41,138 nt of DNA, taken from the NCBI GenBank assembly GCA_039680785.1, contig JBDKSF010000099.1, positions 1-41,138 of the forward strand, written 5' to 3'. The DNA comes from Candidatus Cloacimonas sp. (GTDB taxonomy: Bacteria; Cloacimonadota; Cloacimonadia; Cloacimonadales; Cloacimonadaceae). Positions within the stretch are counted from its first letter, which is position 1. Every line of letters starts with the position of its first letter. Below are positions 1-41,138 of this stretch, piece after piece. The position numbers and the translations under genes were made by a program. A model generated the notes under the pieces. The model was given only the letters and a program-made list of their open reading frames with translations, had not been told where the DNA came from and did not search any database.

Positions 1-423
1 AATGACTATTCCGCATTGAAACAATGCTTCACTTACTTTGTAGGTTCGCTTTCCGAAAGTAACTTCCCGAAAACCTGCAGTGGAGAAATTTACCATTTTC
101 ACAGGATATTTTTCCGCCAAAGAAGAATATCCACAGCTCTGCCAAACTGTTTCAAAACCTAAAGAGCCACCGGGGCTGTCTCCAATCCAGATCTCTTTTT
201 TCTTATTCAGAAAATAGCGTATAACTGCTTCCAAAACAACTGGATGAGTGGTTACGGCTCTTTCCGGAGCATAAGCGCCCAGAGCATTGGGTTTTATCAA
301 TACCCTTTTACTGTGGCTAAGTTTATGGCTATTGATAGCAGAGAAATAAGCAGCCACTGCCTCTTCTATTTCGGGCAAATTGTAACTGTCAATTTTCCGA
401 ATTTGAACCTCGGGACTAATCAT
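1..423 (-). CDS. DUF362 domain protein, N-terminal part (truncated by window edge)
   Basis: The reverse strand is open from an ATG at 421-423 to the window edge, giving 141 visible residues. The stretch VLIKPNALGAYAPERAVTTHP followed by an IGDSPGG motif is the hallmark N-terminus of DUF362 proteins, which are often joined to 4Fe-4S ferredoxin domains in anaerobes. The biochemical role of the family is poorly defined. The ATG lies inside the 3' end of the upstream barrel gene (8-nt overlap, ATGATTAG), so the two are probably translationally coupled and belong to the purA operon. The C-terminal part, including any iron-sulfur domain, is outside the window. Confidence 0.8.
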   Translation of the reverse strand, partial: MISPEVQIRKIDSYNLPEIEEAVAAYFSAINSHKLSHSKRVLIKPNALGAYAPERAVTTHPVVLEAVIRYFLNKKKEIWIGDSPGGSLGFETVWQSCGYSSLAEKYPVKMVNFSTAGFREVTFGKRTYKVSEALFQCGIVI

Positions 424-1582
424 ACAGATAGAGTTCCTTTTTACTGAAAATATACTTCAAATACAAACTGAGCGAAAGGTTTAACTGCGTTTTAGTTACT
501 TTTCCGGAAATAACTTGCATAATGGCAAGATTTAGAACTCCATATTTATGATAATAGCTCAAACCCGCGGTGAGAGAATGCTGAGCGTTATCATCAATAT
601 AAACGGTTTCCGGCACCGAATCCCAAGCATTGGAAGTATCAGGAAGAGCGTAATTCTTAGCCAAATAGATATTTCCACTATAGACATTGGATGCGTAATG
701 ATAACCCAAACGGTAAATTAGATTGTCTTTTTTCTTTTCCAGCCCTGCTTTGAAGGTGTAACGATCATCAAAACTATCGGATATATCACTACATTGTTCC
801 CACTCGGCATCAAAGGCAAATCTTAAATCTGGTTTGCCAAATTGCACCCCAGCAGTCATCCACATAGGCAAAACTGCCTCGTAAACGGCATATTTCAAAT
901 CCCAATCAAAATTAGATGCGGGCATCATACTGAAGCCAATATTGGTGGAACCAAGCTGATAAATTATACCGGGTTGAATGCGCCAATTATATTGATAGTC
1001 ATTTATTCTTTCGTAAGTCCGTAAAAATATGGGATCATCAATATAGTGGATTTGATTGTGCAGATTCAATCCCAAATGCAGTGGTCCATTATGATAAGAA
1101 AGCATAGCCGTAGCTTGATGTAGATTATAAGTGGGAAAGCGTTGCAAAATACTTTGTCCTTGATTGGTGTAAAAAGAAAAGTCCTTTAGAGTTATGGATT
1201 TGGGATTATTATATAGCAAGGCCCAAGATAATTTATCACCCATTTTTGCACTCAGGACAAACATACCCAAAGGGGCGGATGATACATAATTAGCATACAT
1301 AGGATATCCTACTGCTTCCAGAGATGGTTTCACATTCATTTCCAGATAAACCAATGCAGAGTCCGGAATTACCGAAGCAGGATTTAGCAACGCATTTTCA
1401 GCTGAACCTAAAATTGCTGCGCCAGTATAACCTCTTCCGGCAGCAGTTGTTCCATTATAATTTCTGCTGAAGGAATCATAATAGGGGCTGGCAAATTGAG
1501 GTAGATATAATGAATCCGCTTGAGCCAGTAAAAAACCAAACATCAGGCAGAAAATAAGGGTGGATAATATGCGTCGTAGCAT
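416..1582 (-). CDS. PorV/FadL-like outer-membrane beta-barrel protein
   Basis: The protein has 388 residues and begins with a clear signal peptide (MLRRIL, then a hydrophobic run ending in LLAQA near residue 21). The NPASVIPDS segment at about 67-75 resembles the N-terminal plug/NPA motif of PorV/PorQ-type barrels. The rest alternates polar and hydrophobic residues, with many aromatics, as expected for a transmembrane beta-barrel. It follows purA by 6 nt and overlaps the DUF362 gene by 8 nt. It may be a type IX secretion accessory barrel or a small-molecule porin, and sequence alone does not decide. The barrel assignment is fairly secure, the specific function is not. Confidence 0.75.
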   Translation of the reverse strand: MLRRILSTLIFCLMFGFLLAQADSLYLPQFASPYYDSFSRNYNGTTAAGRGYTGAAILGSAENALLNPASVIPDSALVYLEMNVKPSLEAVGYPMYANYVSSAPLGMFVLSAKMGDKLSWALLYNNPKSITLKDFSFYTNQGQSILQRFPTYNLHQATAMLSYHNGPLHLGLNLHNQIHYIDDPIFLRTYERINDYQYNWRIQPGIIYQLGSTNIGFSMMPASNFDWDLKYAVYEAVLPMWMTAGVQFGKPDLRFAFDAEWEQCSDISDSFDDRYTFKAGLEKKKDNLIYRLGYHYASNVYSGNIYLAKNYALPDTSNAWDSVPETVYIDDNAQHSLTAGLSYYHKYGVLNLAIMQVISGKVTKTQLNLSLSLYLKYIFSKKELYLYD

Positions 1583-1588
1583 TTGCAG

Positions 1589-2857
1589 TTACCTCTTTTT
1601 TCCTTTTATGATAAATGTTTGTTCTCTCTCTCTGCCAACCGAAACAAGAGAAACAGGCGTGGCTAAAAAGTCCTCGATTGCTTCCAGATAAATCCTGGTT
1701 GACTGAGGTAATTGATTTTTACTTTTGCAATTGCCAAGTTCCACATCCCATCCTGCGAAATTTTCATAAACAGGTTCAATTTTTCCTTGCAGGAAAGGAG
1801 GCAAGTTTAAGCTTTTGTATAATTTGCCATCATATTCATAAGCGACACAGATTTTAACTTGTTCTATGCCTTTCAGCACATCCAAACAGGTTATTACGGC
1901 AGAATCCAAAGCATTTATCCGAGCGGAATATTTCGCCGCCACACCATCAAACCAACCAATTCTTCTGGGTCTTCCTGTCGTGGAACCATATTCATTTCCG
2001 GTGGTTCTGATTTTTTCAGCCGTTTCATTCTTAATTTCCGTTGGGAAAGGACCTTCTCCCACCCTTGTAGTATATGCCTTAAAAACTCCGTAAACATTAT
2101 TTATACGCCGCGCGGAAAAACCAGTGCCAATGCCAACGGCATCGGTCATCACCCGCGAAGATGTTACATAAGGATAGGTTCCGAAATTTAAATCCAAAAG
2201 AGTTCCCTGCGCCCCTTCAAAGAGAATGTTTTTAGCGTCATCCATTTCGTTCAAGAGGGTTTCCACATCACCGGCATATTGTTTTAAATATTTCCAAGCA
2301 GTTTGCAGTTCAGCAATTTGTTCGTTCAGTTCCACTGAGTTGATTTTTTGATGATGATAAGCATAAATATGTTTTAAGCGTTCAGCCAAATAATCTGGGT
2401 ATGCAAGGTCTTCCAATCGAATTCCAATTCTGGCAGTGAGATCACTATAAGCGGGACCTATGCCTTTGCCGGTGGTGCCAATTTTGGCTTTTTTCAGCTT
2501 TTGTTCCGTTACCCTGTCCAGTTGTTTGTGCAAAGGAATTATTATCCCGGCGCGTAAATCAATGAGCAAGCGATTTTTAAAACTGATACCCGCTTTTTGT
2601 AAGTTGGCAATTTCTGCCAAGACCGCCTCCGGATCTATCAAAACACCCGCCCCGATTAAACATTTAGCTTTGGGATATAATATTCCGGAAGGTATGGTGT
2701 GCAAGATATATTTCTGTTTTTCATAAACAATGGTATGACCGGCATTGCTGCCACCCTGAAAGCGGACAACATAATCTGCCTGGGAAGCTAAGTAGTCAAC
2801 TATTTTAGCTTTGCCTTCATCACCCCACATACATCCTAAAACAAGTGTTGACGCCAT
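1589..2857 (-). CDS. purA: Adenylosuccinate synthetase
   Basis: This 422-residue protein would join IMP and aspartate using GTP, the first step from IMP to AMP, in the cytoplasm. The N-terminal GTP loop reads MWGDEGKAK (residues 10-18), with catalytic Asp13 and His41 (NAGH) present. Other family blocks are GIGPAYSDLTAR (132-143), EGAQGTLLD, TYPYVTSSR and STTGRPRRIGW. Three positions depart from the usual signatures: the Gln before WGDEGK is Met, the Gly in GKGK is Ala, and the active-site Lys of GIGPxYxxK is Leu140. Length is normal for the family. The ATG follows a good AAAGGAG site. It heads an operon with the barrel and DUF362 genes. Confidence 0.95.
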   Translation of the reverse strand: MASTLVLGCMWGDEGKAKIVDYLASQADYVVRFQGGSNAGHTIVYEKQKYILHTIPSGILYPKAKCLIGAGVLIDPEAVLAEIANLQKAGISFKNRLLIDLRAGIIIPLHKQLDRVTEQKLKKAKIGTTGKGIGPAYSDLTARIGIRLEDLAYPDYLAERLKHIYAYHHQKINSVELNEQIAELQTAWKYLKQYAGDVETLLNEMDDAKNILFEGAQGTLLDLNFGTYPYVTSSRVMTDAVGIGTGFSARRINNVYGVFKAYTTRVGEGPFPTEIKNETAEKIRTTGNEYGSTTGRPRRIGWFDGVAAKYSARINALDSAVITCLDVLKGIEQVKICVAYEYDGKLYKSLNLPPFLQGKIEPVYENFAGWDVELGNCKSKNQLPQSTRIYLEAIEDFLATPVSLVSVGREREQTFIIKGKKR

Positions 2858-3281
2858 TCTAAACTCCTTTTATTCATAGAATCATACTTCTTCTTTAGGG
2901 TCAATTCTGTCAATCGATTTATTTTACGGAAGTGCCTCAATTTTGGGTGGCTATCATATTAAAAATGTTTGGTTTTGGCTCTTTTCCTTGCCTCAATTTC
3001 GCCAGCAAAGAGCGAAGCGGAAAGTATTTCACTACTTCCTCAGGTTTTGTTTAATGCCAAGATGCAAGCGGTTTAAACAATATTCAGCCCAAGCACTATT
3101 CTTTTGTGCCAAAGTAACGCATCAGTTACATTTCCGTAGCGGCATAACGGCAGTGTTACGGATGCGTTACTGGGTCGTTAATGATTCCTCTGTGTCACAA
3201 GCATTTAACTACGCTCCAATAAGGGTGTGTTGAGGAGGTAGTTAATAGCCCTTGGGAAGATTTTTAACTTCCTCGTTGCCT
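2858..3281. other. Intergenic region upstream of purA
   Basis: This 424-bp gap between the subtilase stop and the purA start holds no convincing gene. It contains two hairpin-forming inverted repeats: one at 3113-3171 (listed separately) and one at 3205-3212 / 3238-3245 (TTAACTAC / GTAGTTAA, extendable with one bulge) lying 37 nt downstream of the subtilase stop. The second has no T-run on the minus strand, so it is not a canonical terminator. The purA promoter must lie near 2870-2920, where TTGACA-like hexamers occur on the minus strand but without a well-spaced -10 box. Confidence 0.5.
3113..3171. repeat. Inverted repeat (18-nt arms)
   Basis: The arms 3113-3130 and 3154-3171 are reverse complements at 16 of 18 positions, including a perfect 11-bp end (AGTAACGCATC / GATGCGTTACT). 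The 23-nt centre itself contains the near-palindrome CCGTAGCGGCATAACGG. It could be a REP-like extragenic palindrome or the remnant of a small mobile element. No coding content is seen. Confidence 0.7.
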
Positions 3282-6200
3282 TTACTTTGTCTTCACCATT
3301 TTGTGCACGAAGGTCTTATTGCCAACTTTCATATAAAGGATATAAAGTCCGCTGGCTAAGTCCCTGCCTTTGCTGTTATGGCCGTTAAATTCGTAAGTAT
3401 AGATGCCGGGAGCTGAATGTGACTGGGAAAAGCTATTTACCAGCTGGCCTTTATAGTTATAGATTTTAAATTCTACTTTTCCTGCTGCTTTGATGGAATA
3501 CTCAATCTTAGCAAGCGGTTTGAAAGGATTGGGATAAATGCCAATTAAAGCTGTTTCCGGAGGGGGTGGAAGAGGTGGATCATTTGAAGTGGTAATTAAA
3601 ACCGAACCCCAAAAAGCGGCTGATTCGTCTATATTGGTAATTTTCAGCCAATAATAATAACGAGTGTAAGCCACTGTGGTTGAATCCGTATAAGTATAAT
3701 AATTTTCTTGGGTTTCACTCTCCGGAATAAAATCGCTTACCTGAACGGCTGAACTGAGGAGATGAGAGCTTCCACGCCAGATTTGATACGAAGAAATGCC
3801 CCCTCCGAAGTTATTTTTCCAGGAGAGAACAACTTTATTTCTATCATTCAGAGCCGCAGTAAAATCGGGTTGATAGGGCGACACCAAATTATTTTGTTGC
3901 GGAAAACAGAAAGAAATCTGAGTGGTGTTTCCATAATAAACGGGAATGGTAAAATGAGCGGTAGAAGTAGTCCAATCAGGATCCGCACTATGAGTCATCC
4001 ATATACCTTTTCCGTCAATTTTATAGCCAAGATAACTTGGAATATAGCCCCAATCATAATTAAAGGTTATTTCCGCTCCGCTAAAATTGGCTCCGCTAAT
4101 GGTAAAATCCAATCCCGTATCGGAAAAGGGTTCATTGAGAGAGGCAAAACCGGAAGTAATCCACAAATGCTCTGAGGGATTGGTAATGCCAGAAATAATT
4201 AAATTGGTGTGAAATGTATGCCCCAAAGTATCGGAAACGGCTGGAATATTAACTGTAGCTAAACTATCGGAAACGAAAGCATAATCAGTATAGCTATTTA
4301 AAAGCACGCGCATATTATCAATTGCGGCTGGAGGTTGATTTCCTCCCGAGGAATCATTTCTCCAAGCAAAAACGATTCTTTTGGCTCCTCCGGAGATTGT
4401 TTGGGGAAGATCAACATCGGCTTCCTTCCAAACATTGGAAAGATTCAAAGTTCCTCCGAGGTGTTCATTGCCAAGCATAATTCCCGCTTGCGGAATTACA
4501 TTGGGATCCACACAAAAAACCCTAAGGAAATCAAAATAGGGTCCTGTTCCTTCTCCCACGCATTTCCAAGAGAAACGCAGTTTGGCATTTTCGGTTCCTT
4601 CCGGAATTTGAATGTCTCTATAAGCATAACTGATGGATGCTCTGTTGGTAAGATAAGTATTATTATTGCCTCCGTCGCCGCTAATGAAAAGTCCATTGGT
4701 TCCCGCTTGCGGAGCAGTTGAGCCAAAAAACCATTTATTCGTTTGCTCTTCATTGGCAAAACACCAATTGCTGAAGCCGTTTTCAAAGCCATCAATGAAC
4801 GGAGTGGTTTGAGCAATGAGTGAAACAGCGTTCAACATAATATATCTTGTTTCACTTTCTGCATTATGAGAAATTTCTATGTTACCATCATAAACCCCGG
4901 GAGAATCGGGCGCGAAAAGAACGGTAAAAACAGAGGTGCTATCGGCATTAATGGCATAGGTCATTGAATTTAATTGTTCGCCATTGACGGAAAGATAAAA
5001 TCCATTCGGCATTGTAATTTCGCCACTCAAATAACCCGTTCCGCTATTGGTGATATTGAATGTTTTGCTTGTTTGAAATCCAGCAAGAACATTGCCAAAA
5101 GAAAGAGAAGTGGTGTTTAGGGTTATTTCCGGCTGAGTTAAAATGGATAACTTCAAGTTAGGCCGAGCTGTCACTAAAACTCCGTCCGTGAATTCATCTG
5201 TCTGATCGGCTGTATTACTGCGAGTATAAAGATATCCGTTTGCAACTTCAGAATAGAAAACCGTTCCGGAGGCAGAAGTCGCCGGAGTTAAATTAAAAGC
5301 CGTGTCTATAACAATATTATCAATTCCATTCCAGAGAAAAGGAGTTGATAAAGTAAGCATATCATAATTGCCGGCTACGGGTCTGTAATTATCTGTCTGA
5401 TAGCAAACAACCAGATTTTCCGAATGCCATTGCGCTGCATTTTCCGCAGTTGTATGTGCTATCCTAATTTTGAAATTGGGCAGTGCATACAGCGGTGCTG
5501 AATCTACATAAAAACCCAAACGCGTAATGTTTGTGGGACCAAAAACGCCCTGCAAATTTAGTTCTCTGGCAGTATAAACCATCTGACCATGCAAACTTTT
5601 GCGATAATTATTGATGGGACAACCTCCATTATTGGATGTAGCAGTTGTTCCAACGCCAATTATTGTTTCAGTTATAACTTCAGAAGTTGGCGTGGCAGTT
5701 TGACTTTCCGTGGATTCCGATTCGCCATTGGCAAATACAGCTACAATTCTATATGTATAAGAGGTTCCGTTAACAACATCGGTATCCGTATATCTGTTGG
5801 AGGGATAATTAGTTAGCAGCACATCATTGCGGTAAATATTATAACTGATGGGATTTCCAGCTTCCGGCGCTTGCCAATAAATCAACACAAATCCATAACC
5901 ACCTGCAGCCGTAAGATTTTGGGGGGGCCAAAAATAAGGTGTGTTGGCAGGCAGTATAATATGATCTATCCAGCAGCAATCATCGCCTCCTGCTCCATTG
6001 GCATTTTTTTCATATTTCCAAGAGAAAGTTCGTAAAACAATTTCCACCGGTAAACTAATCAAAGACCAGTCCTTTTCTCCACTCCATTCACCTTGAAGTT
6101 CTCCATCTATATAAAAACGCAAAAAACCGCCATTCGTCAGAGAAGACACCTTCCGATAAAAATTGATGTCTCCCTCTTGCGTTATATTAACTTTTAGCTT

Positions 6201-8075
6201 TAGTTCCGTTATGCTGCCTATGTCTATGGAACCAGAACGCGCTGAATAAGACCCTGAAAAATAAGCATCGTTTTGCACAGTCCAAGGTGAAGAGCTTTGA
6301 TTATGCCAGTTCAGACCGGAAAAATCACCACTCTCAAAACCATCATTTGCCGGATTTAACAGAGAAACGATAACTTGATGTTGGCGATGATTATTGTCAT
6401 TATCTATGGCCACGGCTTTGATAATGTGCATACCTAAAGCATAACCAGCTGTATTCCAAGTCCATTCATAGGGAGCTACCAAGTCCGTAAATTCAGCTTC
6501 TGTATTATCATCCAGATAAAAACCCACTTGCATTACACTGCGTTCAACCGAATCAGCAGCCGCAACCTGAACATTGATGATGGAGTTCAGATCAAAACCA
6601 GTATTATTAAAAGGATATACAATATGGCATTGAGGCATACCCGGATTAGCTAAAAGGAGTGCTTGTTCGGCATTGACCAATCCATAACCGGTCCATCTGT
6701 CCCAACCTTCTGCCGTGTCTTCTGTCATATCCGTAGCTGTGGTTGTAAGTATTGTTCTCACTTCCGCGGGAGTTAAATCGGGATTCATTGATAAAACCAA
6801 AGCAGCCACCCCTGCCGCATAAGGACTGGAACAAGAAGTTCCATTGAACCACATATAATAATCATCATTGGAATAACCATTTTCTCCGCTGATATCTGTG
6901 CTGGGAAGAATTGTAGGAGCCATTATATCAATGGCATCGGCTGCATCTTGTTGATTTGCACCATAGGTAGAACCCCACCAAAATTCTCCATCGGAAGAAG
7001 CAGGATTTTTTCTTTCTCCGGAAGGACTTGCCGCACCCACTGCTATTATATCTGGATGTTTAGCCGGGTATTGCATATCGGAACCATTGGTATTTCCCGC
7101 ACTGGCAAATATCACTACTCCATTATCATAAGCATATTCGATGGCATTATCCATATCAGGATTTTCTCCCACTTCCGAAGACGAACCAAAACTCATACTA
7201 ACTACATTGGCATTATGATCGGCAGCATAAATAAGTGCATTGGCAGCGGCAGTATAAGTTAAATTTCCTTCGCTGTCGGCAACTTTTAAAGGCATAACAC
7301 TACAGCCACCAGCAATGCCAGCTACCCCTAAATTATTATTGGCTATGGCAGCAGCAATTCCCGAAGTGCAAGTTCCATGTCCCGCTTCCCAACTATCATC
7401 CATTGGGTCGTCGTCATTATCACCAAAATCATAACCAGTTATCAGTCGCAAATCAGGATGTGCGGTATCCACGCCTGTATCCAGAATAGCAATGATTATA
7501 GTGGAATCTCCATAGACCTGAGAATAATCCCAAGCAAGTTCCGCATCACTATCAAAACCAACAATTCCCACGCCGGGTCCGCTATGAGAATCGCCTTCAT
7601 AAGCAGGTAACTGAGCTGTATTATTGTGTCCCCAGTTATTTGGATACAAAGGATCGTTGGGGGCAATGTCCAAAGAGAAATAGTATTCCGGAATTGCCTT
7701 TTCTATATAGCGATTTTTTTTCAGGTTAGATAATACTTGTTCCACCTTTTTGCTGCCATCCAAACGGAGTAAAAACCAGCGATCAAAACCCGTTCTGGCA
7801 ACCCAGTTTTTATCTTTGGCAGAAATATGAGCCCGGACAATGGAAGTAACCCCATTCAGAGCAAAAAGCTGATCCAGCTCGTTAAGGTTGGTTTTTTCAC
7901 TTTCAGCGTAAGCTGTTAAAGGCAATTGGGAGCGAAGCACCGCTTCTGAACTAAGCTTAATTTTTACAAGGTCATTGGCATAAAGAGGATGCTTGGAAGC
8001 ATCGTTTTGCCTTGCTATGGCATAAAATTCACTCATCAGAAACAGACAAATAAGGATAACAAAAATTTTCTTCAT
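3282..8075 (-). CDS. Large secreted subtilisin-like (S8) protease with C-terminal sorting domain
   Basis: The protein has 1597 residues. Order: signal peptide (1-20), a propeptide-like region to about 150, then an S8 catalytic domain at about 190-440 with Asp199 (ILDTGVD), His233 (GHGT), oxyanion Asn328 (SAGN) and Ser414 (GTSCSSP). Downstream come an Ig-like segment (about 475-570), jelly-roll/MAM-like segments beginning DGFESG and DGFENG, FN3-like modules, and a terminal domain of about 88 residues starting IGIYPNPFKP. That last domain has the YPNPF, YNYKGQLV and SGLYIL pattern of FlgD-like / type IX secretion sorting domains. It is therefore probably exported and attached to or released from the cell surface to degrade external protein. 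No clear ribosome-binding site precedes the ATG. Confidence 0.92.
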   Translation of the reverse strand: MKKIFVILICLFLMSEFYAIARQNDASKHPLYANDLVKIKLSSEAVLRSQLPLTAYAESEKTNLNELDQLFALNGVTSIVRAHISAKDKNWVARTGFDRWFLLRLDGSKKVEQVLSNLKKNRYIEKAIPEYYFSLDIAPNDPLYPNNWGHNNTAQLPAYEGDSHSGPGVGIVGFDSDAELAWDYSQVYGDSTIIIAILDTGVDTAHPDLRLITGYDFGDNDDDPMDDSWEAGHGTCTSGIAAAIANNNLGVAGIAGGCSVMPLKVADSEGNLTYTAAANALIYAADHNANVVSMSFGSSSEVGENPDMDNAIEYAYDNGVVIFASAGNTNGSDMQYPAKHPDIIAVGAASPSGERKNPASSDGEFWWGSTYGANQQDAADAIDIMAPTILPSTDISGENGYSNDDYYMWFNGTSCSSPYAAGVAALVLSMNPDLTPAEVRTILTTTATDMTEDTAEGWDRWTGYGLVNAEQALLLANPGMPQCHIVYPFNNTGFDLNSIINVQVAAADSVERSVMQVGFYLDDNTEAEFTDLVAPYEWTWNTAGYALGMHIIKAVAIDNDNNHRQHQVIVSLLNPANDGFESGDFSGLNWHNQSSSPWTVQNDAYFSGSYSARSGSIDIGSITELKLKVNITQEGDINFYRKVSSLTNGGFLRFYIDGELQGEWSGEKDWSLISLPVEIVLRTFSWKYEKNANGAGGDDCCWIDHIILPANTPYFWPPQNLTAAGGYGFVLIYWQAPEAGNPISYNIYRNDVLLTNYPSNRYTDTDVVNGTSYTYRIVAVFANGESESTESQTATPTSEVITETIIGVGTTATSNNGGCPINNYRKSLHGQMVYTARELNLQGVFGPTNITRLGFYVDSAPLYALPNFKIRIAHTTAENAAQWHSENLVVCYQTDNYRPVAGNYDMLTLSTPFLWNGIDNIVIDTAFNLTPATSASGTVFYSEVANGYLYTRSNTADQTDEFTDGVLVTARPNLKLSILTQPEITLNTTSLSFGNVLAGFQTSKTFNITNSGTGYLSGEITMPNGFYLSVNGEQLNSMTYAINADSTSVFTVLFAPDSPGVYDGNIEISHNAESETRYIMLNAVSLIAQTTPFIDGFENGFSNWCFANEEQTNKWFFGSTAPQAGTNGLFISGDGGNNNTYLTNRASISYAYRDIQIPEGTENAKLRFSWKCVGEGTGPYFDFLRVFCVDPNVIPQAGIMLGNEHLGGTLNLSNVWKEADVDLPQTISGGAKRIVFAWRNDSSGGNQPPAAIDNMRVLLNSYTDYAFVSDSLATVNIPAVSDTLGHTFHTNLIISGITNPSEHLWITSGFASLNEPFSDTGLDFTISGANFSGAEITFNYDWGYIPSYLGYKIDGKGIWMTHSADPDWTTSTAHFTIPVYYGNTTQISFCFPQQNNLVSPYQPDFTAALNDRNKVVLSWKNNFGGGISSYQIWRGSSHLLSSAVQVSDFIPESETQENYYTYTDSTTVAYTRYYYWLKITNIDESAAFWGSVLITTSNDPPLPPPPETALIGIYPNPFKPLAKIEYSIKAAGKVEFKIYNYKGQLVNSFSQSHSAPGIYTYEFNGHNSKGRDLASGLYILYMKVGNKTFVHKMVKTK

Positions 8076-8241
8076 AATACTTTAAAAATAATGCAATATC
8101 CATTCCAAACAGATTGGTTTGATCTACTCATTTATTGTCTGATTCATTACTATTATCTTGTCAGTATGGAAGTTAGAGGCAATTATAGTCCTGTTTGCCA
8201 AAAGATAGAATATTGCTTATCTGCCATTATCTTATGCACTT

Positions 8242-8303
8242 CTCCTCTTCCCCGCCTCTCTCGCTCATCGTTTAGGATGAGGGCGGGAGGAGAGAAGGAG
8301 GAG
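8242..8303. repeat. Pyrimidine/purine-rich imperfect hairpin, related to 26324-26383
   Basis: A CT-rich left arm (8242-8269, ending CTCATC) faces a GA-rich right arm (8276-8303, starting GATGAG), with a loop of about 6 nt. The downstream sequence GGAGTGGATGAGGA closely resembles one at 26358-26370, and CTCATCGTT occurs in both places. This suggests two diverged copies of one intergenic element. Confidence 0.5.
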
Positions 8304-8684
8304 TGGATGAGGAGAGGTTGATAAGAGAATAGTAAGAAAAAAGGGATAAGCGACAGAAGTTTTCAACGCCAAAATAGACAAAGGGAGAGCTAAAATAGGT
8401 GCGGCAATTATGCTGGAAGGCACAGGTCTAAAAAGGGTCATTTAACCGTGCAAGCCATCCAAACGGATAAAGATAATTGAGCTATGCAGCAAGAGACACA
8501 TTTTGTCTTTGATTCCTGCCAGAACTGTTTTCAAAATTGTCAGCCGCCGGAATAAGTTTTTTTCACAGACCAGACAGCGTATCCTATCCGCATAAAAGAC
8601 AATAAGATAAATAGGTAAGCAGATATTTTGATTGACAAAAATGGTATTATTTAAGTTTATCCTCAAAACTTGGATAATGCTATG

Positions 8685-8742
8685 GCGCTTAATGTTAAAA
8701 AAGGAAAGTGAGATAATGCTGCCCTTGGTTGAGCGCTTTTTT
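8685..8742 (+). promoter_or_regulatory. Hairpin plus T-run in the rpmF leader
   Basis: GCGCTTAA (8685-8692) can pair with TTGAGCGC (8729-8736) through 8 bp with one G-U pair, and six T follow directly (8737-8742). It lies 36 nt before the rpmF start. It may terminate an upstream transcript or attenuate the ribosomal/fatty-acid operon. The 36-nt loop makes it a weak terminator candidate. Confidence 0.35.
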
Positions 8743-8778
8743 GTAATATTTACAAGATGAAAATCAAGGAGAATAAAA

Positions 8779-8958
8779 ATGGCAGTTCCTAAAAGAAGAA
8801 CCTCCAAAAGCCGTAGAGATAAACGCAGAACCCATGATGCTTTAACTCCTCCGCAATTTAGCACTTGTGGTAAATGTGGAGAGCCGGTTCGTTCGCATCA
8901 TATCTGTGAAAAATGCGGCACTTACAATGGCAAAAAGATATTGACCGTAAAGGAGTAA
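8779..8958 (+). CDS. rpmF: 50S ribosomal protein L32
   Basis: This short gene encodes 59 residues starting MAVPKRRTSKSRRDKRR, the diagnostic N-terminus of L32, a component of the large ribosomal subunit. Four cysteines (30, 33, 43, 46) in CxxC pairs form the zinc ribbon found in the zinc-binding type of L32. The ATG follows a CAAGGAG site. It is the first gene of the fatty-acid synthesis operon, and its stop is one base from the plsX GTG start. The rpmF-plsX linkage is widely conserved in bacteria. The DUF177 gene that often precedes rpmF is not present here. Confidence 0.96.
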   Translation: MAVPKRRTSKSRRDKRRTHDALTPPQFSTCGKCGEPVRSHHICEKCGTYNGKKILTVKE

Positions 8959-8959
8959 A

Positions 8960-9955
8960 GTGCGCATTGCCGTAGATGCTTTCGGAAGTGATAATGCCCC
9001 TTTTCCGGAAATTGAAGGCGCAGTTCTTGCTATCAAAGAAGACCTCTGTGATGAAGTTATCTTGGTGGGAAATGAAGAGATAATCAAAACTGAACTGGGC
9101 AAGTTCTTTTATCCTCCCAACCGGATAAGCATCGTTAACGCCAGTCAGAGAATTGAAATGGGAGATAGTTCTGCTTTAGCGGTTAGAACTAAAAAGGATT
9201 CCTCCCTGGTGAAAACGATTGAATTGCATCAACAAGGTCTTGCCGATGCTGCGGTAAGTGCAGGAAACACAGGTGCAGTTATGGCTGCTTCGCTACTAAT
9301 ATATGGAAGAATAAAAAATGTGCAAAGACCGGCTATAGCAGTTGTTTTTCCTACTCAGGTAGGGCATCAAATATTACTTGATATGGGTGCCAATGTAGAT
9401 TGCACGGCTGAAAATTTGGTGCAATTTGCCAAACTGGGAAGTATGTATTTTGAATATTTTTTTAAAGAAGCAAAGCCGCGCATTTCGCTACTCAATATTG
9501 GGGAAGAAAGCGCCAAAGGTAATGCCACTACAAAAGAGGCATATCAACTGTTAAGCAGCGATAAAGACCTAAATTTCACAGGCAACATTGAAGGGAAAGA
9601 TATAATGCGCGGGATCACGGATGTGGTTGTCTGCGATGGATTTGTAGGTAATATTGTGTTAAAAACGGTTGAGGGCGTGGGCTTTTCTATTTTTGAAATA
9701 CTGAAAGAACAGATAAATAAGGACTGGATAGCCAAAATCGGTTCGCTGCTATCCTATCCCGTTTATTCGTATATGAAAAATAAACTGGACCATACTGAAT
9801 ACGGCGGTGCTTTATTGGTTGGATTAAACGGTATTTCCGTTGTGGCACATGGACGCAGTAATGCCAAAGCGATTAAAAATGCCGTTCGCTTTGCGGATAG
9901 AATTGCCGAATCCGACTTTTTAAAACACGCTCGCGATTATTTTGAGAGGAGTTAA
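8960..9955 (+). CDS. plsX: Phosphate acyltransferase PlsX
   Basis: This protein of 331 residues begins MRIAVDAFGSDNAP, close to the family's RIAVDAMGGDxAP. PlsX converts acyl-ACP to acyl-phosphate for phospholipid synthesis and acts at the cytoplasmic membrane surface. The SAGNTGA and LDMGANVDC segments, typical of the family, are present. The start is a GTG one base after the rpmF stop, with AAAGGAG overlapping the end of rpmF. It is followed 2 nt later by fabH. The start and operon position are typical, and nothing appears truncated. Confidence 0.96.
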   Translation: MRIAVDAFGSDNAPFPEIEGAVLAIKEDLCDEVILVGNEEIIKTELGKFFYPPNRISIVNASQRIEMGDSSALAVRTKKDSSLVKTIELHQQGLADAAVSAGNTGAVMAASLLIYGRIKNVQRPAIAVVFPTQVGHQILLDMGANVDCTAENLVQFAKLGSMYFEYFFKEAKPRISLLNIGEESAKGNATTKEAYQLLSSDKDLNFTGNIEGKDIMRGITDVVVCDGFVGNIVLKTVEGVGFSIFEILKEQINKDWIAKIGSLLSYPVYSYMKNKLDHTEYGGALLVGLNGISVVAHGRSNAKAIKNAVRFADRIAESDFLKHARDYFERS

Positions 9956-9957
9956 TT

Positions 9958-10950
9958 ATGCCCAATTACTATGCTAAATTTTCTTCCTTCGGTAGCTATG
10001 TTCCCCAGAAAGTTTTGAATAACTTCGATCTGGAAAAAATCGTGGAAACAAGCGATGAATGGATTAGAACACGCACTGGAATGTTTGAAAGACATATTGC
10101 CGATAAAAATCAAGCTGCCAGCGATCTGGCTATTGAAGCGGCTACCAGAGCCATTGAAAGTTCATCGGTAAAATATAAAGATATAGACCAAATAATTGTA
10201 GCCACCATATCTGGCGATCATCCTTTTCCTTCCACTGCCTGTATTTTGCAAAAAAGATTGGGTTTGAAAGACATACCTGCTTTTGATGTTTCCGCTGGAT
10301 GCACAGGTTTCATTTACGCTACTGATGTTGCCCGCCAATATATCCAAAGCGGAACAGTGCAAAATATTTTAGTTGTCGGAGTGGAAATCCTCACCAAAAT
10401 CACCAACTGGAAAGATCGTAATACTTGTGTTCTTTTTGGTGACGGTGCAGGCGCTGCCATTGTTAGTAGAGCCGAATCCAGTGAAATTTCCCGGATTATA
10501 GACAGTAAAATATATGCCGATGGCAGCCAGGGAGAAAATTTAATCCAATATGCCGGTGGCTCTCGTATGCCTGCCAGCAAGGAAACAGTGGAAAAAAACC
10601 TCCATACTGTCTATATGGAAGGCAACCGAATTTTTAAAAGTGCCATTAAAAGTATGTATGCCGTTACCGATGAAGTGCTAAAACGCAATAACCTTACTGC
10701 CGAAGATATTGATTGGATAATACCTCATCAGGCAAATCTGCGCATTATTGAAAATTTGGCGGATAAGCTGAAAGTGCCGATGAGCAAAGTAATCGTTAAT
10801 ATAGAAAAATACGGAAATACTTCCTCTGCCACCATTCCCATAGCTTTGGATGAGGCAATTCGCAATCAAAAAATCCGACGCGGCGATTTAATCTTGTTAA
10901 CTTCTTTCGGAGCTGGCTTAACCTGGGGTAGTATTTTAGCACGCTATTAA
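9958..10950 (+). CDS. fabH: 3-oxoacyl-ACP synthase III (FabH)
   Basis: FabH condenses acetyl-CoA (or another short acyl-CoA) with malonyl-ACP to start fatty-acid synthesis. The 330-residue length is normal. The catalytic triad is visible as Cys115 (DVSAGCTGF), His257 (IPHQAN) and Asn287 (YGNTSSA). The N-terminal TSDEWIRTRTGM motif is also characteristic. The gene lies 2 nt after plsX and 79 nt before fabD. Whether it prefers straight or branched primers cannot be read directly from the sequence. Confidence 0.97.
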   Translation: MPNYYAKFSSFGSYVPQKVLNNFDLEKIVETSDEWIRTRTGMFERHIADKNQAASDLAIEAATRAIESSSVKYKDIDQIIVATISGDHPFPSTACILQKRLGLKDIPAFDVSAGCTGFIYATDVARQYIQSGTVQNILVVGVEILTKITNWKDRNTCVLFGDGAGAAIVSRAESSEISRIIDSKIYADGSQGENLIQYAGGSRMPASKETVEKNLHTVYMEGNRIFKSAIKSMYAVTDEVLKRNNLTAEDIDWIIPHQANLRIIENLADKLKVPMSKVIVNIEKYGNTSSATIPIALDEAIRNQKIRRGDLILLTSFGAGLTWGSILARY

Positions 10951-11029
10951 GCATCCGGAGGAGGCAAATCTTCCGGAAAATAAAATAGGGGACTTTGGCA
11001 AGTTCCAACTATACTAAAGAGGTAAAATT

Positions 11030-11962
11030 ATGAAGACAGCTTTCGTTTTCCCCGGTCAGGGCGCTCAGTATGTAGGAATGGCAAATGATTTTGTGCAGAA
11101 GTATCCTGCCTTGGAAGAAGCGTTGGATAATTTTGACGATAAGCATAATACGACTTTAAAGGATGTAATGTTTTCCGGACCGGAAGAAATCCTAAAATTA
11201 ACCAGCTATACTCAGCCCGCTATTTTATTTCATAGTATAGCCGCCTTAAAGGCATTTCGGGAAGCAAGTAACCTAAAACCGGATTTTACGGCAGGTCATT
11301 CTTTGGGAGAATTCAGCGCTTTGGTCGCTTGTGGAATGATTACTCTTTCTGAGGCATTGCATTTAGTGCACAAAAGAGGCGAATTTATGATCAAAGCCAA
11401 TGCGGATGTTCCTTTTGGAATGAGTGCAGTTATTGGCTTGGACCCGGAACAAGTTATTCAGATCTGTAATCAGGCATCGGTGGTGGGATTAGTTCAGGCG
11501 GTAAATTTCAATACTCCTTCCCAAACAGTGATATCCGGAACGGAAGAAGGAGTGGCAAGAGCCGGTGAATTAGCCAAAATGAATGGCGCCAAAAGAGTCA
11601 TTCCTTTGGTGGTGGGAGGTCCATTTCACACTCCTTTAATAGCTAAAGCCAGCGACTGGTTAAAAGAAGAAATGCAGCAATTTGACTTTTTAGACATCAG
11701 TATTCCGGTAATTTCCAATGTGACGGCAATCCCCGTTACCAAGGGAGAAGAAGAAAGAGAATTACTGGCGCGTCAAATTGTTTCTCCCGTTCTTTGGGTG
11801 CAAAGTGTTCAATATATGATTTCGCAGGGAGTTCAGCGTTTTATAGAATTTGGTCCCCAGAGGGTTTTGAGCGGAATGATCAGAAATATAAATAAAGAGG
11901 TGGAAGTTTTTTCCATTGACAAATATGAAGACATAGATGCCGTTGTGTCTGTGACAGGTTAA
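11030..11962 (+). CDS. fabD: Malonyl-CoA:ACP transacylase
   Basis: This 310-residue enzyme transfers malonyl groups from CoA to ACP. The FPGQGAQ motif (8-14), the nucleophile Ser91 in GHSLGE, and His200 in GGPFHT match the family. The start ATG follows AAAGAGGT. It lies in the conserved fabH-fabD-fabG order. Length and motifs are ordinary. Confidence 0.96.
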   Translation: MKTAFVFPGQGAQYVGMANDFVQKYPALEEALDNFDDKHNTTLKDVMFSGPEEILKLTSYTQPAILFHSIAALKAFREASNLKPDFTAGHSLGEFSALVACGMITLSEALHLVHKRGEFMIKANADVPFGMSAVIGLDPEQVIQICNQASVVGLVQAVNFNTPSQTVISGTEEGVARAGELAKMNGAKRVIPLVVGGPFHTPLIAKASDWLKEEMQQFDFLDISIPVISNVTAIPVTKGEEERELLARQIVSPVLWVQSVQYMISQGVQRFIEFGPQRVLSGMIRNINKEVEVFSIDKYEDIDAVVSVTG

Positions 11963-11997
11963 TATGTTTTTATGCAAAACAACTTAATGAGGAAATA

Positions 11998-12747
11998 ATG
12001 AAACTGGATTTTACCGATAAAGTTATAGTTATTACTGGCGCTGCTCGCGGCATTGGTTTTGCCATAGCTACCGCTTTTGCAAAAGCAAACGCCAAAGTAA
12101 TTATTATAGACATTGCCGCCGATGCAGTGGAACAAGCAATATCCGAATTGAATAAAGAAGGTTCTCGTTCTTTCGGTTATGTAGGAAATGTAACCGACGG
12201 CAAAAATATAGAAAGTATCTTTGCCGACATTGCCGATAAAAATGGAACTATTGACTGCCTGATCAACAATGCAGGCATTACGCGTGATAATCTCCTTATT
12301 CGTATGAAAGAAGAGGACTGGCAATCAGTTATGGATATAAACCTGAAAGGCAGTTTTCTCTGTACACAAAAGGTGTTCAAATATATGATGCGAGAACGGA
12401 GCGGCTCTATTATCAATATTGCCAGCGTAATCGGAATCATGGGAAATAGTGGTCAGGCAAATTATGCCGCTTCCAAAGGCGGACTTATTGCCTTCACCAA
12501 AAGTTGCGCTAAAGAATTTGGCAGTAGAAATATTCGAGTTAATGCCGTTGCCCCTGGCTTTATAGAGACAGATATGACTGCCTCTTTAAGCCCAGAAATC
12601 AGAGCTGAATATGCAAAAGTTATCCCTCTGCAAAAAATGGGAACTCCTTCTGATGTGGCTAATATATGTCTCTTCCTTGCTTCACAGGCAGGAAGTTATA
12701 TAACAGGACAAACAATCGCCGTAGATGGCGGTTTAACAATGCACTAA
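11998..12747 (+). CDS. fabG: 3-oxoacyl-ACP reductase
   Basis: This 249-residue short-chain dehydrogenase reduces 3-oxoacyl-ACP with NAD(P)H in the elongation cycle. The cofactor loop TGAARGIG (13-20), NNAG (90-93) and the catalytic set Asn115, Ser143, Tyr156 and Lys160 (YAASK) are all present. The C-terminus ITGQTIAVDGGLTMH is typical of FabG. The start has a GAGG site. Operon context distinguishes it from the many other short-chain dehydrogenases. Confidence 0.96.
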   Translation: MKLDFTDKVIVITGAARGIGFAIATAFAKANAKVIIIDIAADAVEQAISELNKEGSRSFGYVGNVTDGKNIESIFADIADKNGTIDCLINNAGITRDNLLIRMKEEDWQSVMDINLKGSFLCTQKVFKYMMRERSGSIINIASVIGIMGNSGQANYAASKGGLIAFTKSCAKEFGSRNIRVNAVAPGFIETDMTASLSPEIRAEYAKVIPLQKMGTPSDVANICLFLASQAGSYITGQTIAVDGGLTMH

Positions 12748-12792
12748 ATACCCAAGAGTGTAAACAGAACTTCAATAACAATAGGAGGAATA

Positions 12793-13026
12793 ATGGATAT
12801 TGAAGAAAAAGTGAAAAAGATCGTAATGGATAAACTGGGAGTGGAAGAATCCCAGGTAGTTCCTTCCGCCAATTTCATTGATGACCTGCGAGCTGATTCT
12901 CTGGATACAGTTGAGCTCGTTATGGCTTTTGAAACAGAATTCGGTCTCAGTATTCCGGAAGAAGATCAGGATAAACTGAAGACCGTTGGCCAAGCTATTG
13001 ACTATCTGAAGGAAAAACTGGAGTAA
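12793..13026 (+). CDS. acpP: Acyl carrier protein
   Basis: This acidic 77-residue protein carries growing acyl chains on a phosphopantetheine arm. The attachment site is Ser36 in RADSLDTVE. It is preceded by a strong AGGAGG site, in keeping with the high expression normal for ACP. It sits between fabG and fabF. A perfect hairpin follows 26 nt after the stop (13053-13084). Confidence 0.97.
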
Positions 13027-13052
13027 AAAATACCCATTCTCCTGTTGTGGAG

Positions 13053-13084
13053 CAATCCTGATCAGTTAAATTGGATCAGGATTG
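13053..13084 (+). promoter_or_regulatory. Perfect 11-bp hairpin between acpP and fabF
   Basis: CAATCCTGATC (13053-13063) and GATCAGGATTG (13074-13084) are exact reverse complements around a 10-nt loop. No T-run follows, so this is not a canonical intrinsic terminator. It may stabilise the 3' end of an abundant acpP message or be a processing site. Confidence 0.6.
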
Positions 13085-13190
13085 TATCCACCCTTTCTAA
13101 GATTATTATTATACCTTGATAAAAGGTAGAGATAGAATTGTATGAATGATCCATTTAACATATCAACTATAAATTAGCAATGAGGTTTAT

Positions 13191-14432
13191 ATGTCCAAGA
13201 GAAGAGTTGTTATAACTGGTATGGGTGCCATCACCCCTGTTGGCAATAATGTTTCCCAAACCTGGCAGTCACTGATTGACGGTGTTTCTGGAGTGGAATT
13301 GATTACCAGATTTGATTCCAGTAACTTATCGGTTAAGATAGCTGCCGAAGTGAAGAATTATGATCCCGAAGAGCATTTTGACCATAAAGAGATCAAAAAG
13401 CTGGATTTATATGCTCAATATGCAATGATAGCCGCCAGAGAAGCAATTGCGGATGCAGGTTTAATTCCTGGTTCATTTGATCCGGATAGAACAGGGGTTA
13501 TTACCGGTGCAGGTATTGGCGGAATAATGACTTTTGAAGAAGAATGCATAAAGAATTACACTCAAGGTCCGCGTAGAATAAGCCCTTTCTTTATTCCCAA
13601 AATGATTGGTAACATTGCGGCTGCTCATATCAGCATAGAACATAATTTTAAGGGCATAAATTTTAATATTGTAAGTGCCTGTGCCAGTGCCAATCATGCT
13701 TTGGGAACTGCGCTCAGAGCTATTCAATATGGAGATGCGGACATTATTATTAGCGGGGGAGCTGAAGCAGCTGTAACTCCTTTGGCGATGGGTGGATTTT
13801 CAGCAATGCGAGCCCTTTCCACTCATAATGAAGAGCCCCATGTAGCATCCCGTCCATTTGATGCTGAGCGCGATGGTTTTATTATGAGCGAAGGAGCCGC
13901 TCTGCTTGTTTTGGAAGAACTTGAACATGCATTGGCAAGAGGAGCAAAAATTTATGCGGAATTAGTTGGCTATGGCGCTTCAGAAGATGCGTATCATATT
14001 ACAGCTCCCACAGAAAACGGTGAAGGCAGTGCCAGAGCGATGTTAATGGCCATAAAAGATGCCGGCATTAACCCTGAAGACATTGATTATATCAATGCGC
14101 ATGGAACTTCCACGCCTTTAAACGACAAAGGTGAAACTCAATCCATCAAAACCGTCTTTGGTGATTATGCCTACAAAGTGAAGATTAATTCCACCAAAAG
14201 TATGGTTGGGCATATGTTAGGTGCCGCGGCAGGAATTGAAGCCATCGTTTGCATTAAGACAATCCAAACGGGTATCATCCACCCTACCATAAATTTGATG
14301 CATCCTGATCCTGAATGTAATCTGGATTACACTCCCAATAAAGCAGTTAATCATAAAGTGAATATAGCCCTTTCCAATTCGCTCGGTTTTGGAGGTCATA
14401 ATTCTGCAATTATAATTAGAAGTTATAATTAG
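13191..14432 (+). CDS. fabF: 3-oxoacyl-ACP synthase II (FabF)
   Basis: This 413-residue condensing enzyme elongates acyl-ACP with malonyl-ACP. Catalytic residues are visible as Cys164 (VSACASANH), His304 (NAHGTSTPLND), Lys336 and His341 (SMVGHMLGAA). The start ATG is preceded by GAGGT. It is 164 nt after acpP, the largest gap in this operon, and 13 nt before rnc, so it may also have its own promoter in the gap. Confidence 0.97.
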   Translation: MSKRRVVITGMGAITPVGNNVSQTWQSLIDGVSGVELITRFDSSNLSVKIAAEVKNYDPEEHFDHKEIKKLDLYAQYAMIAAREAIADAGLIPGSFDPDRTGVITGAGIGGIMTFEEECIKNYTQGPRRISPFFIPKMIGNIAAAHISIEHNFKGINFNIVSACASANHALGTALRAIQYGDADIIISGGAEAAVTPLAMGGFSAMRALSTHNEEPHVASRPFDAERDGFIMSEGAALLVLEELEHALARGAKIYAELVGYGASEDAYHITAPTENGEGSARAMLMAIKDAGINPEDIDYINAHGTSTPLNDKGETQSIKTVFGDYAYKVKINSTKSMVGHMLGAAAGIEAIVCIKTIQTGIIHPTINLMHPDPECNLDYTPNKAVNHKVNIALSNSLGFGGHNSAIIIRSYN

Positions 14433-14445
14433 CCAAACGGGGTGG

Positions 14446-15234
14446 GTGATTGTGAGAGAGAAAAGGATGAAATCAATCATATCACTGATTGTGGATTATG
14501 TTAACAGTAAAAAAATAACTGAACAGTATCCAAAATGGGAAAAATCCCTTTCTCAGCTGCAAAAGAAAATTAATTATACATTTCATGACCCCACTTTATT
14601 GAAAGCTGCCTTAACGCATAAGTCCTATTTGCATCGTCATCTGGATGAACATAAAACACCCTCTCCCTTTGAACGCATGGAATTTTTAGGCGATTCCATT
14701 CTTGGATTCATTGTCAGCAAAGAACTGTTTACCCAAAATCCGGACGAACAGGAAGGCAAGCTTTCCAAGTTGAAATCAAAAATCGTTTCTGAGACATATC
14801 TAACTTTAAAAGCCAATGCCATCGATTTGGGTAAATATCTCCTTTTAAGTCCAGAAGAGCAACAAGCCGGAGGCGCATCCAAATCTTCCATTCTTTCAGA
14901 TACTATGGAAGCTTTGATTTGTGCCATATATTTGGATAATGGAATAACCGCCGCCGGCAAATTCATTCATCGCTTCATCTTGGAAAATTATCAGGAGATT
15001 GTTAACCGAGATGAGCTAATTAACTATAAAAGTATTTTGCAAGAATATATGCAAAGCAGAAATCAGGAACCACCCACTTATGTAACCGTAGCGGAACAAG
15101 GTCCTGAACACAAAAAGGTCTTTGTAGTGGAAGTGCGTTGGGGAACTAAGCTTTTAGGAGTCGGTAAAGGAACTACCAAGAAAAATGCTCATCAGGAAGC
15201 AGCCCGGATGGCTTGTCAAAAAATGGGCATATAA
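14446..15234 (+). CDS. rnc: Ribonuclease III
   Basis: RNase III cleaves double-stranded RNA in rRNA and mRNA processing. The signature ERMEFLGDSILG (76-87) and metal-binding residues Glu79, Asp83, Asp152 and Glu155 are present. A double-stranded-RNA-binding domain occupies about 195-260, ending in GKGTTKKNAHQEAA. The start is uncertain: GTG at 14446 gives 262 residues, while GTG at 14452 and ATG at 14467 are in-frame alternatives, all upstream of the conserved fold. Linkage of acpP-fabF-rnc is common in bacteria. Confidence 0.95.
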   Translation: MIVREKRMKSIISLIVDYVNSKKITEQYPKWEKSLSQLQKKINYTFHDPTLLKAALTHKSYLHRHLDEHKTPSPFERMEFLGDSILGFIVSKELFTQNPDEQEGKLSKLKSKIVSETYLTLKANAIDLGKYLLLSPEEQQAGGASKSSILSDTMEALICAIYLDNGITAAGKFIHRFILENYQEIVNRDELINYKSILQEYMQSRNQEPPTYVTVAEQGPEHKKVFVVEVRWGTKLLGVGKGTTKKNAHQEAARMACQKMGI

Positions 15235-15659
15235 CCGGGAGAAGAAGAATTTCCCTATAGTTTGAATTTCCCCAGCCAAAGGAGCTTTTGGGAGCGCTGA
15301 TTCTGCATTATATATAAGCGGAGCGTTTTAAAAAAGCGTAGCATATTTGTTTGGATACTAAAACATCCTTATCGCCTTCCTATCATCAAGTTATAAAGTT
15401 ACCATATTTCAATTGCAGCGATAAGGTGTTTGAGAGAAGTTTGATAAGGACATTTTGCCTTCCCAGAACGGTTATGGGGAAAAAACTTGCCAAAGGGTAA
15501 CAATCGCTTATCATATCTATAGAAATTATAAAGCAGAAATGGCAAAACGGCTTGATTTTTGCTTTAAGAAAGAGTATATTATTTGGCAGACAGAGATATT
15601 TTTCTATCCATCTGGCAAAAAGACATAAGGAAAAGACATAATAAGCAAAGGATATTGAT
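15235..15659. other. Intergenic region downstream of rnc
   Basis: No gene is seen in these 425 bp. The region holds an inverted repeat, AAACATCCTTATCGC (15361-15375) facing GCGATAAGGTGTTT (15418-15431), reverse complementary apart from one missing base. A well-formed promoter for the following operon is at 15552-15580. A short T-rich/A-rich stem-like segment near 15323-15345 may help terminate rnc transcription, but it has no clean terminator structure. Confidence 0.5.
15552..15580 (+). promoter_or_regulatory. Sigma-70-type promoter for the lipoprotein operon
   Basis: TTGATT (15552-15557) and TATATT (15575-15580) are separated by exactly 17 nt. The -10 box lies 80 nt before the ATG of the lipoprotein gene. 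Both hexamers match 5 of 6 consensus positions. Confidence 0.6.
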
Positions 15660-17162
15660 ATGAAGAAGTTTTACCTCATTCTCATCACCGCTTTAATTCT
15701 CCTAAGTGCCTGTGAAGTTAAAAAACCCACGCTTCCAAGCTGGGTTGTTGACTTGAAGGTTCCGCTCATCAATGAACTATTTTATGTATCCGATTTGGTG
15801 GATTCAGTAAACATTGTTTTAGGCGAAAATGATGTATTAACGGTAACTGCCAATGGTGAAGCAACCACTAACGAATTTGGTAATTTACCTTTTAACCCCA
15901 ATGTTAATGTCCCCGGCATTCCCATTTTTGGTTCCAGTTATGCTTTTGATGTCCCCTTCTTTGATCAAACGGGAACATTGGAAATTGCTTATGCAGAAAT
16001 TGCCGAAGGTATTTTTGAAAGCCGCTTACGAGATATTGATCCTGGAGTTCAGCAAATAGCAATTGTATTCTCCGATATTTATTATCCGGATGGCCAAAAT
16101 CTGACCATCTATTCCGATAACTCCGGAAACTGGAATTCCACCAATCTGCAAGGAATGCATTTGGGCTTGGCAAATTCCACTGAAATTATTTCGCAGCTTC
16201 ATATCTCCCTTCAGGTTACTCCTTCAATGCCAGCGGGAATGCAGGTGGCAACTTTGGATTTTAAAGCGGATTCAATGATCAGTTTAGGGAAATTCAAAGG
16301 TCGCTTGCATAATTATCCTGTCTCTTTAGAGGACTCAGATTCTTTTCTGAACATTGATTATCCTTATGGGTTAAATAATGCGATCAATCTGCAGGAGGCA
16401 TCGCTGCAACTTACTTTGCAGAATTATATTGGGTTTGGGGCAACCTTTTCTGGGCAGCTGAAAGCCATTAACGCAGAGGGTGAAAGCTGCGTTATTGATA
16501 TTTTGGATGAAAACGGAGAAGAGTTCCAAATAGACCCTGCCACCGAAGATGGACCTATAGTTATGACTATGCTTTTATCGGATAATATCCAAGAACTTTT
16601 GCAAATTATGCCTACCTCCATTCAGGTTATCGGAGGAGAGTTTTTGATAGACAGCGGCGATAACGTAGGCAGCGTGAAACCAACTGATAATATGCATTTA
16701 GATTATCTAATTAGAGCGCCGCTTACTTTTACTTTGCATAATTATGAGATTGTTATAAACGAAGAGCAGGAATTCCTTATCCCTGAAGATAATCGAGAAG
16801 CTATCAGGGATAATGCAAGGAGCGCTTCCTTAAATCTGGATATTCAAAATACTCTTCCCATTGGAGCAACTGCTAAGTTATATTTCAGCAATACTCCCAA
16901 TATCGATATCCATAATCCCGATACTTATTCTATTATGAAAGAAGCCACCATTCACAGCGGTGATCAGGTTCCCGGTTTTCAGAATGTGGGGCTGGAAATA
17001 GATAAAGCAGAGCTAAATGTATTTACGGCAGAGCAGGTATATATGCGTTGGTCTTTTAGTTTTGAAGAGACAGGAGCGCCTGTAAGCATTTATGCCAGCA
17101 GTGGGGATTATATTCATATCAAAGGAATGCTTTCTGCCAATATTATGATTGAGGGGGACTAA
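15660..17162 (+). CDS. Putative lipoprotein of unknown function
   Basis: The 500-residue protein starts MKKFYLILITALILLSAC, a lipoprotein signal with the lipid-modified cysteine at residue 18. The mature part looks all-beta with no catalytic motif that I recognise. It alternates short hydrophobic strands with Asn/Asp-rich turns, like adhesin or assembly domains. It opens an operon with a beta-barrel (1-nt gap) and a VWA-like membrane protein, suggesting a role at the outer membrane. Function is unknown. Confidence 0.8.
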   Translation: MKKFYLILITALILLSACEVKKPTLPSWVVDLKVPLINELFYVSDLVDSVNIVLGENDVLTVTANGEATTNEFGNLPFNPNVNVPGIPIFGSSYAFDVPFFDQTGTLEIAYAEIAEGIFESRLRDIDPGVQQIAIVFSDIYYPDGQNLTIYSDNSGNWNSTNLQGMHLGLANSTEIISQLHISLQVTPSMPAGMQVATLDFKADSMISLGKFKGRLHNYPVSLEDSDSFLNIDYPYGLNNAINLQEASLQLTLQNYIGFGATFSGQLKAINAEGESCVIDILDENGEEFQIDPATEDGPIVMTMLLSDNIQELLQIMPTSIQVIGGEFLIDSGDNVGSVKPTDNMHLDYLIRAPLTFTLHNYEIVINEEQEFLIPEDNREAIRDNARSASLNLDIQNTLPIGATAKLYFSNTPNIDIHNPDTYSIMKEATIHSGDQVPGFQNVGLEIDKAELNVFTAEQVYMRWSFSFEETGAPVSIYASSGDYIHIKGMLSANIMIEGD

Positions 17163-17163
17163 A

Positions 17164-18414
17164 ATGCGAAAATATAGTTTGATCCTGCTTTTCTGCCTGC
17201 TTGCTTTGACTGCTCTAAATGGTTTTAACACAGGTAAATCTATCTTTTTTGCTGATAGCTATATGCTCCGTGCGAAAGGAATAGAAGCCGCTTACTGGAA
17301 TCCTGCCAATATCAAACCGGAGAAAGGAATAGATTTTTGGATTCCTCTGGCAAATTTGGGTTTGTGTGTAAATAACAACGCTTTGGATTTGGATACTTAT
17401 AACTATGTGGTAAGTAAAGATGTATTGGAGGAAGCGGATAAGGAGAAGATTCTAAATAAAATAGATGGTTCTCTGCGTTCTTTGGTAGAAGGCAATGTCA
17501 GCATCCTGGGTTTTGCCTTTGATAATATTGTCCTTTCCAGTTCCTTACATATAACCGGCAAACTGAATCTTTCGGAACGATATCTGGATTTGCTTCTTTA
17601 TGGTAATAGTGACTCTTTGTATGTATTTGATAAAAGCACTACGGATATGAATGTATTAAGCTATGTTGATCTTACTTTTGGGATGGGAAATTATACGCTT
17701 CCTTTTCTGCCAGAATCCGTTCCTGATATTCGTGCCGGTTTTTCACTAAGTGCGTTAGTAGGAGTAGGAAATGCGAAAATGGATGAATTTTATGGCTATT
17801 TCAATACCTCAATGGAAGGAGTGGATTTACAGCAGGATATTTCTCTAAAAACAGGCATTGGTGGTTTTGGGCAAAAAGCGATGCTCGGATTGGCAAGTGA
17901 TGTTACTCCCAATTTGGAAGTGGGTTTCACGCTGGATAATCTTTTCGGTAAAATTACCTGGCCCCTTACCGCCGAAGAAAGAAATATCCACATTACCGCC
18001 AATGATGTTTATGTAGCCAATATCGATGATGAATTCTACGACGCGTCAACTGAAACGGTAGATATTGATTCCTATTCTACGGAACTTCCTTTGGAGATGC
18101 GTTTAAGTGCGCTTTATACATATAAGAAGGCAAATTTTTCCGTGGATTATTTACAGGGTATGAAAAGTTCCATCACGAATAGCAATATTGGGCGTCTTTC
18201 CCTTGCGGCACAGGTTTCGCCCGTTAAAGTTTTACCTCTCGGCATTGGCATTGGATTTGGAAATAAGAATTACCCTTGGCGCATAAGTTACTCTATTGGC
18301 CTCCATACAAATACCGGTGAAATTGGCTTAGGAGTGCAAAGTTACAAACAGCTTATTCCAGGTTATAAATCCAAAGGACTGGCTATCGGAAGCTATATCA
18401 GGGTCAGTATTTAA
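17164..18414 (+). CDS. Outer-membrane beta-barrel protein, unknown function
   Basis: The start chosen is ATG 17164, one base after the lipoprotein stop and behind GAGGGGGAC; a TTG five codons earlier is less likely. The 416-residue product has a signal peptide (MRKYSLILLFCLLALTALNG), then AYWNPANIK, the NPA-type motif seen near the N-terminus of PorV/TraF-like barrels. Repeated amphipathic strands follow and the C-terminus ends SYIRVSI. It overlaps the next gene by one base (TAATG). The partner lipoprotein could be a plug or surface ligand, which is inference. Confidence 0.75.
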   Translation: MRKYSLILLFCLLALTALNGFNTGKSIFFADSYMLRAKGIEAAYWNPANIKPEKGIDFWIPLANLGLCVNNNALDLDTYNYVVSKDVLEEADKEKILNKIDGSLRSLVEGNVSILGFAFDNIVLSSSLHITGKLNLSERYLDLLLYGNSDSLYVFDKSTTDMNVLSYVDLTFGMGNYTLPFLPESVPDIRAGFSLSALVGVGNAKMDEFYGYFNTSMEGVDLQQDISLKTGIGGFGQKAMLGLASDVTPNLEVGFTLDNLFGKITWPLTAEERNIHITANDVYVANIDDEFYDASTETVDIDSYSTELPLEMRLSALYTYKKANFSVDYLQGMKSSITNSNIGRLSLAAQVSPVKVLPLGIGIGFGNKNYPWRISYSIGLHTNTGEIGLGVQSYKQLIPGYKSKGLAIGSYIRVSI

Positions 18415-20411
18415 TGCTGAAATACATTCTAATCGTCCTATTTTCTCTGTTAATTTCCGGATATATGAATTATCAGACCAATCCGGAGATAGCAAAAAAG
18501 CGGAGAGGCGTATTATTCCTCCTCAGATTTATCTCTCTCTCGCTATTGCTGATGCTTTTGCTTAGCCCGATACTATATTACACGCAGCATAAAAATATCT
18601 CACCTCGAATTCTGGTGCTGGAAGATAATTCTAAAAGTATGGAATTAAAGCATAATTCCGTTACCAAAGCACAGCACTTGAAGCCATTGATGCAAAACAT
18701 AGAGAATAAGTTCTCCGACAGCAAATATGAGGTCATCCACAAGACCTTCGCCAATGGCTTAGAAGGTGATGCCAACACTACTTTGCTTGCTCCTACCTTA
18801 AAAGAACTGAGCAAGCAAAAAAATTTGCAAAATCTGGAAGGAATAGTTCTGGCTTCCGATGGATGGTTGCGAGATGAATCCTTAAGCTCTGTTCAACAAT
18901 TAGGATGTCCATTTTATGTTTTGGCAGATAGCACTGTGAATCCCACTCCGGATATTGCCATTGCCAATGTGCGTTATAATCGCTATGCTTACAGAAATGA
19001 ACCCAATACAATTAGGGCAGAGATTTCTGCGCAAAATTACAGTGGTAATGCAGAAATCCGTTTTAGTTTGGCAGATAAAATCATCTCCCGGCAAAAAGTA
19101 AAGCTGGAAAACGGCGTTACTACCAGTATAGATTTTACGCATCGCTTCAATAGCATCGGTTTTTTCCCTTGGAAAGTAGAAGTTCTTCCTCTGCAAGGTG
19201 AAAGCCAAATTAATAACAACATTTTTCCGGGGGCTATGGAAGTGCTATCGGAAAAACAGCGAATAGTGCTCATTTCCGATAAACCTGCCTGGGATAATAA
19301 ATTTACTTTGGATGCCATTGCCACAAATGCGCGCTGGACGGCAGAAAGTTATCTGAACAGAAATGGGCATCTTTTTAGCGGTGAGACCTTAGTAAATAAA
19401 CTGGATACCAATAACTTGGCTGCCATCATTATCATCAATAACGGTATGCTTAACCTAAATACGGCAACGGCTGCTTTTATCCATAATGCCTTTATGAAAG
19501 GAATTGGAATTCTTTACCAGGGCTTTCCGGTAAGCGAATTGGCAGATATTTTGCCTATTCAAAAATCCAATATTACCGCTACTTACCAAGGTTTTTTGGT
19601 TCCTACTCCTGCCGCAGCCAATTATCCTATGATCAACAGCTTAACCTTAAACGCCAAAGAAATTCCCCCCTTGGATTATTATTATGTAACCGCCAGCCCG
19701 GGAACTGAGATTTTAGCGACCATCAATAATCCGCAAAATTCGCCTGCCATCGTTGTGCAAACGATAGGAACAGCTCATTCAATCGCCTTTGCCACCTTAA
19801 ACCTTTGGCGTTGGCAAATGCAAAGTGGCGAAGAGGGCTATACAAAACTCATCAGCAATTGTTTAACTTGGCTTAGTAATAAAAGCACGGGTGCCTATAC
19901 CGCCATTTATAACAATAGCTATTTTCAGGGAGAGGAAATCAGGATCCGTTTGCGCAATGAAAATGAGATTCGGCAAAGTCGTCTCAATGCAAATCCGCAA
20001 ATTCGCATTATGGATAAAGATAAAAAAGAGGTCTTTTCCGATTTTCTCAAACGCGAAAAAGATGATTATATCATTAATCTGCAACTTTCAGAACCGGGAA
20101 CTTATAGCTTTGAAATAGCGGATAAAGAAAGTGGGAACAGCACCAAAGGCAAATTTATGGTCTCCGATACCTCCATTGAAACCAGGGATTATGGCTATAA
20201 CCTATCACTGCTTTCTTGGTTGGCAAATGAAACGGGGGGAAAACTGCTGTTCAATACAAACCTTGAATCCTTCCACCCTGTGCCTGCAAAAACTATCGCA
20301 CAAATCTCCCGCAAAGAAATTCCCCTCTATAAAAGATGGTATGTTATCGCTCTCTTCATTTTTACTTTTTGTTTGGAACTATTTTTCAGAAGAAGATGGG
20401 GATTGCTATAA
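18414..20411 (+). CDS. Membrane protein with VWA-like domain (BatA-like architecture)
   Basis: The 665-residue protein has two N-terminal membrane helices (about 3-17 and 33-53) and one near the C-terminus (about 643-657, before RRRWG). The domain after the second helix starts LVLEDNSKSMEL: Asp71-Asn-Ser-Lys-Ser75 fits the DxSxS metal-site motif of von Willebrand A domains, and ASDG near 145 fits the later VWA strand. The middle (about 280-480) resembles glutamine-amidotransferase-like regions seen in large VWA membrane proteins. The start overlaps the barrel stop by one base. It is probably a protein-interaction component of an envelope complex; its role is unknown. Confidence 0.7.
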   Translation: MLKYILIVLFSLLISGYMNYQTNPEIAKKRRGVLFLLRFISLSLLLMLLLSPILYYTQHKNISPRILVLEDNSKSMELKHNSVTKAQHLKPLMQNIENKFSDSKYEVIHKTFANGLEGDANTTLLAPTLKELSKQKNLQNLEGIVLASDGWLRDESLSSVQQLGCPFYVLADSTVNPTPDIAIANVRYNRYAYRNEPNTIRAEISAQNYSGNAEIRFSLADKIISRQKVKLENGVTTSIDFTHRFNSIGFFPWKVEVLPLQGESQINNNIFPGAMEVLSEKQRIVLISDKPAWDNKFTLDAIATNARWTAESYLNRNGHLFSGETLVNKLDTNNLAAIIIINNGMLNLNTATAAFIHNAFMKGIGILYQGFPVSELADILPIQKSNITATYQGFLVPTPAAANYPMINSLTLNAKEIPPLDYYYVTASPGTEILATINNPQNSPAIVVQTIGTAHSIAFATLNLWRWQMQSGEEGYTKLISNCLTWLSNKSTGAYTAIYNNSYFQGEEIRIRLRNENEIRQSRLNANPQIRIMDKDKKEVFSDFLKREKDDYIINLQLSEPGTYSFEIADKESGNSTKGKFMVSDTSIETRDYGYNLSLLSWLANETGGKLLFNTNLESFHPVPAKTIAQISRKEIPLYKRWYVIALFIFTFCLELFFRRRWGLL

Positions 20412-20558
20412 CCTTCAAAGGGAAAAAAGATAGCAAGAGTTTGAAGCAATAAATTGAATCTGGGCAGCTTAAGGATTTCTTTATTGGCTGAATTCTCTTT
20501 TCTCAAAAATCTGTGCAATCTGCGTGAAATCTATTTTTATCTGGAAAAGGCATACAAA

Positions 20559-20586
20559 AACGCCACCGCAGATTAGCAGTGGCGTT
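20559..20586 (-). terminator. Intrinsic terminator of the zinc-ribbon gene
   Basis: AACGCCAC (20559-20566) and GTGGCGTT (20579-20586) form a perfect 8-bp stem with a 12-nt loop. Read on the minus strand, the stem runs into TTTTTG. It lies 19 nt beyond the stop of the small zinc-ribbon gene. Confidence 0.8.
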
Positions 20587-20605
20587 AACAGATTAATAAA
20601 CTTTC

Positions 20606-20779
20606 TTAGTTAGATTGTCTGCGTCTGTTGCGGTTAAACTGTGCCTTTTTTGCTTTACGGCAATCAGGGCAGCGTTTGGGCTCGTTTTGAAGGCCTTTTT
20701 CCTTATAGAATTCTTGTTCACCTTCGGTGAAGACAAATTCTTTGGAGCAGTCCTGGCAAATAAGTGTTCTGTCTGGCAT
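20606..20779 (-). CDS. Small zinc-ribbon protein (zf-trcl-like)
   Basis: The 57-residue protein MPDRTLICQDC... has two CxxC knuckles (Cys8/Cys11 and Cys37/Cys40) with the pattern CQDCSKEFVF and RCPDCRKAKK, matching small probable zinc-binding proteins. A basic tail (NRNRRRQSN) suggests nucleic-acid contact, which is inference. The start is the ATG behind AAAAGGAGATACC; a longer frame reaching to 20839 has no ribosome-binding site. It has its own terminator. Function of the family is unknown. Confidence 0.8.
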   Translation of the reverse strand: MPDRTLICQDCSKEFVFTEGEQEFYKEKGLQNEPKRCPDCRKAKKAQFNRNRRRQSN

Positions 20780-20920
20780 TTGGTATCTCCTTTTATTAAC
20801 GGGATAGAACATTCTGGTCCAAAGGCACTCCCGAAACAAAAGGAACTGGCTTAGGGTGAATGTTGAATCGCATTTGAAACACTCTTTTTTAATTTTGTAT
20901 TTTCTGTCAAATCATTTCTT

Positions 20921-22195
20921 TCAAAAAGATGTTTTATCCACAAAATTAAAGTTATCTATCAACATAGCCGGAAGCATTGAAGTCGGCAATGCAAGCTCAC
21001 TTTTGCCTGTGGAAATAATTCTACACGTGGCATCGTGAGGGATTTCATTAAAGCGTAAATTGTTTACTGCATACTTAATTTTACCATCTTCAAAATACCA
21101 AACTCCATCCCGCGTTGTTCCGGTAAATTCACCTGCTTTTACATCCACGCTACGAATATACCAAAAAGTGTTTACAATTAGCCCGCGCGGAACCATTTTC
21201 ATCATTTCTTCTTCCGTGTATCCCTCGCCCGGAATATACATATTATATGCGTTGCTGGGTTTGCTGTTTATTTTTTTTGCCCAGTAGCGGCTGACCGGAA
21301 GATTTTTTAACACACCCTTTTCCACCCAGGGAATTTCTTCGGAGATAATACCATCGGAAGAATAGGGCAAAGCTAAAAGTTTTGGCTGTTGCATAGTTGA
21401 AAACCAGCTGAATTTTTCCCCGAAAAAGGGTTTACCTATTTTATCCGTAAAGGGTGTAAAGCCCTCGTCTGACTGGCGGCGGTCCATCATCCAACCCATA
21501 AACCACAATAATTCTTGTAAAGCAACGGGACGCAAAATAACGGCTATTTTTTGTGGTTCAAACTCTTGTTTAACGGCAAGGGTAGTTGCCTGATGTTGCA
21601 ATTTTTCCCAAAGGTCATTTAGCTTAAAATCGGCGAATTTTTTGGCCTCATACGAAACCTTTGTTTCCACTTCTTCTTTTTTTAGGGTCATAGAATGGCC
21701 AAAATCGCTATATTCATATTCACCGGCAAAACCATTTTTCGTAAATAGGCAATTCGAATTTATATGTTTTTCCGTTAAGCCGGAAACGGTTGCTCCGAAT
21801 TTTTTGGCTTCATTGATGCTATTTTGCACAATATCCACCAATTGTTTTGGCTGCAGAGCTCTGGTTTCAGGATCGCAATTAACGACTGCCGGGATATTCT
21901 TTTTCCCTTCCGAAGGGACGAATTCCGGATCTACCGGTGCCAATTTTGCAATGTCTTCAGCTGTTTTCAGCAAATATGCCAAACTTTCTTCATCATCCTG
22001 ATTAATTGAGCAGCTACCTTTTTTGCCATCGAAAGAAACGCTTAAAGATATTTCTTTCGTGGCGCCGGCAATGTGTTGAGTAATGCAATTTTGGGCAAAA
22101 CGCGTTTCGTGGCTGTCATCCTCAAAAATATTTAGGGACCAATCATCCGCTTGGCAGTTTGTTTGGATATATTTTACTATTTTTTCGCTATTCAT
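20921..22195 (-). CDS. TldE/PmbA-type subunit of the TldD/TldE protease
   Basis: The start is placed at MNSEKIVKYI, because its ATG overlaps the tldD stop as ATGA; a longer frame to 22309 lies inside tldD and is unlikely. The 424-residue protein shows the PmbA/TldE fold signatures (FDGKKGSCSINQDD, IPWVEKGVLKNLPVSRYWAKK, EFTGTTRDGVW) and lacks a HExxxH motif. That is expected, since TldE is the non-metal partner of the TldD heterodimer. Together they degrade unstructured or modified peptides, known in other bacteria for peptide-antibiotic and RiPP leader removal. Confidence 0.88.
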   Translation of the reverse strand: MNSEKIVKYIQTNCQADDWSLNIFEDDSHETRFAQNCITQHIAGATKEISLSVSFDGKKGSCSINQDDEESLAYLLKTAEDIAKLAPVDPEFVPSEGKKNIPAVVNCDPETRALQPKQLVDIVQNSINEAKKFGATVSGLTEKHINSNCLFTKNGFAGEYEYSDFGHSMTLKKEEVETKVSYEAKKFADFKLNDLWEKLQHQATTLAVKQEFEPQKIAVILRPVALQELLWFMGWMMDRRQSDEGFTPFTDKIGKPFFGEKFSWFSTMQQPKLLALPYSSDGIISEEIPWVEKGVLKNLPVSRYWAKKINSKPSNAYNMYIPGEGYTEEEMMKMVPRGLIVNTFWYIRSVDVKAGEFTGTTRDGVWYFEDGKIKYAVNNLRFNEIPHDATCRIISTGKSELALPTSMLPAMLIDNFNFVDKTSF

Positions 22196-23634
22196 TGTGA
22201 ACCTCCTACCCGGATATTGCGAAATCTTGCAGGCGCAGAACCATGGGTCATTCTGGCAGTTTGAGGTGGTTGACCTTTTCCACAATTTACCACTCCGAAA
22301 GGACGCCAAAATCTTTCATCACAGATAGCGTCGCAGCTATTCCAAAATTCTGGATTATAGGACTTGTAGATTACTTTTTTTAAGGGACGCAGCAGTTTTC
22401 CGTTCTTTATCTCCCAAAAGAAATCACCGCCAAACTGGAAGTTAATTCTATGATGATCGATAGAATAACTACCTCTCCCTTGAATATAGACCCCGTCTTC
22501 CGTATCGGCAATAAGCTCGCCCGGAGTTAAGGGTTTGGTTCCAGGCAGCATATATAAATTGGGAATCCGATTTATGGGCTGATTAAAATAGTAAGTGGCA
22601 CGATTACAGCCACGGGAAGCATCTAAACCAATTTCCAAAGCTGTGTCTCTTGTGCTGCCATATTCTTTCAAAATACCATCTTTAATAATATACCATTTCT
22701 GTCCAGGAACACCATCATCGTCAAAACCGAGAGTGGCAAGACCACCCTCCAAAGTGTTATCTCCCACAAAATTAACCAGCTCACTGGCGTATCTATAGTT
22801 GTTCAATTTTTCCGGAGTGGCAAAAGAAACACCGGCATAATCAGCTTCCCAACCCAAAACTCTATCCAATTCGGTAGCGTGGCCAACACTTTCATGCATC
22901 GTCAAACCCAGATGATTGGGATCAAGAATTAAAGTTCGGCGCTGTTCTTCACCCAAGGTATCGGCTTTAACTTTGATTAGCGCTTCTTCGGCAGTTTGTT
23001 TGGCTATATTAATTAAATCCAGTTCCAAAATCCATTCCCAACCAATCGCCTTTCCACCTTCATCAAAAGTGCGGCTTTGGCTGTCATTTTCCGTAACGGC
23101 AATAGCCGTAATCATCGGATTGATAAACTGAGTGGAAAGGTCTAACTTTGTTCCTAAAGTATTGGCAAAAAGTTTTTCATCCTTATGCATTATCAATAAA
23201 GAACGGGCTTGCTTGATTCCTTCGTAAGCAAGCATTGTTCTGTTCACTTCCATCAACAGGTCTATCTTTTCCGTTAGTGGCACTTTAAAAGGATCGATTT
23301 TCACGGGTGTCTGATAAGTGGCAAGATAACTGCGTTCCGGAGCTAAACGCAATTTTTTGTCTTTATTCACTTCCGCAGAAAGAATTGCGGTTTCGTATGC
23401 CTTTTTTACCGTGGCTAAAACCGCCTCATCACTAAAAACATTGCTATGCGCAAAACCCCAGGCGCCATTTTTAAAAACCCGGATGCCATATCCTTGTTGC
23501 ACATCATTACTGGTATGTTTTAGGGATAGGTTTTGCAGATATATCACCTGATCAAATGTTTTCTGAATGCGGATATCGGCATATTCAGCTCCCAGTGCTT
23601 CTGCCGCATTCATTGCCAGATCGAGATACTTCAT
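22192..23634 (-). CDS. tldD: Metalloprotease TldD
   Basis: The protein has 480 residues. The zinc motif His247-Glu248-x3-His252 lies in LTMHESVGHATELDR, the TldD hallmark. The N-terminal half contains YGIRVFKNGAWGFAHSN, typical of the TldD/PmbA family. It is the catalytic partner of the downstream TldE-type protein (4-nt ATGA overlap). It lies 14 nt after a small membrane-protein gene, so the three are likely one operon. No RiPP precursor gene is visible nearby, so its substrate here is unknown. Confidence 0.93.
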   Translation of the reverse strand: MKYLDLAMNAAEALGAEYADIRIQKTFDQVIYLQNLSLKHTSNDVQQGYGIRVFKNGAWGFAHSNVFSDEAVLATVKKAYETAILSAEVNKDKKLRLAPERSYLATYQTPVKIDPFKVPLTEKIDLLMEVNRTMLAYEGIKQARSLLIMHKDEKLFANTLGTKLDLSTQFINPMITAIAVTENDSQSRTFDEGGKAIGWEWILELDLINIAKQTAEEALIKVKADTLGEEQRRTLILDPNHLGLTMHESVGHATELDRVLGWEADYAGVSFATPEKLNNYRYASELVNFVGDNTLEGGLATLGFDDDGVPGQKWYIIKDGILKEYGSTRDTALEIGLDASRGCNRATYYFNQPINRIPNLYMLPGTKPLTPGELIADTEDGVYIQGRGSYSIDHHRINFQFGGDFFWEIKNGKLLRPLKKVIYKSYNPEFWNSCDAICDERFWRPFGVVNCGKGQPPQTARMTHGSAPARFRNIRVGGSQ

Positions 23635-23648
23635 ACTTACTCCTTTAG

Positions 23649-23939
23649 TTATAACTCATTTATTATCTTTAAATACCACCCTGTCATCTGACCGAAATAA
23701 AATCCGGAAAGCACAATCAAGGCAGCCATCAAAATTAATATCGCTATCGCAAAAGTTCGCCTGCTTGGATTACCTTTTTTATCCAAAGACCAGATAATCA
23801 GCATTATAATATTGACCACTGGAAGACAAATTAAAATCAAAACTAACAGCCAATCACCAATCTTCATGGGAGGAGCCAAGGGCTCATCATCAAGACGATT
23901 ACTTCCTGAAATATAAGGGGATTCATAATATTTAGCCAT
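23649..23939 (-). CDS. Small two-helix membrane protein
   Basis: Starting at MAKYYESPYI (behind CAGGTGAC) the protein has 96 residues. A soluble N-terminal segment of about 30 residues containing PPMKIGDW is followed by two membrane helices (about 31-50 and 63-84) separated by the short positive loop DKKGNPSRRTF. I do not recognise a characterised function; similar short proteins of this shape occur widely. It is the first gene upstream of tldD. Confidence 0.7.
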   Translation of the reverse strand: MAKYYESPYISGSNRLDDEPLAPPMKIGDWLLVLILICLPVVNIIMLIIWSLDKKGNPSRRTFAIAILILMAALIVLSGFYFGQMTGWYLKIINEL

Positions 23940-24033
23940 ATTTGTCACCTGCTTTTTTAGTTTTGTCATCCCTATATATATGGACACTGTTTTCGCTTAT
24001 TTAATAACCTACTAATTTCGTCAAGTTTTATCG

Positions 24034-24113
24034 TCGGGGGGTCGGGGGGTCGAGAGGTCGGGAGGTCGGGGGGTCAAGAAGTCGGGAGGTCAAGGGGTCA
24101 AGGGGTCGGGAGG
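24034..24113. repeat. Ten tandem 8-bp units, consensus TCGGGAGG
   Basis: Ten contiguous 8-nt units follow one another without a break: mostly TCGGGGGG, TCGGGAGG or TCAAGGGG. The plus strand has many runs of three or more G, so G-quadruplex formation is possible on that strand. Confidence 0.9.
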
Positions 24114-24148
24114 GGACAAAGTAAAACACGGGGATAGTTTTAGGTACC

Positions 24149-24167
24149 GGCGGACGCCGTTCCGCCG
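24149..24167. repeat. GC palindrome, copy 1
   Basis: GGCGGACGCCGTTCCGCCG forms a 6-bp GGCGGA/TCCGCC stem. The same 19 nt recur at 24295-24313, and both copies are preceded by a GTACC-type sequence. Confidence 0.85.
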
Positions 24168-24173
24168 AAAAAA

Positions 24174-24221
24174 GTGGAAAAGTGGAAGGGTGGAAAAGTG
24201 GAAAAGTGGAAAAGTGAAAAG
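24174..24221. repeat. Six tandem 8-bp units, consensus GTGGAAAA
   Basis: Units run GTGGAAAA, GTGGAAGG, GTGGAAAA three times, then GTGAAAAG, followed by a partial GTGAAAC. It has the same 8-bp period as the TCGGGAGG array 60 bp upstream. Confidence 0.88.
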
Positions 24222-24294
24222 GTGAAACCCAGTGATAATTTTGGGTGTAATTCTATTTTGGGTTAGAAGGGTAGATATGGCTTTTTTAGTACCC

Positions 24295-24313
24295 GGCGGA
24301 CGCCGTTCCGCCG
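24295..24313. repeat. GC palindrome, copy 2
   Basis: Identical in all 19 nt to the copy at 24149-24167 and in the same orientation, 146 bp away. Confidence 0.85.
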
Positions 24314-24453
24314 CCCAGCATTTTGTAAACAACGCTTCCCAACTAAATTCCCGCCAAATTTTTCACCTTTTCCCTTGACATCATAGGTAAAAGGATTAGT
24401 TTGTATTATAAGGTTGGAACATAAAAAAATTCGTCATTTTAAAAGGAGATACA

Positions 24454-25788
24454 ATGAAAAACATACTCATCACTATAACCCTTTTGCTGTTCCTCATTCC
24501 GCTTTGTGCGGAAGATTGGCTAACGATATACAATAACGATCTATCTTTAGTCCGTTCGAGTTTTAATTTGGAACTGAAAGAAAACAGACAAGATATCAAT
24601 TTTAACGATATAACCAGCAGAATAGACCCCACCTCCGTAATTGTCAGCGGCGGAGGAATTCGCATAGCGGAGCAGAATTACGAATACGATTTAGCCGACA
24701 AAGGGCAAATTATGTCTAAATATCTGGATAGAGAAGTTGTGGTTATAACCAAAGACCAATCCAAATTAACCGGCACGCTCAAATTTTACAACCAAGGTAG
24801 CATTGGCATCCTTGAAAAAACGACCAATCGCTTACTCGTTATTGCAGAAGGTGAAACCCAATGGATTCAGCTGGCAGAACTACCGGAAAATTTTTACACC
24901 AAACCAACCCTGCACTGGAGCATCATTGCTCCCAAAAAAGCCAAATACCCTGTTCAGATGACTTATTTAACGGGTGGCTTTAGCTGGAATGTAACATACA
25001 ACACGGTTTGGGACGAAAAGACCTTACAATTTAATTCCTGGGTTACCATCAACAACACTTCCGGCAAAGCATTCAACAATGTAAATTTGAAGCTTATCGC
25101 GGGTGATGTGAATCGTGTTTATGCTGCTTATTATGGAAAAAGAAGGGACTTGATAAATTATGATGAAGCCACGGCTGCAGGATCCGCAGCTCCTTCTTTT
25201 GAAGAAAAGGCCTTTCACGATTTTCATATGTATTCCTTGGATCAAAAAATCTCCTTTGCCAATAACCAAACCAAACAGCTGGAATTGTATCCACCCAAAA
25301 ACATTAAAGCATACGCCGAATATGAATATATTACTTATGGCAGCGGCGTGAACAGTATGATCAAGTTCAAAAATACCAAAGAAAACGGTGCCGGAATACC
25401 ACTTCCCCAAGGCATTATCAGGGTATATAAACAAGATACCGACGGCAATCAGGAATTTATCGGCGAAGACAGCATCAAACACACTTCCAAAAATGAAGAG
25501 GTCTCCATCAACACCGGAACTGCTTTTGACTTGGTTGCCTCCACTCGTGTGAAAGAACAGACACAAATTTCCAAAAAAGTTTCCGAACGCCTTATCCAAA
25601 TCACCTTAAGGAATAATTCGGAAGCTAAAAAAACCATCAAAGTAACTCACCAGCTCTCCTCCAATACCAGCATTGTGGAAGCAGATTATAAATACACTAA
25701 AGATGATAACGATAAAGTCACTTTCAGCTTTGATATCGCTCCCGATAAAGAAGTGGTGTGGACATTTAGAGAACGCAGCGAGTATTAA
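24454..25788 (+). CDS. Exported DUF4139 domain protein
   Basis: The 444-residue protein starts with a signal peptide (MKNILITITLLLFLIPLCAED). LTIYNNDLSLVR and later IDPTSVIV, EQNYEYDL, WNVTYNTV and SWVTINNTSGKAFNN match DUF4139 proteins, including mucoidy inhibitor A-like ones; their activity is not established. A good AAAAGGAG site precedes the ATG. It is 18 nt upstream of the Hsp20 gene, so the two may be co-transcribed. It is likely periplasmic or cell-surface. Confidence 0.85.
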   Translation: MKNILITITLLLFLIPLCAEDWLTIYNNDLSLVRSSFNLELKENRQDINFNDITSRIDPTSVIVSGGGIRIAEQNYEYDLADKGQIMSKYLDREVVVITKDQSKLTGTLKFYNQGSIGILEKTTNRLLVIAEGETQWIQLAELPENFYTKPTLHWSIIAPKKAKYPVQMTYLTGGFSWNVTYNTVWDEKTLQFNSWVTINNTSGKAFNNVNLKLIAGDVNRVYAAYYGKRRDLINYDEATAAGSAAPSFEEKAFHDFHMYSLDQKISFANNQTKQLELYPPKNIKAYAEYEYITYGSGVNSMIKFKNTKENGAGIPLPQGIIRVYKQDTDGNQEFIGEDSIKHTSKNEEVSINTGTAFDLVASTRVKEQTQISKKVSERLIQITLRNNSEAKKTIKVTHQLSSNTSIVEADYKYTKDDNDKVTFSFDIAPDKEVVWTFRERSEY

Positions 25789-25806
25789 AACAAACGGAGT
25801 TTTATT

Positions 25807-26247
25807 ATGCGCGAAAGAATTTTTTCCAACATCGTAGGAATCCAAAGGGAAATGCTTAAACTGATCGGTGAGGTATCTGCCTTAACTGACAGCCCGTTGG
25901 CTATTGAAGACGCCATAGATGATGTTTGGCACCCCAAATGCGATGTCTTTCAAACCGATTCCAGCTGGGTAGTCATTGCCGAATTGGCTGGCATGGAAAA
26001 AGAAGAAATCAACATCTCCATTTCTCCGGAATACATTAGAATCAGCGGAACCAGAAGCTTTCCTAATTGCAATTCTATCCTCTGCTACTATAATATGGAA
26101 ATTGAAACGGGCAGATTTGACCGCAAAATTTACTTTCCCGAAATCAGCATCGATAAGGAGAATCCCAAAATCAGCTACATCAACGGTATTTTGAGAATCG
26201 CTTTTAACCTGGCGCCAGTGGTGGAAAGAATCATCCCCGTTCAGTAA
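25807..26247 (+). CDS. Small heat-shock protein (Hsp20/alpha-crystallin family)
   Basis: The 146-residue protein carries an alpha-crystallin domain at about 45-145: VIAELAGMEKEEINISI, IRISGTR, GRFDRKIYFPE and the strand YINGILRIAF are the classic blocks. Members are ATP-independent holdases that bind unfolding proteins in the cytoplasm. The usual C-terminal IxI motif is approximated by RIIPV. No CIRCE or other heat-shock operator is visible upstream; the gene follows the DUF4139 gene by 18 nt. Confidence 0.9.
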   Translation: MRERIFSNIVGIQREMLKLIGEVSALTDSPLAIEDAIDDVWHPKCDVFQTDSSWVVIAELAGMEKEEINISISPEYIRISGTRSFPNCNSILCYYNMEIETGRFDRKIYFPEISIDKENPKISYINGILRIAFNLAPVVERIIPVQ

Positions 26248-26323
26248 CTGCATATCTTCTTGCCCCTCACTGCCTTACTGCTGGTTACCTGCTTTTTCCT
26301 CTTACGCCTCTCCTCTTCCTCCC

Positions 26324-26383
26324 GTCCTCAACTCATCGTTAAGGAGGAGAGGAGGAGGTGTGGATGAGGACAAAACGATGAGT
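26324..26383. repeat. Nested inverted repeat downstream of Hsp20
   Basis: ACTCATCGTT (26331-26340) and AACGATGAGT (26374-26383) are perfect reverse complements. GTCCTCA (26324-26330) and TGAGGAC (26365-26371) form a second, overlapping stem, so the two structures would compete. The GA-rich centre resembles the element at 8242-8320. Confidence 0.65.
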
Positions 26384-26399
26384 GGCTTGCAAGGGGGGG

Positions 26400-27102
26400 C
26401 TCGTTTGCTTTTGACTCTAAACCGATCCTTTCGTTCAGGCCTCGTTTGCTTTTGACTCTAAACCGATCCTTTTTGTATTGAAACGAGATTTGTATAGCAA
26501 CAGTATTTTTTTCCTTTGCCTTTTACTATCAAAGCTGAAGCATCTCTCGTTTGCTTTTGACTCTAAACCGATTCTTTCGAACACTGAAACGAGATTTACA
26601 GAGCAACAGTATATTTTTTTCCTTTGCCTTATACTATCAAAGCTGAAGCATCTCTCGTTTGCTTTTGACTTTAAACCGATCCTTTCGAACACTGAAACGA
26701 GATTTACAAAGCAACAAAATATTTTGTTCCCTGCCTTTTACTGTTAAAGCTGAAGCTCGGTTTAGAGTTAAAAACAAACTTCTTTTTCCAATGGTAGATG
26801 CTTTTTTGTTCTTATTTTACAGCAAAAGTCGTTCTTGCTTTAACTCTCAATTTTGAAGTTGGGAGAATGTTTATAATGCGGTTGCCAGAAACATAATGAG
26901 TGGAAACTGCTAATTGGGCTGTCAGTGGCAAAATTGAAAGTCAAAACAAGCATTGTGTTACAGAGAAGTCGTTCTTATTTTAACTCTCAATTTTGAAGTT
27001 GGTAAAATAGCTACAATGCAGTTGTCAGAAAAATAATGAGTGGAAACTGATAGTTGGGCTGGCAGGGGCAAAATTGAAAGTCAAAACAAGCATCGTGTTA
27101 CT
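26400..27102 (+). repeat. Modular repeat element, copy 1 (type-1 units x3 plus partial, type-2 units x2)
   Basis: Type-1 units start CTCGTTTGCTTTTGACTCTA at 26400 (partial, 41 bp), 26441, 26546 and 26654 (spacings 105 and 108 bp). The last ends with an inverted arm at 26757-26779. A linker of about 48 bp follows, then two type-2 units from 26828 and 26968 (140-bp period) ending GTGTTAC at 27102. Each type-2 unit has inverted ends, for example ACTCTCAATTTTG (26843-26855) against CAAAATTGAAAGT (26929-26941). The apparent open frames across the type-1 units are by-products of the repeat. Confidence 0.92.
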
Positions 27103-27181
27103 TGGTAAAAAATCAGTGTTGTCTTTAATATCAAATCTATTTATTTATGAAGTAAAGCTCAGAATTTTCTCTCAACTTGTT

Positions 27182-27712
27182 TCAATTTAGAATAATGCCC
27201 AAATTGCGTAACATTTGAAAAGTGTTTACATAATGCACATCAAATTCCTTACATACATTTGGAATAGGAATTTTCTTTTTAGTATTGCTATATATTTCAT
27301 CCGTAACCAGGGTTTTATTATAAGCTTTCGCATAAGCAATAACCCAACAATCGGCTTTTTTATAATCAGCAAATTTATATTTCACTGCCGGGCCGTAATA
27401 ATCATTATTAAGAGCCCAAATAATCATTTTGCTATATTCTTGTAGAACTTCCTCTGTTTTTGTAGTCATAAAATATGGTTGGAATTGTTCCGTAGCCCAA
27501 ATTGCTAAATCATCAGGTTCATTGGGATTTTTAAGGTCATAACCATCATTTATTTCATCTTGAACTTTGTCTATACTAATTATTTCTCCCTGTTTAGCAT
27601 ACTTAAGCAGTGCTGCCCAAAATCCTGGAGCAATATCAAAAGAGTAATATCTTTTATGTGCTTCTATAAAAACATCGGCATCTAAAACATAAACTGGCCT
27701 TTCAATTGTCAT
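27182..27712 (-). CDS. PIN-like DUF4411 protein (putative toxin nuclease)
   Basis: The 176-residue protein starts MTIERPVYVLDADVFIEAHKR. Asp11/Asp13, Asp52-Glu53, Asp121 (KKADCWVIAYA) and Asp138 (LVTDE) give the acidic cluster of PIN-type nucleases, in the DUF4411 arrangement. Such proteins are predicted toxins of toxin-antitoxin pairs. The start overlaps the stop of the upstream HTH-ImmA gene by 4 nt (ATGA), as expected for a regulator/toxin pair. RNase activity is inferred from the family, not shown. Confidence 0.85.
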   Translation of the reverse strand: MTIERPVYVLDADVFIEAHKRYYSFDIAPGFWAALLKYAKQGEIISIDKVQDEINDGYDLKNPNEPDDLAIWATEQFQPYFMTTKTEEVLQEYSKMIIWALNNDYYGPAVKYKFADYKKADCWVIAYAKAYNKTLVTDEIYSNTKKKIPIPNVCKEFDVHYVNTFQMLRNLGIILN

Positions 27713-28866
27713 ATATTTTCCAAAACCCTATCAACATAATTATCAAAGGTCTTTCTATTAAGTCCCGTAAGTTGATAAGCATCAGTATATAGTAAAACGC
27801 CCTCATTTAGAGCTTGTACTACATATTGGAGAAAATGCTTGCTTACTCTTACACTTTGGGTTTGGTAATAATCTCCACCACCTTTATCTTTGGTCTTTTC
27901 TTTCTGTCTTTCAAAAGATTTGTTATAAACTGTGAAGAACTGCTCTTTATTTATTCTTTTGCAATCCAACAATCTACGGGCTATAACAATTTCGCTTACT
28001 TTAAATTCCCTGCTTAACCTGCTTATTAAAGTAAATATATCCGGTGAAGGTATATCTTTTATCTTTTCTTTCAGTATCTTGGCAGGGACTAAAAACTCAG
28101 CAGCCACTTTATCACAAAATACTTCTTTAGCGTTTTGGGCAGGTTGCATTCCTCTTAAATCAAAAGCGGCACTTTCTCCAATCCATAAATGAGCTAATTC
28201 ATGAGCTATGGTAAACATCTGTGCTGCTTTACAATCGGCATTATTTACAAATATTAAAGGTGCATAGTTATCTACTAACACAAAACCTCTAAATTCATTA
28301 ACATTTAGCGGGCGATGGGTATTATTTTTAACAATTCCGTTTGCCACAAAAAATATTCTTGCTTGTTCAACTTTTTCTCTTAAAGATAGTAAAGCATCGT
28401 TCCAGGTAGTAAATTTTTTTGCCCATTCATCATTTATTTTAAGCTCGTTCCTAATTTTATCAGCCGTTTGAACAGGGTCATCATTTAAAGTGCAAGAGCT
28501 TATAAAAGGTAATGGTTCATAATGACTCTCTATTAGATATTCTTTCAACCAAATCTGTCTGCGTTGCATTTCATATAAGGTGTCAATGAACTCAGTGCTG
28601 AATTGACTATTTTGAGTTTCATTTTTAGTCCGGAATAAGGGAATGGGAATTCGTTCTAAAGGAGGATTTTCCAAAAAGAAATAACCAAAAGGAATATGTA
28701 AAGTGTTGGATAAATCTTCCAGCTGCTTTAAAGTAGGTCTATCTTGTTTTGCTATCCATAGATTAATTTTGGGAAGCTTTTTTTCCAATTTTTCCCTTGG
28801 GATACCTGATCTGAGAATACCCCACTCTAAGATAGCTGGATTAATAGAAACTTTGAGCGTATTCAT
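27709..28866 (-). CDS. HTH/ImmA-IrrE family metallopeptidase-like regulator (putative antitoxin)
   Basis: The 385-residue protein has an N-terminal Xre-like helix-turn-helix region (about 10-60, ending LEDLSNTLHIPFGYFF). A DUF955/ImmA domain follows with the zinc motif His222-Glu223-Leu-Ala-His226 (FTIAHELAHLW) and a downstream EVFCDKVAAEFLVP helix. This COG2856-type architecture is known next to predicted toxins, and here it is coupled to a PIN DUF4411 gene by a 4-nt overlap. It probably binds the operator overlapping its own promoter and controls or neutralises the toxin. Confidence 0.87.
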   Translation of the reverse strand: MNTLKVSINPAILEWGILRSGIPREKLEKKLPKINLWIAKQDRPTLKQLEDLSNTLHIPFGYFFLENPPLERIPIPLFRTKNETQNSQFSTEFIDTLYEMQRRQIWLKEYLIESHYEPLPFISSCTLNDDPVQTADKIRNELKINDEWAKKFTTWNDALLSLREKVEQARIFFVANGIVKNNTHRPLNVNEFRGFVLVDNYAPLIFVNNADCKAAQMFTIAHELAHLWIGESAAFDLRGMQPAQNAKEVFCDKVAAEFLVPAKILKEKIKDIPSPDIFTLISRLSREFKVSEIVIARRLLDCKRINKEQFFTVYNKSFERQKEKTKDKGGGDYYQTQSVRVSKHFLQYVVQALNEGVLLYTDAYQLTGLNRKTFDNYVDRVLENI

Positions 28867-28885
28867 TTTAACATATCCTTTCTTA

Positions 28886-28915
28886 TCAATATAATCGACT
28901 CTAATTCTATATTAA
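28886..28915 (-). promoter_or_regulatory. Candidate operator of the toxin-antitoxin-like operon
   Basis: TCAATATA (28886-28893) and TATATTAA (28908-28915) are inverted at 7 of 8 positions with a 14-nt spacer. The right arm covers the candidate -10 box, which would suit autorepression by the HTH protein. Confidence 0.45.
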
Positions 28916-28936
28916 TCATCCTTATGTTTATGTCAA
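28909..28936 (-). promoter_or_regulatory. Candidate promoter of the toxin-antitoxin-like operon
   Basis: Read on the minus strand, a perfect TTGACA (28936-28931) is followed after 16 nt by TAATAT (28914-28909), about 43 nt before the ATG. An AAAGGA ribosome-binding site lies in between. Confidence 0.5.
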
Positions 28937-28998
28937 ATACATTTTTTCCTAAATCAATATCTCTGTATTCATGAACTAAAGTTTGATGACTCTATGTT

Positions 28999-29726
28999 CT
29001 CGTTTGCTTTTGACTCTAAACCGATCCTTTTTGTATTGAAACGAGATTTGTGAGGCAACAAGATATGTAGTTCCCTGCCTTTTTCTGTTAAAGCTGAAGC
29101 TCGGTTTAGAGTTAAAAACAAACTTCTTTTTCCATTGGTAGATGCTTTTTTGTTCTTATTTTACAGCAAAAGTCGTTCTTATTTTAACTCTCAATTTTGA
29201 AGTTGGGAGAATGTTTAAAATGCGGTTGTCAGAAAAATAATGAGAGGAAACTGATAGTTGGGCTGTCAGTGGCAAAATTGAAAGTCAAAACAAGCATTGT
29301 GTTACAGAGAAGTCGTTCTTGCTTTAACTCTCAATTTTGAAGTTAGTAAAATAGCTATAATGCGGTTGGCAGAAAAATAATGAGAGGAAACTGGTAATTG
29401 GGCTGGCAGTGGCAAAATTGAAAGTCAAAACAAGCATTGTGTTACAGAGAAGTCGTTCTTATTTTAACTCTCAATTTTGAAGTTGGGAAAATGTTTATAA
29501 TGCGGTTGGCAGAAACATAATGAGTGGAAACTGGTAATTGGGCTGGCAGGGGCAAAATTGAAAGTCAAAACAAGCATTGTGTTACAACAGAAGTCGTTCT
29601 TGCTTTAACTCTCAATTTTGAAGTTGGGAGAATGTCTAAAATGCGGTTGCCAGAAAAATAATGAGAGGAAACTGGCAATTGGGTTGGCAGTGGCAAAATT
29701 GAAAGTCAAAACAAGCATTGTGTTAC
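28999..29726 (+). repeat. Modular repeat element, copy 2 (type-1 x1, type-2 x4)
   Basis: One type-1 unit (28999-29123) has 23-nt inverted ends, 29002-29024 against 29101-29123, matching at 21 of 23. A linker nearly identical to that of copy 1 follows. Four type-2 units then start at 29172, 29312, 29452 and 29595 (periods 140, 140, 143), ending GTGTTAC at 29726. Orientation is the same as copy 1. It ends 32 bp from the dxr stop. Confidence 0.92.
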
Positions 29727-29757
29727 CGCAAAAGGATCTTGTTATTTTGTCGTCTGA

Positions 29758-30903
29758 CTATTTTATTTGTTGCAGCACTTTTTGATAGGTCTGCTGGTTA
29801 ATCTCCATAATGGTTTCCAGCTCGGGTTCAGAAATTTGTGCTTGGTCATCCAGCGCTTTTTTTACAAGCTCGCACATCTTTAAATAAGGTATCTTATTTT
29901 GCAGAAAAAGAAAAGATGCCGCTTCCACCGCAGAATTGATAACGGTGGGGTAAATTCCTCCGGTTTTGGCTACTTCCAACCCTAAATAAAATAAAGGATA
30001 GCGTTGTGGATCAATTTCTTTAAAAGTTAAAGGCGCAAGAGAGGTTAAATCCGTTTGCACAAGTTGCGATTGAACTCTTTGGGGCCAGGAAAGGGCATAT
30101 AAAATTGGTAGTTTCATATCCGGATTGCTTATTTGAGCTAAAAAAGAGCCATCAATAAATTCCACCAGCGAATGGATAAGGGATTGAGGATGAATCACCG
30201 CTTGGATATTAGAATAGGGCTGATTAAACAGCCAATGCGTTTCCATAACTTCCAAGGCCTTATTAAACATAGTTGCCGAATCCAGTGTAACTTTGGCTCC
30301 CATTGTCCAATTGGGATTTTTCAGCGCTTGCTGAGGAGTGATTTTAGCAAAATCCTCCAAAGGCAGGTCACGAAAAATACCTCCGGAGGCAGTAAGATGC
30401 AGTTGCCGAATTTCGTGGGCGGGATGTTTTCCGATTGCTTGAAAAAGTGCGCTAAGTTCGCTATCCACAGGTAAAATTGGTTTATCAGAAAGCATTTTGG
30501 TTAAAATGTGCCCACCCATAACGAGGGATTCTTTATTTGCCAAAGCTAAGTATTTGTGGCGTTTTAAGATGGCAAAACTATAACGCAATCCTGCCGAACC
30601 GGCTATGGCATTTAACGCAATTTCATAATTTTCATTAGCCAATGCTTTAATGAGTTCGTTTTCGCCAAAGTATATTTTAAACGCTGAATTTTCTGTTTTC
30701 AGTTTTGATTGAAGTACCGGGTCTTCAATTCCCGTAAAGATAAGACAGGGAATCTTGTGTTTTTGGGCAAGATTTAGCAATAATGGATAATTTTTATGGG
30801 CAGAAGCCAGAACGATAGGAATATTTTGTTCTTCCGCAACAGCCAAAGTGGAGGTTCCGATGGAACCCGTCGCCCCTAAAAGAGCGATTGACTTTTTTAC
30901 CAT
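29758..30903 (-). CDS. dxr: 1-deoxy-D-xylulose 5-phosphate reductoisomerase
   Basis: This 381-residue enzyme makes MEP, the committed intermediate of the non-mevalonate isoprenoid pathway, with NADPH and a divalent metal. It shows the cofactor loop GATGSIG (10-16), LANKESLV, PVDSE (145-149, metal ligands Asp147 and Glu149), DSATMFNKALE with Glu218, and IHPQSLIHS. Two active-site histidines of the well-studied enzymes differ: PVDSEH is PVDSEL (Leu150) and HPxW is NPNW (Asn196). The start overlaps the barrel gene stop by 7 nt. Confidence 0.94.
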   Translation of the reverse strand: MVKKSIALLGATGSIGTSTLAVAEEQNIPIVLASAHKNYPLLLNLAQKHKIPCLIFTGIEDPVLQSKLKTENSAFKIYFGENELIKALANENYEIALNAIAGSAGLRYSFAILKRHKYLALANKESLVMGGHILTKMLSDKPILPVDSELSALFQAIGKHPAHEIRQLHLTASGGIFRDLPLEDFAKITPQQALKNPNWTMGAKVTLDSATMFNKALEVMETHWLFNQPYSNIQAVIHPQSLIHSLVEFIDGSFLAQISNPDMKLPILYALSWPQRVQSQLVQTDLTSLAPLTFKEIDPQRYPLFYLGLEVAKTGGIYPTVINSAVEAASFLFLQNKIPYLKMCELVKKALDDQAQISEPELETIMEINQQTYQKVLQQIK

Positions 30904-31841
30904 TGATACGAAGCGGAAATTCTTTGAGAATAGCCCAAATCGTCTTCCGCACCGTTACGAAAGGCATAATTTAAGCCCAATTGTTTATAAGCTAAACTAA
31001 TTCCAGCCGTGAAACAATCAATGTCGTAACCGGCAAGCAAACGCAAATTGGAAATTGGTTGAATGGCAATGCCAGCATGAAAATCGGCGCTCATATCTCC
31101 CGTTTCGATAGTTGCTTCTCTATTTTCCATTAAAATTTCACTGCGTAGGGAAAGATGAACCGGAATTTTGGCAACTGGAGAAAAATTATAGCCCATTTCC
31201 AGATCCAGATTGGGAATCACGGTTTCGTGCTCGCCTCCTTCCCAAAGAACTTGAGTGCTGAAAAAATCACGCAGATTAACCCCTAAGCGAGCTTTTTGAT
31301 TGATCTGCCAAAGCATTCCAATATCCGCTCCAAAAGCATATCCGCTATTTTCAGCCAAAGATCTGTAAGCCACCTTGGGAGAAAGCCCTAAATACAATTT
31401 ACTGTTAACCTGCCTTGCCAAACCCGCATAAAGAATGAAATCCTCGTTGCTGATGGTTTTCCAAACAAACGGACGATTATCGTTACCTAAACTGTCATTA
31501 GGATTTTCCAGCTGTGTAAGCTTAATTTTATCGATGCTTAAATGATTGAGATTAAAAGAGGTCTTGGTAGAGGAACCGATGATTAAACCCAGCTGATTTT
31601 GAGCCATTAAGCCCTCAAAATGTTCACAACGCATAAGTTCAATTCCGTTATCGGAAATCAGACCTAAAAGAGCAGGATTCCACCAACCGGCGGAAAAACT
31701 ATCCTCATAAGTAAGCCCGGTAGAGCCCATGGCGGAAGAAAGAACGCCGGGACTAATGGCAAAAATCTCTCCCGCATATTTTGTGGCAGCAAGTGGTAAA
31801 GCTATCAGCAACAAACAGATAGCCAGAACTTGGAGTTTCAT
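30897..31841 (-). CDS. PorV/PorQ-like outer-membrane protein
   Basis: The 314-residue protein has a signal peptide (MKLQVLAICLLLIALPLAA). The motif YAGEIFAISPGVLSSAMGSTGLTYEDSFSAGWWNPALLGL at 22-61 (shown here only as its position and key parts: AGE, AMGS, WWNPA) follows the PorV/PorQ pattern. The barrel ends in Trp (SASYQW), a typical C-terminal signal for outer-membrane insertion. It is followed by dxr with a 7-nt overlap and preceded, 68 nt upstream, by the tRNA gene in the same direction. A role as a type IX secretion accessory protein is possible but unproven. Confidence 0.8.
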   Translation of the reverse strand: MKLQVLAICLLLIALPLAATKYAGEIFAISPGVLSSAMGSTGLTYEDSFSAGWWNPALLGLISDNGIELMRCEHFEGLMAQNQLGLIIGSSTKTSFNLNHLSIDKIKLTQLENPNDSLGNDNRPFVWKTISNEDFILYAGLARQVNSKLYLGLSPKVAYRSLAENSGYAFGADIGMLWQINQKARLGVNLRDFFSTQVLWEGGEHETVIPNLDLEMGYNFSPVAKIPVHLSLRSEILMENREATIETGDMSADFHAGIAIQPISNLRLLAGYDIDCFTAGISLAYKQLGLNYAFRNGAEDDLGYSQRISASYQW

Positions 31842-31862
31842 TGAACTTCCTCTCTTGTGTTA

Positions 31863-31880
31863 TTCCTGCCTGCGCAGGAA
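31863..31880. repeat. Short perfect hairpin between tRNA and barrel gene
   Basis: TTCCTGC (31863-31869) and GCAGGAA (31874-31880) form a 7-bp stem with a 4-nt loop. There is no T-run on the minus strand, so it may be a tRNA 3' processing or stabilising structure rather than a terminator. Confidence 0.5.
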
Positions 31881-31909
31881 CTTGAAATTATAAAAAACGG
31901 GAGAAAAAA

Positions 31910-31985
31910 TGGTGGGCCCAGAGGGACTCGAACCCCCGACCAACCGGTTATGAGCCGGTAGCTCTACCAACTGAGCTATAGGCCC
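31910..31985 (-). tRNA. tRNA with CAU anticodon (Met or lysidine-type Ile)
   Basis: The 76-nt cloverleaf begins GGGCCTA and ends TGGGCCC-A-CCA, with CCA encoded. The D arm reads GCTCAGTTGGTAGAGC, the anticodon loop CTCATAA, and the T loop TTCGAGT. The acceptor pairs fully with one G-U. The CAU anticodon could be elongator Met or Ile read with lysidine; the missing G-C-rich initiator features argue against fMet. TilS recognition elements cannot be judged here. Confidence 0.93.
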
Positions 31986-32124
31986 CCAGAAATTTCATAA
32001 TAAAGCAAAAAATCTTTATGCCCCAATTTCGTCAAGGCAAAAAAAACGGGAGCGGTTTATATTTTGTCTTGACAGATGGAAAGATTGCCAAAAAATGTCT
32101 CTTAATCGTAAGGAAGAATATTAT

Positions 32125-32244
32125 ATGTGTTATCAAAACAAGAAGTTATATGAATTAAACATAAATGAAGAAATAGTCGTCGAAAAGCATTTGCCCCTCG
32201 CAAATGCTTTTTTTTTACCTGGGAGGAAGGGTGTTTTTAGATGA
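32125..32244 (+). CDS. Possible 39-codon leader ORF overlapping the nadC start
   Basis: ATG at 32125 follows AAGGAAG by a reasonable distance and reads MCYQNKKLYELNINEEIVVE..., stopping TGA at 32244. It crosses the intrinsic terminator and the nadC ribosome-binding site and ends 11 nt past the nadC GTG. It has no recognised family. It could be a regulatory leader peptide or chance. Confidence 0.3.
   Translation: MCYQNKKLYELNINEEIVVEKHLPLANAFFLPGRKGVFR
32183..32216 (+). terminator. Strong intrinsic terminator immediately upstream of nadC
   Basis: AAAAGCATTTGC (32183-32194) and GCAAATGCTTTT (32200-32211) are perfect 12-bp complements with a 5-nt loop. Nine T in a row (32208-32216) follow. It lies only 14 nt before the nadC GTG, so it can act as an attenuator of nadC or end a short upstream transcript. 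Confidence 0.88.
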
Positions 32245-33052
32245 AATAATCAGAAAAAGCTTGGAAGAAGATATAGGGACGGGCGATATAACTACCCGCT
32301 ATCTGGATTTGGAACCTCAAACCTCTCTTGCCTATATTATTGCTAAAGCACCGGGAATTTTAGCCGGCGTGGATATAGCAAGACAAGTTTTCAAGATGGT
32401 GGATGCCGATCTTAAAATTACTTTATACAGTAAAGACGGAGATAAAGTAGTTCCTCAGGAAGAAATTATGCGCTTGGAAGGCAGACCTTCTTCCATTTTA
32501 CAAGGAGAAAGAACTGCCCTAAATTTTATGCAGCGACTTTCCGGAATTGCCACTAAAACGGCTGAATATGTTGCTCTTCTGGAAGGAACGGAAGTGAAAC
32601 TTTTAGATACCCGAAAAACAACTCCCCTGCTGCGTTCTCTGGAAAAATATGCCGTTCGGGTTGGGGGTGGCTATAATCATCGTTTTGGGTTATTTGATAT
32701 GGTATTGATCAAAGAAAATCATATTCGCGCTTGCGGATCGATAACGGAATCGGTAAAGCGCATTCGGAAACATAACATCAGCTACAAAATTGAAGTGGAA
32801 GTTACTAATATGAAAGAAGTTGATGAAGCGGCAAAAATTGGCGTGGATAGAGTTATGCTGGATAATATGACTCCCGAACAAATAAGAAAAGCCGTCAAAA
32901 AATATAAAGAAGTATTGGAATTTGAGGTCTCGGGCGGAATTACGGAAGATAATATCCGTACTTATGCCGAAACGGGAGTTCAGTTTATTTCTTCCGGAGC
33001 CCTCACACATTCATATAAATCACTGGATCTAAGTATGTTATTTAAGGAGTAA
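32231..33052 (+). CDS. nadC: Nicotinate-nucleotide pyrophosphorylase (quinolinate phosphoribosyltransferase)
   Basis: NadC converts quinolinate and PRPP to nicotinate mononucleotide in NAD synthesis. Starting at GTG 32231 (behind GGGAGGAAGG) it has 273 residues: EEDIGTGDITT, ERTALNFMQRLSGIATKT, DTRKTTPLLRSLEKYAVR, GGGYNHRFGL and VLIKENHI are the active-site blocks. An ATG nine codons earlier falls inside the terminator stem and is not the likely start. No nadA or nadB is seen nearby. The next gene follows after 3 nt. Confidence 0.95.
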   Translation: MFLDEIIRKSLEEDIGTGDITTRYLDLEPQTSLAYIIAKAPGILAGVDIARQVFKMVDADLKITLYSKDGDKVVPQEEIMRLEGRPSSILQGERTALNFMQRLSGIATKTAEYVALLEGTEVKLLDTRKTTPLLRSLEKYAVRVGGGYNHRFGLFDMVLIKENHIRACGSITESVKRIRKHNISYKIEVEVTNMKEVDEAAKIGVDRVMLDNMTPEQIRKAVKKYKEVLEFEVSGGITEDNIRTYAETGVQFISSGALTHSYKSLDLSMLFKE

Positions 33053-33055
33053 GCA

Positions 33056-33787
33056 ATGGAAGAAGAATTAAGAACACTTGCCAAAATGCAAATCCTGGAC
33101 GATCAAATCGGACGCTATCGGGTTTTGCAAAAAGAACTGCCCAAAGAATTAAACGAAATTATAGAAAGCGTAGAACAAGCAACTGCCAACCTGCTTGCCA
33201 TCGAAACCGAACATGCCGAACTAAACAAAAAACAGCGCGCCTTGGAATTGGATATTAAACAGATGCAGGAACAAAGCAAGAAATATGCCGCCCAACTTTC
33301 GGAAATTAAAAATAACAAGGAATATAAGGCATTAAACAGCGAAATCACCTATATTAAAGAGAAAATTTCCAATATTGAATCTACCCTGCTGGAATTGATG
33401 GAAAAGGAAAACGAAATTAAAGAAAAAGTAGCCGCTGCCAAAAATGAATTGCAAAAAGCCGAAACTCGCCAAAAAGAAAAAGAAAGCGATTTGAGAGAAC
33501 AAATTGCCTCCCTGGAAACCAAAATTGAAGAAATTCGCAATCAAAGAAATGAACTGGCACGCACTTTACCCGTTCCAATCGTTAAACATTACGGAAATAT
33601 GATAAAACATAAAAACAATCAGGCAGTCGCTTATAATCGTGATGGCTCTTGCGGTGCCTGCGGTTTTGTGATTCGTCAACAAATGCGCATTGAATTGCAA
33701 TTGCGAAAAAAGATTATCTATTGCGAAAATTGCGGACGCATTTTGATGAATCATTTTGAAGAAAACGCTGACAATGTATCCATCTAA
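33056..33787 (+). CDS. Coiled-coil protein with C4 zinc ribbon (PF02591-type)
   Basis: The 243-residue protein is a long coiled coil (about 5-170, rich in E/K/L heptads). It ends in a zinc ribbon with Cys199, Cys202, Cys223 and Cys226 (GSCGACGF ... YCENCGR). This matches the widespread bacterial C4-type zinc-ribbon family whose structure resembles a hook of antiparallel helices; a nucleic-acid role has been suggested for relatives. It follows nadC by 3 nt and precedes rnpB. Confidence 0.88.
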   Translation: MEEELRTLAKMQILDDQIGRYRVLQKELPKELNEIIESVEQATANLLAIETEHAELNKKQRALELDIKQMQEQSKKYAAQLSEIKNNKEYKALNSEITYIKEKISNIESTLLELMEKENEIKEKVAAAKNELQKAETRQKEKESDLREQIASLETKIEEIRNQRNELARTLPVPIVKHYGNMIKHKNNQAVAYNRDGSCGACGFVIRQQMRIELQLRKKIIYCENCGRILMNHFEENADNVSI

Positions 33788-33808
33788 TCCCGCAAAGTGA
33801 AGTTCAAT

Positions 33809-33836
33809 TTGCTTTGAGGGCATTTTGAATTATATT
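33809..33836 (+). promoter_or_regulatory. Promoter of rnpB
   Basis: TTGCTT (33809-33814) and TATATT (33831-33836) are spaced by 16 nt. The predicted start, 7-8 nt after the -10 box, coincides with the 5' end of the RNase P RNA deduced from P1 pairing. Confidence 0.55.
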
Positions 33837-33843
33837 TTAAAAA

Positions 33844-34199
33844 GGGAAGATTAGATGTTCGCTGCACATTCAATGCAGAGGAAAGTCCGGACACCAAAGG
33901 GCAGAATACTTCCTAACGGGAAGCTGTAGTAATACAGAGATAGCTCCACAGAAAATAAACCGCCCTTCAGTTTTTCTGAATCGGCAAGGGTGAAATGGCG
34001 GTGTAAGAGACCACCGGTATCTTTGGTGACAAAGATAGCCAGGAATGCCTTATTCGGTGCAATGCCAAATAGAAAAGCTATGATGTTGCCCGCATCGCTT
34101 TCGGGTAGGCAGCTTAAGGTGTTTTGTAAAAAACATCTCAGATGGATGAACATCACTTTCGGGAAACCGAAAGCACAGAATCCGGCTTATAATCTTCCC
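33844..34199 (+). ncRNA. rnpB: RNase P RNA, bacterial type A-like
   Basis: The conserved 5' core GAGGAAAGTCCGGACACC at about 33878-33895 and the 3' core ACAGAATCCGGCTTA at about 34175-34189 are diagnostic. The terminal helix P1 is formed by GGGAAGATTA (33844-33853) with TAATCTTCCC (34190-34199), giving 356 nt. The RNA is the catalytic part of RNase P, which removes tRNA 5' leaders. Open frames overlapping it on either strand are not genes. Confidence 0.95.
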
Positions 34200-34296
34200 C
34201 AATTGTTTCTAATGGTGACCTGGAAATAATGTAACAATCAGATTTTGGGAAGGAGGGTTGACAAGATGTCACTCTTCCGTAAACATAGAGGTATGA

Positions 34297-35148
34297 ATGC
34301 TGAAAAGAATTGTTTTCTTTCTCCTGTTGGCTACAGCCATAGCTTTATTTGCGTTGGTAAACCATCCTCCGAAGGAATATATTTTACGCACAGAGGCGCT
34401 GAACGAAGCATCTGGAATTGACTTGGGCAAAAGGAACGAAAAAGTGCTCTGGAGTCATAACGATTCCGGTAATAAAGCTGAAATTTATGCCCTTAAAACA
34501 GATGGTAGTTTACTGGATACTTTAAGGATAAATAATGTAGTAAACCGTGATTGGGAAGATATTGCCGTTGCCCAAGACCCTTATAGCGGAGAAAGTTATA
34601 TTTACATAGCCGATATTGGCGATAATAACGCAAAATACAAATCCGTGTATATTTATCGCATAAAAGAACCACAAATTGTGCCGCAAGAAGATCTTATCCA
34701 AATTGGCAAAGTGGATACCATTGAGGTTTGCTATGCAGATGGACCTCGCGATGCCGAAGCCCTATTTTGGGAACCTAAAACCGGTGACCTTTACATTATC
34801 AGCAAAAGAGAAGAACAGGTAGGCATATATCGCATTGCTTATCCTTTCAATTTTAAGGACAGTAACCAGGCAGAAAGAATTTGCTCTTTACCCATATCCT
34901 GGGTTACGGCAGCCGATTTAAGTGATAATGGAAAACGATTGTTGATTAAGACCTATACCGGAATCTACAAATATAAAGTTAAGATGGGTAATAACCACAT
35001 AATAGCCCTCTCTCAGAATCCCAAATCTCTGCCGTATCTAACTGAACCACAAGGTGAAGCCATTTGCTGGGATGCCAAAAATAAGGGCTATTTTACTCTT
35101 TCCGAATCCGCTAAGGGAGTAAAACAGGCATTATATCATTATAAATGA
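34297..35148 (+). CDS. Exported beta-propeller-like protein, unknown function
   Basis: The 283-residue protein has an N-terminal hydrophobic segment (about 4-22) acting as signal or anchor. Repeated blade-like motifs follow: ASGIDLG, LWSHNDSGN, NRDWEDIAVA, YIYIADIGDNN, DAEALFWEPKTGDLYIISKR and GEAICWDAKNKGYFTLSE. The HNDSGN and DWEDIA motifs recur in uncharacterised bacterial secreted propellers distantly like SdiA-regulated or phytase-like proteins. No catalytic assignment is possible. Confidence 0.75.
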   Translation: MLKRIVFFLLLATAIALFALVNHPPKEYILRTEALNEASGIDLGKRNEKVLWSHNDSGNKAEIYALKTDGSLLDTLRINNVVNRDWEDIAVAQDPYSGESYIYIADIGDNNAKYKSVYIYRIKEPQIVPQEDLIQIGKVDTIEVCYADGPRDAEALFWEPKTGDLYIISKREEQVGIYRIAYPFNFKDSNQAERICSLPISWVTAADLSDNGKRLLIKTYTGIYKYKVKMGNNHIIALSQNPKSLPYLTEPQGEAICWDAKNKGYFTLSESAKGVKQALYHYK

Positions 35149-35180
35149 CCTGGATATGAAGAAAAAGTGTGAAATAGTGA

Positions 35181-35235
35181 GAGTTCAAAGTGCGGGAGTT
35201 CAAAGTGCGGGAGTTCAAAGTGCGGGAGTTCAAAG
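35181..35235. repeat. 15-bp tandem repeat, three and two-thirds units
   Basis: GAGTTCAAAGTGCGG is repeated exactly at 35181, 35196 and 35211, then GAGTTCAAAG from 35226. It lies in the 238-bp gap before the serine-protease gene. There is no coding content. Confidence 0.9.
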
Positions 35236-35386
35236 TTGATTTTTGAAGGTATCGGTGATAAAAATAAATCTGCTGTATTTGAGTGAAATACTCATTCATT
35301 CGCTTCTGCAAAATTTGAGCTTGACATAAACAAAGAAGTGAAACAAAGGAAATAAATTAATTCTTATCTAAAATAAGGAAATAAAA

Positions 35387-36379
35387 ATGGAACCAAAACA
35401 AAAGCGGGAAGAACTTCTGCAACAGTTGGAGACCTTGCGCAAAACAAAAGTCCTGATTTATGTAACAGGAGACAGACCTGGCTGGGAAACGCAGATTCAT
35501 CAGGAGGTCCATAGTTTTTTTGCTCAACATCTGGAAAAAATGTCTAAGGGCTCCAAGCTAAATAAACTTTCTTTATTTCTTTATACCAGAGGTGGAAATA
35601 CTCTGGCAGCTTGGAGTTTGGTTAATTTATTGCGTCAGTATTGTGAAGAACTGGAAATAATTGTTCCTTCCAAAGCTCATAGTGCGGGAACTTTAATGTG
35701 CTTAGGTTCAAATCTCATTGTAATGACCAGGCAGTCAACTTTAGGACCGATTGATCCCAATATCAATACACCATTAAATCCTGCCATCCCCAATATGCCT
35801 GGACATACTATCCCTGTTAGTGTTGAAGCTATTAATGGCTACATAGAATTAGTAAAAAAAGAATTCGGAATTAAAAACGATCAGGCACTGGCAGAGGTGG
35901 TAAAAGTGCTTTCAGAAAAAATTCATCCTTTGGTTTTGGGAGAGGTCTATAGAGCCAGAGCTCAGATAAAAATGCTTGCTAATAAGTTATTGGATTTTCA
36001 TATTCCGGAAGGCCATAAAGAAAAGATTGTCAATTTCCTATGTACAGATTCCGGAAGTCACGATTATACAATTAATATTAAAGATGCCAGGGATTTAGGA
36101 TTAGTAGTGGAAGAAGCGGATCAACAAAATGCAGAACTGATCAATGCCATTTTGGAAACTATTGCCAGGGAACTGGAACTTGATATCCCTTTTGATCCCA
36201 AAAAACTGTTGAAAAAAAAGGAGTTTACTGATTACTGGTGTAAAAGAGCTCTTATTCAAAGTATTGAGGGCGGTAAACACTTATTTATTTCGGAAGGGAC
36301 GCTTTCTTTACATCATAACGAGGATAAGGTAATTTTTCAGAATACACCTACTTTTGAGGGATGGAGATATGCTAAATAA
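35387..36379 (+). CDS. Serine dehydrogenase proteinase-family (ClpP/SppA-fold) protease
   Basis: The 330-residue protein matches the SDH-proteinase family (PF01972-type). LFLYTRGGNTLAAW forms the oxyanion region and IVPSKAHSAGTLMCLGS holds the candidate nucleophile Ser99. LGPIDPNI follows, as in membrane-less relatives of SppA. No transmembrane segment is present, so it is probably cytosolic. Its 3' end overlaps the start of the antitoxin-like gene by 11 nt, which suggests co-expression. Substrates are unknown; the unstable antitoxin is an attractive but untested candidate. Confidence 0.83.
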   Translation: MEPKQKREELLQQLETLRKTKVLIYVTGDRPGWETQIHQEVHSFFAQHLEKMSKGSKLNKLSLFLYTRGGNTLAAWSLVNLLRQYCEELEIIVPSKAHSAGTLMCLGSNLIVMTRQSTLGPIDPNINTPLNPAIPNMPGHTIPVSVEAINGYIELVKKEFGIKNDQALAEVVKVLSEKIHPLVLGEVYRARAQIKMLANKLLDFHIPEGHKEKIVNFLCTDSGSHDYTINIKDARDLGLVVEEADQQNAELINAILETIARELELDIPFDPKKLLKKKEFTDYWCKRALIQSIEGGKHLFISEGTLSLHHNEDKVIFQNTPTFEGWRYAK

Positions 36380-36626
36380 ATCAATTAGTTTTGGAATAAT
36401 AACCAATACAGCCAATCAAATCGGTTATCTTGATTATACAAATACTTCCTGCCGATTTTCTGGTTTCTTTTCCTATAATCAGGAAACATTATTTAACCTG
36501 CTTTTAATACAGGAACCAACGAAACCTAATAAAGAAACTCTGCAGGCAATTGAAGAATCCAAACATCCGGAAAAACTGCCGGTTTATAGTAATATTGATG
36601 ACTTCCTGAATTCTTTAGAGAGTTGA
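36369..36626 (+). CDS. DinJ/RelB-like antitoxin with atypical N-terminal half
   Basis: Starting at ATG 36369 (behind GGAGAT) the product has 85 residues, the usual size of DinJ. The C-terminal third, PNKETLQAIEESKHPEKLP and then DDFLNSLES, matches the toxin-wrapping part of DinJ/RelB antitoxins. The first 50 residues do not show the ribbon-helix-helix pattern, and the two other frames do not restore one. It begins inside the protease gene (11-nt overlap) and is followed by the toxin after one base. Confidence 0.68.
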   Translation: MLNKSISFGIITNTANQIGYLDYTNTSCRFSGFFSYNQETLFNLLLIQEPTKPNKETLQAIEESKHPEKLPVYSNIDDFLNSLES

Positions 36627-36627
36627 T

Positions 36628-36897
36628 TTGCTCAAAATCAGCCATACTTCTCAATTTAAGAGAGATTACAAGAAATATCGGACAAATCAAGACCTTAAAG
36701 AAGCATTAAAAGAGGCATTAGCTTATTTAGTGTCAGGAAAACCTCTACCCTCCCATTTTAAAGATCATCCATTGAAAGGTGATAAAAGTGAATGCCGGGA
36801 ATGTCATTTATCTCCTAACATTCTGTTGCTTTATAGAATACAAGATGAGGTCTTAATCCTGATTAGGATTGGCTCGCATTCCAATTTGTTTGATTAA
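36628..36897 (+). CDS. YafQ/RelE-family mRNA interferase toxin
   Basis: The 89-residue protein starts at TTG 36628, one base after the antitoxin stop. The pattern FKRDYKKY, DHPLKGDKSECRECHLSP, LLLYRI and IRIGSHSNLF matches YafQ, which cleaves mRNA on the ribosome. Catalytic-site histidines equivalent to YafQ are His47, His60 and His84. The position of YafQ Asp67 appears to be Asn64. The rare start codon would keep toxin synthesis low. Confidence 0.85.
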   Translation: MLKISHTSQFKRDYKKYRTNQDLKEALKEALAYLVSGKPLPSHFKDHPLKGDKSECRECHLSPNILLLYRIQDEVLILIRIGSHSNLFD

Positions 36898-36939
36898 ATA
36901 TTTTCTGATCCTTTTTAGTAAAGGGAAAATGAGGTAAAT

Positions 36940-38112
36940 ATGGATAATCGCGCAAGAGCAAGCGCTCTGATTAAAGAGCTGGAAACCCTGCAGCCGGATT
37001 TGTCTGGCAAGGACTTTTTATTAACTTGGGAAAATAGCGTGGATAACCTGAAAGCAGTGATGCTAACGGCTGAAATACTACAATGTCTGCATAAGGAAAA
37101 GAAGCCCTGGCGTATTTTTGATTATGGCTTGGCAATTTCCATTTTCAGAGATAACAGCACGCGCACTCGTTTCAGTTTTGCTTCTGCCGTAAATGGTTTA
37201 GGGCTTGCCTTGGCAGAATTGGATGAAGTGAAAAGTCAGATTGCTCACGGAGAAACAGTGCGTGAAACGGCAAATATGATATCTTTTTTAGCGGAAGTAA
37301 TTGGCATCCGTGATGATATGTATCCCGGCGAGGGACACAGCTATATGCTGGAAGTGGCGCAGGCAGTTTCCGATGGCTATCTTCACGGTATTTTAGCCCA
37401 AAGACCAACTATAGTGAATTTACAATGTGACTTGGATCATCCTACTCAGGCGCTTTCCGATTTGCTGAAACTAAAGGATTATTTTGGTGGCTGGGAAAAC
37501 CTGAAAGGCAAGAAACTGGCTATGAGCTGGGCATATTCTCCATCTTATGGAAAACCGCTTTCCGTCCCTCAGGGAGTGATAAATCTGATGACTCGCTTCG
37601 GAATGAATGTAGTTTTGGCTCATCCTGAGGGCTATGATTTACTTCCTGAGACCTTAAACAGTGCTTCTCTTTTTGCTAAAGAAAACGGTGGTTCCTTTGC
37701 CGTAACTAACTATATGGAAGAAGCATTTAAAGAGGCCGATGTGGTTTATCCTAAAAGTTGGGCTCCGATGGCTGTGATGCAGGAAAGAACAAATTTGCTC
37801 AAAGCTGGTAACAGACAAGGTCTGCACGAACTGGAACAAATGTGTTTGGCAAATAATGAGCAGTTTATTGATTGGGAATGTGATGAAGAGATGATGAAAT
37901 TGACCAAAAACGGTAAAGCCCTTTATGAACACTGTCTGCCAGCCGATATAAGCGAAATTAGTTGTGCCCAGGGAGAGGTCTCTAAAAGCGTGTTTGAAAG
38001 ATACCGTTATCATACTTATCAGGAAGCGGGTTACAAGCCCTTCGTGATTGCCGCGATGATATTGAACAGTAAAGTGCAAGACCCAGTTGCCAAATTAAAA
38101 GGATTTCTCTAA
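36940..38112 (+). CDS. ygeW: YgeW-type knotted carbamoyltransferase
   Basis: The 390-residue protein has the carbamoyl-phosphate motif SIFRDNSTRTRFSFAS (67-82; Ser73-Thr-Arg-Thr-Arg77) and HPTQ (167-170) of transcarbamylases. Its overall length and the C-terminal EHCLPADISE block fit the YgeW subfamily, whose substrate is uncertain. In other bacteria ygeW sits in purine/uric-acid and selenium-dependent hydroxylase clusters. Here it starts a four-gene cluster with a PLP enzyme, a MobA-like transferase and a nitroreductase. A GAGGT site precedes the ATG. Confidence 0.88.
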   Translation: MDNRARASALIKELETLQPDLSGKDFLLTWENSVDNLKAVMLTAEILQCLHKEKKPWRIFDYGLAISIFRDNSTRTRFSFASAVNGLGLALAELDEVKSQIAHGETVRETANMISFLAEVIGIRDDMYPGEGHSYMLEVAQAVSDGYLHGILAQRPTIVNLQCDLDHPTQALSDLLKLKDYFGGWENLKGKKLAMSWAYSPSYGKPLSVPQGVINLMTRFGMNVVLAHPEGYDLLPETLNSASLFAKENGGSFAVTNYMEEAFKEADVVYPKSWAPMAVMQERTNLLKAGNRQGLHELEQMCLANNEQFIDWECDEEMMKLTKNGKALYEHCLPADISEISCAQGEVSKSVFERYRYHTYQEAGYKPFVIAAMILNSKVQDPVAKLKGFL

Positions 38113-38180
38113 AAACCAAATAACTTTACAAAAAAGTCCAATCCTTTTTTTGGTCTTATTGGACATTGAAGGAGATATAT

Positions 38181-39626
38181 ATGCCAAAATTGATTACTAA
38201 AATAGACCCCGTTGTTGCTAAAAAGAATGCCCAGCGCTGTAAAGAACGGGGAATAATTCTGCCGACAATTCGCCAACAGATGTTTCCAGATACTATTCCG
38301 GAGGCAATTAAAGAGCAACTAAAATCCGTGGGACTTTGGGACATAAACCCTTTAAACTTGTTTCGGATCACTTGGAAAAATGATATAAATACCGGACTTT
38401 TCGGCAAGCCCAACTTTGTGGAAATTCCTTCTGAACTAACAGGTGTGAAAGCCAGAATTATAGGTATGGTGGGTAAATATTTTCCTACGGGAGCACATAA
38501 AGTGGGTGCCGCTTACGGTTGTTTGATTCCGCGTTTAATTTCCGGCACTTTTGATCCTGAAATTCACAAAGCCGTTTGGCCCTCTACAGGCAATTATTGT
38601 AGAGGAGGCGCTTTTGATTGTGCCCTATTGGCTTGTCCAGCTGTAGCCATTTTACCGGAAGAAATGAGTAAAGAGCGTTTTGACTGGTTACGGGAAATTG
38701 GAGCCGAGGTTTTTGCCACTCCGGGTTGCGAATCCAATGTTAAAGAAATTTACGATAAATGCGACGAATTGCGCAATGATCCTGCTTATGTTATCTTAAA
38801 TCAGTTTGATGAATTTGGCAACTCTTTTTGGCATTATCAAATAACCGGTAATGCCATTTATGAGGCATTTGAACTGGTTAAAAAACAGGGTGATCGTTTT
38901 AGTGGATATGTTAGCGCCACGGGCAGCGCTGGAACCATTGCCGCCGGTGATTACTTAAAAAAACATTTTCCCTCGCTCATAATCAATGCCAGCGAAGCTT
39001 TGGAATGCCCCACTCTGTTGATGAATGGTTTTGGTGGACATCGCATTGAAGGCATCGGCGACAAACATATACCTTGGATTCATAATGTGCGTAATACAGA
39101 TATGGTTAGCGCCATTCACGATGAGGACTGTTTACGGCTTTTGCGTTTGTTTAATGAACCGGAAGGAATAAAATATCTGAAGCAAAGCGGAATTGATCCC
39201 ATTTTGGTTGATAAACTGAATCTTTTGGGCATTTCTTCTCTTTGCAATCTTTTGGCTGCCGTCAAAATGGCGAAATATTATGAATATAACGAGCAGGATA
39301 TTATCTTTACCGTGTTTACGGATAGCGCTGAAATGTATCGTTCTCGCTTACAAGAACAGACAGCGTTAAAAGGTGAATATACTGATTGGCAGGCAGCTCT
39401 GGATAGAGAGGGAGCCCTAAATAAGCAAAGTTACGATAACCTGCTGGAATTGAATTATCGGGATAAAAAACGCATACATAACCTCAAATATTATACTTGG
39501 GTGGAACAACAGGGAAAGACCTATACGGAAATTTTACAACAGTGGGAACCGGAATATTGGGCTGAGACCTTTGAAAATAATCTATCCGAACTGGATAAAG
39601 CAATTGAGGAATTTAATAATAGCTGA
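38181..39626 (+). CDS. PLP-dependent beta-family enzyme (threonine dehydratase/cysteine synthase fold)
   Basis: The start is ATG 38181 behind GAAGGAGATATAT; an upstream TTG is inside the ribosome-binding site. The 481-residue product has the fold-type II PLP lysine in YFPTGAHKVGAAYG (Lys107), the STGNYCRGG loop (135-143) and the glycine-rich phosphate loop SATGSAGTIAAG. It is longer than YgeX diaminopropionate ammonia-lyase (about 400 residues) and is not a clear orthologue. The ygeW neighbour suggests work on an amino acid carrying a ureido or amino side group, which is inference. Confidence 0.82.
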   Translation: MPKLITKIDPVVAKKNAQRCKERGIILPTIRQQMFPDTIPEAIKEQLKSVGLWDINPLNLFRITWKNDINTGLFGKPNFVEIPSELTGVKARIIGMVGKYFPTGAHKVGAAYGCLIPRLISGTFDPEIHKAVWPSTGNYCRGGAFDCALLACPAVAILPEEMSKERFDWLREIGAEVFATPGCESNVKEIYDKCDELRNDPAYVILNQFDEFGNSFWHYQITGNAIYEAFELVKKQGDRFSGYVSATGSAGTIAAGDYLKKHFPSLIINASEALECPTLLMNGFGGHRIEGIGDKHIPWIHNVRNTDMVSAIHDEDCLRLLRLFNEPEGIKYLKQSGIDPILVDKLNLLGISSLCNLLAAVKMAKYYEYNEQDIIFTVFTDSAEMYRSRLQEQTALKGEYTDWQAALDREGALNKQSYDNLLELNYRDKKRIHNLKYYTWVEQQGKTYTEILQQWEPEYWAETFENNLSELDKAIEEFNNS

Positions 39627-39657
39627 GGGCAGAGAGCTGAGAGCTTAGGGCAAAGGG

Positions 39658-40182
39658 ATGAAAGTTACTGCCATCATTCTGGCTTCCGGAAAAGGAAGTC
39701 GAATTGGTTTACCCAAAGCAGAAATTAGCATTATGGGGATAAGCTTTATAGAACAGATAAGGAACATTTTAACGGAAGCGGGCATACAAGATATTTTTGT
39801 AGCAAAGTATAAAAATACTCCTGATATGTTAGCTACTTTACGATTAGCTGTAAGCGAACTGAAAAGTAAACAGCAAAATAGTGGCTATCTTGTTTTTCCG
39901 GTAGATTTTCCATTTGTTCATTCTGAAACTGTTCAAAGCATAATGGATGCGCATATTTTGAGCCCATTGGCTGTTATCCGTCCCGTTTTCAATCGGCAAA
40001 AAGGTCACCCGATTATTATCCCTTCAGAGCTTAATCTGGAAGCGGAAGATAAGAACCGGGGCTTACAATATATCATTCAGACCTGTGGTTTGCCGGTTGT
40101 GGATATCCCCGTAAAGGACTCCGGAATATTAAAAAATGTTAATACTAAAGAGGATATGGAGCTATGGATGCCAAAGAAATGA
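39658..40182 (+). CDS. MobA-like nucleotidyltransferase (possible molybdopterin cytidylyltransferase)
   Basis: The 174-residue protein starts with IILASGKGSRIGLPKAE (residues 6-22), a variant of the LAAGxSxRMGxPK motif. VFPVDFPFV (79-87, metal-binding Asp83) and QKGHPIIIP also fit the MobA/MocA NTP-transferase fold. Such proteins attach CMP or GMP to molybdenum cofactor. It follows the PLP enzyme by 31 nt and overlaps the nitroreductase by 19 nt. No molybdenum hydroxylase gene is in the window, so the acceptor is unknown. Confidence 0.78.
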   Translation: MKVTAIILASGKGSRIGLPKAEISIMGISFIEQIRNILTEAGIQDIFVAKYKNTPDMLATLRLAVSELKSKQQNSGYLVFPVDFPFVHSETVQSIMDAHILSPLAVIRPVFNRQKGHPIIIPSELNLEAEDKNRGLQYIIQTCGLPVVDIPVKDSGILKNVNTKEDMELWMPKK

Positions 40183-40712
40183 TTTGGGAAAGACACAGTG
40201 TGCGCGATTTTTTACCTACTCCCATTCCTGCCGAAATAATCCAAGATATATTGGAAGCGGGACATTTAGCGCCTTCCACGCAAAACCGTCAGCCCTGGCG
40301 ATATCTGGTTTGGACGGAAAATGCCAAAATTCAAAAACTGGCTTTGCACTGTGGATTGATCGGGTTATCCAATTTTTTTATCCGCCAAGCGCCTTGTTTG
40401 ATTATTGCCTGCGCCGATTTGAAAGATAACATCAAAATTAACGGCCAGGACTATTATTTGGTGGATACAGCCATTTCGTTTCATCAGTTGTTGTTATATG
40501 CACGCAGTTACGGAATTGAAAGTTGTTGGCTGGCTGCTTTTTCGGAAAAGAAACTGAAGGCATATTTGGAACTTCCTGATAGTTGGAGAATTGTGGCTAT
40601 GGCTCCTTTGGGTTATCCGAAAGATAAAAAAGCTCTTTATTCCAAGGCAGTAAGCAGTTTTGCCAATAGCAGTGAGAGAAAACCGCTGGAAAGCATTGTC
40701 CGTTTTTTGTAA
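40164..40712 (+). CDS. Nitroreductase-family flavoprotein
   Basis: The 182-residue protein has the FMN-binding N-terminus ERHSVRDFLPTPIP and the LEAGHLAPSTQNRQPWRYLV motif of the nitroreductase family, with GIESCWLAAF near 125 and the final APLGYP block. Members reduce nitro, quinone or flavin substrates with NAD(P)H; substrate is not predictable. The start is ATG 40164, overlapping the MobA-like gene by 19 nt; an internal in-frame ATG at 40179 is possible. Confidence 0.86.
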   Translation: MDAKEMIWERHSVRDFLPTPIPAEIIQDILEAGHLAPSTQNRQPWRYLVWTENAKIQKLALHCGLIGLSNFFIRQAPCLIIACADLKDNIKINGQDYYLVDTAISFHQLLLYARSYGIESCWLAAFSEKKLKAYLELPDSWRIVAMAPLGYPKDKKALYSKAVSSFANSSERKPLESIVRFL

Positions 40713-40744
40713 ATAGGCAACTGGCTTTGATTTTCCATTTTGCC

Positions 40745-41138
40745 GTAACACAATGCTTGCTTTTGACTTTCAATTTTGCCTTTGCCAGCCCAATTAGCAG
40801 TTTCCTCTCACTATTTTTCTGGCAACGGCATTTTAAACATTTTACCAACTTCAAAATTGAGAGTTAAAACAAGAACAACTTTTGCTGTAAGACAAGAATA
40901 AAAAAAGCATCTCCCATTGAAAAGAAGTTTTGTTTTAACTCTAAACCGAGCTTCAGCTTTAACAGTAAAAGGCAATGAACTACATATAATGTTGCTATGT
41001 AAATCTCGTTTCAACACAAAAAGGATCGGTTTAGAGTCAAAGCCAAAACACTTCAGCTTTAACAGTAAAAGGCAGGGAACTAATTTTACTGTTGCTATAC
41101 AAATCTCGTTGCAATGTTCGAAAGAATCGGTTTAGAGT
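40745..41138 (-). repeat. Modular repeat element, copy 3, inverted and truncated by window edge
   Basis: Read on the minus strand the order is the same as in copies 1 and 2. Type-1 units (a whole one from about 41049 down to 40926, and another entering from the window edge) are followed by the linker and then one type-2 unit (40879 down to 40745, ending GTGTTAC). It starts 32 bp after the nitroreductase stop. The rest lies outside the window. Confidence 0.88.

Follow-up and report, generated by a model that had tools for sequence, protein, structure and literature searches.

A putative translation-coupled attenuator ahead of the nadC–zinc-ribbon–rnpB operon in Cloacimonadota

The leader that precedes nadC in Candidatus Cloacimonas sp. 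joins a promoter, a short open reading frame (ORF) and an intrinsic terminator, and comparison across genomes shows that these three parts and their order are conserved, even where the gene that follows them has been exchanged. We consider it probable, judging from the sequences, that the element is a translation-coupled attenuator of the pyrBI kind, heading an operon of nadC, a zinc-ribbon gene and, in most of the order, the RNase P RNA gene rnpB. Ribosome-controlled attenuation as the class of mechanism is well supported by these comparisons, from which we also infer that the ribosome would cause the read-through and be coupled to the next gene, and where transcription would start.

Leader anatomy in the window

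The window, by which we mean the whole stretch of 41,138 nucleotides that was analysed, carries the following features of the leader and its operon:

32069..32097, + strand: putative operon promoter, with a −35 element TTGACA (32069–32074), a 17-nt spacer and a weak −10 element AAAATG (32092–32097); scan score 10/12
32110..32116, + strand: Shine-Dalgarno (SD) sequence AAGGAAG of the leader ORF, assigned by sequence; AGAGG/AAGGA is kept at the same place in the family alignment
32125..32244, + strand: leader ORF of 39 codons plus stop, MCYQNKKLYELNINEEIVVEKHLPLANAFFLPGRKGVFR; it crosses the stem and overlaps the nadC start by 14 nt
32182..32216, + strand: intrinsic terminator and putative attenuator, stem GAAAAGCATTTGC-CCCTC-GCAAATGCTTTTT followed by nine T
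32231..33052, + strand: nadC, quinolinate phosphoribosyltransferase, GTG start (PF01729, PF02749); first operon gene here
33056..33787, + strand: CT398-like coiled-coil and C4 zinc-ribbon protein (PF24481, PF02591); second operon gene here
33843..34204, + strand: rnpB, class A RNase P RNA (RF00010, 286 bits), 56 nt behind the zinc-ribbon gene

The original prediction had described a strong intrinsic terminator 14 nt before the nadC start and a 39-codon ORF, with its own AAGGAAG site, that crosses the stem and overlaps that start, and both descriptions hold: the stem (32182–32212) has 13 pairs when its A-U ends are counted, the loop is CCCTC, the nine T occupy 32208–32216, and 14 nt separate the end of the terminator from the GTG at 32231. 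In a test of 23 gene starts of the window, that of nadC alone had an intrinsic terminator within 180 nt upstream. The fold of the leader as a whole is unexceptional (z −1.0), which is to be expected of one short hairpin in an otherwise unstructured, A-rich leader, and no Pfam family matched the peptide of the leader ORF.

Since a tRNA gene (31913–31985) and another gene upstream both lie on the opposite strand, nadC needs a promoter of its own in the intervening ~240 nt, where the TTGACA at 32069 is the sole well-placed conserved candidate; between 32217 and 32231 no promoter motif is present. Transcription would start at about 32104, which leaves only about 20 nt of leader before the ORF. The tRNA gene, on the minus strand and divergent to the leader, has a CAT anticodon loop and is found likewise in three other genomes of the genus. 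One genome of the genus has an Acido-Lenti-1 RNA (RF01687, 49.5 bits) ahead of nadC (L005:1080–1125).

Conservation of the leader and the exchange of its first gene

The upstream regions of nadC from the nine genomes of the genus and from 36 others in the window's family (hereafter f1) align from TTGACA through to the nadC start. The arrangement of promoter, ORF and terminator is kept, in one copy each, in 45/45 nadC-bearing genomes of the family, and the leader thereby passed the test of conservation in relatives that the original prediction had set beforehand for its own refutation. A TTGAC stands 30–75 nt ahead of the ORF start in all 45 family leaders and in 33/38 leaders that have the zinc-ribbon gene as their first gene. 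The hairpin AAGCATTTGC-loop-GCARATGCTTTTTTT is maintained with compensatory changes: 93.8% of the pair cells are standard, five pairs have changed on both sides, and double-changed cells number 16, as compared to 3.2 in shuffles. A generic terminator was rejected as an explanation, the hairpin pattern AGCATTTGC...GCARATGC occurring once per genus genome and always at this place.

With a covariance model of the leader (R1), a single match was obtained in each nadC-bearing f1 genome, always before nadC, and a search of the phylum returned extra matches, away from nadC, in f10, another family of the same order; the order-level matches L185, L190 and L196 are unrelated terminators. In f10, nadC is located elsewhere, and TTGACA, SD, short ORF and a AAGCATTTACC hairpin stand directly before the gene for the CT398-like zinc-ribbon protein, with rnpB behind it. 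The description of the element as an attenuator of nadC is therefore adequate locally but not for f10; the original prediction had overlooked both this occurrence without nadC and the conserved TTGACA promoter at 32069. As the leader precedes the zinc-ribbon gene where nadC is elsewhere, its constant client is the zinc-ribbon gene, mostly together with rnpB, and the attenuator would belong to a zinc-ribbon(-rnpB) operon to which nadC was added as first gene in part of the Cloacimonadota. Such a leader is better named after the gene kept through evolution than after the one that happens to adjoin it.

In most genomes outside f1, the rnpB model starts 7–25 nt behind the stop of the zinc-ribbon gene, and in most of them no TTGAC promoter pattern precedes rnpB. 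Given this adjacency in most Cloacimonadota, the RNase P RNA is there probably cut out of an mRNA. Within f1, rnpB is adjacent in two genera, g1 (9–397 nt behind the zinc-ribbon gene) and g4, and in the remaining f1 genera examined no rnpB was found beside the operon; in the window, a TTGAATTATATTTT stretch may be rnpB's own promoter. In two loci (L201 and L206), the gap between the zinc-ribbon gene and rnpB is widened to about 370–400 nt and consists partly of short repeats such as GCAGTTCTCCCTTAC and CTCTCACTGC.

The leader ORF, the predicted mechanism and its alternatives

What is conserved in the leader ORF, as far as sequences can tell, is that it reaches the stem, and hardly the peptide that it encodes. 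Its frame is open from the ATG to the stem in 40/42 distinct family leaders, where shuffling predicts 9 (P about 3e-25) and each of the other two frames is open in 2/42; in the two exceptional leaders the stop lies just before the stem, and a ribosome terminating there would still cover the 5' arm. Phylum-wide, with start codons outside f1 assigned by SD heuristics, ORFs whose start was picked by the SD alone reach the stem in 81/90 leaders (25 expected). The frame in which the stem is read varies between species (e.g., KHLPLANAFF, EAFAAAQMLFF and SICDKQMLFL), which argues that it is the openness that is kept and not the product. Among substitutions in the first codons, those at third positions are only weakly in excess (108/106/158). 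The conserved leader peptide that the original prediction had suggested looking for in relatives was thus not borne out: an N-terminus MCxRxK recurs in many f1 leaders, yet without a strong synonymous signal. An enrichment of out-of-frame stops, striking at first, was accounted for by codon content.

The ends of the ORFs track the stem as well. In 17/33 zinc-ribbon-first leaders the stop falls at the stem base (−15 to +2 nt); in 10/42 f1 leaders the ORF overlaps nadC by the 4 nt of an ATGA, and 20 overlap it further. Overlaps of the ATGA type are also seen with the zinc-ribbon gene in other leaders, and individual leader ORFs end in TTATGA across the zinc-ribbon start (L189) or in TAGATG right against it (L188). 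Beyond the stem and into nadC, openness is at chance level (31 observed and 32 expected among the 42 f1 leaders), which makes a hand-over to the next gene less certain than the reaching of the stem.

In the mechanism that we propose, RNA polymerase would start at the promoter and transcribe the SD, the leader ORF and then the hairpin. Were no ribosome close behind, the hairpin would close and transcription would stop at the U-run; a ribosome translating the leader would instead reach or cover the 5' arm, block the hairpin and let the polymerase read through. It would then finish at the start codon of the following gene or across it, in many cases with an ATGA overlap, and might aid initiation at the first gene, so that translating up to the stem would be what counts and the peptide sequence would matter little. 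Of the control by termination that had been envisaged originally, by ribosome position, a protein or a ligand, ribosome position has gained in weight, given that promoter, ORF and terminator are conserved together and that the ORF end tracks the stem; NAD as the ligand has not.

The closest known likeness is Escherichia coli pyrBI, where an intrinsic terminator sits within a short ORF leading up to the first gene and is suppressed by a close ribosome (PMC4824070). As there, an intrinsic terminator lies here between promoter and first structural gene, and a leader ORF, whose translation is predicted, reaches by comparison into or through it. The leader sequences are, however, unrelated, the operon comprises nadC, zinc-ribbon gene and rnpB instead of pyrimidine genes, and the ORF here frequently extends over the start codon of the following gene. 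Repression of an E. coli terminator is almost complete when it stands within reach of a translating ribosome or a few nucleotides behind it; this repression fades beyond about 27 nt and vanishes without translation (PMC4824070); the ORF stops at the stem base fall within the zone of repression. This distance rule between ribosome stop and hairpin, established with an engineered tR2 reporter, fits the leader geometry, here a naturally occurring and conserved one. Within the first 100 bp of an E. coli coding region, where the ribosome has not caught up, terminators normally work unless the polymerase pauses (PMC4824070). This counts against the proposed mechanism, and by the same analogy termination would probably be the default and read-through the regulated state.

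Attenuators of the trp/his/phe type likewise have a short leader ORF and a terminator before the structural genes, but separate their terminators by over 20 bp from the leader peptide gene, while the terminator of pyrBI lies inside it (PMC4824070). The leader described here has its terminator inside or against the ORF and lacks both a competing antiterminator and a regulatory codon run: RNAalifold on 39 leaders gives the terminator as the only consensus structure, at odds with the conserved antiterminator that the original prediction had considered, and the leader peptides contain no run of codons for an end-product amino acid. It is from the pyrBI geometry, this terminator-only fold, the missing codon run and the failure to match a riboswitch that we infer suppression of the terminator by a ribosome on the ORF.

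Among the alternatives, the foremost, if an unlikely one, is a trans-acting repressor, protein or small RNA, that would bind the leader start (AUAUGUGUNNNCGAA) and block leader translation so that the terminator forms, attenuation itself being real. The start region of f1 leaders indeed keeps ATATGTGTNNNCGAA (also ATGTGTNNNCGAA, codons 2–4, window 32125–32136), with codon 2 TGT in 37/45 leaders and codon 4 CGA, a rare arginine codon, in 23/45 (CAA in the window, where CGA is used 2.1 times per 1000 codons), and this nucleotide-level conservation goes beyond the need of a conserved peptide. There is, however, no candidate protein, the motif is missing from most zinc-ribbon-first leaders, which often begin with GTG AAG/AGG, and it may merely favour initiation. 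An ATAGA motif is found, mostly 10 nt before the stem and in all three ORF frames, in 23/42 leaders (3 expected; ATAGT in the window). Both the start motif and ATAGA resemble signals that act at the nucleotide level, perhaps in initiation or in pausing.

An improbable reading is that of a fixed, unregulated partial terminator that keeps read-through into the operon low, the ORF being incidental. It agrees with the terminator being the most conserved part and with the 18/41 KSB1/Latescibacterota loci (see below) where the hairpin may be the terminator of an upstream tRNA gene; the open-frame statistics and the ORF ends that track the stem base are unexpected for an incidental ORF, and the window's own upstream tRNA gene is encoded on the opposite strand.

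The pyrBI leader has a U-rich tract with UTP-sensitive polymerase pausing, whereas the Cloacimonadota leader is without a U-rich pause tract, A-rich and T-poor (45% A, 23% T), its A content of 0.447 comparing to 0.286 in codons 2–18 at other gene starts and 0.311 over all genes of the window. The A-richness might reflect ATP-sensitive pausing, or no more than a leader free of structure. That a scarce nucleotide, here ATP, slows the polymerase until the ribosome catches up and read-through follows would suit the pyrBI anatomy and this composition, but a high A content also leaves the leader open to ribosomes by keeping it free of structure, neither the zinc-ribbon gene nor rnpB belongs to a nucleotide pathway, and any pause sites are hypothetical; we rate such sensing as improbable too, behind the preceding readings.

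A trp/his-type amino-acid attenuator or a riboswitch that binds NAD or one of its precursors, to which the leader ORF and terminator and the codons for Cys and the rare ones for Arg early in many leaders might point, is largely refuted and very improbable, since the consensus fold holds the terminator only, no single codon forms a run, the ORF overlaps the terminator rather than ending >20 bp before it, no Rfam riboswitch matches and the leader before the ORF is so short.

As to NAD itself, the leader shares with the NAD-I (nadA) and NAD-II riboswitches its position before an NAD gene here, but it offers no room for an aptamer and goes evolutionarily with the zinc-ribbon gene, not with NAD genes. 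Neither of their covariance models matched, be it at the gathering threshold over the window or at E<=10 over 31990–32300, where Rfam returned only sub-threshold matches at that E-value; this confirms the earlier remark that no known NAD riboswitch is recognisable. In all nine genomes of the genus, nadA is located elsewhere and has no such leader; no f1 genome has an R1 match at nadA, and in the four genomes read no terminator lies upstream of it. We therefore rejected an NAD regulon, and sensing of NAD by the leader is unsupported, as is the niacin/NAD logic of the original prediction, the leader occurring also without nadC. At nadC of other phyla, no R1 match was below E 0.3 in 77 loci, and a terminator was present in only 8 of them.

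Loci in KSB1 and Latescibacterota

Zinc-ribbon loci were further sampled in genomes from the phyla of one KSB1 and one Latescibacterota genome, plus two other genomes. In this set, a terminator lies within 180 nt upstream of the zinc-ribbon gene in 42/44 loci (3/44 when shuffled), with a TGCA[CT] core (AAGTGCACC...GGTGCACTT) in 41 of the 42, and rnpB was found in 41/44 loci. ORFs with SD-only start choice reach the stem in 37/42 loci (16 expected), although many of the starts are TTG with weak SDs, and we hold the leader-ORF reading with less confidence here than for Cloacimonadota. Clear examples are L288 (MKMISIKWERYILPDLSYDCDMGL), whose ORF stops against the stem, and L343 (MKREPVESQETRVDDRDPFL), whose SD is strong. 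As 18/41 loci scanned have a gene for tRNA-Met or tRNA-Val close upstream, the hairpin may there also end a tRNA transcript.

A tentative idea, possible but in our judgement doubtful, is that of a widespread, phylum-crossing attenuator in Cloacimonadota, KSB1 and Latescibacterota, by which RNase P RNA synthesis, via the co-transcribed zinc-ribbon gene, would depend on leader-ORF translation or on read-through from a tRNA gene upstream, tying the capacity for tRNA maturation to the state of translation, with nadC having joined secondarily. To our knowledge, pyrBI-like attenuation, with a ribosome covering a terminator in the leader ORF, is known from few operons; the putative version described here is kept across a whole phylum, mostly uncultivated, and, more loosely, in two more, and its operon usually ends in rnpB. 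If the idea is right, it would connect translation, in a way that can be tested, with the supply of a universal ribozyme, and would suggest that the CT398-like zinc-ribbon family, so far poorly characterised, takes part in the RNase P RNA circuit. We found no published account of such a leader in the open literature, which is no proof of novelty.

The nearly fixed TGCAC hairpin core of L285–L344 often stands right behind a tRNA-Met or tRNA-Val(CAC) gene, and tRNA genes adjoin the zinc-ribbon operon in other phyla, too.
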